In this document: in pieces, positions 1 to 40,632 of the stretch | Layout of the letters: every line of letters begins with the position of its first letter | Numbering within the stretch: position 1 is the stretch's first letter | Source of the DNA: a virus | Length of the DNA stretch: 40,632 nucleotides | Virus record (IMG/VR): IMGVR_UViG_3300048927_000784 | Coordinates: 1 to 40,632 of that record | Reading direction: 5' to 3' (one strand) | Made by a program: the position numbers and the translations under genes | Notes under the pieces: generated by a model | Told to the model about the DNA's origin: nothing | The model's input: the letters and a program-made list of their open reading frames with translations, nothing else | Database searches by the model: none

Positions 1-1308
1 GTGCCGTTGACCGACACCCAGTGCAAGAAGGCCGCGCCAGGCGCGCGCGATTACAAGCTCGCCGACGCCGGCGGGCTCTACCTGTTCGTGACCACCAAGG
101 GCCACAAATCCTGGCGGCTAAAATACCGCTTCGCGGACAAGGAAAAGCGGCTGATCCTAGGCGCCTATCCGGACATGCCGCTGCGCGACGCGCGCGACGC
201 CCGGGAGGAGGCGAAGCGCCTTCTGCGCGAGCACCGCGACCCGGCGACCGAGCGGCGCAAGCAGAAGATCCTCGCGCATGCCGCGGCCGGCGCGACCTTC
301 AAGGTGGTGGCGGAGCGCTGGTACACCGCGCAGCTCGGCCGCTGGTCGAAGGTGAACGCGACCAAGATCGACCAAGCCCTCAAGCGCGACGTCTTCCCGG
401 AGATCGGCGCCTTGCCGCTGTCCGACATCGACGGGCCGACCGTGCTGGCGCTCCTGCGCAAGGTCGAGCGCCGCGGCGCCATCGATAGCGCGAAGCGGAT
501 CCGGCAGCATATCTCGGCCGTGTTCGGCTACGGGATGGCCGAGGGCTTCTGCGATCGCGACCCCGCCGGCCGGCACCTGGTGAAGGCGCTGCTCCCGACG
601 CCGGTGGGCGGCAGCCAGCCCGGCCTGAGCAGCATCGAGGAGATCCGGCAGCTGCACGCGACGATCGACGCGTCGACCGGCGGCCCGCTGACGAAGCTGG
701 CGTCGCGCCTGCTCGGGCTCACCTTCGTGCGGCCCGGCCTGGTGCCGACCGCGCGCTGGACCGAGTTTGAGGGCATCGACTGGGCGGACCCGAGCGGGGC
801 AGGGGACAGCCCCGAGCCGATCTGGCGGATTAGCGCCGATCGCATGAAGCTCGAGCTGGAGAACAAGGCCGACGACGCATTCGAGCACATCGTGCCGCTG
901 CCTGCCCAGGCCGTCGACGTGCTGCGCGCGGTGTACACGCTGAGCGGCCGCTTCCCGTACCTCTTCCATAGCGTGCGCTCGACGCACCAACCGATGTCGA
1001 ACAACACGATCGGCTACCGGTATAACCAGTGCGGCTATCGCGGCCGGCACGTCCCGCACGGCTGGCGCACGGCGTTTTCGACGATCATGAACGAGCGCGC
1101 GACCGAGCTTGGGCTCGAAGGCGATCGCCCGATCGTCGACGCCATGCTCTCCCACAAGCCTAAGGGCGTTTCGGCTGCGGAGATGGCGTACAACCGCGCC
1201 CGGCACATGTCGCGGCGATGGGAGCTGGCACGCTGGTGGGCGGTGCAGACAATGGAGTCCCTCCTAAGCGCGGCGACGCTCCTGGATGGGTATGAGCGAG
1301 CTGGCTGA
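1..1308 (+). CDS. int: P4-type tyrosine recombinase (prophage integrase)
   Basis: Site-specific recombinase that would integrate and excise the element. The N-terminus (residues 1-85) is the P4-integrase arm-binding domain, with the typical LTDT start and the GGLYLFV and LGAYPDMPL stretches. A SAM-like core-binding region follows at about 100-200, then the catalytic domain. Candidate catalytic residues are R244 (FVRPGL), K283, H353 and R356 (HGWR), H385 (LSHK) and the nucleophile Y397 (AYNR). The length of 435 aa is usual for the family. The GTG at base 1 fits the family N-terminus, so the gene looks complete although it touches the window edge. It heads the lysogeny module and reads into the element; the attachment site must lie upstream of the window. 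Confidence 0.95.
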   Translation: MPLTDTQCKKAAPGARDYKLADAGGLYLFVTTKGHKSWRLKYRFADKEKRLILGAYPDMPLRDARDAREEAKRLLREHRDPATERRKQKILAHAAAGATFKVVAERWYTAQLGRWSKVNATKIDQALKRDVFPEIGALPLSDIDGPTVLALLRKVERRGAIDSAKRIRQHISAVFGYGMAEGFCDRDPAGRHLVKALLPTPVGGSQPGLSSIEEIRQLHATIDASTGGPLTKLASRLLGLTFVRPGLVPTARWTEFEGIDWADPSGAGDSPEPIWRISADRMKLELENKADDAFEHIVPLPAQAVDVLRAVYTLSGRFPYLFHSVRSTHQPMSNNTIGYRYNQCGYRGRHVPHGWRTAFSTIMNERATELGLEGDRPIVDAMLSHKPKGVSAAEMAYNRARHMSRRWELARWWAVQTMESLLSAATLLDGYERAG

Positions 1309-1327
1309 AGAGGAAAGCAGGCAGGGC

Positions 1328-1370
1328 TTGACTTTCCGTTGCCAGTTTGCCAATTAGCAAATCGGCAACG
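1328..1370 (+). promoter_or_regulatory. Promoter with nested palindromic operator before the XRE repressor
   Basis: A TTGACT box (1328-1333) is followed 18 nt later by AATTAG (1352-1357), a weak -10. Over the spacer and -10 lies a nested palindrome: outer arms CGTTGCC (1337-1343) and GGCAACG (1364-1370), inner arms TTTGC (1346-1350) and GCAAA (1357-1361) around CAATTA. All 12 arm pairs match. A dyad over a promoter just ahead of a repressor gene is the expected form of an autoregulatory operator. The sequence is seen directly; the regulator is inferred to be the product of 1421-1795. Confidence 0.6.
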
Positions 1371-1420
1371 CTACAGGCCCTAGCGTTGATCAGAGCCCCG
1401 CGGGCCACGGGAGACCACCA

Positions 1421-1795
1421 ATGACGCCGTTTGGCAAGATGCTACGGCAAGAACGGAAGGACAAGGGCATGATGCTCGCCGAAATGGCTGCAGCACTCGG
1501 CATCAGTTCTCCGTATCTGAGTCAGCTGGAAACGGGCGCCAAGCCCCTAAAGGAAGGTTTCGTCGAAAAAGTTATCCGTTTTCTCGACCTTAGCCAGATG
1601 GATGCTGACGCGCTTCGACGTGCAGCTGCGAAGTCGCTCCCTGCCTCTGCTGATAGCGTCACTATCGATCTTCGGTCGAACACTTCGGTGCGCGACCGTG
1701 AGCTGGCCAGTAACCTCGCTTTGAGTTTCAACCGCCTCAAGCCGGAGACGAAGGCTCGTCTTCGCCAGATGTTGAAGGACGAGAACAATGGGTAA
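1421..1795 (+). CDS. XRE-family phage repressor
   Basis: A 124-aa protein with an N-terminal Cro/C1-type helix-turn-helix (about residues 4-60). The signature runs FGKMLRQERKDKGM, LAEMAAALGIS, SPYLSQLETGAKPL. The C-terminal half is charged and helical and may dimerise or contact the protease partner. It overlaps the next gene (ImmA-like) by 8 nt, so the two are co-translated. XRE/ImmA pairs of this kind control lysogeny in ICEBs1 and many prophages: the repressor holds early genes off until the metallopeptidase cleaves it. The gene sits behind a palindromic promoter (1328-1370), which suggests autoregulation. Its role as the prophage master repressor is inferred from position; no second repressor candidate was seen. 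Confidence 0.85.
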   Translation: MTPFGKMLRQERKDKGMMLAEMAAALGISSPYLSQLETGAKPLKEGFVEKVIRFLDLSQMDADALRRAAAKSLPASADSVTIDLRSNTSVRDRELASNLALSFNRLKPETKARLRQMLKDENNG

Positions 1796-2375
1796 CAATT
1801 TCGGCAGCGTCCAGCGACGCTCCGAGCATCAGATTGAGCACCTCGCGGCGTTGGTTCGCCGCGAGCTGGGTGTGGAGCCAGATAAGCGCTTGGCTATGCG
1901 GCCGGTCCTTGAGCTCGCGCTTGATGACATGGTCCCGGACGCTTACTGGAAAATCGAACTTGACGCGGAGATGGGGGGCGCTGAGGCGTCGACTGCTTGG
2001 CACGAGCCAGTCATCACCGTGTCCGCAAGTACCTACGCGGAGCTCTGCCGGTCAAATCCCCGCGCTCGGATGACCATCGCGCACGAAGTCGGTCATCTGC
2101 TCATGCACACGCGTAAGCCGGTTTTTCACTATCGCACCCGCACCAAGGACCAGCGCTTGGATCCAGAATGGCAGGCGGACTATTTTGCGGCGGCTCTTCT
2201 GATGCCTGCCAGTGCTTTTCGCAAAATGAAAACCGTGACTCAAGCCATGAAGGCTTTCGGCGTGAGCCGCGGCGCTGCGCTACGTCGTGCGCGCGGCCTT
2301 CGAATGCAGATTTCCGACGACCGGGCTCGCTCGTCGTCCGAAAAAAAGGGACGCAGTATGAACCGCGCCCCTTGA
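1788..2375 (+). CDS. ImmA/IrrE-family metallopeptidase
   Basis: A 195-aa zinc peptidase of the ImmA/IrrE (COG2856) family. The zinc motif HEVGH is at residues 99-103. A downstream acidic residue in the DPEWQADYFAAALLMP stretch (E127 or D131) is the expected third ligand, and this stretch is itself characteristic. The ATG at 1788 lies inside the end of the XRE gene (8-nt overlap), which indicates translational coupling. By analogy with ICEBs1 ImmA, it would inactivate the upstream repressor on a damage or induction signal; it could instead be part of a toxin-antitoxin-like pair. The C-terminal 50 residues are basic and not conserved in any way I recognise. Confidence 0.85.
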   Translation: MGNNFGSVQRRSEHQIEHLAALVRRELGVEPDKRLAMRPVLELALDDMVPDAYWKIELDAEMGGAEASTAWHEPVITVSASTYAELCRSNPRARMTIAHEVGHLLMHTRKPVFHYRTRTKDQRLDPEWQADYFAAALLMPASAFRKMKTVTQAMKAFGVSRGAALRRARGLRMQISDDRARSSSEKKGRSMNRAP

Positions 2376-2502
2376 GAATGCCTGGATCAGACGCGGCCCC
2401 TGCAAAGGGTGAGCTATCCAAACCCGACTATAGACACCGTCCACGTAGGCGGATTCGGTTAAGGAAGCAAGAACGAGGGCCGCAACGAATGGGAAAACCA
2501 TC

Positions 2503-2628
2503 ATGGCACCTTCCGACATTCCCCCTGGGAAGAAGCGGATTTGCGTGAAGTGGATCACCCGGGGTGGAAAGCGCATCTACGCCAGCTCGTATGGGCTGCA
2601 GGCTTTCTGCTTCCTGGTGGACGCATAA
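2503..2628 (+). CDS. 41-residue basic protein of unknown function
   Basis: A short ORF starting at ATG 2503 and ending in TAA at 2626-2628. It encodes a compact, basic, aromatic-rich peptide with the stretch KRICVKWITRGGKRIYA followed by SSYGLQAFCF. The K-W-I-T-R...G-K-R-I-Y-A-S pattern looks like a folded DNA-interacting or small beta protein rather than random sequence, and the gene is followed by a stem-loop at 2657-2686. No strong Shine-Dalgarno is visible. No function is assigned and the call is tentative. Confidence 0.45.
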   Translation: MAPSDIPPGKKRICVKWITRGGKRIYASSYGLQAFCFLVDA

Positions 2629-2656
2629 CGCGGATCAGGTTCTGACCTAATTTCAA

Positions 2657-2686
2657 ACGGGCCCTCTTCGCTAGAGGAGGGCCCGT
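2657..2686 (+). terminator. Stem-loop, probable terminator
   Basis: A 10-bp perfect stem (ACGGGCCCTC, 2657-2666, with GAGGGCCCGT, 2677-2686) around a 10-nt loop. It has no U-tract on either strand, so it may be a Rho-linked or processing structure. It closes off the 41-aa gene. Confidence 0.5.
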
Positions 2687-2721
2687 GGCTTCCTATACCT
2701 CCAATGCGTGAGAATATTTAT

Positions 2722-2943
2722 ATGTCTGATAAAGTAGTTGCAGAGCAGGGGGAGGGATCTCCCGAGTATGTAGCCCTGAAGCTTATGCGCCACATCGCCA
2801 CCGCGGATGGGTATGGCTTTACCGGCATGGCAAAGCACCCGCCGCGTGAGTGGATCATCCTCACCTATGCCGCTTGCCTGCAAGCCGTTAAGGACCCTCA
2901 CGCGGGCGAGATCGCGGTTAAGCTCTTGCCACCTAAACCGTAA
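2722..2943 (+). CDS. Small hypothetical protein (73 aa)
   Basis: An acidic-to-neutral small protein starting MSDKVVAEQGEGSPEYVA and containing ALKLMRHIATADGYGF and a helical ILTYAACLQAVKD stretch. It has no recognised domain, signal peptide or membrane segment. An in-frame ATG at 2704 would add six residues. Neither start has a strong ribosome site, and 2722 is preferred because MSDK is a common natural N-terminus. It converges on the AlpA-like gene at 2964-3191. Confidence 0.6.
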   Translation: MSDKVVAEQGEGSPEYVALKLMRHIATADGYGFTGMAKHPPREWIILTYAACLQAVKDPHAGEIAVKLLPPKP

Positions 2944-2963
2944 CGCAGGGGAGTGCGGCGGCG

Positions 2964-3191
2964 TCAAGCTGCCGTACTCCAGCACATAGGGTTTCTCATC
3001 CAGTCCTGTAGGTCGCCTTCACGCCAGGCTACCGCATTCGCCCCGATCCGGACGCTCTGGGGGAACTCGCCCCGCGCCATCTTCCGATAGATCGTCTTGC
3101 CGCAGAGCCCGGTGCGGGCCTCGACCTCGCGCAGGCGGACGAACGCGGCGACGGGCGGGGCGCCGCCGGTGAACTTCTCAGCGACTCCCAT
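2964..3191 (-). CDS. AlpA-like helix-turn-helix regulator
   Basis: A 75-aa DNA-binding protein of the AlpA/excisionase-like winged-HTH type. Residues 17-65 carry the family pattern: VRLREVEARTGLCGKTIYR (recognition helix), then a MARGEFPQSVRIG wing and a closing W-R-E-G-D-LQDW helix. A good ribosome site (AGGAGA) precedes ATG 3191. AlpA homologues in prophages control integrase or excision, so a role in excision or in switching the neighbouring genes is likely but inferred. It is divergent from the gene at 3374. Confidence 0.85.
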   Translation of the reverse strand: MGVAEKFTGGAPPVAAFVRLREVEARTGLCGKTIYRKMARGEFPQSVRIGANAVAWREGDLQDWMRNPMCWSTAA

Positions 3192-3349
3192 CGCTCTTCT
3201 CCTTCATCGAAAGAATGGGACGGCCCGCTGGGCAAGTGCCGACGTGATAGCGGCGCCCATGGGAGGCTTCTCCGATTGAAGATCTTGCGCTAACCTCTTG
3301 AGCAAGGACGAGGCGCGATGCGACCTTCATCCAGTCGGGCGCGCAATTG

Positions 3350-4045
3350 CTATGCAAAGCGGAGCGATCGGGCATGGGTGACCTCTTCTGGGATCAGGAA
3401 GCTGGACTGTCGCGGACCGTCATGGTGGACGAGTTGGGTGGCTGGCCGTTCGCGATGGGTGAGGACATCGCGCAAGGCACCCTCGAGGAAATGCTGGACA
3501 GATATCTTGGTCTTTCCGACGAGGAGCGTCCTCGAATGACCATCACGATTTCCGGTGGCTTCCATCTGGAGGGCCATGAAATCGACGCGCTTGCCGCCCG
3601 TCGGAGGCGAGAGCGAGGCGGGAGCGACGGGTGAAGGGCAGCTGACCATGTGGTATCTCTGCCAATATCGGTCCCAGCGCGTCGCCGCTCCGGCCGCCAG
3701 CACCGCGCATGACAGGTCGCGACCGTCCGGCAGGCGACACCGCGCGACAATCCGATTGTAACTGGGTTCGAGCGCCAGGCATGTCAGCCGGCGGTGTAGC
3801 ACCAGTCCGGACACCGTTCGCTGGCTCGCTTGGGCCCGTCCGTCGCTGCAGACGTACCCACTGCGGCGCTGGCGACACGGTTGGGCGGACTCGAAGTCAG
3901 GCGCCTGGATCCCGGCAATACGAACCTTCGGCCCCTCGGCGCACCACAGCGGCCCGTCGCCATCGTGAACGCGTGTGACAGTGCAGGAGAACGTTTGCGG
4001 CGAACCGAGGCTGACTAGTAAAAACACGATATCGATCATGATCAT
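3350..4045 (-). CDS. Secreted thermonuclease-like protein with antisense C-terminal extension
   Basis: Residues 1-18 form a hydrophobic export signal. Residues 22-136 are a staphylococcal-nuclease-like (TNase) fold with HDGDG, VRIAGIQAPD (R42; D50 where the family usually has Glu) and YNRIVARC (R98, R102), ending RWDRYWQRY. Small sphingomonad TNases usually stop about here. This frame instead runs on for some 95 residues to 3350, and that extension lies exactly opposite the plausible plus-strand gene 3374-3634 and has no family character. The stop codon may have been lost, or the real product may be shorter. The Glu-to-Asp change may weaken activity. Possible roles are nucleotide scavenging or degradation of competing DNA. 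Confidence 0.6.
   Translation of the reverse strand: MIMIDIVFLLVSLGSPQTFSCTVTRVHDGDGPLWCAEGPKVRIAGIQAPDFESAQPCRQRRSGYVCSDGRAQASQRTVSGLVLHRRLTCLALEPSYNRIVARCRLPDGRDLSCAVLAAGAATRWDRYWQRYHMVSCPSPVAPASLSPPTGGKRVDFMALQMEATGNRDGHSRTLLVGKTKISVQHFLEGALRDVLTHRERPATQLVHHDGPRQSSFLIPEEVTHARSLRFA
3374..3634 (+). CDS. Small acidic hypothetical protein (86 aa)
   Basis: The product starts MGDLFWDQEAGLSRTVMVDE and continues with an acidic helical middle (EEMLDRYLGLSDEERPRM), a short beta-like ITISGGFHLEG stretch and a basic tail. The ATG at 3374 is preferred over an in-frame ATG at 3347 because GGAG lies 9 nt upstream. No known domain is recognised. It lies fully antisense to the C-terminal extension of the thermonuclease frame. 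The protein-like composition of this strand makes it the better call for 3374-3634, but both frames cannot be fully functional. Confidence 0.5.
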   Translation: MGDLFWDQEAGLSRTVMVDELGGWPFAMGEDIAQGTLEEMLDRYLGLSDEERPRMTITISGGFHLEGHEIDALAARRRRERGGSDG

Positions 4046-4082
4046 GGGTTAGCCGATTGAGGCGCGATCAGCGTTAGCCGGG

Positions 4083-4331
4083 GTGAGGGCTTTGAGCAGA
4101 TCGCAGCACAGTGCAGACGAGATTCGAGACGAGCTGGAGCGCGTCGCCGCCAGCTTGAGCGCGAACGACGAGGATCTGGACCTGGACTTCCGGAGACCGT
4201 TCCTCGCCGGTCCACATTGGCCGTTCGCCCACAACTGGGATGTCCGTGTCGCGGTACCTGATGGGCTGGAGGACCTTGCCTTCCGAACGATCGATGAGGT
4301 CGCTACCCGCTGGAATCTGGAAGAAAAATGA
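4083..4331 (+). CDS. Small hypothetical protein (82 aa)
   Basis: Starts at GTG 4083; a TTG at 4092 has the better-placed purine-rich site (GTGAGG) and would give MSRSQHSADEIRDELERV. The protein has an acidic amphipathic N-terminal helix (DEIRDELERVAASL), a DLDLDFRRPF stretch and a C-terminal segment ending ATRWNLEEK. Its stop overlaps the next start (ATGA at 4328-4331), so it forms a translationally coupled pair with the DUF1488-like gene. No function is assigned. It is divergent from the thermonuclease, sharing a 40-bp gap. Confidence 0.55.
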   Translation: MRALSRSQHSADEIRDELERVAASLSANDEDLDLDFRRPFLAGPHWPFAHNWDVRVAVPDGLEDLAFRTIDEVATRWNLEEK

Positions 4332-4702
4332 ACGGCCCCAACATCCATCGGCTGAGCGCTGGTACCGTCACCTTTCAGATGCCCCTCCATCAGCCGTCTT
4401 GGTCGTATGACCACGAGACCCTCAACAGGCTTGTTGACGTCGAAGTCGAGATCCGCGCGCTTATGCGGTTGGGCAGCGCAGGCTCCGCCAAGTACGTCGC
4501 GAAGCCCACGCTGGCGGGTAACCGGCAATTGGTCGAACAGGCGGCGCGGCGCATTATCGACCGGGAAGGCCCAAGCTTCGTTCAGCCGGTTCGCGTGTCG
4601 GCCAGAGACATCGCGGTCCATCTGCGCGACTGCGGGGACGAGCAAGAGGCGAGCGTCGCTCCATGCATACCCGAGTACAGCTTGCCGGTTGGCATTGGGT
4701 AG
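4328..4702 (+). CDS. DUF1488-like protein, copy A
   Basis: A 124-aa protein whose first 95 residues follow the DUF1488 layout. An N-terminal beta segment (VTFQMPLHQPSWSYDHET) leads to a V-D-V-E-V-E strand and an ALMRLG helix, then an NRQLVEQAARRIIDREGP helix and a closing VRVSARDI strand. It is related to the product at 5303-5557, which shares FQMP, SWSY, VDVEV, the AAR-IIDREGP helix and PVRV. The C-terminal 30 residues are extra. DUF1488 proteins are small and uncharacterised, and the family assignment is from memory of the pattern. It is coupled by ATGA to the gene upstream; GGAAG precedes the start. Confidence 0.6.
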   Translation: MNGPNIHRLSAGTVTFQMPLHQPSWSYDHETLNRLVDVEVEIRALMRLGSAGSAKYVAKPTLAGNRQLVEQAARRIIDREGPSFVQPVRVSARDIAVHLRDCGDEQEASVAPCIPEYSLPVGIG

Positions 4703-4744
4703 CGACGAACTGCGTCCCCAATCCTTGGCAAGGACGCCCTCGGC

Positions 4745-5116
4745 GTGACGAACGCTCCGCTTATCGCGATTATAGACGATGACGCCAATGTGCGCGAAGC
4801 ACTGGCTGATCTGCTGGAAAGCTACGGCTTTAGGACAAGCACGTTCGACGGCGCTCCCTCCTTCCTGAGTGCGCAAGTCGCTGCCGATTGCCAGTGCATC
4901 ATCACCGACCTCCAAATGGCAAACATGACTGGCATCCAACTCGCGCAGCACCTTGTGGGTGAGGCTGTGAGCACACCGATCATCCTGATAACGGCGTTCT
5001 CGACGGATGCTGTTCGACGTGCGGCTGCGGCAATCGGTGTCAGCCATCTTCTCCCTAAGCCGCTCAAACCAGTAGAACTGCTCGCCTGCATCAAAGCAGT
5101 CTTGCCCTCGGTCTGA
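4745..5116 (+). CDS. Single-domain response regulator (FixJ-type receiver)
   Basis: A 123-aa stand-alone receiver domain. It shows the acidic pocket D11-D12-D13, phospho-acceptor D55 (ITDLQM), the switch residue T83 (ITAF) and K105 (PKPLKP). The sequence most resembles the receiver of FixJ/NarL-type regulators, but no DNA-binding domain follows the stop at 5116. Such proteins act as phosphate shuttles or as binding partners of kinases and sigma-factor regulators. There is no kinase in the window, so it would have to use a host kinase. GTG start with AAGGA upstream. It lies between two related DUF1488-like genes, all on the same strand. Confidence 0.9.
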   Translation: MTNAPLIAIIDDDANVREALADLLESYGFRTSTFDGAPSFLSAQVAADCQCIITDLQMANMTGIQLAQHLVGEAVSTPIILITAFSTDAVRRAAAAIGVSHLLPKPLKPVELLACIKAVLPSV

Positions 5117-5302
5117 GCTAATGACACCTGTCCATTGCGCCGCATCATCTGCCCAGAAGCCGAACCTTCTGCTCAGCTCCGACACAGACCGCAAGAGGCG
5201 AGAAGCGGTGTGTTTATCCGGTAACTTACGCGATTCCCCTAAATCCTGTTCCTCTCCAATCGGCACCATGTACGTCTGGGAGATAACAGCAGAGGGACGT
5301 TC

Positions 5303-5557
5303 GTGGGGATTGTTGCATTTCAAATGCCCTTGGGGCGCGCGAGTTGGTCGTACTTCGGAGACAGCACGCGCAACGTAGATGTTGAAGTAGACGTTGTTGC
5401 TTTGGAACGCCTCGCTGGCTTGGTAGTCGAACACGACGTCCCCGCTGCCGTTTTCCAGATCCATCGAGCCGCAATCGAGCAAGCCGCTCGAAAAATCATC
5501 GATCGCGAAGGGCCGAACTTCGCCGAGCCCGTTCGGGTCACGGCAGCAGATCTCTGA
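5303..5557 (+). CDS. DUF1488-like protein, copy B
   Basis: An 84-aa protein aligned over nearly its full length with the first 95 residues of the product of 4328-4702. It has FQMPLGRASWSY, a VDVEVDVVALERL stretch, and the helix IEQAARKIIDREGPNF closing with PVRVTAADL. GTG start with GAGGGA just upstream. It lacks copy A's C-terminal extension. The 186 bp between the receiver gene and this start hold no convincing ORF. The pair probably arose by duplication, with the receiver gene between. Function unknown. Confidence 0.6.
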   Translation: MGIVAFQMPLGRASWSYFGDSTRNVDVEVDVVALERLAGLVVEHDVPAAVFQIHRAAIEQAARKIIDREGPNFAEPVRVTAADL

Positions 5558-5677
5558 GCTGGCGAGAACCAGCGCTCTCGTGCCAGGAGTTGGTACCGAG
5601 CGGCCTCGACGCCCGGTACCAGTGCGACCCGTTCCGCAATTTTGGGGATTGCCGAGGCACGGGGGTATAGCAACTAC

Positions 5678-5708
5678 GCGCCGGCGGGGTTGGGCATCGC
5701 CGGCGCGA
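5678..5708. terminator. Stem-loop between convergent genes
   Basis: A 10-bp perfect GC stem (CGCGCCGGCG, 5678-5687, with CGCCGGCGCG, 5699-5708) and an 11-nt loop. It lies between the plus-strand gene ending at 5557 and the minus-strand operon ending at 5757, a natural place for a bidirectional terminator. There is no U-tract, so termination is inferred from position. Confidence 0.4.
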
Positions 5709-5756
5709 GGAGCAGGTAGCTCGAAATTTAGACGACGCGACAACATGATACCCACA

Positions 5757-6032
5757 TCACGCCGCCTTGCGCTGGATGAGAAAAATGTTCCGCTCGCCGT
5801 CGTCGGGATCGCCGCCTGCTTCAGCCGACGTCCATCGGCTGCAGAAGCGGCTCTCATGCGTTTCCGGGTACATCGGCACAGGAAAGCGTCCGGCGCCCTG
5901 CACCACGACCGGAGGATTGATCTGACAGACGCCAAGTTCAGGGCCCGCCGACGGATCGCGGGTGGCATTTGCCAGCTTCGGCCCCGAGCGCGTCCACCAG
6001 GCGCAGGTAGCGCAAATCCGATCGCAGCTCAT
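5757..6032 (-). CDS. Cys4 mini-protein, last gene of the coupled operon
   Basis: A 91-aa protein with a putative metal-binding Cys set: C-x2-C (CATCAWW), then GVCQINPP, then MYPETHESRFCSRW. The layout C-x2-C ... G-[VI]-C ... PP ... [YF]-PE-x-H ... C is the same as in the product of the next gene upstream, so the two are likely paralogues. The start ATG at 6032 overlaps the previous stop (ATGA), indicating translational coupling. No enzymatic motif is visible. A zinc-binding, protein-interaction or DNA-mimic role is possible; nothing in the sequence decides. Confidence 0.7.
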   Translation of the reverse strand: MSCDRICATCAWWTRSGPKLANATRDPSAGPELGVCQINPPVVVQGAGRFPVPMYPETHESRFCSRWTSAEAGGDPDDGERNIFLIQRKAA

Positions 6033-6292
6033 TGCTTGACCTCCGCATAGCGGTTCGCCTGCTCGGAGAGCGCAACATTCATGTCAGCGAGGAACTCGCC
6101 GCACTGCTGCTCGCGGTGAACCTCCGGGAAAACTGAGGTGACGGTCACCCCGCTGACTTCGCACCAAGTCTGATTGAAAACCTTGGGCGGGTAACGCCGG
6201 CAGATGCCGACGCGTGCGGCGGAGGGCTTCGGTTCAGCCGTGGCATCCGGAGCGCCACGGCTGAGGAAGTGCGTGCAGCTCGCGCAGTTCAT
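6029..6292 (-). CDS. Cys4 mini-protein, middle gene of the coupled operon
   Basis: An 87-aa protein starting MNCASCTHFL, chosen because its ATG overlaps the stop of the upstream gene (ATGA at 6289-6292). Cys pattern: C-x2-C near the N-terminus, GICRRYPP in the middle, FPEVHREQQCGEF near the C-terminus, then a helical tail. It matches the neighbour at 5757-6032 in motif order, so the two form a tandem paralogous pair. A longer frame starting upstream is not supported, as it would run deep into the preceding gene. Confidence 0.7.
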   Translation of the reverse strand: MNCASCTHFLSRGAPDATAEPKPSAARVGICRRYPPKVFNQTWCEVSGVTVTSVFPEVHREQQCGEFLADMNVALSEQANRYAEVKQ

Positions 6293-7245
6293 GCCAGCAC
6301 CATCATGCGCTGCTCGGCGCCCTGCTTTGAGAGGTCGATACCGCCGATGCAGGCGAGATCCTCGATGCAGTCCCACAGCAACTGTTCGGTCGCATCCTTG
6401 TGACCCAGGATGCCCGACGTAAAATCAGGATGAGCAGGGTCAACCACCGCACGATCCGACCAAGTTTGGCAGGCAGTATGCTGGAATGCGACGCGTAGTT
6501 TCGCCACCACGCCTTCGATCGTTTGAGCGCGGAGCTGGTGAATCTCATCGTCGAACGGGCCGCACAAGTTCTCCCAATCAGGAACTCGATCGGTGAGGTC
6601 ATGTCGCATGTCGAGCAAGTACGACATGCCCTGCCGGACTCCTGCAAACGCAGTGAGGAGTTCGGCGTCGGCGTTGGCGTTGGCGTTGGCGTTGGCTGCG
6701 CCGGTGTCGCCGAATGCAAGCGCACGCGCCAACGGCGAGCGGGAAAGCAGGGCACTGCGGAGAGCCACTGCGAAGCGCTCTTCAGGAACGGTGCTGCCTT
6801 CCAGCTCAACCCAGGACTTCAGCCCCTTACCGAGGGGCGGGGCATCTAGCGTGTCCAGCAGTTCGAAGTACGTCATCAGATCTTGATCAGCGGCCGTCAG
6901 GCAGGCCGTCGCGAGAAGACGATCCATGCCCGCAACCTCCCGCTCGCACAGCGCGATGAAGGAATCGTCGGACTCGCCTTCGTGGGACCAATACGCGATG
7001 GCAGTGTCTAGCCAGGGGAGGAACGCGGCGAGCATCGCCGGCGACAGGTCTCGGTGAGCGATCTGCCGAGCGTTCTCGTAATTGCAGCCTGCGAGGTCAT
7101 CGAGAGTGGCGTCAGTGATGCTGGCAGGCAGGACATCGAGCGCTGCGCGGATGCTCACGACCGCGGTTGCGCCGGGAAACGAGAGCACCGGGGTGCGGAA
7201 TGCGAGAGGTGAGGAGGCGGTGATCTGACCGTACTGGAACGTCAT
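6289..7245 (-). CDS. Hypothetical protein with Ala-Asn repeat linker, first gene of the coupled operon
   Basis: A 318-aa protein starting MTFQYGQITA at 7245; AAGGAG lies about 7 nt upstream, so this start is preferred to an upstream in-frame one at 7278. The sequence is mostly helical and acidic with no signal peptide or membrane segment. Near residue 190 is an Ala-Asn dipeptide repeat encoded by a GGCGTT hexamer array (6664-6699), which probably joins two domains. It is followed by two coupled Cys4 genes. Upstream, at 7283-7301, is an operator-like element also found at 8222-8240. No function is recognised; it is probably an early phage gene. Confidence 0.65.
   Translation of the reverse strand: MTFQYGQITASSPLAFRTPVLSFPGATAVVSIRAALDVLPASITDATLDDLAGCNYENARQIAHRDLSPAMLAAFLPWLDTAIAYWSHEGESDDSFIALCEREVAGMDRLLATACLTAADQDLMTYFELLDTLDAPPLGKGLKSWVELEGSTVPEERFAVALRSALLSRSPLARALAFGDTGAANANANANADAELLTAFAGVRQGMSYLLDMRHDLTDRVPDWENLCGPFDDEIHQLRAQTIEGVVAKLRVAFQHTACQTWSDRAVVDPAHPDFTSGILGHKDATEQLLWDCIEDLACIGGIDLSKQGAEQRMMVLA
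6664..6699. repeat. GGCGTT hexanucleotide tandem repeat
   Basis: Four perfect GGCGTT copies (6670-6693) flanked by one-step variants GGCGTC (6664-6669) and GGCTGC (6694-6699). It lies inside the gene 6289-7245 and encodes Ala-Asn dipeptides on the minus strand. Hexamer slippage would change linker length without shifting the frame. Confidence 0.8.
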
Positions 7246-7282
7246 GTGCTTGCTCCTTTTGCCGACAACCGGCGGCAAGAGA

Positions 7283-7301
7283 GATAGATATACCTATATC
7301 T
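7283..7301. promoter_or_regulatory. Operator-like element, copy 1
   Basis: GATAGATATACCTATATCT, 38 bp upstream of the start at 7245. It matches the element at 8222-8240 in 16 of 19 positions, in the same orientation. It is itself partly palindromic (AGATAT at one end, ATATCT at the other). It is inferred to be bound by one of the regulators encoded nearby (7340-8155 or 8258-8431). Confidence 0.5.
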
Positions 7302-7339
7302 TCCGTCAAGCGGCAACGTGTACAGCTCTTTCCGTGCGA

Positions 7340-8155
7340 TTAGCTGCTCGACTCTTGCACGTCCCGATGATCTCGCGGGCCAAGAGCCTTGCGTGCAGCG
7401 TCGACCACGTCGAACCCGTGCGCACGGCTGACAACTGACTCGTGCGTGATGAGTCCATCGTAGTGCTCGGATGCATCCTGGAGAGCTCTGCCTCGCGCCC
7501 GCCGCTCTCGCTCCCACTCTCCCAACTCGTCAGCGAAAATCTCCGGCCCGAGCCCTAGCGGCTCCAAAGAGGCCCATAGCAGGGCCAAAAGAGAATCAAC
7601 TTCGATGCAGATACTGGTGGCGAGACGATTTTTGGTCAGAAAGCTGATATATCGATGTCTCCCAATCACAGTTTCGGTTGGATCTTCCCCAGACTCTCGC
7701 AGCCAATCAGAGAACTCCTCGTCACTTAGGAATGCTTCTGTGATCTCCTCGCTTGTGAAAGTGTCTATGAACACGTGCATGTGGTCTGATCGATCGACTT
7801 TGAGCTCTGAGAGGGCGTCGAGTTGCACCAAGCAGTAGTGTAGGTGTTCTTCGCCATTCGCTCTGCATATAGCGGTTTCTACAACGGCATCTTTGATAGC
7901 TTGCCAGCCAGTGAGGACCACCTTTTGCGCCCGCTCCGGGGTGAGGCCGACATGCAGGAGTTTGAGCATGAACAGCAGTTGGTAGACCTGAGTGGCGCCG
8001 TACGCTGCCCGACCTCCGCGGCCGACGTTTACCCCCTCAGGGAAACCCATCTTTTGCCACTGCTTCAAACGCGCTTGGAAAGCATCAGCACGGTCTGGCG
8101 CAATCTGGCTGACGAATGCGAGAACGAATTGCGTTTGGGCGAAAGTGAGGGACAT
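7340..8155 (-). CDS. MerR-like helix-turn-helix regulator, 271 aa
   Basis: The N-terminal ~85 residues resemble a MerR-type winged helix. A helix ARLKQWQKMGFP is followed by a Gly-rich wing (NVGRGGRAAYG) and a helical YQLLFMLKLLHVGLTPERA segment that reads like the MerR dimer-linker entry. The rest (about 90-271) is acidic and helical with no known domain. GGAG lies 6 nt before ATG 8155. It is divergent from the small HTH gene at 8258 across a 102-bp gap holding a palindromic operator, which suggests this pair forms a regulatory switch for the minus-strand early operon downstream. Confidence 0.65.
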   Translation of the reverse strand: MSLTFAQTQFVLAFVSQIAPDRADAFQARLKQWQKMGFPEGVNVGRGGRAAYGATQVYQLLFMLKLLHVGLTPERAQKVVLTGWQAIKDAVVETAICRANGEEHLHYCLVQLDALSELKVDRSDHMHVFIDTFTSEEITEAFLSDEEFSDWLRESGEDPTETVIGRHRYISFLTKNRLATSICIEVDSLLALLWASLEPLGLGPEIFADELGEWERERRARGRALQDASEHYDGLITHESVVSRAHGFDVVDAARKALGPRDHRDVQESSS

Positions 8156-8221
8156 GGATTCTCCAGTTTCGCGAAGGGTTATGTGTACCTCTTGACCGCG
8201 TCAACGGAAGGGTTGTAAAGG

Positions 8222-8240
8222 GATAGGTATACCTCTCTCT
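8222..8240. promoter_or_regulatory. Operator-like element, copy 2
   Basis: GATAGGTATACCTCTCTCT lies between the divergent genes 7340-8155 and 8258-8431. It contains the perfect 10-bp palindrome AGGTATACCT (8225-8234) and shares 16 of 19 bases with the element at 7283-7301. A site between two divergent regulators that recurs before a third transcript is the expected pattern for a shared operator. Confidence 0.55.
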
Positions 8241-8257
8241 TACAAGGACATCTCGGC

Positions 8258-8431
8258 ATGGACTCGTTGGACATTCTCAAGGGAGCCACTGCTGCGGCGA
8301 CGTACACGGGGCTCACGCGCCGCGCGATCTATCACCTCGTCGAAAACGACAGAATCCCGGTGAAGCGGGTCGGCCGTTCTCTGTTCTTCCGGAAGGCGGA
8401 ACTTGAGCGAGTCTTCTCACCCGGCGCCTGA
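8258..8431 (+). CDS. 57-residue excisionase-like HTH protein
   Basis: ATG 8258 to TGA 8429-8431. The product reads as a complete excisionase/AlpA-type winged helix: GATAAATYTGLTRRAIYH (helix-turn-helix), LVENDRIPVKRVGRSLFF (wing) and a closing RKAELERVF helix. It has essentially no sequence outside the domain. The length suits phage Xis and Cox-type proteins. Located divergently from the MerR-like gene, it is a candidate excisionase or early-lytic switch protein; the AlpA-like product of 2964-3191 is the other candidate. The start has only a weak AAGGA site, 11 nt upstream. Confidence 0.75.
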   Translation: MDSLDILKGATAAATYTGLTRRAIYHLVENDRIPVKRVGRSLFFRKAELERVFSPGA

Positions 8432-8437
8432 TCGCAG

Positions 8438-8671
8438 CTAATCGTTGCTCGCCACATCCCGCCGCAGCACGAACACGAGCCCAAGCATGAGTGTCTGCGG
8501 CTCGCCGTACAGCACCGACGAGAATCCATCCTCAAGCTGGTCGAGGAAGTGGTGAACCGCTTCGTTCGGCATCTGGGCCGCTCGCATGCTGTCCACGATC
8601 GAGGCCATGACCACGCCGATCGCGCTGATCGTGAGATAGCCCATGTTCCGCGCTTTTCTGTCTTTCGTCAT
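8438..8671 (-). CDS. Small hypothetical protein (77 aa)
   Basis: ATG 8671 gives MTKDRKARNMGYLTISAIGV, followed by helical segments (SIVDSMRAAQMPNEAVHHFL) and a hydrophobic TLMLGLVFVL near the C-terminus. A GTG at 8698 would add nine residues. The AGGAG site is very close to ATG 8671. It converges on the HTH gene ending at 8431. No domain is recognised. It is called because its composition is protein-like and no better frame covers the stretch. Confidence 0.5.
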   Translation of the reverse strand: MTKDRKARNMGYLTISAIGVVMASIVDSMRAAQMPNEAVHHFLDQLEDGFSSVLYGEPQTLMLGLVFVLRRDVASND

Positions 8672-8688
8672 GCTCCTGGAGTTACCCG

Positions 8689-9156
8689 ATGAATGCACCG
8701 TACATCCACGGGCGCCGACGGACTCTCACCGCGTCAGGCGCGATTGATGCGCAGAACAAGGTCCTCTCCGCGATCAAGGAAGAGGACGGTGCTACCTGGA
8801 TCGATATTGGCCGGGTGCTGGGCAAGTCGGACGATCGCGCGGCAGCGTATGGCAACACCGCGTCCGCGATCGACCTTCCGACCTTCCTTGCTGGCTGTCA
8901 CGAGTGGGGCGCTCGCTTCGCTGATCCCTTGCTCGCGCTGGTCGGCGGCAAGTGGGCGGACGTGGGTGCCTATTGCACCAGCGATGAGAAGGCGGCGCTG
9001 ACGCTCGCTTCCCTGCTGCCCGCCGTTATCGAGGTTGAGGCGGATGGCCTGACCGAGGCGCGGGAATTGCTGCCGCATGAGGCGCTGATCCGCCGCGTAC
9101 ATACCCTCACTTCGGCATGGCTGGAGATGATCGCGGCTGAGCGGGGGCGCGCCTGA
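8689..9156 (+). CDS. Phage early protein, unknown (155 aa)
   Basis: A helical soluble protein with TWIDIGRVLGKSDDRAAAYG near residues 36-55, which looks like a helix-turn-helix-type or tetramerising segment. The following part (TFLAGCHEWGARFADPLLAL) and the position between immunity and replication genes are reminiscent of CII-like activators, but the family cannot be assigned by eye. GGAG lies about 8 nt upstream of ATG 8689. It converges with the antitoxin gene at 9180-9464. Confidence 0.65.
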   Translation: MNAPYIHGRRRTLTASGAIDAQNKVLSAIKEEDGATWIDIGRVLGKSDDRAAAYGNTASAIDLPTFLAGCHEWGARFADPLLALVGGKWADVGAYCTSDEKAALTLASLLPAVIEVEADGLTEARELLPHEALIRRVHTLTSAWLEMIAAERGRA

Positions 9157-9179
9157 TGCGTCGCCCCCAGACGGCATAC

Positions 9180-9464
9180 TCAGGCGTGCGCGACCGCCAA
9201 CTTGATTCCCATCGCTTCGAGTACCTTCATCAGGGTCTCCAGCGTCGGATTGCCGCCCTTGTCCAGCGCTCGGTAGAGCTGCTGGCGCTTGATGCCGGTC
9301 TTCTCTGCGATGTCGGCCATTCCTTTCGCACGAGCAACGACCCCGATTGCGTGCGAGATGTAGGCGGGATCGCCGCTCTCAAGCGCATCGTTCAGAAACT
9401 CGGTCTGAGCCTCTTCGGTGTCGAGATGCTCCGCCGCATCGAAGCGGCTAAGTTCCAGTGCCAT
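9180..9464 (-). CDS. HigA-type antitoxin
   Basis: A 94-aa addiction-module antidote protein. The N-terminus (FDAAEHLDTEEAQTEFLNDA) is the usual linker of this subfamily. A helix-turn-helix follows (GMADIAEKTGIKRQQLYRAL), ending with GGNPTLETLMKVLEAMGIKL. It is preceded by the toxin gene with a 42-bp gap, the reversed toxin-first order typical of HigBA. A GAGGAGGG site lies upstream. It would neutralise the toxin and repress the shared promoter, stabilising the prophage or acting as anti-phage cargo. Confidence 0.85.
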   Translation of the reverse strand: MALELSRFDAAEHLDTEEAQTEFLNDALESGDPAYISHAIGVVARAKGMADIAEKTGIKRQQLYRALDKGGNPTLETLMKVLEAMGIKLAVAHA

Positions 9465-9506
9465 CGTTACCTGTCCCTCCTCGGACGCGGAACCGTTACC
9501 ATTCGC

Positions 9507-9800
9507 TCAGTCCAACTGAGCCGCCATTTCCTTTGCCTTCGCGATATCCCGCCCCTGCGAGGACTTGTCGCCGCCGCACAGCAGGATCACCAACTCGCCG
9601 CCGCGCCTGGTGAAGTAGACGCGATAGCCGGGGCCGTAGTCGATCCGCAGCTCGGACACGCTCCCACCGACCGACTTCACATCGCCCATCAACCCGAAGG
9701 CGAGCCGATCGATACGAGCCGCGATCCGAGCACGGGCGCGAATGTCCCGCAGCTCCTGCAGCCATACGGTGAATTCGGCAGTCTGCTGAACTTCGGCCAT
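9507..9800 (-). CDS. RelE/HigB-family toxin
   Basis: About 97 aa, of the subfamily paired with the GraA/HigA-like antidote proteins. The pattern is TAEFTVWLQELRDIRARARI near the N-terminus, then a DVKSVG, ELRIDYGPGYRVYFTRRGG core, and a C-terminal GGDKSSQGRDIAKAKEMA. The basic and aromatic residues in RIDYGPGYRVYF lie where HigB-type ribosome-dependent mRNA interferases hold the active site. ATG 9800 is preferred; an in-frame ATG at 9809 falls inside the likely -10 element. No ribosome site is seen, so translation may be leaderless. Confidence 0.85.
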   Translation of the reverse strand: MAEVQQTAEFTVWLQELRDIRARARIAARIDRLAFGLMGDVKSVGGSVSELRIDYGPGYRVYFTRRGGELVILLCGGDKSSQGRDIAKAKEMAAQLD

Positions 9801-9809
9801 GCACGTCAT

Positions 9810-9841
9810 ATGTCAACATATAAGTTGAATGTCAATATATA
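9810..9841 (-). promoter_or_regulatory. HigBA promoter with direct-repeat operator
   Basis: Two near-identical direct repeats, ATGTCAACATATA (9810-9822) and ATGTCAATATATA (9829-9841), 12 of 13 alike and 19 bp apart. On the minus strand the right copy supplies TTGACA (-35), followed after 17 nt by CATATG as a candidate -10. The start site would fall near the ATG at 9800. This is typical of autoregulated TA promoters. Confidence 0.55.
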
Positions 9842-9871
9842 CGTGACAGCCCTTGTCCTCGGGGGGCGACG

Positions 9872-10873
9872 GTGATGCGGCATCGCCCACGGCATCAGCG
9901 GCTCAGCGAAACTGACTTTCAGCGTCTCATCGACGAAGCGCTGGTGCGCCACAACCTATCCGAGATCGTGTGCCGTCATACGAAGCTCAAGCGCCGTGGC
10001 GCGCGCGAGCTGGTGGGTCTCTGCCCGTTCCACCCGGAGCGTTCCCCCAGCTTCGAGGTCAACGACGGCAAGGGTACCTACCACTGCTGGGGGTGCGGCG
10101 CTGCCGGTAACGCATTGCAGTTTCTCCAGCAGAAGGAGGGCTTGTCCTTCCGCGACGCGTTCGAAGCTCTCTCCGGCGACCGCTTCCCCGTCATCTCTGA
10201 AGAAGAGCGGGCGAAACGGAAGGCGGAGGATGCGGAGGCTCGCGCGAGCGCGATAGCAGAGGCGCGCGCGCTCTGGAACACGACGGTGCCGGTGATGGGG
10301 ACGCCAGCCGAACGCTACCTGCGCTCGCGCAGTATCGCTGCGCCGCTGCCTCCCTCGATCCGCTTCGGGCGCATTCCGCTCAGCCGAGATCCCGAAACTG
10401 GCCGTTGGCGCGAGGCCATGCCGGCGCTTGTTGGCGCCATCACCATGGCCGGCGAGTTGGTGGCGATCCAACGCATCTTCCTGCGCGACGATGGGAGCGA
10501 CAAGCGCTGGCGCAAGCCGCGCAAGTCTAAGTTCAGCCTGGGGCGGCTGCTCGGCGGTGCCATGCGTCTCGACCACGGCATCAAGGGCTCGGAGATCATC
10601 ATCACCGAAGGGCCGGAGGACGCTCTTACCCTCATGCAGGAAATGCCCGGCCGCCGCGTCTGGGCCGCGCTTGGCACCGACCTGATGCCGTCCGTCGAGT
10701 TCCCGCCGGAAGTGGATAGCATCGTCATTGCTGGTCAGAACGATGCCGCCGGCCGCGCTGCAGTGGAGCGTGCCGGCGAGGCGCTTCTGAGCCGCGGCTA
10801 CGCCGTTCGCGACACCTATCCGCATCCGGACTTCAAGGACTGGAACGACCAGCTGCGGGGTATCCGGCAATGA
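9872..10873 (+). CDS. Phage DNA primase (CHC2 zinc finger plus Toprim)
   Basis: A 333-aa primase. The zinc finger C51-x2-H54 ... C72-x2-C75 (CPFH and CWGC) is the CHC2 type. A charged linker follows at about 110-130. The Toprim-like C-terminal half carries TEGPEDALT (245-253) and IAGQNDAAG (286-294). The usual first Asp of the Toprim DxD is Gln here. It is shorter than bacterial DnaG and lacks a helicase-binding domain, as is common in phages. Starts GTG then ATG (9872, 9875). Its stop overlaps the helicase start (ATGA), forming a translationally coupled replication operon. It would prime the prophage replication fork together with the DnaB-like helicase. Confidence 0.92.
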   Translation: MMRHRPRHQRLSETDFQRLIDEALVRHNLSEIVCRHTKLKRRGARELVGLCPFHPERSPSFEVNDGKGTYHCWGCGAAGNALQFLQQKEGLSFRDAFEALSGDRFPVISEEERAKRKAEDAEARASAIAEARALWNTTVPVMGTPAERYLRSRSIAAPLPPSIRFGRIPLSRDPETGRWREAMPALVGAITMAGELVAIQRIFLRDDGSDKRWRKPRKSKFSLGRLLGGAMRLDHGIKGSEIIITEGPEDALTLMQEMPGRRVWAALGTDLMPSVEFPPEVDSIVIAGQNDAAGRAAVERAGEALLSRGYAVRDTYPHPDFKDWNDQLRGIRQ

Positions 10874-12306
10874 GCGGCATCGACGCGCAGTTCGCTCAGG
10901 CTGAGAGCATCAATCCGCTCGCCAATCCCGAGGCTGAAATTAGCCTGCTGGGTGACCTGATCGCCAGCAACAAGCTCATCGACCCGGCAGCGGACAAGCT
11001 GCGGCCGGTCGACTTCTCCGTCCCACTTCATGGCCTTGTGTTCGGCCGCATGGCTGAACAGGCGGCGAGAGGCCGGGCGGTCGATGCAATCACCATCGCA
11101 CCGTTCGTCCAGGAGGAGGAAGGCTGGCCAAAGCTCCAGCGCGTGCTGTCTGCTGCGCATCTGAACGCTGGGCCGGCGGCACGGACCAAGACGTATCTTG
11201 AGCAGATCGTTGACCTGGCGCGCCGCCGGCGAGCTGTTGAAGGCCTGCGGGACGTGATCCACTCCCTGCGCACGCCGGGCGGTGAACTCGACGAGCTTGT
11301 CGTCCAGGCTGACGAAGCCGTGGCGGAGCTGGCTGACGAAACTGCCGAGATCGAGCAAGCGTCGGCGGGCGATCACGCGCAGCGGGTCATCGAGAGTTTC
11401 GGCAAGCCGATCGTTGGTGTCCGCTGCGGCGTCATCGGCTCCCTCGACGATGTCATGGGACCGCTGCGCCCCACGGAGCTGGCGGTGGGTGGCGGCCGCC
11501 CTGGTATGGGCAAGACTGCCACCGTTACCAGCTACGCGCTCGGTGCTGCCGGCCGCGGACACGGAGTGCTGATGTTCAGCCTCGAGATGTCGGCCGACCA
11601 GCTCACGCGCCGCATCCTCGCCGACATGTGCCACTCGCCCGCCAACAGCGTGCTCTACGAGCGGATCCGCGACGGCAATGTGCGCGGGCCCGAGCTGGAC
11701 CGCGTGCTTGCCGCCAAGAAGCGGCTGGATGCGCTGCCGTTTGAGATCAACGATCGAGGCGGGCTCACGCTGGCCATGCTCAATCGCCGCGTTCGTCGCC
11801 ATAAGCGTCGCCTTGCAGCAGAAGGTCGTAAGCTCGACCTGGTGATCATCGACTATCTGCAGCTGATGTCCCCAAGCCGGTCGGGCATGTCCCCGTACGA
11901 GAGCGCTACCGAGATCAGCAAAGGCCTGAAGACCTTGGCGAAGCAGGAGCAAGTCGCGGTGTTCGCGCTCGCTCAGCTCAGCCGGGACGTCGAAAAACGG
12001 ACCGATAAGCGGCCCGTCCCGAGTGACCTTCGCGACAGCGGTCAGATCGAGCAGGACGCCGACGTCCTGCTCTTCCTCTACCGCGAGGAGGAGTACCTTC
12101 GTCGGTCGAAGCCCTCGGACGAGTACAGCGCCAAATACAGCGAGTGGCGCACGGACATGGATGCCGTGAAGGGCAAGATCGAATTCATCGTCCCGAAGCG
12201 CCGCAGCGGCCCCACAGGCGAGGCTGTCGGCTACTTTTTTGGAGAGTACGCGGCTGTCCGCGGAAACGATTTCTACAGGCTTGGAGAGGGTCCTGCACAT
12301 GGCTGA
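10870..12306 (+). CDS. Replicative DNA helicase, DnaB-type
   Basis: A 478-aa hexameric helicase. Residues 14-130 form the DnaB N-terminal helical domain (NPEAEISLLGDLI and on). The RecA core follows, with Walker A GRPGMGKTA (209-217), the SLEMSADQLTRRIL stretch and Walker B LDLVIIDYLQLM (322-333). Downstream is the family's FALAQLSRDVEKR region, ending with DSGQIEQDADVLLFLYR. It is near full length for the family. It starts inside the primase stop (ATGA) and overlaps the DUF1376 gene by 8 nt, so the three genes form one translational unit. Confidence 0.95.
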   Translation: MSGIDAQFAQAESINPLANPEAEISLLGDLIASNKLIDPAADKLRPVDFSVPLHGLVFGRMAEQAARGRAVDAITIAPFVQEEEGWPKLQRVLSAAHLNAGPAARTKTYLEQIVDLARRRRAVEGLRDVIHSLRTPGGELDELVVQADEAVAELADETAEIEQASAGDHAQRVIESFGKPIVGVRCGVIGSLDDVMGPLRPTELAVGGGRPGMGKTATVTSYALGAAGRGHGVLMFSLEMSADQLTRRILADMCHSPANSVLYERIRDGNVRGPELDRVLAAKKRLDALPFEINDRGGLTLAMLNRRVRRHKRRLAAEGRKLDLVIIDYLQLMSPSRSGMSPYESATEISKGLKTLAKQEQVAVFALAQLSRDVEKRTDKRPVPSDLRDSGQIEQDADVLLFLYREEEYLRRSKPSDEYSAKYSEWRTDMDAVKGKIEFIVPKRRSGPTGEAVGYFFGEYAAVRGNDFYRLGEGPAHG

Positions 12307-13030
12307 ATTCCCTGCGCTTCCGCTTTGGACTGACGCCTACCTGGCGGACACCCGGCATCTCTCAACGCTTGAGCACGGCGCTTACCTGCTGCTGCTGATG
12401 GAAGCTTGGCGCCGACCGTCGTGTTCGTTGCCCGACAACGACGTCATGCTGGCGCGGCTAGCTGGCCTGTCGGAGGACCAGTGGGCGACCGTTCGAGATA
12501 CCATCATGTCGTTCTGGAAACATGACGGAAGAAGCAAAACTTGGACGCAGAAGAGGCTTTTAGAACAGCGCGATTTTTCGCGTAAGCGCAGCGAGTCTCA
12601 ACGGGGTAAAGCCGTAAAGCGTTGGGATAAAAAGAAAAAAGATGATGCTGCGGCAGTGCCTGATGCATGCCCGGCGGATGCCTCCATATCCATATCCATA
12701 AGTTCCGTATCTAACGATACGGGCGCCGAAGCGCCGCCAGATCCTGTGAAAGAGCTGTTCGACACCGGCGTCGCGCTGCTGACCGGAACGGGCACGCCGC
12801 CGACCAAAGCCAGGTCGGTGATCGGCAAATGGCGGAAAGATCAGGGGGACGCGCAGACGCTCGCAGCCATCGTCGCGGCGCGGGACCACGGCGTCAGCGC
12901 ACCTGTCGAGTGGATCACTGCCCGCTTCCGCAAGGTTGGCGAGGAGGAGGACGAGGCCGCTGCGATCCGTCGCGCAACCATCGAACGCTACCGGCGAATG
13001 GGCATGGTCGACGTGCCCGCAAGACACTGA
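12299..13030 (+). CDS. DUF1376-family replication protein
   Basis: A 243-aa protein. The N-terminal DUF1376 domain (about 1-90) has the typical opening WTDAYLADTRHLSTLEHGAY and LLLMEAWRRP. A low-complexity linker (about 100-145) has a Ser-Ile run, and a C-terminal helical domain ends in RATIERYRRMG. DUF1376 proteins sit in phage replication modules and take the place of O-type initiators or helicase loaders. The ATG at 12299 is chosen for its GGAGAGG site and the overlap with the helicase stop. The linker DNA holds repeats and a palindrome that could be an origin. Confidence 0.85.
   Translation: MAEFPALPLWTDAYLADTRHLSTLEHGAYLLLLMEAWRRPSCSLPDNDVMLARLAGLSEDQWATVRDTIMSFWKHDGRSKTWTQKRLLEQRDFSRKRSESQRGKAVKRWDKKKKDDAAAVPDACPADASISISISSVSNDTGAEAPPDPVKELFDTGVALLTGTGTPPTKARSVIGKWRKDQGDAQTLAAIVAARDHGVSAPVEWITARFRKVGEEEDEAAAIRRATIERYRRMGMVDVPARH
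12684..12722. other. Candidate replication origin patch inside the DUF1376 gene
   Basis: Three consecutive CCATAT-type hexamers (12684-12701, the last CCATAA) are followed by CCGTATC-TAAC-GATACGG (12705-12722), a perfect 7-bp inverted repeat. An A-rich stretch lies upstream (about 12629-12648). Repeats plus a dyad in the inter-domain linker of a replication gene recall ori inside lambda O. The function is inferred only from the analogy. Confidence 0.3.
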
Positions 13031-13047
13031 ACGAGAAGGAAAGACGA

Positions 13048-13605
13048 ATGGCCAAGGGGCGCAAGCGCAAGCCGGGTAAGCGAACGAAGTCGGGCCAGCT
13101 CAGCAGGGCTGGCGTGGCAACTGCGCGGATCGACCGGGGCAGCGAGCGAGCGCAGGCGATGCGGGAACTGTATGGCGACAATTGCAGCGACGCGATCGGC
13201 CGAGCGTTTGAGCGTGGTCTGCTGGGGAGTGGTACCGAGGCGAAGTCGATGCTCGACACGGCGCGAGCCATCCATCGCGCCTACTGGGCCTGGTACGCCA
13301 ACGGTCCCGTCCGCTGTGCACTGGCGGATCGCAGCGGGGCTGCTGTGCAGAACGACGTCGAACGAGAGCGGCGGCAGGAGGCTTGGCTCAACGACATGCT
13401 GCGTATCGCAGGTCGGGGTGGTCATTCAGTTCGCGTGCTGTTCGACCAGCTGGTGGTGGACATCAATCCAGATTGTGGTCCGCTGTGGCTGGACCGCCTA
13501 TTGGCGCGGGAGGGCAGTGGAGAGGATTGGAGCCGGCTTTCTACCGCCCTAGAAGCGCTAGCGGAATGCGCCGGTGTGCAGCGGCTTTCGACGAAGTGCG
13601 CGTGA
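13048..13605 (+). CDS. Basic phage protein of unknown function (185 aa)
   Basis: ATG 13048 with AAGGAAA just upstream. The N-terminal 20 residues are very basic (GRKRKPGKRTKSG), a likely nucleic-acid-binding tail. The rest is helical with SERAQAMRELYGDNCSDAIG, AIHRAYWAWYANG and LFDQLVVDINPDCGPLWLDRLL stretches. No catalytic motif is recognised. It follows the replication genes at the point where lambdoid phages keep late-gene antiterminators, so a late regulator is possible but unproven. Confidence 0.7.
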   Translation: MAKGRKRKPGKRTKSGQLSRAGVATARIDRGSERAQAMRELYGDNCSDAIGRAFERGLLGSGTEAKSMLDTARAIHRAYWAWYANGPVRCALADRSGAAVQNDVERERRQEAWLNDMLRIAGRGGHSVRVLFDQLVVDINPDCGPLWLDRLLAREGSGEDWSRLSTALEALAECAGVQRLSTKCA

Positions 13606-13776
13606 TTCCTTTTGCTTGCAATTAGTTGGCTATGGTCACCGGAACTGGTATTCGCAATAATAGTTTAACTCGGTTAACCATCAGTTTGCCGCGCGCGCTC
13701 TTGCTGCGTTGCATCATTTCGGATTAATGCGCGTGCGTCGGCAACACGTCCGTTGTGGACCTGAGGAGACTTCACG

Positions 13777-14028
13777 ATGAGCGCAGATGACGGTGAAGCC
13801 GGTCAGGAGATCATCAAAAACGTCGAGTTGGCTCTTGGCGATGGATCTACCGTCTCTGTGTATCTCAGAGGTCGCAACGAGCCCGTCTCGGTGGTTCGCG
13901 TGCACCGCACGCCGCTCACTGTGCGGCTGGAAGGTACCGGCAACGCGGTCCACGACGTGACGTACAGCGCTGTTGTTGGAGCGAAGTACTCTCCTCGTGG
14001 ACTGCGCGTCGTCGACGGTATGGCGTAG
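13777..14028 (+). CDS. Small hypothetical protein (83 aa)
   Basis: ATG 13777 has a good GAGGAG site 9 nt upstream. An acidic N-terminus (MSADDGEAGQEIIKNVELAL) is followed by a beta-rich body with DGSTVSVYLRG, VSVVRVHRTPLTVRLEG and VVGAKYSPRG. The alternating strands suggest a small beta-barrel. The 170 bp upstream (13606-13776) hold no gene but do hold GTTAA/TTAAC repeats around 13665-13679 (GGTTAACC at 13672) next to an AATAAT at 13656, which could be a promoter and operator. Function unknown. Confidence 0.6.
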   Translation: MSADDGEAGQEIIKNVELALGDGSTVSVYLRGRNEPVSVVRVHRTPLTVRLEGTGNAVHDVTYSAVVGAKYSPRGLRVVDGMA

Positions 14029-14060
14029 TTTGCAGCGCTGCCAGATGGGTGTGCCTTGGT

Positions 14061-14078
14061 ACTCAAAGTGAGTTGAAT
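14061..14078 (+). promoter_or_regulatory. ArsR-type operator candidate
   Basis: ACTCAA-AGTGAG-TTGAAT is an imperfect dyad (5 of 6 arm pairs) with a 6-nt spacer. It also contains the perfect ACTCA-AAG-TGAGT palindrome. It lies 72 bp upstream of the ArsR start at 14150, beside an AT-rich GAATAATTTA stretch. ArsR-family operators often have this TCAA/TTGA form, so autoregulation is plausible. Confidence 0.4.
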
Positions 14079-14149
14079 AGAATAATTTACGTTAGGTGCT
14101 CGGGCCGCGTAGGTTGCACCCCGCAGGCTGGGTTCATAGGCTGGCGTTG

Positions 14150-14461
14150 ATGATAGAGAACCGACATCGACAGGCGGCACGCGATTCCGATTTCTTAAAG
14201 GTCTTGGGGGGCCGCACTCGCATCCTCCTACTTCGGGAACTCTTCGACGGCGAGAAGTCAGTCGGCGAGCTTGCCGCTGCAATCGGCGTGCTGGAGACGG
14301 CGGTTTCGCAGCAGCTTACCATGCTGAAAGCAGCGGGATTCGTCTCAACCCGCCGTGAAGGGCAGAAGATCTTCTATTCGCTGGCGAGTGACGATGCGCG
14401 GCAGCTTCTCGAGGCAGTTCGAGAGTTGACTACGAAGGTCGAGGTAGAGGCTAAAGGGTAG
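14150..14461 (+). CDS. ArsR-family regulator 1 (no cysteines)
   Basis: A 103-aa winged-helix repressor-type protein. The pattern is LKVLGGRTRILLLRELFDGE, then VGELAAAIGVLETAVSQQLT as recognition helices, then LKAAGFVSTRREGQKIFYSL as the wing. There is no cysteine anywhere, so the classic arsenic or metal-binding ELCVCDL site is absent; it must sense something else or act constitutively. ATG 14150 gives the natural N-terminus (a TTG lies one codon earlier). It faces the PEP-CTERM gene at 14828-15421 and is related to the ArsR at 17359-17685, which faces the second PEP-CTERM gene in mirror image. Confidence 0.88.
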   Translation: MIENRHRQAARDSDFLKVLGGRTRILLLRELFDGEKSVGELAAAIGVLETAVSQQLTMLKAAGFVSTRREGQKIFYSLASDDARQLLEAVRELTTKVEVEAKG

Positions 14462-14497
14462 AGGGAAACTGCGACGCAGCGCTCTGTCCGAGGACGC

Positions 14498-14719
14498 TTA
14501 GTCCGCGGCACGCTTAGGTGGGAGCTCCCGGAGGAAGCTAGGACGCTCTTCGACTGCGCTCGGTAGATCAGAGAGCAGAGCCCGCGTCGCCTGCATCAAG
14601 CCCGACAGCCTGTGTACGCACTCTGCCAGCTTCGGATCATTCAAATCTCCAGCTAAAGCGTCCAGCTTCGCCAAGTGCGCCGCAGCATCCATCGGCCCAG
14701 CAGGTGTGTTGGCGGTCAT
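14498..14719 (-). CDS. Small helical protein (73 aa), unknown
   Basis: ATG 14719 with AAGG about 8 nt upstream. The product reads MDAAAHLAKLDALAGDLNDP followed by LAECVHRLSGLMQATRALLSD, an amphipathic helical hairpin, and ends basic (PPKRAAD). It has no signal peptide or known domain. It lies between ArsR 1 and the PEP-CTERM gene with no counterpart on the mirrored side. Confidence 0.55.
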   Translation of the reverse strand: MTANTPAGPMDAAAHLAKLDALAGDLNDPKLAECVHRLSGLMQATRALLSDLPSAVEERPSFLRELPPKRAAD

Positions 14720-14767
14720 GTTGCTGCCTTCAGTTAGAGCGATCCAACAAAGCTCTGAACGACGCCC

Positions 14768-14802
14768 AAAAGAAAAAGGGCGACCCCGAGCCGGGGCCGC
14801 CC
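14768..14802 (-). terminator. Rho-independent terminator of PEP-CTERM gene 1
   Basis: Read on the minus strand, an 11-bp stem with one mismatched pair (arms 14802-14792 and 14788-14778, 3-nt loop) is followed directly by TTTTTCTTTT (14777-14768). This is a canonical intrinsic terminator 25 bp after the PEP-CTERM stop. A related but weaker hairpin follows the second PEP-CTERM gene. Confidence 0.85.
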
Positions 14803-14827
14803 TCTTTCAAATCACGCAGATTGCCTC

Positions 14828-15421
14828 TTAGGCGTACGTGACCTTGACGCTGCGGCGACGACGCACGGCTGCACCAGCCATGCCGGCACCGGCGATCAGC
14901 ATGCCCCAAGCGGCCGGCTCGGGCACGCCCGACGGCGGCGAAGCGAGCGTGTAGCTGCCCGACACGGCGGAGCCAGCGCCACCGGTCTGGGTGAAGCTGA
15001 AGGTCAGCGATGCCGCGCCCGGATCGAAGCCCGCCAGGGCAACCGACGGAGTGAAGGTGCCGAGCGTGTACAGCGAGACGACGCTGCTGGTGCCAACAGT
15101 CGACAGGTCCACCTTCGAGATGGTGCCGACGAACGTGCCATATGCACCGCTGAGGGTGACAGCCGAACCCCAGGTGGCAGTGACGCTGGAGAGGTTAAAC
15201 GGAGTGAAGAACGAGATGGGGCTCAGGTCGCCAGTGCCATTGCTGGTGGCGATCGTTCCGCTGTTGGTGAAGGTGGTACCGGCGCCGATGACCGGGGTCG
15301 AGCTGCCGACATTGAACACGGCGCCAGCGAGCGTGCCGACGATGGTGGCAGCCGAGGCGGCCGAAGGAGCTACAATCGCTGCCGTGGTGGCAGCAAGCAA
15401 CGCGAAAACACGAGTGCGCAT
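14828..15421 (-). CDS. PEPxxWA-CTERM surface protein 1
   Basis: A 197-aa exported protein. Residues 1-25 form a signal peptide (MRTRVFALLAATTAAIVAPS, AASA-ATI cleavage). The mature part is a Ser/Thr/Gly-rich beta domain. The C-terminus has the exosortase sorting tag: VPEPAAWGMLIAGAGMAG with the PEP motif, a transmembrane helix and a final RRRR cluster. Exosortase/EpsH systems in sphingomonads cut such tags and release or anchor the protein at the outer surface, often with exopolysaccharide. The start is chosen for the signal peptide and AGGGGA site. It is about two thirds identical by eye and equal in length to the product of 16496-17089. No exosortase is in the window, so it would depend on the host's. 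Confidence 0.92.
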   Translation of the reverse strand: MRTRVFALLAATTAAIVAPSAASAATIVGTLAGAVFNVGSSTPVIGAGTTFTNSGTIATSNGTGDLSPISFFTPFNLSSVTATWGSAVTLSGAYGTFVGTISKVDLSTVGTSSVVSLYTLGTFTPSVALAGFDPGAASLTFSFTQTGGAGSAVSGSYTLASPPSGVPEPAAWGMLIAGAGMAGAAVRRRRSVKVTYA

Positions 15422-15488
15422 ACATTCCCCTACTTTGGTTAAAGACCGGTTAATGCCGGCAAAAGAGCACTCTCTGGAAGCCCGCACC

Positions 15489-15502
15489 TTGTCAATCACA
15501 AA
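15489..15502 (-). promoter_or_regulatory. Conserved upstream box of PEP-CTERM gene 1
   Basis: On the minus strand TTTGTGATTGACAA, 12 of 14 bases the same as the box at 16415-16428. The TTGACA inside it lies 68 nt from the start codon, exactly as in copy 2. It resembles a -35 hexamer, but no TATAAT-like -10 sits at the right distance, which may mean an activator or an alternative sigma factor is required. Confidence 0.55.
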
Positions 15503-16414
15503 TTGTTGCACTTGCGAGATGTGACTGTTCAATCTCGACTATATGTCTAAGATTCTAAGCAAATTTTTTTCTTGCCCTACCTGCGCTTCAATGAAGGTCA
15601 TTAGCCGCCAAACGTTTGCAGTAGCAGCAATTTTTTCGCGGAGGGTGAGAACTCCTGTGGACAGTCGCTTGTTCCGATCTTATCTAATTCTAGCCGTCCC
15701 CTCCCGTGCGCAATCGGGCCCTAAAATCGAAGTGATTCGTTCTTTCGATTGGGGGCGGCAACTCTCGCTCTCTATGAAGCCTGATTGTGGCCGCTGCTGT
15801 GCGGTTTTTCGGCAAGAGGCCGCGGCGATCATCACGTAGATCATCGATTAGGAGTGCCTAGCTCATTTGCTTTCTGAATCGGGCATGAGTAAATCGGCCC
15901 GGTCACTCCTTCTCGACTGCACTCGATCCACACCTCCGAGTGCGTGAGCCGACGGGCTTGCCGAGTTGGAGTGACACGCGCAGATCTTGGTTCTGCGCTG
16001 CCTCGGTCCCCACTACTGTGCTTGGTATTGGTCTACTCACGTCCCAGGAGCAGGCGAGCGCCCTGAACCGCAGATGATCGTGCGCCCATCGCTGACAGGT
16101 GGGAATGCGGCAACATCACCTAAGGGTGAGAACGTCCAGTGCGTCTACGTCTAAGCCGCCTCTGATGGCGGCATGCGCATGGCGAATCACAAAGCACAGT
16201 GCAGGTCCGCTCCGAGTCGAATTTCGATGGAAATGCGCTTCCAGCGAGGATCAAAATTTAGAGTGGTAGTCGATCAGCGATGTGCAAACGTTGCAACTTA
16301 CGGTCGGTTCGAGGCGGTATAGCACGCAGCGCAGATCGTGGTCTCCGGAATTTATCATGACTTAATATCAATTTGCGTGCGCACTCTCGTTAGAGTCCCC
16401 TGGCGAGGGTATAT

Positions 16415-16428
16415 TTTGCAATTGACAA
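16415..16428 (+). promoter_or_regulatory. Conserved upstream box of PEP-CTERM gene 2
   Basis: TTTGCAATTGACAA. The TTGACA (16422-16427) is followed by 68 nt and then ATG 16496, the same spacing as in copy 1. Nearby GGTTAACGCCGG (16450-16461) also recurs as GGTTAATGCCGG near copy 1, but in the opposite orientation relative to the gene. Confidence 0.55.
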
Positions 16429-16495
16429 TCAACGTCCTTCTGCAAAGTTGGTTAACGCCGGAACCAGCCGGTGGCTAAGTAAAGCAGGAGACACT

Positions 16496-17089
16496 ATGCG
16501 CACTCGTGTTATTGCGCTGCTTGCTGCTGCCTCAGCAGCAGTTGCGGCTCCAACGGCAGCCTCGGCCGCCACTCTTGTCGGCACGCTGACCGGCGCTATC
16601 TTTAACATCGGCAGCTCGACCCCGGTCATCGCTGCCGGTAGTACGTTCACGAACAGCGGGTCGCTCATCACCAACAACGGCACAGGCGACTTCAGCCCTG
16701 TTTCATTCTTCACGCCGTTCGCTCTGTCGACCGTCACGGCTGCCAACGGTTCCGTTGTCACTCTCTCGGGCCTATTCGGCACTTTCGTTGGTTCTGTAGG
16801 AAGTCTCAGCGTCACGAACTCGAAGCTGACCAATATGGTGACGCTCTACACGTACGGCACCTTCACGCCGTCGGGCACGCTCGCAAGCTACGACCCGGGC
16901 GCGGCGTCGGTATTTTTCACCTTCACGCAAGGCACTACGCCTGGTTCGATCGTATCGGGCAGCTACACGTTGTCCTCGCCGCCGAGCCCGGTTCCCGAGC
17001 CGGCTGTTTGGGGACTGGCGATCGCTGGTGCCGGTATGGCTGGCGCTGCCGTTCGTCGTCGCCGCCGCGAGAAGGTCGCTGCTGCCTGA
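16496..17089 (+). CDS. PEPxxWA-CTERM surface protein 2
   Basis: A 197-aa paralogue of the product of 14828-15421, transcribed in the opposite direction. The signal peptide starts MRTRVIALLAAASAAVAAPT and cleaves after AASA. The mature domain shares GTGD-SP-SFFTPF and GTFTP and DPGAAS blocks with copy 1. The C-terminal exosortase tag is VPEPAVWGLAIAGAGMAGAA followed by RRRRR-E-K. AGGAGA lies 5 nt before ATG 16496. The central part (about residues 85-130) is the most divergent, as expected if it is the exposed or selected region. It is likely exported and processed by the host exosortase. Confidence 0.92.
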   Translation: MRTRVIALLAAASAAVAAPTAASAATLVGTLTGAIFNIGSSTPVIAAGSTFTNSGSLITNNGTGDFSPVSFFTPFALSTVTAANGSVVTLSGLFGTFVGSVGSLSVTNSKLTNMVTLYTYGTFTPSGTLASYDPGAASVFFTFTQGTTPGSIVSGSYTLSSPPSPVPEPAVWGLAIAGAGMAGAAVRRRRREKVAAA

Positions 17090-17114
17090 ACCACAGCAAT
17101 CGTCGATCGGGAGG

Positions 17115-17136
17115 GGCGGCCTTTGTCGAGGTCGCC
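17115..17136 (+). terminator. Hairpin after PEP-CTERM gene 2
   Basis: GGCGGCC (17115-17121) pairs with GGTCGCC (17130-17136), with one G-U pair and an 8-nt loop, followed by ATTTCT. It is similar in sequence to the terminator at 14768-14802 (shared GGGCGGCC and GGTCGCC) but lacks its T-tract, so it is probably a weakened homologous terminator. Confidence 0.5.
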
Positions 17137-17358
17137 ATTTCTGGATGAAGCGGCTTTGCCCATGTAGCAATTGCATGGACGCGGACGTAATCGACTTGAC
17201 AGTCGCTGCCAAATAGCGCATGAAAAACACGCTGGCGGACTGCGCCTGCACATTCGGCTCGGTGGCTTCGGCTTCCGGGCCGTTTCTCGTTTAAGTGGAT
17301 CGCTGATACCGATGCGCCCGCCTCAACCTGTGTGGGGCGTTCGGACCTAGTTCGAAGG

Positions 17359-17685
17359 CTACTCAGCTAAGGTTGGCGTACCTGCCTCTGCCCTTTCGCG
17401 CTGCATCGCCAATGCTGCTTCCACCAAGTGCTTCGCTGCTGGGTTCGAGATAGAGTAAAATCTAAGCTGGCCATCTCTTCGCTTAGAGACAAACCCTGCG
17501 CCACGAAGAACGGCGAGTTGCTGCGAAACTGCAGTGTCTGACTTTTTGACGTTCTCGGCCAGTCGCCCGACCGACATCTCGCCATCGAGCAGAGCCACCA
17601 GCAAAGTTAGTCGATGGCGGCCGGATACCAGCTTGAGAAGCGAGGATGCTTCATCCGCGGAGTTGCGTAGGTCTTCAAGGGGCAT
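17359..17685 (-). CDS. ArsR-family regulator 2 (no cysteines)
   Basis: A 108-aa winged-helix protein. LLKLVSGRHRLTLLVALLDGE is the N-terminal helix block. Then come VGRLAENVKKSDTAVSQQLA as the recognition region and LRGAGFVSKRRDGQLRFYSI as the wing. It is related to ArsR 1 (shared TAVSQQL, L-AGFVS-RR-GQ-FYS) and likewise has no cysteine. It points towards PEP-CTERM gene 2, mirroring ArsR 1 and PEP-CTERM gene 1. No strong ribosome site is seen. The 129 bp between its start and the HNH gene show no clear operator. Confidence 0.88.
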   Translation of the reverse strand: MPLEDLRNSADEASSLLKLVSGRHRLTLLVALLDGEMSVGRLAENVKKSDTAVSQQLAVLRGAGFVSKRRDGQLRFYSISNPAAKHLVEAALAMQRERAEAGTPTLAE

Positions 17686-17814
17686 GCGGGTGATAGCTCG
17701 CGCTTAGGTGAGCGCCCCATGGAGCACACGATCGAGCGACGACGCAAGACCATCTGCCACGCTGCAGCGGGTTGTTAACCGGGTGAAAACGTTCTCTTCC
17801 TGGATCGTGCATGC

Positions 17815-18135
17815 ATGCCTACACGTCCTCCTCAGCTGCGGCAGAAGGCACAGCGTCCCTCAAGCAACTGGGATCGACGCAAGAGCCGACACGAGCGCGG
17901 CTATGGGCGTGAGCATGAAGCAATGCGCCGCATCCTGCTGGATGAGGAGCCGCTCTGCCGCGCCTGCTTGGGCAAGGAGCCGCCGCAGTACGCGCCGAGC
18001 ACGATCGCTGATCACATCCGCCCAAAGGCTGAAGGCGGCACGGACGAGCGCGACAACTATCAGGGGCTCTGCTCCCCGTGCAGCAAGGCGAAGACAGCAC
18101 GAGAGAGCGCCAGGGCGCGTCGCCGTGCTCGCTGA
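17815..18135 (+). CDS. HNH endonuclease (packaging-associated)
   Basis: A 106-aa HNH nuclease. The zinc-ribbon cysteines are CRAC (about residues 48-51) and CSPC near residue 86. The HNH core is IADHIRPKAEGGTDERDNYQ with D-H, then N, then the closing CSPC. Small HNH proteins directly upstream of terS act with terminase at cos in HK97-like phages. The basic ends (RRKSRHERGYG; RARRRAR) suit DNA binding. It is the first gene of the late plus-strand run. Confidence 0.9.
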   Translation: MPTRPPQLRQKAQRPSSNWDRRKSRHERGYGREHEAMRRILLDEEPLCRACLGKEPPQYAPSTIADHIRPKAEGGTDERDNYQGLCSPCSKAKTARESARARRRAR

Positions 18136-18146
18136 TGCGGGTGGGG

Positions 18147-18241
18147 GGGTGTCAGAAATCAACACCCTGCCGCCACCTGGACCGCACACGGGGCCTTTTT
18201 TCGCGCGTGCGAATTAAACTTTCGGTGCGAATTAAATTTCG
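18147..18241. other. Candidate cos region with hairpin and tandem repeat
   Basis: Between the HNH and terS genes lie GGGTGT (18147-18152) and ACACCC (18162-18167), a 6-bp hairpin beside a seven-G run. Further on is a tandem direct repeat, GTGCGAATTAAACTTTCG (18207-18224) and GTGCGAATTAAATTTCG (18225-18241), ending at the terS ribosome site. HNH-type phages have their cohesive-end site in this interval; the exact cut is not visible by eye. Confidence 0.35.
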
Positions 18242-18250
18242 GAGGCCCAG

Positions 18251-18670
18251 ATGAAGCGTGGCCCCAAGCCCGAACCGGCGGCGTCGAAGCTGGCGCGCGG
18301 CACCTTCCAGCCGGTGCGCGACGCGCCGAAAACCGAAGTTCTCGTGCCGGGCGATCCCCCGGTGATGCCGGATTATCTGACCGCTGGGGCTATCGACGTC
18401 TGGCAGGAGGAGCTCGGCCGCGTGATGGCGGCGGGCGTCGCCGAAATCGATAGCTCGCTGTTCGCCCGATACTGCTCGCTCGAGGCGCTGGTGCGCGAGG
18501 CCTTCGCTGAGGGTGGCGAGCCGCCGCCCGCCGCGTACCTCACGGTGCTGCGCCAATATGCGGAGCTGCTGGGCATCGCGGGTCGGAAAAGCCGGGTCGG
18601 CAAGGTGGGCGATGACCCGAGCAAAAACCGGAACCCGTTCGCGCGGAACGGCGCGCGCGCGCGCGGCTAA
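18251..18670 (+). CDS. terS: Terminase small subunit, P27-type
   Basis: A 139-aa protein with the P27-family opening MKRGPKPEPAASKLARGTF, then PPVMPDYLTAGAIDVWQEEL and a helical body ending near GKVGDDPSKNRNPFARNG. GGAGG lies 6 nt upstream of ATG 18251. It recognises viral DNA ends and delivers them to the large subunit. It overlaps terL by 59 nt, an unusually long overlap, which couples their synthesis. Confidence 0.9.
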   Translation: MKRGPKPEPAASKLARGTFQPVRDAPKTEVLVPGDPPVMPDYLTAGAIDVWQEELGRVMAAGVAEIDSSLFARYCSLEALVREAFAEGGEPPPAAYLTVLRQYAELLGIAGRKSRVGKVGDDPSKNRNPFARNGARARG

Positions 18671-20498
18671 GCCGGCGCTCAAATTCGAGCCGACCGAGCA
18701 CGATCGCAACTATAGCGAGATCGCGCTCGGCTATGCGCGTGCCGCGGCGGCGGACAAGCGCCAGCAATCGCACTGCAAGTGGGTCCGGCTGGCTGCCCAG
18801 CGGCACCTGGACGACCTCAAGCGGTCGAAAACGAGGGCTTTCGAGTTCTATTTCGACCCCTGGCACGGCAACGATATCTGCGATGTCATCGAGAAATTGC
18901 CCCACATCGAGGGCAATTGGTGCACCTGCCCGGGCGCTGCCGACGACATCCACAGCGATCGGTGCGGGAAAATCGACCTAGAGCCGGCGCAGATCTTCAT
19001 CCTCAGCACGGTTTTCGGCTGGCGGCGGAAGGGGAGCGGGCTGCGCCGCTTCACGATGGTCTATGAGGAGGTCGCGCGGAAGAACGCCAAGTCGACGAAG
19101 ACCGCTGGCGTCTCGCTCTACTGCCTCGCATGCGAGAACGAGACCGGGCCGCAGGTGCTCACCGTCGCGACGACGTTCGACCAGGCGAAGAAGGTCTTCC
19201 ACCCCGCGAAGCGCATGGTGGAGAAGACGCCGGACCTTCAGGAGGCGTTCTCCCTGATCGCCTGGGCCAAGTCGATCGAGTGCAAGGACAATGGCGGCTA
19301 CATGCAGCCGCTTCACGCGAAGTCTAAGAGCCAGGACGGCCACAACCCGCACCTGGTGACGCTCGACGAGTTCCATGCTCACAAAGACCGCGGGCTGTTC
19401 AACGTCATGCGGTCGGCGTTCGGCGCCCGCAAGCAGCCGCTGATGTGGATCATCACCACCGCCGGGTCAGACATCAACGGTCCCTGCTATGAGGAACGGG
19501 CGTTCGCGACCAAGGTGCTCGAGGGTACCATCGTCGCCGACCACTATTTCGTGATCATCTTCACCCTGGACCGCGCCGAGGATTATGGCGACGGCCGGAA
19601 GGTGGGCGACGACCCATTCGACGAGACGAAGTGGTGCAAGGCGAACTCGCTGCTCGGCGCCGCGGTGCAGCTTTCCGAGCTTCGGCAGTATGCGATCGAG
19701 GCGAAGTCCAACCCCGCCGCCGAGGGCGAGTTCAAGACGAAGCGCCTCAATATCTGGATCGGCGCGCTCTCGGCCTGGCTGAATGTCACCCAGTGGAACA
19801 TCTGCGGCGACGCGAGCCTGACGCTCGACGATTTCGCCGGGCTCGACTGCTACCTCGGCGCCGATCTCTCGAACGTCGACGACTTGTCGGCCCTGGTGCT
19901 GGCCGCGGTTGATAAGGACGGACGGCTGCTCGTCAAACCATGGTTCTACGTGCCGGAGGCGCGGCTGCAGAGCGTCGACACCTCGGTCAAGCAGATCACG
20001 GAGCTTTACAAGCGGTGGGTCGCCAGCGGTCATCTGACCGCAACGCCCGGAGACTTCATCGATCACAACACGATCGAGGCTCAGATCCGCGCGCTGAAGG
20101 CGCAGCTCGCCGCGCGCAAGGTCACGTTCGACCAGTGGAACAGCGGCCTCGCCATGGCTGCCCGGCTCAACGAGGAGTTCGGAGAGCCGGACAATCCGTT
20201 CGGTCTCCAGATGGCGAAGAACGCGCGGAACTACACCGATCCAGCGAAGGCGATCGAGGCGCGGGTGAAGTCCGGCCCGGCTCGCCTCCGCCATGACGGC
20301 AACCCGGTCCTGACGTGGATGGTCGGGAATGCGGTGGTGGATCGCCGGACCGACGGCAGCATCCTGCCGAAGAAGGAAACGGCGAACAGCGCCAACAAGA
20401 TCGACGGGGTGGATGCCATGCTCAACGCTATCGCCCCGATGCTGCTCCCCTCCGAAGACGATGGTGTCGACGAGTGGATCAAGAGCCTCGCCGCATGA
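18612..20498 (+). CDS. terL: Terminase large subunit
   Basis: A 628-aa packaging motor. The ATPase domain has Walker A ARKNAKST at about 155-162 and Walker B LVTLDEFH at 248-255. The nuclease domain begins around LGADLSNVDDLSAL, with further acidic residues at DFIDHN and near the C-terminus in NKIDGVDAML, matching the RNase H-like metal site. Ahead of Walker A is an unusual Cys/His cluster, CTCPGAADDIHSDRC (104-118). ATG 18612 is the first start that keeps the conserved N-terminus, and it lies inside terS. The gene ends ATGA into the portal gene. Confidence 0.95.
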   Translation: MTRAKTGTRSRGTARARAAKPALKFEPTEHDRNYSEIALGYARAAAADKRQQSHCKWVRLAAQRHLDDLKRSKTRAFEFYFDPWHGNDICDVIEKLPHIEGNWCTCPGAADDIHSDRCGKIDLEPAQIFILSTVFGWRRKGSGLRRFTMVYEEVARKNAKSTKTAGVSLYCLACENETGPQVLTVATTFDQAKKVFHPAKRMVEKTPDLQEAFSLIAWAKSIECKDNGGYMQPLHAKSKSQDGHNPHLVTLDEFHAHKDRGLFNVMRSAFGARKQPLMWIITTAGSDINGPCYEERAFATKVLEGTIVADHYFVIIFTLDRAEDYGDGRKVGDDPFDETKWCKANSLLGAAVQLSELRQYAIEAKSNPAAEGEFKTKRLNIWIGALSAWLNVTQWNICGDASLTLDDFAGLDCYLGADLSNVDDLSALVLAAVDKDGRLLVKPWFYVPEARLQSVDTSVKQITELYKRWVASGHLTATPGDFIDHNTIEAQIRALKAQLAARKVTFDQWNSGLAMAARLNEEFGEPDNPFGLQMAKNARNYTDPAKAIEARVKSGPARLRHDGNPVLTWMVGNAVVDRRTDGSILPKKETANSANKIDGVDAMLNAIAPMLLPSEDDGVDEWIKSLAA

Positions 20499-21715
20499 GC
20501 TTCTTGGGCAGCATCCTGGCCGCCATCGGGTGGGAGCCTGGCGCGCAGGACGGTGACAACGTCCGCACGGGTACGATCACCACCGAGCGTGCCGGCGATC
20601 AGGAGAATGGCACGTCGTTCCTCGGTTTGTCGGCGACGTGGGCGTGCGTGAACTTCTGGGCCGGCAACATCGCCGGCCTGCCGGTGACCGTCTATCGCAA
20701 GGGGCCCGGGGGCGTGGCCGTAGAGGCAACCGACCACCCGCTCTATTCGGTGCTGCACGACAGCCCAAATTATGACCAGTCGGCATTCGATTTTTGGGAG
20801 TTCATGGTCGCGTCGATCGAGATGCGCGGCAACGCCTTTGCTGAGATAGCGCGGCGCTTCGACGGCAAGATCGTGGCGCTCACCCCGATCCGGCCGGATC
20901 TCGTGCGGGTGACGCGGCTGCCGGGCGGCGATCTCCGCTATGCCTGGACCGACAACGGCAAGGATCGCGTCGTCGGACAGGAGCAGGTGCTTCATATCCG
21001 GGGATTCGGTGGGGACCCGCTGGGCGGCCTCTCGCCGCTTGCTGTGTGCCGCCGCACCTTTGCAGCGGCCTCTGCCGCCGATCGCGCTGCCCGGGCCATG
21101 TTTGCCAATGGAGCGCGCCCGTCTGGCACGCTGTCCACCGACAAGCCGCTGAAGCGGGAGCAGCGCCAGGAGCTTGAGGATCTGCTGCGCGAGAAGTTCG
21201 TCGGCGCCGCGAACAGCGGCCGCCCGATGCTGCTCGACAATGGTCTGACCTGGCAGGCGCTGTCGCTCAGCCCCGAAGACGCTCAGATGCTCGAAAGCCG
21301 GCAGTTCAGCGTCGAGGATATCTGCCGCGTGTTCGAGGTGGATCCGCACCTCGTCGGCCACACCGCCGGCAACACGAAGCTGGGCAGCAGCATCGGCGAT
21401 CAGACGCTGTCGCTGCTCAAGTTCAAGATGCGCAAGCGCCTCAAGCGCATTGAGGGGGCGCTCGAGAAGCAGCTTCTCACCGCCGCGGATCGCGCGGCAG
21501 GCGTGTCGATCGAGTTCAATCTTGAGGGCTTCCTGCGGGCAGACTCCGAAGGTCGCGCGCGGTTCTACGACCTGATGAAGCAATTCATGACCGTCAATGA
21601 GGTGCGCGCGCTGGAAGGGCTCGGCCCGGTACCCGGCGGCGACGTCATCCTCGCCCAAATGCAGGACATTCCCCTCGCTACCGCGGTCGGCAACACGAAG
21701 GAGCCGGTACAATGA
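20495..21715 (+). CDS. Portal protein, HK97-type
   Basis: A 406-aa phage portal. Typical stretches are WACVNFWAGNIAGLPVTVYR, a HPLYSVLHDSPNYDQSAFDF segment, LTPIRPDLVRVTRL, HIRGFGGDPLGGLSPLAVCR and a helical ARAMFANGARPSGTL. It forms the dodecameric DNA gate at one capsid vertex. The start overlaps the terL stop (ATGA at 20495-20498), and the stop overlaps the next start in the same way. The order TerL-portal-protease-capsid is classic. Confidence 0.95.
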   Translation: MSFLGSILAAIGWEPGAQDGDNVRTGTITTERAGDQENGTSFLGLSATWACVNFWAGNIAGLPVTVYRKGPGGVAVEATDHPLYSVLHDSPNYDQSAFDFWEFMVASIEMRGNAFAEIARRFDGKIVALTPIRPDLVRVTRLPGGDLRYAWTDNGKDRVVGQEQVLHIRGFGGDPLGGLSPLAVCRRTFAAASAADRAARAMFANGARPSGTLSTDKPLKREQRQELEDLLREKFVGAANSGRPMLLDNGLTWQALSLSPEDAQMLESRQFSVEDICRVFEVDPHLVGHTAGNTKLGSSIGDQTLSLLKFKMRKRLKRIEGALEKQLLTAADRAAGVSIEFNLEGFLRADSEGRARFYDLMKQFMTVNEVRALEGLGPVPGGDVILAQMQDIPLATAVGNTKEPVQ

Positions 21716-21894
21716 CCGAAGACCCCCGTCTCGCCGCGCACCGCGCCCAGCTGCAGGTCGCCGGCACCCAGCTGATGACCGCCGAGGAGATTCTCGCAGG
21801 GCAGACGCAGGCAGGCATACTGCGGCCGAGCTTCCTGCGCGATCATGATGATGATGGCTCGGTGCAGAGCCTGGTGCCGGGAGCCGATCGATGA
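21712..21894 (+). CDS. Small protein between portal and protease (60 aa)
   Basis: MTEDPRLAAHRAQLQVAGTQ then LMTAEEILAGQTQAGILRPS, an acidic helical peptide with a DHDDDG run near the end. Both ends overlap neighbours by ATGA, so it is translated with them. It has no known domain; it may assist head assembly. Confidence 0.65.
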   Translation: MTEDPRLAAHRAQLQVAGTQLMTAEEILAGQTQAGILRPSFLRDHDDDGSVQSLVPGADR

Positions 21895-22535
21895 ACGAAC
21901 TCGATTTCGAGCTCGACACCAAGTCGATCGGCGACGACGGCACGGTCGAGGGCATCGCCATCGGCTACGGCAATGTCGACCATGGCGGTGATCAGGTCAT
22001 GCCGGGCGCGTTCAGCGCGTCGCTGACGGGTCGCAAGTCGCTGCCGATGCTCCTCTACCATGATCAGCGCCGCCCCGCTGGCGTGTGGAACAGCTGGCAG
22101 GAGACCTCCGATGGCCTGCTCGTGAAGGGCCGGTTCGCCATGTCGACACCGACCGGCCAGGAGGCCTACGGCCTGACCAAGGACGGCGCGATCGGCGGCC
22201 TGTCGATGGGCTTCAAGACGCTGAAGCAGCGGATGGAGGCCAAGACGCGCCAGCTGCTCGAAGGCGTGCTGCACGAAATCTCGCTGGTGACGATCCCGAT
22301 GAACGATCGAACGCGCATCACCAGCGTCAAGGACATCGGTGATCTTCGCGACCGCTTGGCAGCCGGGGAACGGCTGACGGAACGCGAATGGGAGGGGCTG
22401 CTCAAGAAGAGCTTCGACCTCTCCAATGCAGAGGCTGAGCGCGCCGTGCGTCTCAACCTCAAAGGAGGCCAGGGGGAGCCTGGCGGCACGGCGAGCGACC
22501 AAGCGCGCAGCTTTTTCGAGGCTCTGCGCTCCTAA
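21891..22535 (+). CDS. Prohead protease, HK97 family (S78)
   Basis: A 214-aa protease. The catalytic candidates are H57 (LLYHDQ) and S105 (IGGLSMGF), with HEISLVTIPMN at about 128-138 closing the fold. The opening VEGIAIGYGNVDHGGDQVMPGAF is family-typical. It would cut the delta domain of the capsid protein and then itself. It lies directly upstream of the capsid gene and overlaps the preceding small gene (ATGA). The C-terminal tail (about 150-214) is charged and probably an internal scaffold-like segment. Confidence 0.93.
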   Translation: MNELDFELDTKSIGDDGTVEGIAIGYGNVDHGGDQVMPGAFSASLTGRKSLPMLLYHDQRRPAGVWNSWQETSDGLLVKGRFAMSTPTGQEAYGLTKDGAIGGLSMGFKTLKQRMEAKTRQLLEGVLHEISLVTIPMNDRTRITSVKDIGDLRDRLAAGERLTEREWEGLLKKSFDLSNAEAERAVRLNLKGGQGEPGGTASDQARSFFEALRS

Positions 22536-22592
22536 CTCCACCGGGTTTTCGCGTCGCGAGACGCCGCCCCTCCCATAGATGGACCCATTATC

Positions 22593-23804
22593 ATGAGCAC
22601 CGAAACGAAGTCGGTCGCCGAGCTGGCGGCCGAGACCAAGGCCGCGTTCGAAAAGAAGCACGACGAGGTCAAGGGAATCGCCGAAAAGGCGCTCGCCGAG
22701 GCCGCCAAGGGCATCTCGATGACCGAAACGGCCAAGGAGATCGCCGATCAGGCGCTCACCGGCATGAACGAGCTCAAGGGCTTGCTGGAAACGCTCGAGC
22801 AGAAGGCCGCGCGCCGCGGCGGCGGCGACGAGCGCCAGCAGAGCATCGGCGAGCAGTATGTCGAGAGCGACGAGTATAAGTCGGCGTTCGCGAGCGGTGC
22901 CCGTCAGGGCCAGAACGTCGGCATCGAGGTGAAGGCGATCACCTCCCTCACCACCGACGCCAACGGCTCAGCCGGCGACATGGTGCGCCCGGACCGCATC
23001 CAGTCGCCGATGCAGATGCTGCCGAACCGACAGCTCACCATCCGCAACCTGATCGCGCCGGGGCAGACCGCGTCCAGCTCGATCGAGTATGTTCAGGAAA
23101 CCGGCTTCACCAACAACGCTGGCATGGTCGCAGAAGGCACGCTGAAGCCGGAATCGACCCTCAAGCTGGACCTGAAGAACGCCCCCGTGCGCAAGATCGC
23201 GCACTGGTTCCTCGCATCGGCCGAAATCCTCGCCGATGCGCCGGGCTTGCGCTCGATGATCGACAATCGCCTCCGCTACGGCCTGGCGTTCGTCGAGGAC
23301 GTGCAGCTGCTGAAGGGGGACGGCACCGGCCAGAACCTGCTGGGTATCAAGCCCCAAGCGGCCGACTATGCGGTGCCGGCTGGTCTGACCGGCTTCGCGG
23401 CGCCGTCGATGATTGACAAGCTGCGCATCGGCCAGCTGCAGGTCGCGCTGGCGCTGTACCCGGCCGATGGCCAGGTGCTCCACCCGATCGACTGGGCCAT
23501 CATCGAGATGATGAAGGACGGCGAGGGCCGCTACCTGATCGGCAACCCGCAGGGCACGCTGGCGCCCACGCTTCGGGGTCTGCCGGTGGTGCCGACCATG
23601 GCCCAGACCGTCGGCGAGTTCACGATCGGAGCCTGGAAGATGGGCGCGCAGCTGTTCGACCGCGAGCAGTCGGGCGTGATGGTCTCCACCGAAGACGGCG
23701 ACAACTTCCGCAAGAACATGGTCACCATCCTCGCCGAGGAGCGCCTGGCGCTGACCACGTACCGCCCGGAAGCCTTTGTCGACGGCGCGTTCGCGAACGC
23801 CTGA
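22593..23804 (+). CDS. Major capsid protein, HK97 fold
   Basis: A 403-aa capsid precursor. Residues 1-115 are a helical, charged delta (scaffold) domain. The mature part probably begins near residue 115-118 (SLTTDANGSAGDMV). The E-loop has MVAEGTLKPES, and the P-domain ends in NFRKNMVTILAEERLALTTY. Compared with HK97 gp5 from memory, the crosslinking set K169, N356 and E363 matches K185, N375 and E382 here, so covalent chainmail formation is plausible. The protein is otherwise clearly alignable with HK97 gp5 through most of the mature part. It follows the protease gene after a 57-bp gap. Confidence 0.96.
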   Translation: MSTETKSVAELAAETKAAFEKKHDEVKGIAEKALAEAAKGISMTETAKEIADQALTGMNELKGLLETLEQKAARRGGGDERQQSIGEQYVESDEYKSAFASGARQGQNVGIEVKAITSLTTDANGSAGDMVRPDRIQSPMQMLPNRQLTIRNLIAPGQTASSSIEYVQETGFTNNAGMVAEGTLKPESTLKLDLKNAPVRKIAHWFLASAEILADAPGLRSMIDNRLRYGLAFVEDVQLLKGDGTGQNLLGIKPQAADYAVPAGLTGFAAPSMIDKLRIGQLQVALALYPADGQVLHPIDWAIIEMMKDGEGRYLIGNPQGTLAPTLRGLPVVPTMAQTVGEFTIGAWKMGAQLFDREQSGVMVSTEDGDNFRKNMVTILAEERLALTTYRPEAFVDGAFANA

Positions 23805-23813
23805 ACCACCTGA

Positions 23814-23840
23814 CCGGGGCGAGCCACGCGCTCGCCCCGG
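23814..23840 (+). terminator. Strong stem-loop after the capsid gene
   Basis: An 11-bp perfect stem, CCGGGGCGAGC (23814-23824) with GCTCGCCCCGG (23830-23840), around a 5-nt loop. It has no U-tract, so it more likely acts as an attenuator, an RNA-stability element or a processing site that lets capsid mRNA exceed downstream messages. Confidence 0.6.
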
Positions 23841-23858
23841 CAACGGGAGCATCGTCCG

Positions 23859-24143
23859 ATGTCCGACAAGAAGATCAAGTATGAGGTGCGGCGCTCCATG
23901 CAGTGCGGCGCCGAGAGCTTCGAGCGCGGCGACACGCGCGAGATGACCGAGGCAGAGGCCACGCCGCTGCTCAAGTCCGGCGCTTTGTGCCTGCCGGGCG
24001 AAGATCCCGCCGAGCGCGAGCCGGCCGTGCAGCACACCTTCGGCACTGCGCCGCAGGAGAGCCCGAAGGATTTCACGGTCGCCCACCCCGATAGCGCCAT
24101 CAAGTCGCCCGCGCGGCAGCAGGGCTCGAAGAAGGCGAACTGA
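23859..24143 (+). CDS. Small head-region protein (94 aa), unknown
   Basis: GGGAG lies about 10 nt before ATG 23859. The N-terminus (MSDKKIKYEVRRSMQCGAES) resembles small head- or tail-module proteins, and the rest is low-complexity and charged (EDPAEREP, QQGSKKAN). A similar short ORF at 27515-27697 has a comparable layout (GDKSHEFTDGE and a charged tail). No function is assigned. Confidence 0.6.
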   Translation: MSDKKIKYEVRRSMQCGAESFERGDTREMTEAEATPLLKSGALCLPGEDPAEREPAVQHTFGTAPQESPKDFTVAHPDSAIKSPARQQGSKKAN

Positions 24144-24145
24144 TC

Positions 24146-24838
24146 ATGGCCGACAACATCACGACCCCAGTCGCCGACGGGAAGACGCTCGCCGCCAAGG
24201 ATATCGGCGGCGCAGGCATCCTCTACCCCTGGAACCTGATTGCCGACAGCGCGGGCGCCGATGCCGTCGGCCTGGTCACCGCGAGCCCCGCTGCGTTCAC
24301 GATCCTCGGCCGCCTGAAGGCGATCACCGATGGCGTCCTCGCGGCAACGCCCGCGGGCGAAAACTACATGGGCAAGATTGGCGGCGACGTGCTGCTTAGC
24401 GCGCCCGCCGCCGCGCCGACGGTCAGCGCCTCCGCCTACGCCGCCGGCCAGGTGATCGGCACCAAGTTCACGCTGCCGAACGCCGCACGTGTGGCCGCCG
24501 GCGCGGGCCTGATCCAGGCCGCGACCGTGCTGTCGAAGACCGCGACGACTGCCGCGATCGATATCCTGATTTTCTCGGCCGACCCGACCGCCTCGACGCT
24601 GACCGACAAGACGGCGCCCACCATCGCCGCCGCTGACCTCGACAAGATCGTCGGCGTGATCCACCTCACCGACTGGAGCGCTCTGGGCGCTGCGGCGCTG
24701 GCTCAGAACCTTGCCGTGGGGCTGCCGTTCCGCCTGCCGGCCGGCACCAGCCTTTACGCCGTGCTAATCGCCCGCGCGGCGATCACGCCTGGCTCGACAA
24801 CCGACCTGCTCCCCGCGGTTCGCATCATCCCCGGCTGA
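24146..24838 (+). CDS. Putative virion protein (230 aa), Ala/Thr-rich
   Basis: A beta- and Ala-rich protein starting MADNITTPVADGKTLAAKDI. The repeated AAAPTVSASAYAAGQVIG and LPNAARVAAGAGLIQAAT stretches are typical of structural proteins encoded between capsid and connector genes in alphaproteobacterial siphophages. It has no signal peptide. It may be a head decoration or fibre protein; the exact role cannot be told by sequence alone. Confidence 0.65.
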   Translation: MADNITTPVADGKTLAAKDIGGAGILYPWNLIADSAGADAVGLVTASPAAFTILGRLKAITDGVLAATPAGENYMGKIGGDVLLSAPAAAPTVSASAYAAGQVIGTKFTLPNAARVAAGAGLIQAATVLSKTATTAAIDILIFSADPTASTLTDKTAPTIAAADLDKIVGVIHLTDWSALGAAALAQNLAVGLPFRLPAGTSLYAVLIARAAITPGSTTDLLPAVRIIPG

Positions 24839-24853
24839 TAGGAGGCTCGCGCC

Positions 24854-25348
24854 ATGTTGACGCACCTGATCGTCCTCGGCCTGCTCACTGCTCCTTCGGG
24901 GGCCGGCATCGGCCCGGTGATCGCCACGCCGGACCGCACGGCGAGCATGGCGATCATCCAGCCGACGGCAACGCGCCCCAACAACATCCCGCTCGGCGCC
25001 GTCACCTGGTCGCAGCCCTACGACCCGGGCGACCATGCGCCATATGCCATCAGCTTCAAGGACCTGCTCGACGAGGGCGAGACGATCGCCAGCATCGACG
25101 CAATCAAGGTCTCGTCCTCGGCGGCGCTGCTCGGCATCTCCGTCGACACGGCTGCCGCCTATGCGCCGATCATCGACATCGCCGGCGACAAGATCCAGCT
25201 CTGGTTCCTCGTCGATCAGTCTGCGTGGGAATCGGCCGCGTTCGCCGCGGCGGGCGTGCAGGTCGCGATCACCGTGCGGGTGGTGACCAGCGGCTCGCCA
25301 GCGAAGCGCTATGAGCGCACCGCAGTCCTGACGGTGCGGCAGCTGTGA
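24854..25348 (+). CDS. Putative virion protein (164 aa)
   Basis: The product starts MLTHLIVLGLLTAPSGAGIG and contains TWSQPYDPGDHAPYAISFKD and DIAGDKIQLWFLVDQ, with an Ig-like beta pattern (VAITVRVVTSGSPAKRYERT) at the end. The stretch from about residue 55 to the end looks like a small all-beta domain found in head or tail accessory proteins. The first 20 residues are hydrophobic but lack a clear signal peptidase site. It overlaps the next gene by GTGA. Confidence 0.6.
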   Translation: MLTHLIVLGLLTAPSGAGIGPVIATPDRTASMAIIQPTATRPNNIPLGAVTWSQPYDPGDHAPYAISFKDLLDEGETIASIDAIKVSSSAALLGISVDTAAAYAPIIDIAGDKIQLWFLVDQSAWESAAFAAAGVQVAITVRVVTSGSPAKRYERTAVLTVRQL

Positions 25349-25566
25349 ACGTCGACAACGGGAGCCGCGTCCGGCTGGAGATCGCGGGCGTGTTCGAAGG
25401 CATCGCCGGTGTGCAGGGAAATCGAGCAACGTTCGTGCCCAACCGTTCCTCTGCGCGGCCCGAGACCGTCAAAGGCGGGCTCTTGGACGGCAAGCCGGTC
25501 CTGCTCACCACCACCAAAGAGGCGGATGGCCCTATGTACGTCGCGCGCTTCCAGGTGATCGAATGA
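25345..25566 (+). CDS. Small structural-region protein (73 aa)
   Basis: Starts at GTG 25345, overlapping the previous stop, and ends overlapping the next start (ATGA). It has a beta-rich sequence, VDNGSRVRLEIAGVFEGIAG then RATFVPNRSS and a VARFQVIE end, like a minimal barrel. No domain is recognised. It is probably a head or connector accessory protein, judged from the coupled position. Confidence 0.6.
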   Translation: MNVDNGSRVRLEIAGVFEGIAGVQGNRATFVPNRSSARPETVKGGLLDGKPVLLTTTKEADGPMYVARFQVIE

Positions 25567-26186
25567 CCCTCGCCGAAATGCGCGCGATCGTCGGCCTCGA
25601 CGACATCGCGACGGATGCGCAGGTCGTTGCCGCCTACGCGGCACTTGTCGACGATGGCCCGCCCGCGGCCCTCACGATCGTCGAGCCTGTCACCGTCGAG
25701 CAGGTGCGCCTGCACTGCAAGATCGAGGAGGACGAGGAAGACGCCCTGATCGAGCAGAAGATCAGCGCGGCGCGCGAATGGGTCGAGGACTACACCGACC
25801 GGATTGTCGCGCAGCGCACGCTGGTGCAGCACTTCCGCGCCTGGGGCACCTATCTCATCCTCTACAGCCGCCCTGTCGTGTCGATCGTGTCTATCGCCTA
25901 CGACGGCGCAGATGGCGCCGCGACGATCACCGATGCCGCCTATTCTGTTGGACCCAGCCCGGTCCGCATCTATCCGCCTGCGGGCGGCTGGCCCGCGCTC
26001 CGGCCCGGCGGCGGCGTCACCGTCGCCTACACGGCTGGCTATGGTGCCAGCGAGGCGCCGCACGCCATGGTCGAGGCAATCATTGTGCTGGTGGCGGGCA
26101 TGCTCGACGAGCGGGCAGGGGCCTACGACAACGCGGTGCGCGCGGCCGAGCGCCTGCTCGCGCGGCTGACGCAGGTCGCGATCTGA
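25563..26186 (+). CDS. Head-tail connector protein, gp6-like
   Basis: A 207-aa adaptor. The gp6-like core starts at VTVEQVRLHCKIEEDEEDAL and continues with IEQKISAAREWVEDYTDR, the family's N-terminal helices. Then comes a beta-rich middle with SRPVVSIVSIAYDGADG and VAYTAGYG, and a C-terminal helix of the MLDERAGAY type. The first 45 residues are an additional helical extension (LAEMRAIVGLDDIATDAQVV). It would form a ring below the portal. It is coupled to both neighbours (ATGA, TGATG). Confidence 0.85.
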   Translation: MTLAEMRAIVGLDDIATDAQVVAAYAALVDDGPPAALTIVEPVTVEQVRLHCKIEEDEEDALIEQKISAAREWVEDYTDRIVAQRTLVQHFRAWGTYLILYSRPVVSIVSIAYDGADGAATITDAAYSVGPSPVRIYPPAGGWPALRPGGGVTVAYTAGYGASEAPHAMVEAIIVLVAGMLDERAGAYDNAVRAAERLLARLTQVAI

Positions 26187-26554
26187 TGACGGCCGTGTTC
26201 GACCCGTCCAAGCTCAACCGCCGGGTCCGCATCGAGCGCCCGGTCGCCGACACCAGCCTGGACGGCGCCGGCTCGGGCAATTGGGAGCTGGTGAAAGAGG
26301 TTTGGGCCGAGGTGCAGGATGCGCTGCCGAGCCGCGGCGAGCGCCTGGCTGACGGGATCAACGTCGCCGCGCGCCCGGCGCGCGTGCGGATCCGCTTCCG
26401 CCACGACGTCGCTTCGAACATGCGCCTGGTGCTGCTGCGGAAGAAGGTGCCCGAGCGGATCATGCAGATCGTCTCCGGCCCGGCGACGCTAGGCAACCGG
26501 GATGGCCTGGAGATGATGGCCGAGGAATATCGTCCGGCCGGGAACCCGGCCTGA
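26186..26554 (+). CDS. Phage head closure / head-tail adaptor protein
   Basis: A 122-aa protein with the head-tail joining family pattern. LNRRVRIERPVADTSLDGAG is followed by W-E-L-V-K-EVWAEVQD and RIRFRHDVASNMRLVL, then GPATLGNRDGLEMMAEE. The start ATG shares its A with the previous stop (TGATG), as does the end with the next gene. It would sit between the connector ring and the tail. Confidence 0.85.
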   Translation: MTAVFDPSKLNRRVRIERPVADTSLDGAGSGNWELVKEVWAEVQDALPSRGERLADGINVAARPARVRIRFRHDVASNMRLVLLRKKVPERIMQIVSGPATLGNRDGLEMMAEEYRPAGNPA

Positions 26555-27084
26555 TGGTGACGGTACGCGGGCGGGACGCGGTCGACCGCTTCTTCGCCCA
26601 GCTGCCGAAGGAGATCGAGGGCAAGCTGCTCCGCGGCGCTGGCCGTGTCGGCGGGAACGTGGTTGCGGAAGATGCGCGCCAGCGCGCCCTTTCCGAGGAA
26701 GTCCGCGACAACATCATCGTGAAGGTGTCCAGTCGAGACGGCCGGATCGTCGTGAAGATTACCGTCCGCCAGGGCTGGAGCTATTCGCTTGGGATCTGGC
26801 AGGAGTGGGGCACGGAGCCGCACTTCATCAAGGTGGCCGAGGACCAACGGCAGGGCCGCAGCATCGGCCGCATCAACAAGCTGGTGCGGGAGGGCTCGCT
26901 CGTGATCAACGGCCAGTTCGTCGGCAACACCGTGCGCCATCCTGGTGCGCGCGATGTGCCGTTCCTCCGCCCGGCGCTCGACCTAGGCGTCGCGGACGCG
27001 ATCTCGGCGGCGCAGACGTACATCAACAGCAGGATTGTCGGCGGCAAGATCGTCGGCGCCGCGGAGCCCGAGGACGAGCAATGA
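26554..27084 (+). CDS. HK97 gp10-like tail/connector protein
   Basis: A 176-aa protein with the gp10 family pattern: VRGRDAVDRFFAQLPKEIEG, AEDARQRALSEE, SYSLGIWQEWGTEPHFIKVA and HPGARDVPFLRPALD. The HPG and PFLRPAL elements are the most family-typical. It belongs to the neck module that joins head and tail. The start overlaps the previous stop (TGATG), and the stop overlaps the next start. Confidence 0.85.
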   Translation: MVTVRGRDAVDRFFAQLPKEIEGKLLRGAGRVGGNVVAEDARQRALSEEVRDNIIVKVSSRDGRIVVKITVRQGWSYSLGIWQEWGTEPHFIKVAEDQRQGRSIGRINKLVREGSLVINGQFVGNTVRHPGARDVPFLRPALDLGVADAISAAQTYINSRIVGGKIVGAAEPEDEQ

Positions 27085-27494
27085 GCGACGGGCCGGAGGC
27101 GGCGGACATTGTCGGCGCGCTGCTGCGCGGTTTCGCCGATCTCATTGCGATCGTGCCCGTGGAGCGGATCAAGCTCGGCACGCTGCCCGAAGGCACGCCG
27201 CTGCCGCAGGTGCTGCTCAGCGCGACCAGCACGGTCGAGCGGAAGCCGCTCAAGCGCCCTGCAGCGGTTCGCACGACCGAGCGCGTGTCGGTGAAGGTGC
27301 GCGCGGACAATCTGCGCGATCAGCGCCTCTTGCGTCGCCTGGTCGTCCGCTGCTGCGCGCATCAGGCAGGCGATATCGGCGGCGGCTCTGCCGTTTCGAT
27401 CACCACCGACGGCGCCGGGCCCGAGGGCATCGGCCTGGGCGGCGCCTTCGAACGAACTCAGGACTTCCGCGTCAGCCACGACGTCGCGGTCTGA
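27081..27494 (+). CDS. Tail completion protein (gp11/DUF3168-like)
   Basis: A 137-aa protein starting MSDGPEAADIVGALLRGFAD, with LPQVLLSATSTVERKPLKRP and TERVSVKVRADNLRDQRLLR as the two strand-helix blocks expected of the gp11-like tail-terminator fold. It overlaps the previous gene by ATGA. The position just before the tail tube fits the tail terminator, which halts tube growth and joins the head. Confidence 0.75.
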   Translation: MSDGPEAADIVGALLRGFADLIAIVPVERIKLGTLPEGTPLPQVLLSATSTVERKPLKRPAAVRTTERVSVKVRADNLRDQRLLRRLVVRCCAHQAGDIGGGSAVSITTDGAGPEGIGLGGAFERTQDFRVSHDVAV

Positions 27495-27514
27495 GCCACC
27501 AAGAGGAGAACACC

Positions 27515-27697
27515 ATGTCGACGACGAAGACCGCCTATGCGCTGAAGACTTTCCGCGATGCCGGCACCGAGAAGGAATACGAGGGCGACAAGTCCCACGA
27601 GTTCACCGACGGTGAATATCGCAACTTCAAGGCGGCCGGCCTGATTGCGGATCAGAAGCCTGCCCCCGCCAAGGCCGGCGACAAGCCCGCCGCCTGA
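27515..27697 (+). CDS. Small protein upstream of the tail tube (60 aa)
   Basis: AGAGGAGAA lies just before ATG 27515. The product starts MSTTKTAYALKTFRDAGTEK and ends in a Pro/Ala/Lys-rich tail (PAPAKAGDKPAA). The first 45 residues could form a small folded unit; the rest looks disordered. Such short ORFs are common between tail terminator and tube genes. Confidence 0.6.
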   Translation: MSTTKTAYALKTFRDAGTEKEYEGDKSHEFTDGEYRNFKAAGLIADQKPAPAKAGDKPAA

Positions 27698-27765
27698 CCA
27701 GTTCGGCCGCGATCCGCGGTTGATCCCCCGCCGGCGTCGCCGGCTCACCACCAAGGAGTAGAACC

Positions 27766-28215
27766 ATGGGTCTCCAGACCGGAGCCGGGGCGTCGATCGC
27801 AATTTCGGTTGCTGCCCCGACCACTCTCGACGCCACCGGCTATGCCGCGCTGACGTTCACCGAAGCAGGCAACTGCGAGAAGATCGGCGGCATCGGTGCC
27901 ACCTATGCAAAGACCGATTTCCAGCCGCTGAAGGGCGCGAAGCAGAAGCTGAAGGGTAGCGCCGACTACGGCTCGCTTCAGCCCTCCTTCGCGTACGACG
28001 AGACGGATGCCGGACAGGTCATTTTCCGCACCGCCGCCGACAACGAGACGAACGCGCTCTATTCGTTCTGCGTCACCTACCAGAATGGCGCCAAGCGCTA
28101 TTTTCAGGGCCGCGTCTTCGGCTGGCCGGAGACGATCGACGGCGCAGATCCCGTCGTCATGGCGACCCCGACCGTCGAGATCTGCTCGAAGATCGTGAAG
28201 GTCGCCGGCACCTGA
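27766..28215 (+). CDS. Major tail (tube) protein
   Basis: A 149-aa tube protein. It starts MGLQTGAGASIAISVAAPTT and has LTFTEAGNCEKIGGIG, LKGSADYGSLQPSF and ALYSFCVTYQNGAKRYFQG, the alternating beta pattern of siphophage tail-tube proteins. AAGGAG lies 7 nt upstream. It is placed directly before the G/GT chaperone genes, as expected. Many copies stack into the tail around the tape measure. Confidence 0.85.
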   Translation: MGLQTGAGASIAISVAAPTTLDATGYAALTFTEAGNCEKIGGIGATYAKTDFQPLKGAKQKLKGSADYGSLQPSFAYDETDAGQVIFRTAADNETNALYSFCVTYQNGAKRYFQGRVFGWPETIDGADPVVMATPTVEICSKIVKVAGT

Positions 28216-28319
28216 TCCTGTCCGGCGCCCGCGACGCCGGTTTCTATATGCGCCAGCGCGCCGCGTGATCGCGGGATGCGTGACGGGCTGGCGCACCAAT
28301 CCCGCGAAAGGCAATTCCC

Positions 28320-28727
28320 ATGGACGTTTCGAAGCTGAAGGCCGCCCCGACGGCGACCATCCACATCAAGAGCATGGATGGCGAACCCCTGTACGAGGGC
28401 GACAAGCCGATCCTGATCAAGATCCACGGCCCGGGCAGTCGCGCTTACGGCACCGTCGACGCCCGGCAAACGGCGCGATCGATGAAGCGCTACAACGACA
28501 ATGAGGGCAAGGTAACGGCACCGACGGCCGAGGAGCGCCAGGCCGAGCTGGCGGAGGATCTCGCCGACGTCACCATCTCCTTCGAAGGGCTCACCTGCGG
28601 CGAGCTGACCGGCCGCGAGCTCTTTCTGGCCGTTTACGGTGACCCCGAGCTCGGCTACATCGCGAAGCAGGTGAACAAGGCCCTGGGTGACTGGGGAAAG
28701 TTCAAGCCCGCCTCGCCCAGCAACTGA
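28320..28727 (+). CDS. Tail assembly chaperone, G-like
   Basis: A 135-aa protein between tube and tape measure, the position of lambda gpG. It starts MDVSKLKAAPTATIHIKSMD and has an acidic middle (EERQAELAEDLADVTISFEG), then LFLAVYGDPELGYIAKQVNK. Near its end, codons TGG GGA AAG (28692-28700) contain the slippery heptamer G GGA AAG. Slippage by -1 would bypass the stop at 28727 and continue in the reading frame of 28745-29158. The unshifted and shifted products would be 135 and about 279 aa. They would bind the tape measure and hold it for tube assembly. An imperfect hairpin lies in the gap upstream (28249-28295). Confidence 0.85.
   Translation: MDVSKLKAAPTATIHIKSMDGEPLYEGDKPILIKIHGPGSRAYGTVDARQTARSMKRYNDNEGKVTAPTAEERQAELAEDLADVTISFEGLTCGELTGRELFLAVYGDPELGYIAKQVNKALGDWGKFKPASPSN
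28694..28700 (+). promoter_or_regulatory. -1 programmed frameshift site G GGA AAG
   Basis: The heptamer GGGAAAG is in the X XXY YYZ register of the G-like frame. It is the slippery sequence known from lambda gpG-gpT. After a -1 slip the frame is open from 28700 through to 29158 with no stop in between. A nearby stem-loop or internal Shine-Dalgarno is not obvious. Confidence 0.85.
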
Positions 28728-28744
28728 CGATCTACGTCCGGCAC

Positions 28745-29158
28745 ATGGCGTGGCTCAATGCCACGCCAAAGCCGGACGAGCAGACGAAGCGGGCCAAGGC
28801 GGGCGAGCGCGAGAAGCGCATAAGCCGGATCGAGCAGCTGAAATCCGACGGCATCAAGCCGCAGATGCCGCCGAACCCCATGCCGCACGTCGTCAACCGG
28901 CTGATCGAGATCGGCTTGACGGGCTCGAACGGCATGGGCCCGGTTCCACTCAGCTGGTTGGAGATCGACGCTTGGTCCCGGCAAACTGGCGTAGAGCTAA
29001 TGCCTTGGGAGGCTCGCATCATCCGCAGCCTCTCCACCGCCTATATCGCGGAGGGAAGGCGCGCCGAGAGCGAGAATTGCCCCCCGCCGTGGCGCGCGGA
29101 AGTCACCGAGCGTGAACTGCAGGTCGCAGAGGATCGCCTTCGGATGGTGCTGGGGTGA
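28745..29158 (+). CDS. Tail assembly chaperone, T-like frameshift extension
   Basis: This frame is open from at least 28700 and is probably made only as the C-terminal part of the G-T fusion (28320-28700 plus 28700-29158, about 279 aa). An ATG at 28745 exists but has no ribosome site. The sequence is basic and helical (TKRAKAGEREKRISRIEQLK), then LIEIGLTGSNGMGPVPLSW and LMPWEARIIRSLSTAYI, which resembles gp14-like and phage tail chaperone proteins. Its frame is -1 relative to the G-like gene. Confidence 0.8.
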   Translation: MAWLNATPKPDEQTKRAKAGEREKRISRIEQLKSDGIKPQMPPNPMPHVVNRLIEIGLTGSNGMGPVPLSWLEIDAWSRQTGVELMPWEARIIRSLSTAYIAEGRRAESENCPPPWRAEVTERELQVAEDRLRMVLG

Positions 29159-29170
29159 CCGGCGTCAGGG

Positions 29171-29509
29171 CTATCTCAGTAGAGAAGCCTTGGCGCTGGC
29201 AAACTCTTGATCGGTCAGCGCTCCGCGATCATGAAGATCGGCAAGCTTGGCCAGCGAACTAGGAAGATCCTGAGACCCAGTTGTTGGTGTCGGCGCGGCA
29301 GCGGCTTCCTCGTTCGCTCGACCCAGATGCTCCACGGACGCTGACTGGGTTGACGGTGCTGGCGCCAACACAGCGAACAGCAGGCCAATCGGTCCGAAGA
29401 ACAGGCCGAGGAAGAAGCATCCCCAGGCGTTTATCCCTCTGGCCGCGCCGAGGATCGCTGAGATCCCACCGAATATAAGGCCTCCGAAAAGAGCAGCCGC
29501 GAGAAACAT
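29171..29509 (-). CDS. SHOCT-domain membrane protein (likely moron)
   Basis: A 112-aa protein. Two hydrophobic stretches (AAALFGGLIFGGISAILGA and GCFFLGLFFGPIGLLFAVLA) predict a membrane hairpin. A Pro/Thr/Gln linker leads to a C-terminal SHOCT motif, SSLAKLADLHDRGALTDQEF ending SAKASLLR. It lies on the minus strand inside the tail operon, with only 12 bp between its stop and that of the T-like gene. ATG 29509 is chosen over an upstream GTG for its GGAAGG site. An isolated reverse gene here, with its own start region, is the pattern of a moron expressed in the lysogen. The role could be superinfection exclusion or stress response; this is inferred. Confidence 0.85.
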   Translation of the reverse strand: MFLAAALFGGLIFGGISAILGAARGINAWGCFFLGLFFGPIGLLFAVLAPAPSTQSASVEHLGRANEEAAAAPTPTTGSQDLPSSLAKLADLHDRGALTDQEFASAKASLLR

Positions 29510-29679
29510 CGAACCTTCCACAGTGACCCCTGCGCCCGTGAGCAGATGTGGCAGCCTAGATCACAAGTTGTCGCTCGGCCATCGCTTTGAGCGCCGCATA
29601 ATCAATGTTGGCCCGGCAGCGATCGCGAGCTGGGCAGCGCGCGACGGGTTCGGTTCGCGCCAATCGCTTGGAGGTGAGC

Positions 29680-32600
29680 ATGGATGACGGCACCCCGGCG
29701 CTCGGCGTTGGCTTCGAAATCGATGCCGAAGGCGCATTCGGCAAGCTGATCCAGCTGGATGGTCGCATCGATGAGAGCGTGGCGAATGCCGTCGCCGAGT
29801 TCGAGCGCGTCAAGCGCGCGACCAGGGGCGCGGTGGACCTAGCGGGTGCGACTGCCGACATGCGGCTGTTCGGATCGGCGGTGTCGCGCGAGGCGCAATC
29901 CGCCGCTCGCGAGCTCCAAAGGATCGAGAAGGCTGGCGAATCGCTGTCGCGCCAACTCGAGCGACAGGCCTCGACGTTCGGCAAGACGCGCGAGGAAATT
30001 CGCGCGACGAAGGTTGAGACGGCGGCACTCGCTGCTGAGCAGCGGGGCCTGACCGAGCTGGCAGATCGTCTCCGCTCGCAGCAGGCCGCGCTCGCGACCG
30101 CAGAGGTGGAAGCAGCCGCTGCTGCCGAGCGCAAGGCGCGCGCGGATCAACAGGCCGCCGCGGCGGCTCGCTCTGCCGCCGAGGCCCAAGCATCGCTGGC
30201 ACGGGAGGCATTGCAGCTGCGCGCATCGATCGATCCGATGTTCGCCGCCCAGCAGCGGTTCAACAGCGCGATGGCGCAGGCAGACCGCCTCTTTGCCGCC
30301 AACGTGATCAGCGCCCGGGAATATGCCGCGGCTCAGGATCTGGCCCGCACCGAGCTGCAGCGCCATGCGCAGGCGGTGGCGGGGACGAGTGTGGCGCTCG
30401 AGCAGTTGGCCGAACAAGAGCGCCGATCGGCGGCGGCGGCGCGGGAAGCGGCGCAGGCGGAGCAGCAGCTTGCCCGCGAGGCCGCCCAACTGCGCGCTTC
30501 GATCGATCCCATGTTCGCAGCGCAGCAGCGCTTTGACCTTGAGATGGAGCGGGCGGAGCGGCTGTTTGCGGCGAACGCAATCAGCGCGCGTGAATACGCT
30601 GCTGCTCAGCAGGCGGCGCGCACCTCCCTGTACCAGCATGCCCAAGTGGTTACCGGAGCAGCCGCTAGCCTGGCCCAGCTCGCAGAGCGCGAGCGGGCCG
30701 CAGCTGCAGCGGCGCGCGAAGCAGCTGCGGCGCAGCAGCGTTTGGCATCGGAGGCAGTCCAGCTGCGCTCCGCGATCGATCCGATGTACGCGGCACAGCA
30801 GCGGTTTGACGCGGAGATGGTCCGGGCCGATACACTGCTCGCCCAGGGTGTCATCAGCCAGCGCGAGTATGCGCAGGCCGTCCAGCTGGCGCGGAACAGC
30901 CTTTATGCCCACGCGCAGGCGGTCGCCGGTTCCAGCGCCGCCCAACAGCGCGCAATCGCATCGCTTGGTGCCGGGCGCATGGCGATGCAGGGGCTTTCCT
31001 ATCAGGCGCAGGACACCTTCACGCAGCTCAGCATGGGCGCCAACGTGTTTTCTGTTCTCGCCATCCAGGGCGGCCAGGCAGCGGGCGCGTTCGCTTTCAT
31101 GGAGGGCCGGGCAGGCAGCTTCGCACGTTTCATGCTGGGGCCTTGGGGGCTGGCGATCACCGCCAGCATGCTCGTTCTCGGCGCTTTGACCAAGGGCATG
31201 TTCGAGAATGGGGAGGCAGCTAAGGCTGCCGCTGAAGGCGCGAAGAAGTTCCAAGACCGGCAATCGGACATTTGGAACTTCATCGACGAGACGACTGGAC
31301 GGCTGAAAGAGCAAAATCGCGAGCTCGTCATCAATGCGGTCCTTCTGCGCCAGAAATCAGTGGCTGAGAACAAGAAACAGATTGAGGAGAGTCAGAAGAA
31401 GGCCTTTGATCGTGCAAATTGGGCAGGGCTTGGACAGGCCACCGCAGCACCGGGCACGTCAATGACCGGCCTGACTTTCGGGGACGACAAAGACATTCAG
31501 CGCGTCGTCAAGGCGGCGGGTAACGACACGGCCAAGCTGGTGGAGGGCCTATTCGCCCTCGCGAAAACTCGACCCGAGTTGGCCAAGGTTGCTCTCGATG
31601 TGAGCTCGATCGGTGGGCGGGCAGTGCTGGCTCAGCGAGAGAATGAGCAGCTGGGCAAGGAACTGCGCGCCTTGAACGGCGACACGAAGGCGCTCGCCAA
31701 CGCCTCCCTGACGGCGGTGAATCGGCAGGCCGCGCTGCTCGCCGCTCGCACGCCGCTGGAGAAGGCACGGGCGCAGCTGGCGATCATCGAGGAGGGGGGC
31801 GCGGCGGCCGTCAAGGCGGGCGGCGCGGCGGTGACCGATTACCAGAAGCGTCTGGTTTCCGCGACGCAGGCAGTCCGCGACGCCGAGGATGCGGAGAAGA
31901 AGCGCAACGCCTCGAACCGCGCAGCAGCATCGGCAGAGCGCCGCGAGGAGAACCTGGCCGAGAAGCTGGCGCGCGAGGCTGCTGCCACCGAAGCGCAGAC
32001 CCGCAACCTCTATCAGCTTGCGGCCGCCTATCAGAAGTCCGGCGGTGCCGCGCTGATCGCGGAGGCCCGCGTCAAAGCGGAATCTCAAGCGATCAAGGAT
32101 CGTGGCGCTATAGATGCGTTCGTCGCGCGGCAGGTAGATCTCGTTATCGCGCAGCGCGTGGCGGATGGGAACAAAGCGACAGCCGCCCTCACAGAACAAG
32201 CGTCCGCCCAAGAGCGCGTTAACGCCATGGTTGCGGCGGGGGCGGTCCCTGCCTCGGAGGCTGCCCAGCTCGTGCGAGATCAAATCGCCGACTTGCCGCT
32301 CCTGGCTGCCATTCAGGCCAAGCAAGCTCAGGGCGATTGGATTGGCGCAATGGCGGTGGCGGTGGCGCTGGATAAGCAGCGGACCGCCCGCGTGCGCTTG
32401 ACGGAGGCTGAGAACCAAGGGCGTCTCGCGGCCACGACGTCGGCAGGCGGCGACCGCTTGGCAGAGTTGCGCGAAGAGCTTCGCCTGATCGGGGAGACCG
32501 ATGAGGCTCGAGCCCGTTCGCTCGCGGAGTTCCGCGCGCAGCAGGAGGTGTCGGCGATGAAGGGCATCGATCCGGCGCAGGCAGCCGCTTATGTGAAGTT

Positions 32601-35346
32601 GATGGGCGACATCGCGGCGCAGACCGAGATCAATCGCTCGGCGCAGGATGCCTACAACGATTCTCTCACCTTCGCCGCCGACAAGTGGGACCTGATCGCT
32701 CGCAACATCGACCAGGCGGGACGCGGCCTTTCCGACGCTTTTGGTGAAGCCGGCCGCGCGGTGGGTGATCTGGCGACCGCCTACGCCGGTTTCCAGGCTG
32801 ATCGCGCACGGCTCGATGCGCAGCACGAGGCGCAGCTGAAGCGCTGGCATGGCAATGAGGAGCAGACCGCGCGCGAGAACCAGAAGTACGCTCTCCAGAC
32901 CTCGACGCTTCAGGTCGGCGCCTATGGCGACATGGCGGCTGCCGCGAAGGGATTTTTCGGAGAGGGCACCGCGGGCTATCAGGCCCTCGCTGCTGCCGAG
33001 AAGACGTTCCGCGCCGTCGAGTTCGCGCTGTCCGTTCGCGCCATGGCGCAGGACGCCGCGGAGACGGTCAGCGCGATTGCGAAGAGCGGCGCGCGGGCCG
33101 CGGCGCACGGCGTCGAGGCGGTGGCAAAGGCGATCGCGTCGTTGCCGTTCCCGCTCAACATCGCCGCCGGCGCGGCGACCGCGGCGGTGATCGCTTCGCT
33201 CGGCATTGCCATCGGCGGCGCGTTCGGGGGCTCCGGGGCAAAGCCTGCGCCCTCGAACACCGGCACCGGCACTGTGCTCGGCGATACCTCGGCGAAGAGC
33301 GACAGCCTCAAGCGCGCGATCGACGAGCTCAAGCAGGTCGATACCCTCAGCAATGTCTATTCGCGCCAGATGCTGGACTCGCTGCGCTCGATCGACAGCC
33401 AGATCAGCGGGGTCGCGTCGGTGATCGTCCGCGGCGGCGACATCAATGCCAGCGCGAACGTCACCACGGGGTTCAAGACGAACACCATCGGCAAGGTGGC
33501 ATCCAGCATCATCGACCCCACCGGGCTCTTCTCGAAGATCCCGGTGCTGGGCGACATCATCGGCGGTATCAAGGGCGTGATCAGCTCGCTCTTCGGCACC
33601 CGCACCGACGTGACGGGCAGCGGTATCTACGGCGGCGCGCAGTCGATCGGGAGCATTCTCGGCGGCGGCTTCAACGGGCAGGCCTATTCGGACATCACCA
33701 AGACGAAGAAGTTCCTGGGGATCGTAAGCGGCCGCTCCTATTCCACCCAGTACGGAGCCCTCGACCCTAACCTGTCGAGCCAGTTCACCCTGATCCTCCG
33801 CAGCTTCAACGACGCGATCGCCGCCGCGGCCGGCCCGCTCGGCCAGTCGACCGAGGAAATCCAGAAGCGGCTGAACGGCTTCGTCGTGAACATCGGCAAG
33901 ATCGACCTGAAGGGCCTCACCGGCGAGCAGATCCAGGAGAAGCTGACCGCGATCTTCGGCGCAGCCGCGGACGGCATGGCCAATGCGGCCCTGCCGGGGC
34001 TCCAGCAGTTCCAGAAGGTCGGCGAAGGGGCATTCGAGACGTTGGTGCGCGTTGCGTCGACGGCCGAGCAGGTCACCACCTCGCTCGACCTTCTCGGCGC
34101 CAGCACCCGCAACCTCAGCCTCAACGCCAAGCTGGGGCTGGCCGACCAGTTCGATAGCGTCTCGGCTATGAAGGATGCGGCGGACAGCTATTTCCAGGCC
34201 TTCTACAGCCAGGAGGAGCAGACGGCCGCGAAGGCGGCGCAGATGGCCAAGGTTTTCGCCAGCCTGGGCTTTGCCGTGCCGGGAACGCTCGCTTCCTTCC
34301 GGCAGCTGGTGGAGGCTCAGGACCTCACCACTGCGGCGGGGCAGGCTGCCTATGCTACCCTCCTCAAGCTGGCGCCCGCGTTCGCCGATCTTCAGCAGTC
34401 CATGGCGGGGGCCAAGAGCGCGGCCGACATCCTGAGCGAGCGGCAGGACCTGGAGCGCCAGCTGCTCGAGCTGCAGGGCCGCACCGACGAGCTCCGCCGG
34501 CTCGACCTGGCCAAGCTGGATGCGAGCAATCGCGCGTTGCAGCAGCAGGTATGGGCGCTGCAGGATGCGGCGGCGGCGACGCAGGCGGCAACCCAGGCTT
34601 CCGAGGAGGCCGCGCAGGCGCAAAAGGCTATCGCGCAGGAACGCGCCGGGCTTGAGCAGCAGCTGCTTCAGCTGCAGGGCGACACCGCCGCGCTCCGCGC
34701 GCGCCAGCTCGAAGGGCTCGACGCGAGCAACCGCGCGCTGCAGCAGCAGATCTATGCCGTGCAGGACGCGCAGGAGGCGGCCAAGGCTGCCGAAGACCTG
34801 CGCCAGGCGTGGAAGTCGATCGGGGACACGATCGAGGACGAGGTGAAGCGCATCCGCGGGATCACCAGCCCCGCCGCCGGCACCGGATTTGCTTCGCTGC
34901 TCGGGCAGTTCAACGCGGCAACGGCCGCGGCGCGCGGCGGCGACCAGGAAGCGGCGAAGTCGCTGCCCCAGCTGTCGCAGGCGCTGCTCGCCGCGGCGGC
35001 GGAGGCTGCTACCAGCCAGCAGGAGCTCGCGCGGGTGCAGGCGCAGACCGCGCGGTCGCTCGAGGACACACTGGCGCTGATCGGAGGCGCGAACACCAGC
35101 AACGCGACCGACTTCCTGACCCGGGCTGCCGCACAGGGCGCCGCATCAGGCGCCAGCTCGGACAGCAATGACGGGATGATGGAGGAACTCCGGCTGCTCC
35201 GCCAGGAAGTCGCCGATATGCGGCAGGACAACAACCGCGGGCATGCAGCGACGGCCGGGAACACGGGCGCGATCAACCGCAAGCTAGAGAACGTGACCAG
35301 CCAGAGCGGCGGCGATGCCATTTCGGTGGTGGAGGCGGCGGCATGA
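29680..35346 (+). CDS. Tape measure protein
   Basis: A 1888-aa protein. ATG 29680 is chosen for its GGAGGTGA site and the MDDGTPALGVGFEIDAEGAF opening. The N-terminal third is coiled-coil and carries three tandem 91-residue repeats (30196 to about 30965; unit core ASIDPMFAAQQRF). A hydrophobic helix lies at about 483-507 and a longer one at about 1150-1185 (AAGAATAAVIASLGIAIGGA). The C-terminal part has two 67-residue repeats with DASNRALQQQ. It sets tail length and probably leaves with the DNA. By the lambda ratio (about 0.15 nm per residue) a tail near 280 nm is expected, but the repeats make that approximate. Confidence 0.93.
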   Translation: MDDGTPALGVGFEIDAEGAFGKLIQLDGRIDESVANAVAEFERVKRATRGAVDLAGATADMRLFGSAVSREAQSAARELQRIEKAGESLSRQLERQASTFGKTREEIRATKVETAALAAEQRGLTELADRLRSQQAALATAEVEAAAAAERKARADQQAAAAARSAAEAQASLAREALQLRASIDPMFAAQQRFNSAMAQADRLFAANVISAREYAAAQDLARTELQRHAQAVAGTSVALEQLAEQERRSAAAAREAAQAEQQLAREAAQLRASIDPMFAAQQRFDLEMERAERLFAANAISAREYAAAQQAARTSLYQHAQVVTGAAASLAQLAERERAAAAAAREAAAAQQRLASEAVQLRSAIDPMYAAQQRFDAEMVRADTLLAQGVISQREYAQAVQLARNSLYAHAQAVAGSSAAQQRAIASLGAGRMAMQGLSYQAQDTFTQLSMGANVFSVLAIQGGQAAGAFAFMEGRAGSFARFMLGPWGLAITASMLVLGALTKGMFENGEAAKAAAEGAKKFQDRQSDIWNFIDETTGRLKEQNRELVINAVLLRQKSVAENKKQIEESQKKAFDRANWAGLGQATAAPGTSMTGLTFGDDKDIQRVVKAAGNDTAKLVEGLFALAKTRPELAKVALDVSSIGGRAVLAQRENEQLGKELRALNGDTKALANASLTAVNRQAALLAARTPLEKARAQLAIIEEGGAAAVKAGGAAVTDYQKRLVSATQAVRDAEDAEKKRNASNRAAASAERREENLAEKLAREAAATEAQTRNLYQLAAAYQKSGGAALIAEARVKAESQAIKDRGAIDAFVARQVDLVIAQRVADGNKATAALTEQASAQERVNAMVAAGAVPASEAAQLVRDQIADLPLLAAIQAKQAQGDWIGAMAVAVALDKQRTARVRLTEAENQGRLAATTSAGGDRLAELREELRLIGETDEARARSLAEFRAQQEVSAMKGIDPAQAAAYVKLMGDIAAQTEINRSAQDAYNDSLTFAADKWDLIARNIDQAGRGLSDAFGEAGRAVGDLATAYAGFQADRARLDAQHEAQLKRWHGNEEQTARENQKYALQTSTLQVGAYGDMAAAAKGFFGEGTAGYQALAAAEKTFRAVEFALSVRAMAQDAAETVSAIAKSGARAAAHGVEAVAKAIASLPFPLNIAAGAATAAVIASLGIAIGGAFGGSGAKPAPSNTGTGTVLGDTSAKSDSLKRAIDELKQVDTLSNVYSRQMLDSLRSIDSQISGVASVIVRGGDINASANVTTGFKTNTIGKVASSIIDPTGLFSKIPVLGDIIGGIKGVISSLFGTRTDVTGSGIYGGAQSIGSILGGGFNGQAYSDITKTKKFLGIVSGRSYSTQYGALDPNLSSQFTLILRSFNDAIAAAAGPLGQSTEEIQKRLNGFVVNIGKIDLKGLTGEQIQEKLTAIFGAAADGMANAALPGLQQFQKVGEGAFETLVRVASTAEQVTTSLDLLGASTRNLSLNAKLGLADQFDSVSAMKDAADSYFQAFYSQEEQTAAKAAQMAKVFASLGFAVPGTLASFRQLVEAQDLTTAAGQAAYATLLKLAPAFADLQQSMAGAKSAADILSERQDLERQLLELQGRTDELRRLDLAKLDASNRALQQQVWALQDAAAATQAATQASEEAAQAQKAIAQERAGLEQQLLQLQGDTAALRARQLEGLDASNRALQQQIYAVQDAQEAAKAAEDLRQAWKSIGDTIEDEVKRIRGITSPAAGTGFASLLGQFNAATAAARGGDQEAAKSLPQLSQALLAAAAEAATSQQELARVQAQTARSLEDTLALIGGANTSNATDFLTRAAAQGAASGASSDSNDGMMEELRLLRQEVADMRQDNNRGHAATAGNTGAINRKLENVTSQSGGDAISVVEAAA
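30196..30965 (+). repeat. Tape measure 91-residue tandem repeats
   Basis: Three copies with an exact 273-bp period: 30196-30468, 30469-30741, and a third partial copy from 30742. Each starts L-A-x-E-A-x-QLR, continues SIDPM-x-AAQQRF, and has a REYA-A motif. Identity is high in the core and lower in the Ala/Glu-rich connectors. Confidence 0.9.
34447..34799 (+). repeat. Tape measure 67-residue repeat pair
   Basis: Two copies 201 bp apart, each with L-E-x-QLL-x-LQG, D-ASNRALQQQ and a QD-A-A connector. They look like repeated coiled-coil heptads near the C-terminal end of the tape measure. Confidence 0.75.
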
Positions 35347-36239
35347 AGGTACTGAACCCCGCGCCGATCGCGACCGCCGCGCTGCTCTCCAGCTCCCTCG
35401 GCGAGACCGACTATCCGGAATGGGCGGCGGGCGCGACCTATGCCGCCAAGGCGCGGGTGATCGTCGCCGCCACCCACCGCATTTACGAGAGCGTGGACGC
35501 GGGCAACATCGGGAACAACCCCGCCGTGCCGGGGACGCACTGGATCGACATCGGCCCCACCAACCGGTGGGCCATGCTCGATGGTGCCGTCGGAACGATG
35601 TCGGTCGGGACCGGCTCGATCGACATCACGGTCGCGCCTGGACGGGTCGATTCACTCGCAGTGGTCGACACGACCGCCGAGACGGTGCGGGTGATCGTCA
35701 CGGTCGACGGCACCGCGCTGTTCGACCAGTGGCGCAGCACCAATGCCTCGGGCGGCGTGATCGCCGACTGGTATGCCTATTTCACCGCGGACACTGGCAA
35801 GGTCAGCTCGCTCGTGTTCGATGGGCTGCCGCGCTACGCCAATGCGCAGATCCGCGTGATCCTCACCGGCGACAATCCCAGCGGCCCGGTCGCCGTGGGC
35901 ACGCTGCTGGTGGGCAAGGTGATCGACCTGGGCATGACCGAGGCGGGCCCGACGATCGGGATCAACGACTTCAGCCGCAAGGAAACCGACCAGTTCGGCG
36001 CGACCGACATCGTCGAGCGCAGCTGGGCCAAGCGGATGACGGTCCGGTCGATGATCGACACCAGGGCCGTGGACGGCATCCAGCGCTCCGTCGCCGCCCT
36101 GCGGGCCAAGCCGGCGCTCTGGATCGCCGAGGACGGCTTCGACAGCCTCACCGTCTACGGCTTCTTCAAGGACTTTAGCGTCGACCTGGCGCTCGAAACC
36201 ATCAGCTATTGCAGCCTTTCCATCGAAGGCCTGATCTAA
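35343..36239 (+). CDS. Tail tip protein with carbohydrate-binding-like segment
   Basis: A 298-aa protein starting MKVLNPAPIATAALLSSSLG. Residues 24-70 (DYPEWAAGATYAAKARVIVA, then THRIYESVDAGNIG and W-I-D-I-G-P) resemble a chitin-binding type-3-like module as found in phage tail fibres. The C-terminal half has a conserved-looking block, INDFSRKETDQFGATDIVER then RSVAALRAKPALWIAEDGFD, resembling tail-tip (Dit-like) proteins of Sphingomonas phages. It is coupled to the tape measure by ATGA. It may be the only tip component besides the fibre. Confidence 0.7.
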   Translation: MKVLNPAPIATAALLSSSLGETDYPEWAAGATYAAKARVIVAATHRIYESVDAGNIGNNPAVPGTHWIDIGPTNRWAMLDGAVGTMSVGTGSIDITVAPGRVDSLAVVDTTAETVRVIVTVDGTALFDQWRSTNASGGVIADWYAYFTADTGKVSSLVFDGLPRYANAQIRVILTGDNPSGPVAVGTLLVGKVIDLGMTEAGPTIGINDFSRKETDQFGATDIVERSWAKRMTVRSMIDTRAVDGIQRSVAALRAKPALWIAEDGFDSLTVYGFFKDFSVDLALETISYCSLSIEGLI

Positions 36240-36252
36240 GCAGGAGACCCCC

Positions 36253-37599
36253 ATGGCTATCACGCCGCTCCCGGATCCGCCCTCTCGGGCGGACCCTTCG
36301 TCGTTCTCCGACCGTGCAGACGACTTCCTCGGCGCCCTGCCGCTGTTCGCCGAGCAGGTGAACGACATCGCGGCCCAGATGTTCGCCGCCGCCGTCACGG
36401 CGATCAACGCGCCTGGCACGATCGCGACCAGCACGACGAGCCTCGCGATCGGCAACGGCAGCAAGACGCTGATCGTGCAGACGGGAAAACAGTTCGCCGT
36501 CGGGCAATATGTGATGATTGCGCGTACCACCGCGCCGTCGAACTATCTGCACGGGCAGGTCACCGCCTACGATACCGCCACTGGCGCACTGGCGGTCGCG
36601 GTCACCGCCACCGGCGGCACCGGAACCTACACCGGCTGGACGGTGTCGCTGTCGCTGCCGCAGATCGCGCTGCCGCTGAGCGGCAATGCCGAGGTTACCG
36701 GGCCGGTCAGCTTCAAGGGCGCGGCGCGGTTCTCCAGCACCGCCTTCATGGCGGCGACCGAGGACATTCCCGCCTTCGCGCTGGAACACACGGGCGTGCG
36801 CACGTGGAGCCTCGGCGGCTATGGCCTTGGCACCGCGTTCGGCTTCAAGGATGACGCACACGCCTATCCGGCGCTCGGCATCGATTCCAATTACGACACA
36901 TTCGTCAACCAGACGCTCACCGTCGTCCGGGGGATCATTGCGCAATCAGGCATTGTGGTGGGGGCGGCGCCCGGCCCGGTCGGTGCCATCAATTTCGCGA
37001 ACGGCTCTCGCATCTTCAGTCCCAGCGCCAATGCGATCTGCCTTTCCGCCAATCTTGTGTCGGAGAGCGTCCGCATCCAGCCGGCCGGCACCGTTAACGT
37101 TCATGGCCAGCGCGGCACCGCCGGCGACATTCAGGGGAGCGGCAATCTCCGGGTGATCGCGGCGGGCGCGGGCGCGATCGCGATCTCAACCTACGACACG
37201 CAGGACTATACCGCCTTTCAGGTCACGCGGCAGAGCGGCGTCGACACGGTCCAGGTCGGCGCAATCGTCGCGGGCGCGACGGCGACCTCGTACAACACCA
37301 GCTCGGATGAGCGGTTGAAGGAGAATTTCCGCGACTTCGACGCAGGACAGCTGATCGATGATCTGTGGGTGGGCGAGTTCGACTGGAAGTCGGACGGCTC
37401 GGTCGGCCATGGCGTCCGCGCGCAGCAGGCGGAGAAGGTCTATCCGCAGGCGATCACCGCAGGTGCTGCGGGCGGCCCTTGGGCGGCCGATTATTCAAAG
37501 TTCGTGCCCCTGCTGCTCCGCGAGGTTCAGCGCCTGCGCCAACGGGTGGCCGCGCTCGAGAGTGCCGCGCTGCCGGCGCAGCTGGGGGCAGCTGCATGA
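36253..37599 (+). CDS. Tail fibre with S74 intramolecular chaperone
   Basis: A 448-aa trimeric fibre. The N-terminal half (after DPPSRADPSSFSDRADDFLG) is a stalk and beta-rich shaft. The C-terminal 98 residues are the S74 auto-protease and chaperone: NTSSDERLKENFRDFDAGQL with the catalytic Ser-Asp pair at about 351-352. Further S74 elements are GVRAQQAEKVYPQAI and the C-terminal coiled coil LLLREVQRLRQRVAALESAA. The chaperone cuts itself off just before Ser351 once the trimer folds. The gene ends in ATGA with the putative holin. It is a likely receptor-binding protein. Confidence 0.85.
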   Translation: MAITPLPDPPSRADPSSFSDRADDFLGALPLFAEQVNDIAAQMFAAAVTAINAPGTIATSTTSLAIGNGSKTLIVQTGKQFAVGQYVMIARTTAPSNYLHGQVTAYDTATGALAVAVTATGGTGTYTGWTVSLSLPQIALPLSGNAEVTGPVSFKGAARFSSTAFMAATEDIPAFALEHTGVRTWSLGGYGLGTAFGFKDDAHAYPALGIDSNYDTFVNQTLTVVRGIIAQSGIVVGAAPGPVGAINFANGSRIFSPSANAICLSANLVSESVRIQPAGTVNVHGQRGTAGDIQGSGNLRVIAAGAGAIAISTYDTQDYTAFQVTRQSGVDTVQVGAIVAGATATSYNTSSDERLKENFRDFDAGQLIDDLWVGEFDWKSDGSVGHGVRAQQAEKVYPQAITAGAAGGPWAADYSKFVPLLLREVQRLRQRVAALESAALPAQLGAAA

Positions 37600-38081
37600 A
37601 CATGACCATAAAAGGGGCTTTGCCGATGACGCCGGTATTCGAGACGGTGCTGGCGAAATACGGCTGGATCCTGATCGGGATCACATTCGGCTTCGCGGCT
37701 AAATATGCGCTTCTGCTGAAGCGCGGCGTGCAGGTGAAGGCACGGCTGGTCTTCGCCGACTTGCTGCTGCTACCGCTGGTGGCGCTGATCGCCTATTGGA
37801 TGGCGACCCGCGCCGGGGTGGAGGCGGAGGCGGCGGCGCTGTTCTCCGCCTTTTCGACCGTCGGCGCGGACCGCCTGGTGAAGCTGCTTACCGATCGCTT
37901 CCTGCAGCGCGTCGATGCCGAGGCAGCCGCGGTCGCGGAGAGCATCGTGGGCGCGGCGCGCAATACCACCCAGGCTGAGCTGGCCGCTGCCGCGATCAAG
38001 GAAGCGGCGCGCGAAGGCCGCCTCCACCCGGAATATGCGGCTCTGAAGCCGCACCCGCAGGCGCCCAAGCTGGACGGCTGA
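37596..38081 (+). CDS. Putative holin
   Basis: A 161-aa membrane protein with two hydrophobic segments in the first 70 residues, ILIGITFGFAAKYALLL and VFADLLLLPLVALIAYWM. A helical soluble part with a charged tail follows. It starts in the stop of the tail fibre gene (ATGA). An alternative ATG at 37626 would shorten the N-terminus by 10 residues. The position just before the muramidase and two spanins, plus the membrane topology, makes a holin the best guess. No holin family motif is recognised; it may be a different lysis accessory. Confidence 0.65.
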   Translation: MNMTIKGALPMTPVFETVLAKYGWILIGITFGFAAKYALLLKRGVQVKARLVFADLLLLPLVALIAYWMATRAGVEAEAAALFSAFSTVGADRLVKLLTDRFLQRVDAEAAAVAESIVGAARNTTQAELAAAAIKEAAREGRLHPEYAALKPHPQAPKLDG

Positions 38082-38106
38082 CCTCCTCCAACGCTGGAGA
38101 ATTTCC

Positions 38107-38802
38107 ATGGACATGACGACGCTGCGGCGGCGGCTGGTAGCCCTTGGCTATCAGCCGGGCGCCGAAGGCGCGCCGTTCGGCGCCGCCGATCGGGAGGCTA
38201 TCCTCTCGGCGATGACCGACGGGCCGGACTATCGTCTGGACGAGCATGATATCGAGGACGCTGCCGACCGGCTGAAAGTCGACCCGGCCGCGATCTGGGC
38301 GGTATGGGATGTCGAGGGCAATGCGTCGCCGTTCATCGACCGCCGCCCCACGATCCTGTACGAGCCGCACCGCTTCAGCCGCGCGACGGCGCATCGCTTC
38401 GATACGAGCCATCCCAAAATCTCGTCGCGGACCTGGAACCGCACCCTCTACCCGGGCAGTCAGGTCGGGCGCTGGGCGCAGTTGCTCGAGGCGGTCTCGC
38501 TCGACGTCGACGCTGGGTTTGCATCGGCCAGCTATGGCGGATTCCAGATCCTCGGTGAAAATTACGAGGTCTGCGGCGCAATCTCGCCCTGGGCATTCGC
38601 GCGCCAGCAATCGCAGACCGAGGCTGACCAGCTCGACGCCTTCCTCCGGTTTGTTGAGGGTAGGGGCCTCGCCAGCGCGCTGCGCGCCCGGGACTGGACG
38701 AAATTCGCCGCCGGTTACAACGGCACCGCCTTCGCACTCAACGCCTACGACACCCGCCTTGCCGCTGCGTACGCCAAGCGCCGCGCCGCGCGCGCAGCCT
38801 GA
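38107..38802 (+). CDS. Endolysin, N-acetylmuramidase type
   Basis: A 231-aa peptidoglycan hydrolase. Residues 1-45 form a short N-terminal segment, MTTLRRRLVALGYQPGAEGA, like a peptidoglycan-binding remnant. The catalytic domain (about 46-230) is the N-acetylmuramidase (DUF3380) type, with the Glu in AVWDVEGNASPFID (E70) as the likely acid and the family motif PTILYEPHRFSR at 81-92. Later ASYGGFQILGENYEV and FAAGYNGTAFALNAYD are typical. There is no signal peptide, so it needs the holin for release. Confidence 0.9.
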   Translation: MDMTTLRRRLVALGYQPGAEGAPFGAADREAILSAMTDGPDYRLDEHDIEDAADRLKVDPAAIWAVWDVEGNASPFIDRRPTILYEPHRFSRATAHRFDTSHPKISSRTWNRTLYPGSQVGRWAQLLEAVSLDVDAGFASASYGGFQILGENYEVCGAISPWAFARQQSQTEADQLDAFLRFVEGRGLASALRARDWTKFAAGYNGTAFALNAYDTRLAAAYAKRRAARAA

Positions 38803-38817
38803 CACCAGGAGCAGCCC

Positions 38818-39414
38818 ATGAACCCGATGAAATATGTGTCGCTGGGGCTCGCCCTGGCACTGGCAGTTGCGCTCGCCCTCGTCGGCGACCTCTCGCACAA
38901 GGCCGACGCGCTGCTCTCCACCACCGCCATCGCAGCGCATGTGACGGACAAGCAGGGCCAGCCGCGCGACCTCTCCACGAGGGACGCGATCGCGCAGATC
39001 CGGATCCTCGGCACCACGGTGGACGACGCGCGGAAGGCGAGCGCGGACGCCAAGGCGGCGGATGCAGCCAACGTCATCACCATCGAGCGTGCCGACGCGC
39101 GCACCAACCAGGAGGTATCATCCAATGTTCTTGCGAAATTCGATCGCGTGCAGGCTGAGCTTGCCGCTTCTCGCGCTCTCGCTGCTCAGCGCATGCGCGA
39201 ACTCGACGCGGCCCGAGCCGATCAAGGTGGTGGCGGAGCGCCGGCAGGCGCCGCAGATCCCGACGCCACCTGCCGAGCTCACTTCGCCGCTTCGTGTGAC
39301 GAAGTTCTTGCCCTCCTCGCGGAAGCCGAGCGCAACAGCGCCATCGCCCTCGGCTGGCAGGCTTGGTGGGCTGGAATAGCCGCGAACCATGCCGACGATC
39401 CTCAGGGCGATTGA
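38818..39414 (+). CDS. Rz-like inner-membrane spanin
   Basis: A 198-aa protein. It has an N-terminal anchor (YVSLGLALALAVALALVG) and a periplasmic part with helical coiled-coil character (RKASADAKAADAANVITIER onwards to RALAAQRMRELDAARADQGG). The C-terminal region reaches SIALGWQAWWAGIA. The Rz1-like lipoprotein frame (39125-39379) lies wholly inside this gene in the +1 frame. The two would link inner and outer membranes and fuse them in the last step of lysis. Confidence 0.8.
   Translation: MNPMKYVSLGLALALAVALALVGDLSHKADALLSTTAIAAHVTDKQGQPRDLSTRDAIAQIRILGTTVDDARKASADAKAADAANVITIERADARTNQEVSSNVLAKFDRVQAELAASRALAAQRMRELDAARADQGGGGAPAGAADPDATCRAHFAASCDEVLALLAEAERNSAIALGWQAWWAGIAANHADDPQGD
39125..39379 (+). 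CDS. Rz1-like outer-membrane spanin lipoprotein
   Basis: An 84-aa lipoprotein embedded within the Rz gene in the +1 frame. A strong AGGAGGT site precedes ATG 39125. It has a signal peptide and lipobox: MFLRNSIACRLSLPLLALSL then LSAC at residues 21-24, with C24 the lipidation site. The mature part is Pro-rich (RPEPIKVVAERRQAPQIPTP), as in Rz1 proteins. Embedded Rz/Rz1 pairs are known from lambda. Confidence 0.8.
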   Translation: MFLRNSIACRLSLPLLALSLLSACANSTRPEPIKVVAERRQAPQIPTPPAELTSPLRVTKFLPSSRKPSATAPSPSAGRLGGLE

Positions 39415-39465
39415 GCCCCTCGCGTCCCGCCGCCCTGTCACCATCCGAGAAAGAGGACTGCGGCC

Positions 39466-40632
39466 ATGCGCCTGAGTGCCTTGAACCTGTCTGTCTCCAC
39501 GCGGGCGCTGTTCGCCGGTCGCCCGCCTGCGGCGCCTGTCATTCCGGCTCTGCCGACATTCTCGTTCCCAGCGGTGCAGGCCAAGATGGCTGCCGGTCAG
39601 CGTGCGCAGATCGCTATTGTGGGCGATAGCGCGGTGGCGGGCTGGGGCTCGGGAGTTACCACCGGAACGGGAGTAGGCTCGTCCCCAGGCAACCCTGGGA
39701 ATTATGTCCGCGCGAAGTCGTGGCCGGCGCAGCTCAAGGACCTGCTTATCGCGGCGGGTATCCTCGCCCGCCATGATGCGTACTTCTCCTCCCAGCCCGA
39801 CACCACGATTGCGAACGTGTCGGGAGCCAACCCCAACATCGCACCGGGTGCGGGCTGGGTACTCAGCAGCTATAGCCTCAGCGGAACGATCCTGCAGTGC
39901 CCCAACACCGTAACGACGGCCACCACATTCGCGCCCGAGATCGCGGCGGACTCGTTCGACATCATCCATTCGGCCAATGCAGGCCTGGGCACGCTTCTGG
40001 TCACTGACGAAGACGGCCTGAACGTTCCGATTAACACGGGGTCGACAGCGGGAGCGCAGGTTATCTCCAGCGGCGGCCTCGGCCTCAAGCGCACCACGAT
40101 CACCCGTCCGGTAGCCTCGACGAAGCCCATCCAGATCAGCCGTTCGGCAGGGGGCGCCCTCTACATCGAGGCGATCATCCCGTACAATTCCACCAGCCCC
40201 TGCCTGGAGTTGCTCAACATGGGCTGGCCGGGATCGCGGGCCTATGGCACATCGGGCAACGGCCACTGGAACATCTGGGCCGACCCCTCGACCATGACCG
40301 CGGCGACACCATACGCCGCTCTCGGTGCGCTGAACTCGGACGGCTATATCATCGAGCTTGGGACAAACGACGCCGCAGGCAGCATCACCGCGGCGGACTT
40401 CCAGACGGCCATCAACAACATCGCCTCGAAGCTGAAAGGCCAGGCAGGTGGCAACGGGGCGAATGTGGCTCTCGTGAAGTGCCGGGTCACGATCGGCAGC
40501 TATGCGAGCTACAATATGTCCTCGGATATGCTCGCCGCGCTCGACACCGTGACGGCGAGCCTCGGCCTCGCACCGGTCATCAACTTCAACACCATCCCGT
40601 TCGTCACCGCCGATCGCTTCGACGGCACGCAC
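39466..40632 (+). CDS. SGNH/GDSL-type hydrolase, partial at window edge
   Basis: ATG 39466, open through the last base (389 codons seen). The SGNH elements are IVGDSAVAGWG (block I, GDS at about residue 52), ELGTNDAAG (block III) and DRFDGTH at the window end (Asp and His of block V). Oxyanion-type motifs are present, so it should be catalytically competent. It has no classic signal peptide. SGNH hydrolases in phages remove acetyl groups from host surface polysaccharides or act within tail fibres. It follows the lysis genes, an unusual place, and it may be a cargo or tail gene in its own transcript. Purines (AGAGGA) lie about 10 nt upstream. Confidence 0.85.
   Translation, partial: MRLSALNLSVSTRALFAGRPPAAPVIPALPTFSFPAVQAKMAAGQRAQIAIVGDSAVAGWGSGVTTGTGVGSSPGNPGNYVRAKSWPAQLKDLLIAAGILARHDAYFSSQPDTTIANVSGANPNIAPGAGWVLSSYSLSGTILQCPNTVTTATTFAPEIAADSFDIIHSANAGLGTLLVTDEDGLNVPINTGSTAGAQVISSGGLGLKRTTITRPVASTKPIQISRSAGGALYIEAIIPYNSTSPCLELLNMGWPGSRAYGTSGNGHWNIWADPSTMTAATPYAALGALNSDGYIIELGTNDAAGSITAADFQTAINNIASKLKGQAGGNGANVALVKCRVTIGSYASYNMSSDMLAALDTVTASLGLAPVINFNTIPFVTADRFDGTH

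Follow-up and report, generated by a model that had tools for sequence, protein, structure and literature searches.

The analyzed window is a stretch of 40,632 nucleotides (positions 1 to 40,632 of IMG/VR virus record IMGVR_UViG_3300048927_000784). It contains a region in which the genes for a MerR-like protein and a small HTH_17 (excisionase-like) protein diverge, with a coupled minus-strand operon to the left (Table 1). As the preliminary description had placed them, one of the two matching sites precedes this operon (OL) and the other lies between the MerR-like and HTH_17 genes (OR1). Together they bracket the MerR-like gene, and no other strong site occurs in the window. Both are located in short AT-rich intergenic regions, and the surrounding sequence has a [G + C] content of 64%. 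No DNA match to region 6200–8700 was found in the phage collection. Elsewhere in the window, a minus-strand ORF at 3350–4045 has an N-terminal part that resembles thermonuclease and a 36% match in contig L088. Adjoining the integrase, at 1421–2375, are genes for a HTH_31 (XRE) regulator and an IrrE-like M78 peptidase; we take this pair to be an ImmR/ImmA-like arrangement that may act as a second switch of this phage.

Table 1. Genes, palindromes and presumed promoters of the region, in window coordinates.
Feature	Position	Strand	Description and basis
Leftward operon gene 2	6029-6292	-	87 aa; ATG overlaps the stop of gene 1
Leftward operon gene 1	6289-7245	-	318 aa; kept in L003 (68%)
OL	7280-7301		Imperfect palindrome of 22 bp, AGAGATAGATATACCTATATCT; presumed to serve as operator for the leftward operon
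PL (tentative)	7288-7316	-	Presumed leftward operon promoter; TTGCCG (7316-7311), 17 nt, GTATAT (7293-7288); by eye
MerR-like protein	7340-8155	-	271 aa; presumed operator-binding repressor; Pfam MerR_1, AF2 model/CvkR, operator covariation
OR2	8175-8196		Third, weaker copy AGGGTTATGTGTACCTCTTGAC; presumed operator for the promoter of the MerR-like gene itself
MerR-like gene promoter (tentative)	8176-8204	-	Presumed; TTGACG (8204-8199), poor -10 around 8183-8176; by eye
PR	8192-8220	+	Presumed HTH-gene promoter; TTGACC (8192-8197), 17 nt, GTAAAG (8215-8220); by eye
OR1	8219-8240		Imperfect palindrome of 22 bp, AGGGATAGGTATACCTCTCTCT; presumed operator covering the HTH-gene transcript start
HTH_17/excisionase-like protein	8258-8431	+	57 aa; presumed Cro/Cox/Xis-like counterpart; Pfam HTH_17, TIGR01764

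Two 19-mers (7283–7301 and 8222–8240) had been described as identical at 16 of 19 positions, and re-reading of the sequence bore this out. They form the cores of longer imperfect palindromes, in each of which 9 of the 11 half-site positions pair; their reported common orientation carries little information, because OL and OR1 are each imperfect palindromes. When the window was searched with a combined 19-mer pattern (up to 3 mismatches), OL and OR1 were the only occurrences, and no match appeared in 100 dinucleotide shuffles. An exact copy of AGGTATACCT and one copy with a single mismatch are present, compared to 0.11 expected occurrences. A position-weight scan scored the two sites at 39 and 36 (best of 20 shuffled windows, 13), values that are circular because the matrix was derived from those same two sites. 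A motif-free comparison of palindromes on the left and the right yielded a score of 48 (null 30.6 ± 1.9, approximately 9 standard deviations lower), which was reached by 0 of 300 shuffles. In addition to the two sites described before, the weaker copy OR2 was identified 44 bp from OR1 (centre to centre), as an 84% repeat that is supported by the OR1/OR2 pair (p = 0.003) and by the position-weight scan (local p = 0.005).

The presumed promoters were read by eye; a generic sigma-70 promoter scan and a terminator scan of 7240–8300 found none. The promoter-like core of PR (TTGACC-17-GTAAAG) sits between OR2 and OR1, and the sequence TTGACCGCGTCAA (8192–8204) could provide back-to-back -35 boxes for the HTH and MerR-like genes. 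PL was assigned by likeness to the PL/PR pair (inverted repeat I1) of the related phage contig L041, and its -10-like GTATAT falls within OL. One operator type is found at both the leftward and the rightward presumed early promoters, as in phage lambda.

The MerR-like protein scores marginally above the cut-off of the Pfam MerR_1 model (22.0 vs. 21.6 bits), and most of its relatives matched no Pfam model. Structural modeling with AF2 on two sequences gave a pLDDT of 43, and a model based on ten sequences was used (mean pLDDT 74.6; approximately 90 for residues 1–40), of which the C-terminal part is of low confidence. The best PDB match of this model in Foldseek is CvkR (7xn2, E = 2.4e-4, 12% identity), which together with the marginal MerR_1 match points to the N-terminal winged helix-turn-helix of the MerR family. 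Members of this family have a long coiled-coil dimerisation helix after the DNA-binding domain; the monomer model shows helices at 73–82 and 84–99. A sequence search of PDB chains returned nothing significant, and the viral fold library contained no match at E ≤ 0.001. Classical MerR activators have their operator between the -35 and -10 elements, with a spacer of 19–20 nt. Here, OR1 follows the presumed -10 of PR and the spacer is 17 nt, and the protein is therefore unlike a classical MerR activator. The small protein belongs to the HTH_17 family (E = 1.6e-7, 31.9 bits, cut-off 27), and it scores just under the cut-off of TIGR01764 (28.7 vs. 28.8 bits).

Initial protein searches with the MerR-like protein against viral_contigs, plasmids and phages gave 0 matches, as did the HTH protein against viral_contigs; relatives were reached via the neighboring genes and via Sphingomonas genomes. 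Thirteen related contigs were retrieved through the 155-aa protein to the right of the cassette. In a prophage of Sphingomonas sp. NFR04 (L003/L004/L033), leftward gene 1 is 68% and the right-hand 155-aa gene 95% identical to the window, and DNA homology ends near the start of the left operon and near the end of the HTH gene. Between these limits other regulators have taken the place of the whole window cassette, both sites included, and bring paired sites of their own. The replacement (L003:2154–3968) encodes an XRE-like gene, a small divergent gene and, on the opposite strand, a 305-aa clear MerR_1 protein, and carries its own palindrome ATGATAAATTTCCAAT or near copies at both ends (L003/L033). 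A repressor gene between operators, swapped as a unit with them among relatives, is the arrangement seen in lambda-like phages. Two further observations concern the flanking genes. At about 6657–6697, leftward gene 1 contains an in-frame run coding for ANANANANAN, and the L003 homologue is without it. A small gene on the minus strand (8438–8671), which separates the HTH gene from the rightward genes, is kept in 13/13 related contigs, with 35–94% identity.

L041 encodes homologues of both window regulators (MerR-like, 37% over residues 3–91; HTH, 69%). A search of this contig for the window motif found none, and AAGAACAACCTTGTTCT and AAGAACAGTCTTATTCT are present at the two places equivalent to OL and OR1 (cross test p = 0.003). 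In other members of the phage group, this slot is occupied by HTH_3-type repressors and the flanking genes are kept. In one of these, L042, the palindromes ATACGGGACACATCCCGCGT and ACGCGGGATACATCCCGCAT (2395–2414 and 3223–3242) flank the HTH_3-type repressor gene in the same layout. The left/right test, for which region limits were approximate in several contigs, detected no palindrome pair in four other phages of the group (L034, L037, L039, and L045).

Matches to the MerR-like protein were found in 21 of 295 Sphingomonas genomes, in 33 of 398 genomes of the family and in nine viral contigs. At 37 of 64 loci, 36 of them distinct, a divergent HTH_17 gene lies beside the MerR-like gene. A plain 18-mer identity scan of the two sides of the MerR-like gene missed the operators in most loci; therefore, the sequences were inspected and a palindrome score was used that measures the agreement of four half-sites, with 199 shuffles per locus. 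This score was run with three slightly different settings, and the counts given are those of the run over all 36 loci; loci from the 398-genome family search had not been seen when the score was devised. Without any prior motif, a locus-specific palindrome pair was detected in the intergenic region at p ≤ 0.05 in 30 of the 36 loci and at p ≤ 0.01 in 26, although the loci do not represent independent trials because some are related. The remaining six (L020, L046, L050, L051, L063, and L079) fell short of p ≤ 0.05. The palindrome sequence varies between loci and the pairs flank a promoter-like core, with a TTGA/TTGC-type box between the palindromes in 30/30 loci (shuffles, mean 10.5, maximum 16). 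In most loci the palindrome centres are approximately 20–35 nt from the MerR-like start and 20–45 nt from the HTH start, and they are usually 44–66 nt apart; a second copy near the MerR-like start, comparable to OR2, recurs in most other loci. The short AT-rich intergenic regions within 64% GC sequence could by themselves suggest that the likeness of OL and OR1 is a coincidence between two promoter regions. This is contradicted by the shuffles, by the left/right score and by the recurrence of the layout at other loci, and we rejected it as extremely improbable.

To assign the palindromes to one of the two proteins that the preliminary description had put forward as binders (the products of 7340–8155 and 8258–8431), operator similarity was compared with protein identity over 30 loci. 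It correlates with the N-terminal identity of the MerR-like proteins (Mantel r = 0.19, p = 0.003; partial r = 0.22, p = 0.0035), a modest correlation that may be due in part to common descent of each protein and its linked operator, and not with HTH protein identity (Mantel r = -0.08, p = 0.81). When the window half-site was scored in the other 35 regions, the top two ranks were taken by L057 and L060, which have the MerR-like proteins nearest to that of the window (58 and 49% in the N-terminal region). Over all 35 loci, the relation between half-site score and MerR-like identity was not significant (rho 0.20, p = 0.25), and the half-site covariation signal is confined to these two closest relatives. 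Because operator similarity tracks the MerR-like and not the HTH protein, and because L057 and L060 rank highest, we assign the operators to the MerR-like protein, and the palindromes are most likely its binding sites.

A different assignment would make the HTH_17 protein an autoregulator of the Cro or AlpA kind that binds the palindromes, with the MerR-like protein otherwise employed or acting through HTH_17. The HTH_17 gene adjoins OR1, the AlpA protein of a PICI is an activator of its own expression (PMC6092414), and XisF4 binds the common xisF4/pf4r region (PMC7379572). Nevertheless, operator similarity is independent of HTH identity, and HTH proteins that are 80–91% identical adjoin unrelated operators. 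Moreover, window-like sites occur in L060, whose HTH protein is just 25% identical to that of the window, whereas L013/L041, with the closest HTH protein, are without such a site. We regard binding of the palindromes by the HTH_17 protein as improbable, although it may have other binding sites in the region. Of the two proposed binders the MerR-like protein is thus favored, and the HTH_17 protein does not appear to set the operator sequence. The earlier suggestion that one regulator coordinates at least three transcripts is supported; its action on the leftward operon, its own gene and the HTH gene is the reading favored by these comparisons, namely by the sites swapped together with the cassette in a relative, the different sites at equivalent places in L041, and the covariation of operators with the MerR-like protein.

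In the reading that we consider likely, the MerR-like repressor binds the palindromes, which would serve as operators in a lambda-like immunity cassette (approximately 7260–8431). The sites, their positions, their joint replacement with the cassette and the tracking of operator sequence with the MerR-like protein were all computed. From these we infer a model in which a dimer of the MerR-like protein would bind OL and OR1, and OR2 more weakly. At OR1, the protein would cover the HTH-gene transcript start directly past the -10 and switch off the rightward operon, and at OL the leftward operon would be switched off. Binding at OR2, which overlaps the presumed promoter of the MerR-like gene, would make the protein autoregulatory. 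The result would be a silent prophage and immunity to phages that share the operators. The HTH_17 protein may provide the opposing early function (Cro/Cox/Xis-like), produced once repression fails. On the best reading, a CvkR-like MerR-type repressor occupies the cI slot and HTH_17 the cro/cox/xis slot.

A role of the MerR-like protein in maintaining lysogeny is suggested because the same slot in relatives holds HTH_3-type repressors. It might instead own the sites as an activator or as a modulator of excision and early genes, while the XRE/M78 pair at 1421–2375 maintains lysogeny. The ImmR/ImmA-like character of that pair beside the integrase fits such a role, as does the integrase gene that follows the MerR-like gene in many loci. 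We think this unlikely: OR1, beyond the -10 of PR, is placed as a repressor site would be, the slot is filled by HTH_3-type repressors in relatives that have the same flanking genes, and L042 with such a repressor shows operators in the same layout.

The MerR-like/HTH_17 pair may extend beyond phages. The integrase gene that follows the MerR-like gene was read from the sequence at many loci, and matches a PHROG integrase in L085. Three integrated elements of approximately 10 kb (L085, L086, and L087) carry the pair together with an integrase gene and a replication-like gene. L085 and L086 were read over their full length, and searches with selected genes of these contigs identified HNH, terminase, head protease and major head protein genes in the contig L085, and terminase, major head protein and portal genes in the contig L086. 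The chromosomal element L087 (7886–17940) encodes a 50%-identical relative of the window MerR-like protein, with a similar set of integrase, replication, HNH, terminase, capsid, portal and connector genes. The gene arrangement of these elements is like the PICI layout (PMC6092414), and they look like PICI-type satellites that carry capsid genes. Between the window and L057/L087 the protein is 50% identical, and the half-sites are AGGGATAGGTA vs. AGGGATAGGTG and AGGGACAGGTA. Tentatively, a CvkR-like repressor with HTH_17 may form a lysogeny switch that is widespread in phages of Sphingomonadaceae and in satellite-like elements of approximately 10 kb with capsid genes. Phage and element may then repress or induce each other, because the repressor/operator type can be common to both. 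If the proposed immunity cassette is right, the MerR-like protein would be a candidate master repressor for Gram-negative PICI-like elements (cf. PMC6092414). It would also add the MerR type to the kinds of protein able to fill the immunity-repressor slot. Switch operators would be readable from sequence at dozens of loci, giving ready repressor/operator pairs to study how phage immunity changes specificity.

The immunity region of lambda comprises OL/OR, cI and cro, and is exchanged in heteroimmune replacements such as imm434. As in lambda, a leftward repressor gene lies in the window between control regions with common operators, repressor and operators are exchanged as a unit, and a small divergent regulator gene heads the rightward operon. 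In contrast to the lambda CI/Cro folds, the window has a MerR-like presumed repressor and a small protein of the HTH_17 type, and one operator is seen at OL and two at OR, where lambda has three each. Titles and abstract openings in an incomplete library described no MerR-type phage immunity repressor. The best fold match, CvkR, is a MerR-type repressor of the type V-K CAST, a mobile element, and binds an inverted repeat at promoters (PMC9938897). The window protein differs from it by a longer C-terminal part (predicted with low confidence) and by the low sequence identity. CvkR itself apparently does not regulate its own gene, recognizes a 15-nt motif, and controls a transposon rather than phage early genes (PMC9938897). 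In the filamentous prophage Pf4, the repressor Pf4r and the excisionase-like HTH protein XisF4 are divergently encoded around a common control region and act in opposition (PMC7379572). The window has the same gene arrangement, and Pf4r/XisF4 may serve as a functional precedent for a divergent repressor/excisionase switch, although Pf4r is an 88-aa P2 C-like repressor and not MerR-like. In the PICI module, integrase and repressor genes run one way and a divergent regulator/replication operon the other way, and the global repressor of Gram-negative PICIs has been called unclear (PMC6092414). The loci where integrase follows the MerR-like gene resemble this module, whereas a leftward operon and OL set the window, a 40-kb virus record, apart from it. 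The presumed switch of the window is best read as a variation on lambda-type immunity with a MerR-type repressor.

Follow-up and report, generated by a model that had tools for sequence, protein, structure and literature searches.

The DNA analysed here, from here on the window, is the whole 40,632-nt stretch of the IMG/VR virus record IMGVR_UViG_3300048927_000784. It belongs to a temperate siphophage, a phage of Sphingomonas, which carries two genes for PEP-CTERM proteins (PEP-A and PEP-B) and two genes for ArsR-family regulators (ArsR-A and ArsR-B). This block is flanked by integrase, DnaB-like and primosomal genes on one side and by HNH, terminase, portal and capsid genes on the other, which places it within the phage, as the initial annotation had assumed. 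The features are given below, with identities to the sister phage integrated in Sphingomonas sp. NFR04 (the NFR04 phage) and to the related phage L075.

13777..14028, plus strand: small phage ORF o83, 90% identical in the NFR04 phage
14150..14461, plus strand: ArsR-A, ArsR-family winged-helix regulator lacking Cys, 68% identical in the NFR04 phage
14498..14719, minus strand: o73, small ORF between ArsR-A and PEP-A, 48% identity over 61 residues in the NFR04 phage
14778..14802, minus strand: terminator hairpin of PEP-A, family-wide
14828..15421, minus strand: PEP-A, PEP-CTERM protein of 197 aa, 93% identical in the NFR04 phage
15438..15453, minus strand: TTAA-N7-TTAAC in the PEP-A leader, sole full match in the window
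15491..15495, minus strand: TTGAC box of PEP-A at -74, common to non-phage copies
15693..15763, no strand: non-coding block of 71 nt, 96% identical in the NFR04 phage
15764..17194, no strand: PEP-B-bearing segment, with nothing equivalent at the corresponding place of the NFR04 phage
16422..16426, plus strand: TTGAC box of PEP-B at -74
16496..17089, plus strand: PEP-B, PEP-CTERM protein of 197 aa
17114..17136, plus strand: terminator hairpin of PEP-B, family-wide
17359..17685, minus strand: ArsR-B, ArsR-family regulator lacking Cys and oriented away from the late operon, 73% (NFR04 phage) and 85% (L075) identical
17686..17814, no strand: intergenic region between ArsR-B and HNH, containing GTGAAAACGTTCT, which is invariant in the three phages aligned
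17815..18135, plus strand: gene for an HNH endonuclease, preceding the terminase genes

The two PEP genes are divergent, with 1,074 nt between their start codons, in agreement with the gap of about 1.07 kb noted before. Each lies tail-to-tail with one ArsR gene, so that PEP and ArsR genes have no promoter region in common. No family was found for o73 in Pfam, PHROG or PADLOC, the 71-nt block had no match in 295 genomes of NFR04's genus beyond the NFR04 phage, and no named RNA family reached its gathering score in the window.

PEP-A and PEP-B align without gaps, with 134 of 197 amino acids (68%) and 419 of 594 nucleotides identical, matching the equal length and the roughly two-thirds identity estimated by eye. 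Both exceed the cut-off of the Pfam model PF07589 (28.2 and 28.0 bits; cut-off 20.7), and PEP-A also that of the PEPxxWA-CTERM model NF035944 (37 bits; cut-off 35), whereas PEP-B stays below the latter with 28.4 bits. The assignment of both proteins to the exosortase-substrate class is therefore upheld; the narrower PEPxxWA-CTERM label holds by model score for PEP-A, but PEP-B falls short of it. Like the substrates of known PEP-CTERM/exosortase (EpsH family) systems, both end in a PEP motif, a hydrophobic stretch and an arginine-rich basic cluster, but they differ in being encoded in phages. The N-terminus looks signal-like by eye, with a helix at 4-16 in the model at pLDDT <50. The predicted PEP-A model is beta-rich at low confidence (pLDDT 59.8). 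No fold could be named from Foldseek (best E 0.085 against PDB and 0.048 against viral structures, best Z 8.0), and searching PDB sequences with the PEP alignment yielded nothing better than E 0.15. The exosortase model PF09721 scored above cut-off in all 17 genomes tested, NFR04 included, while the window phage is known from its virus record alone, and four Sphingomonas genomes held 14-20 PEP-CTERM-tail matches apiece.

The PEP family is not confined to phages. At least 13 copies were found in at least 9 of the 295 genomes (at most 11 candidates scored per genome), one inside the NFR04 prophage and at least 12 outside it, next to genes for TonB receptors, RND pumps, K+ transporters and AsnC regulators, among others. 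The inverted duplication was to be refuted by nearest relatives in unrelated non-phage genomes and in different orientations; these at least 12 copies speak for that objection, but in part only.

The box reported 68 nt before the ATG of both genes was found again, with TTGAC beginning at -74 in each. Among 14 of the 15 copies (G123 left out), TTGAC stands at -72 to -75 in 13, including 10 of the 11 non-phage copies, and at none of 121 neighbouring predicted genes. A related terminator hairpin follows both PEP genes, as described earlier, and is 98.6% paired over 13 of the 15 copies (G123 and G004a left out); none of 500 shuffles matched it in percentage paired or covariation score, a count that is no strict probability because the copies are related. 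The covariation of a leader hairpin was not above that of shuffles. Judged from these alignments, each phage PEP gene shares its promoter-region box, its leader and its terminator with a family of solitary Sphingomonas PEP-CTERM genes, and box and terminator are host signals of that family, present at non-phage copies as well, rather than the trace of an ancestral duplication for which they had been taken.

TTAA-N7-TTAAC, which by its consensus we take to be a CtrA-type site, also has its sole full match in the searched NFR04 stretch at the equivalent place. A sigma-70 promoter of the scanned form was absent at PEP-A and PEP-B, and the sigma-54 motif TGGC-N8-TGC, in the simple forms tried, was absent from the 200 nt upstream of all 16 PEP genes. 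In this the genes differ from the sigma-54/PrsR-controlled PEP-CTERM regulon: where some known members have such a site, PEP-A and PEP-B have the TTGAC box.

The mirror-image gene order had suggested an inverted duplication, within the phage, of one ancestral ArsR-PEP unit, kept since then, with each ArsR controlling its PEP gene. The two ArsR proteins are indeed related, and both phages keep both ArsR genes. In a comparison of the window with itself, however, clear inverted similarity covers the PEP gene plus 39 nt upstream and nothing further; between the ArsR genes there are two short, weak inverted matches (34 nt, E 0.067; 23 nt, E 0.82). ArsR-A and ArsR-B are 43-49% identical compared with 68% for the PEP proteins, and the convergent arrangement leaves each supposed unit without a shared promoter region. 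In addition, the NFR04 phage has both ArsR genes and PEP-A but no PEP-B. Because DNA similarity is confined to the PEP genes, box and terminator are family-wide and the NFR04 phage has a single PEP gene, duplication of the whole unit was rejected, and we regard the original scenario as highly improbable.

By sequence comparison, PEP-A is common to the window phage and the NFR04 phage. Within the PEP-B segment, positions 15765-16440 gave no informative match in the 295 genomes (one 37-nt hit, E 8e-4). A first tree, of 15 rows, failed to place PEP-A and PEP-B. A second tree with 12 of the 15 copies (G123, G004a and G002b left out) grouped PEP-B with the other phage copies at a moderate support of 84/90, which would also suit an inverted duplication, and a topology placing PEP-A with three non-phage copies was not rejected (p-AU 0.312). 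This grouping speaks against PEP-A and PEP-B as clearly separate captures, while the AU test allows alternatives; taken together, both a copy and a second capture are possible for PEP-B. Most simply, PEP-B would be a later addition next to ArsR-B, by copying or second capture of the PEP unit alone; possibly it was instead lost in relatives.

The description of a related, Cys-less ArsR protein facing each PEP gene proved correct. ArsR-A and ArsR-B both score above the cut-offs of HTH_5 and NF033788, their local alignment over 88 columns scores 195 (best of 500 shuffles: 60), and neither contains a cysteine. The sensor cysteine is conserved in ArsR/SmtB metalloregulators and in the BigR/SqrR thiol sensors; ArsR-A and ArsR-B share the winged helix of these proteins but lack that residue. 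Their best solved relatives belong to the BigR/SqrR/HlyU/NolR branch, including structure 6o8l, presumably SqrR. The cysteine that BigR and SqrR have in the aligned stretch is Arg in ArsR-A and Val in ArsR-B, and scores of 71.1 and 65.7 bits lie far below the BigR model cut-off of 155. PADLOC hits to Csa3, CasR, CARF and PDC-M05A regulator models are read as helix-turn-helix resemblance.

Control of the PEP genes by these regulators is unsupported: on its promoter side, ArsR-B borders the late operon. The search for a recurrent ArsR-PEP pair in viruses turned up neither relatives of ArsR-A/B nor relatives of two host ArsR proteins at E 1e-3 in 48 pieces (46 with the PEPxxWA pattern plus the related phages L160 and L161), and none of the 12 non-phage PEP loci had a relative of ArsR-A/B at E 1e-4; one of them (G229a, in L102) has a different ArsR-type gene upstream of its PEP gene. 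An ArsR operator common to the PEP leaders was sought as inverted repeats in four intergenic stretches, and nothing occurred in all of them; the search yielded a single 13-nt pair at 15704-15758 and, ahead of HNH, two short palindromes. The heptamer AAACGTT lies upstream of both PEP genes and before HNH, and the window matches it 5 times at 4 places, a number reached by 3 of 100 shuffles; but it is only a lead, being absent upstream of PEP-A in the NFR04 stretch.

A role as regulators of the phage is more likely for ArsR-A and ArsR-B than control of the PEP genes, and from its position ArsR-B may act on the late operon. In a more specific version, both would be late-gene or lysis-lysogeny regulators replacing the antiterminator of related phages, with the PEP genes merely lying between them. 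ArsR-B is divergent from HNH-TerS-TerL, and the intergenic GTGAAAACGTTCT is conserved; in L113 a small HTH gene occupies the strand and side of ArsR-B; and a phrog_6386 antiterminator lies ahead of HNH in the seven relatives whose protein was scanned, while none was found in the window phage or the NFR04 phage. Among 16 IMG/VR relatives (L157-L172), five have an antiterminator match (L159, L160, L161, L162 and L166), and five lack one with at least 7.4 kb covered ahead of the terminase (L163, L167, L170, L171 and L172); the rest are the ArsR-bearing L157 (= L075) and L158 (= the NFR04 phage), and L164, L165, L168 and L169, which end near the site. The five that lack one and L115, in which this stretch is also covered, have neither a detectable antiterminator nor ArsR-A/B, so the absence in the window phage does not single out ArsR as the replacement, and an antiterminator could be present yet undetected. 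Replacement is thereby weakened, and we consider this version rather unlikely.

PEP-CTERM genes recur in other viruses. L160 has another one in the same slot and L161 one in the late module, their likeness confined to the tail of 27-29 residues. In IMG/VR, 47 C-terminal PEPxxWA tails were found in 46 records. For 18 of these 46 loci, mostly interior places, 19 neighbour proteins were compared with PHROG: 13 loci had a matching neighbour, and at five the chosen neighbour gave no match. No description of phage-borne PEP-CTERM cargo, or of a moron of the exosortase-substrate class, was found in the open-access literature searched. Other phages with different genes of this export class suggest that phages may use the host export route to alter the cell surface. 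It is conceivable, at somewhat less than even odds, that capture of different PEP-CTERM proteins has happened repeatedly among tailed phages, especially those of Sphingomonadales, and that by way of the host exosortase pathway these phage-encoded proteins cover the surface of infected or lysogenic cells. They would form a general, undescribed class of envelope conversion genes, with the double-copy phage as one instance.

In the reading that we favor, with a probability of a little under 60%, the temperate Sphingomonas phage carries PEP-A and PEP-B as self-contained cargo derived from a host; their products would be sorted by the exosortase of the host cell and would alter the lysogen envelope, with the ArsR proteins more likely serving the phage. 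Morons, or lysogenic conversion genes, are extra genes between phage modules. The PEP genes resemble them in lying between modules, in varying among close relatives and in being host-derived: the PEP-B segment is absent between the same genes of the NFR04 phage. Their putative own signals are the conserved TTGAC box and the terminator hairpin, while the sigma-70 scan gave no full promoter. They differ from described morons in their exosortase-substrate class. Expression from the prophage would not depend on phage control. By analogy with their class, the proteins would leave the cytoplasm through Sec, be anchored by the C-terminal helix and undergo cleavage or transfer by the host exosortase, ending at the surface or in the exopolysaccharide matrix, where aggregation, matrix binding or phage adsorption may change.

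That the genes are neutral hitch-hikers taken from the host agrees with their host-type signals and with the variable PEP-B segment, but PEP-A has an estimated dN/dS of 0.107 between the two phages (dS 0.387) and the class recurs in viral records; we consider this quite improbable. As to function, the proteins might promote aggregation or matrix retention of lysogens, like flocculation-associated PEP-CTERM proteins elsewhere; in Aquincola, PepA overexpression is reported to have rescued floc formation and raised bound polymer (PMC9850573). In the related phage L115, HD-GYP and GGDEF genes, which might also affect biofilm state, lie between the replication module and the packaging module. Flocculation models did not match PEP-A/B at E 0.01, however, and the upstream sigma-54 site is missing in the searched form; we consider this reading rather unlikely. 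Still less likely, in our view, is superinfection exclusion or altered adsorption, in which the anchored beta-rich protein would mask or compete for a surface receptor. The surface class, the prophage location, the recurrence in viruses and the low-confidence model would suit it, but the paralogues outside phages point to an ordinary role at the host surface, and the fold searches gave no name.

The locus also cautions against reading a duplicated regulatory module into every mirror-image gene order that comes with shared boxes. Environmental Gram-negative bacteria have many PEP-CTERM surface proteins, which are poorly understood, and the gene in the NFR04 prophage, present in an isolate, would offer a direct genetic handle on their function. 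If several phage lineages carry PEP-CTERM genes, phages would gain from remodelling of the matrix or envelope, or these proteins would matter in phage-host contact.

Integrase, DnaB-like helicase and primosomal genes lie on the left side of this virus record of 40,632 bp, while HNH, terminase, portal, protease, capsid and tape-measure genes occupy its right side. Between these phage modules four genes follow each other:

14150-14461, plus strand, ArsR-A, ArsR-family regulator
14828-15421, minus strand, PEP-A, PEPxxWA-CTERM protein
16496-17089, plus strand, PEP-B, PEP-CTERM protein
17359-17685, minus strand, ArsR-B, ArsR-family regulator

The paired layout described in the initial annotation was confirmed. 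PEP-A and PEP-B both comprise 197 aa, align without gaps at 134/197 identical residues and both carry the PEP-CTERM tail. The prophage in Sphingomonas sp. NFR04 (contig NZ_FORV01000008.1) is colinear with the window end to end, in pieces. Outside the four-gene region, an M78/IrrE-type peptidase is encoded near the integrase (1788-2375, plus strand) beside an HTH repressor-like gene, with PADLOC matches to capP and RmrA. Four minus-strand ORFs in the left arm (3350-8155; 231, 639, 329 and 271 aa) obtained no named function in PHROGs, NCBIfam and PADLOC scans.

The arrangement had been interpreted as a duplicated ArsR-PEP module. Comparison of the region against itself did not support this, as clear inverted similarity was limited to 14840-15460 versus 16457-17077, i.e. 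the PEP gene plus 39 nt upstream. The ArsR genes gave two short, weak inverted matches of 34 nt (E 0.067) and 23 nt (E 0.82), and their proteins are 43-49% identical. Moreover, the NFR04 phage possesses ArsR-A (68%), PEP-A (93%) and ArsR-B (73%), but PEP-B was not found in it. Because both ArsR genes and PEP-A occur there without PEP-B, the latter is most simply read as an addition in the lineage of the window, with loss in the relatives as the alternative. Similarity between the window and L075, a metagenomic relative, extends through ArsR-B up to position 17213, where the two diverge; no PEP gene was found in the L075 record, which is uninformative on PEP-A since the contig ends ~750 nt past the divergence point. 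In the tree, PEP-B was joined to the other phage copies (support 84/90), and an alternative tree in which PEP-A and its orthologue in NFR04 group with three non-phage copies was not rejected (p-AU 0.312). Silent-site divergence is higher for the ArsR genes (dS 1.3-1.4) than for other genes (0.31-1.03), which fits a mosaic and not one travelling module. A 71-nt non-coding block at 15693-15763 is 96% identical between the two phages, with more diverged flanks; among 295 genomes it was present in NFR04 only.

The upstream box and the terminator, previously regarded as signs of an inverted duplication within the phage, are the PEP family's own signals, because TTGAC and the hairpin recur across phage and non-phage copies. 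A profile of the phage proteins, with up to 11 candidates scored per genome, detected at least 13 full-length PEP copies in at least 9 of the 295 genomes of NFR04's genus. At least 12 of these copies lie outside the NFR04 prophage, one of them elsewhere in NFR04 itself. The flanks of 12 non-phage PEP loci had no match to window phage genes except PEP; the genes present there include those for a TonB receptor, an RND pump, a K+ transporter and an AsnC regulator. Of 14 PEP copies compared (3 phage, 11 non-phage), 13 have TTGAC beginning at -72 to -75, while the box was seen at -78 to -71 in none of 121 other predicted genes of these loci. For the terminator hairpin, pairing over 13 copies amounts to 98.6%, and its percentage paired or covariation score was reached by 0/500 shuffles. 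A GCCGG/CCGGT-type hairpin, lying downstream of the TTGAC position and ahead of the start codon in the leaders of 14 PEP homologues (95.7% of cells paired; covariation not above shuffles for these 14 copies), is a possible leader element of the Sphingomonas family. The leader of PEP-A also contains a full TTAA-N7-TTAAC site of the CtrA type (15438-15453, minus strand), which is the single occurrence in the window versus 0.01 expected. It occurs once in the NFR04 stretch searched, likewise in the PEP-A leader, with a different N7. The site overlaps the family's GTTAACC element, hence a chance occurrence is less improbable than it appears.

PEP-CTERM genes recur in viral records. A scan for DNA encoding VPEPA[TS]WAM yielded 47 matches in 46 IMG/VR records; these are raw counts from predicted viruses, some possibly with host sequence. 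Each of the 47 matches sits close to the end of an open frame, at a distance of 28-46 residues; the tail expression was satisfied by 46, and L256 (41-residue tail) was added by eye. The frames formed 40 clusters at 90% identity and, when 25% identity over 60% of length was required, 28 groups; these numbers are rough, as the frames run from stop to stop and contig ends truncate some of them. A scanned neighbour had a PHROG match in 13 of 18 loci, including portal, baseplate, tape measure, major tail, endolysin and helicase genes, and all nine phage-locus PEP proteins scanned with NCBIfam passed NF035944. Four phage PEP proteins had no match in 50,697 INPHARED records. The viral contig L274 (4935-9529) combines an adenylosuccinate-synthetase-like gene (phrog_1211), a helicase gene and a PEP-CTERM gene whose product is identical to that of L239; it is possibly a virulent phage with PEP-CTERM cargo.

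Judged by gene content, the slot between replication and packaging modules is a site that takes cargo in related phages. In a related prophage of genome G060 (L115, 6535-8961) it holds HD-GYP and GGDEF genes, and in L160 (IMGVR_UViG_2818991466_000001) the gene of a 234-aa PEP-CTERM protein (NF035944, 47.8 bits; PF07589 match) between antiterminator and HNH. L161 (IMGVR_UViG_3300012842_000018) has a PEP-CTERM gene (167 aa from the likely start) inside the late module on the opposite strand, between the capsid side and the major tail gene. Both proteins resemble PEP-A/B in the tail only (27-29 residues).

Among solved structures, ArsR-A/B are closest to NolR, BigR, HlyU and SqrR (6o8l). BigR and the 6o8l protein have Cys in the aligned stretch, whereas ArsR-A/B have Arg or Val there and neither contains any Cys. 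Relatives occur in 149 of the 295 genomes (E 1e-14); in 19 of these read by eye, the corresponding residue is Cys in 17 and Trp in two (L122, L126), and L126 adjoins a GyrI-like gene (locus L144). The ArsR genes converge with the PEP genes and thus have no promoter region in common with them. ArsR pairing is not a feature of phage PEP genes, since a search (E 1e-3) of 48 pieces of 1.1-19.8 kb (the IMG/VR PEP-pattern pieces plus L160 and L161) found relatives neither of ArsR-A/B nor of two host ArsR proteins. ArsR-B and HNH-TerS-TerL are transcribed divergently. A phrog_6386 transcription antiterminator gene precedes HNH, directly or with 1-3 genes between, in seven related phages scanned (L113, L114, L116, L117, L118, L160, L161); none was detectable in the window, the NFR04 phage or six other relatives covering the stretch. 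In L113 a small helix-turn-helix gene lies on the side and strand of ArsR-B. We infer that ArsR-B, and with less certainty ArsR-A, is a candidate phage regulator situated ahead of the late operon; no ArsR operator was established. The element AAACGTTCTC, a possible phage operator, is present before the late operon (17785-17796) and, at 3987-3996, close to the 5′ end of left-arm gene 3350-4045, with AAACGTT at the apparent counterparts of both places in the NFR04 phage.

No description of phage-encoded PEP-CTERM proteins was found among the open-access papers listed, nor any mention in passages of PMC12642866 and PMC4886054. The nearest published statement found concerns a hot-spring virus community, for which 13 transferred proteins of the exosortase-linked TIGR03118 family are mentioned (PMC11003980).

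Purifying selection appears to have conserved PEP-A between the window and NFR04 phages (dN/dS 0.107, dS 0.387; simple counting method). An exosortase was found in 17 of 17 genomes tested. The PEP-CTERM class is expected to be exported and sorted by exosortase (Haft et al. 2006, PMC1569441), and in Aquincola a PEP-CTERM protein restores floc formation and raises bound polymer (PMC9850573). By class membership, PEP-A/B would be exported and sorted in the same way. The likeliest use of these proteins would be an effect on the envelope or matrix of the lysogen, with superinfection exclusion as a possible role.
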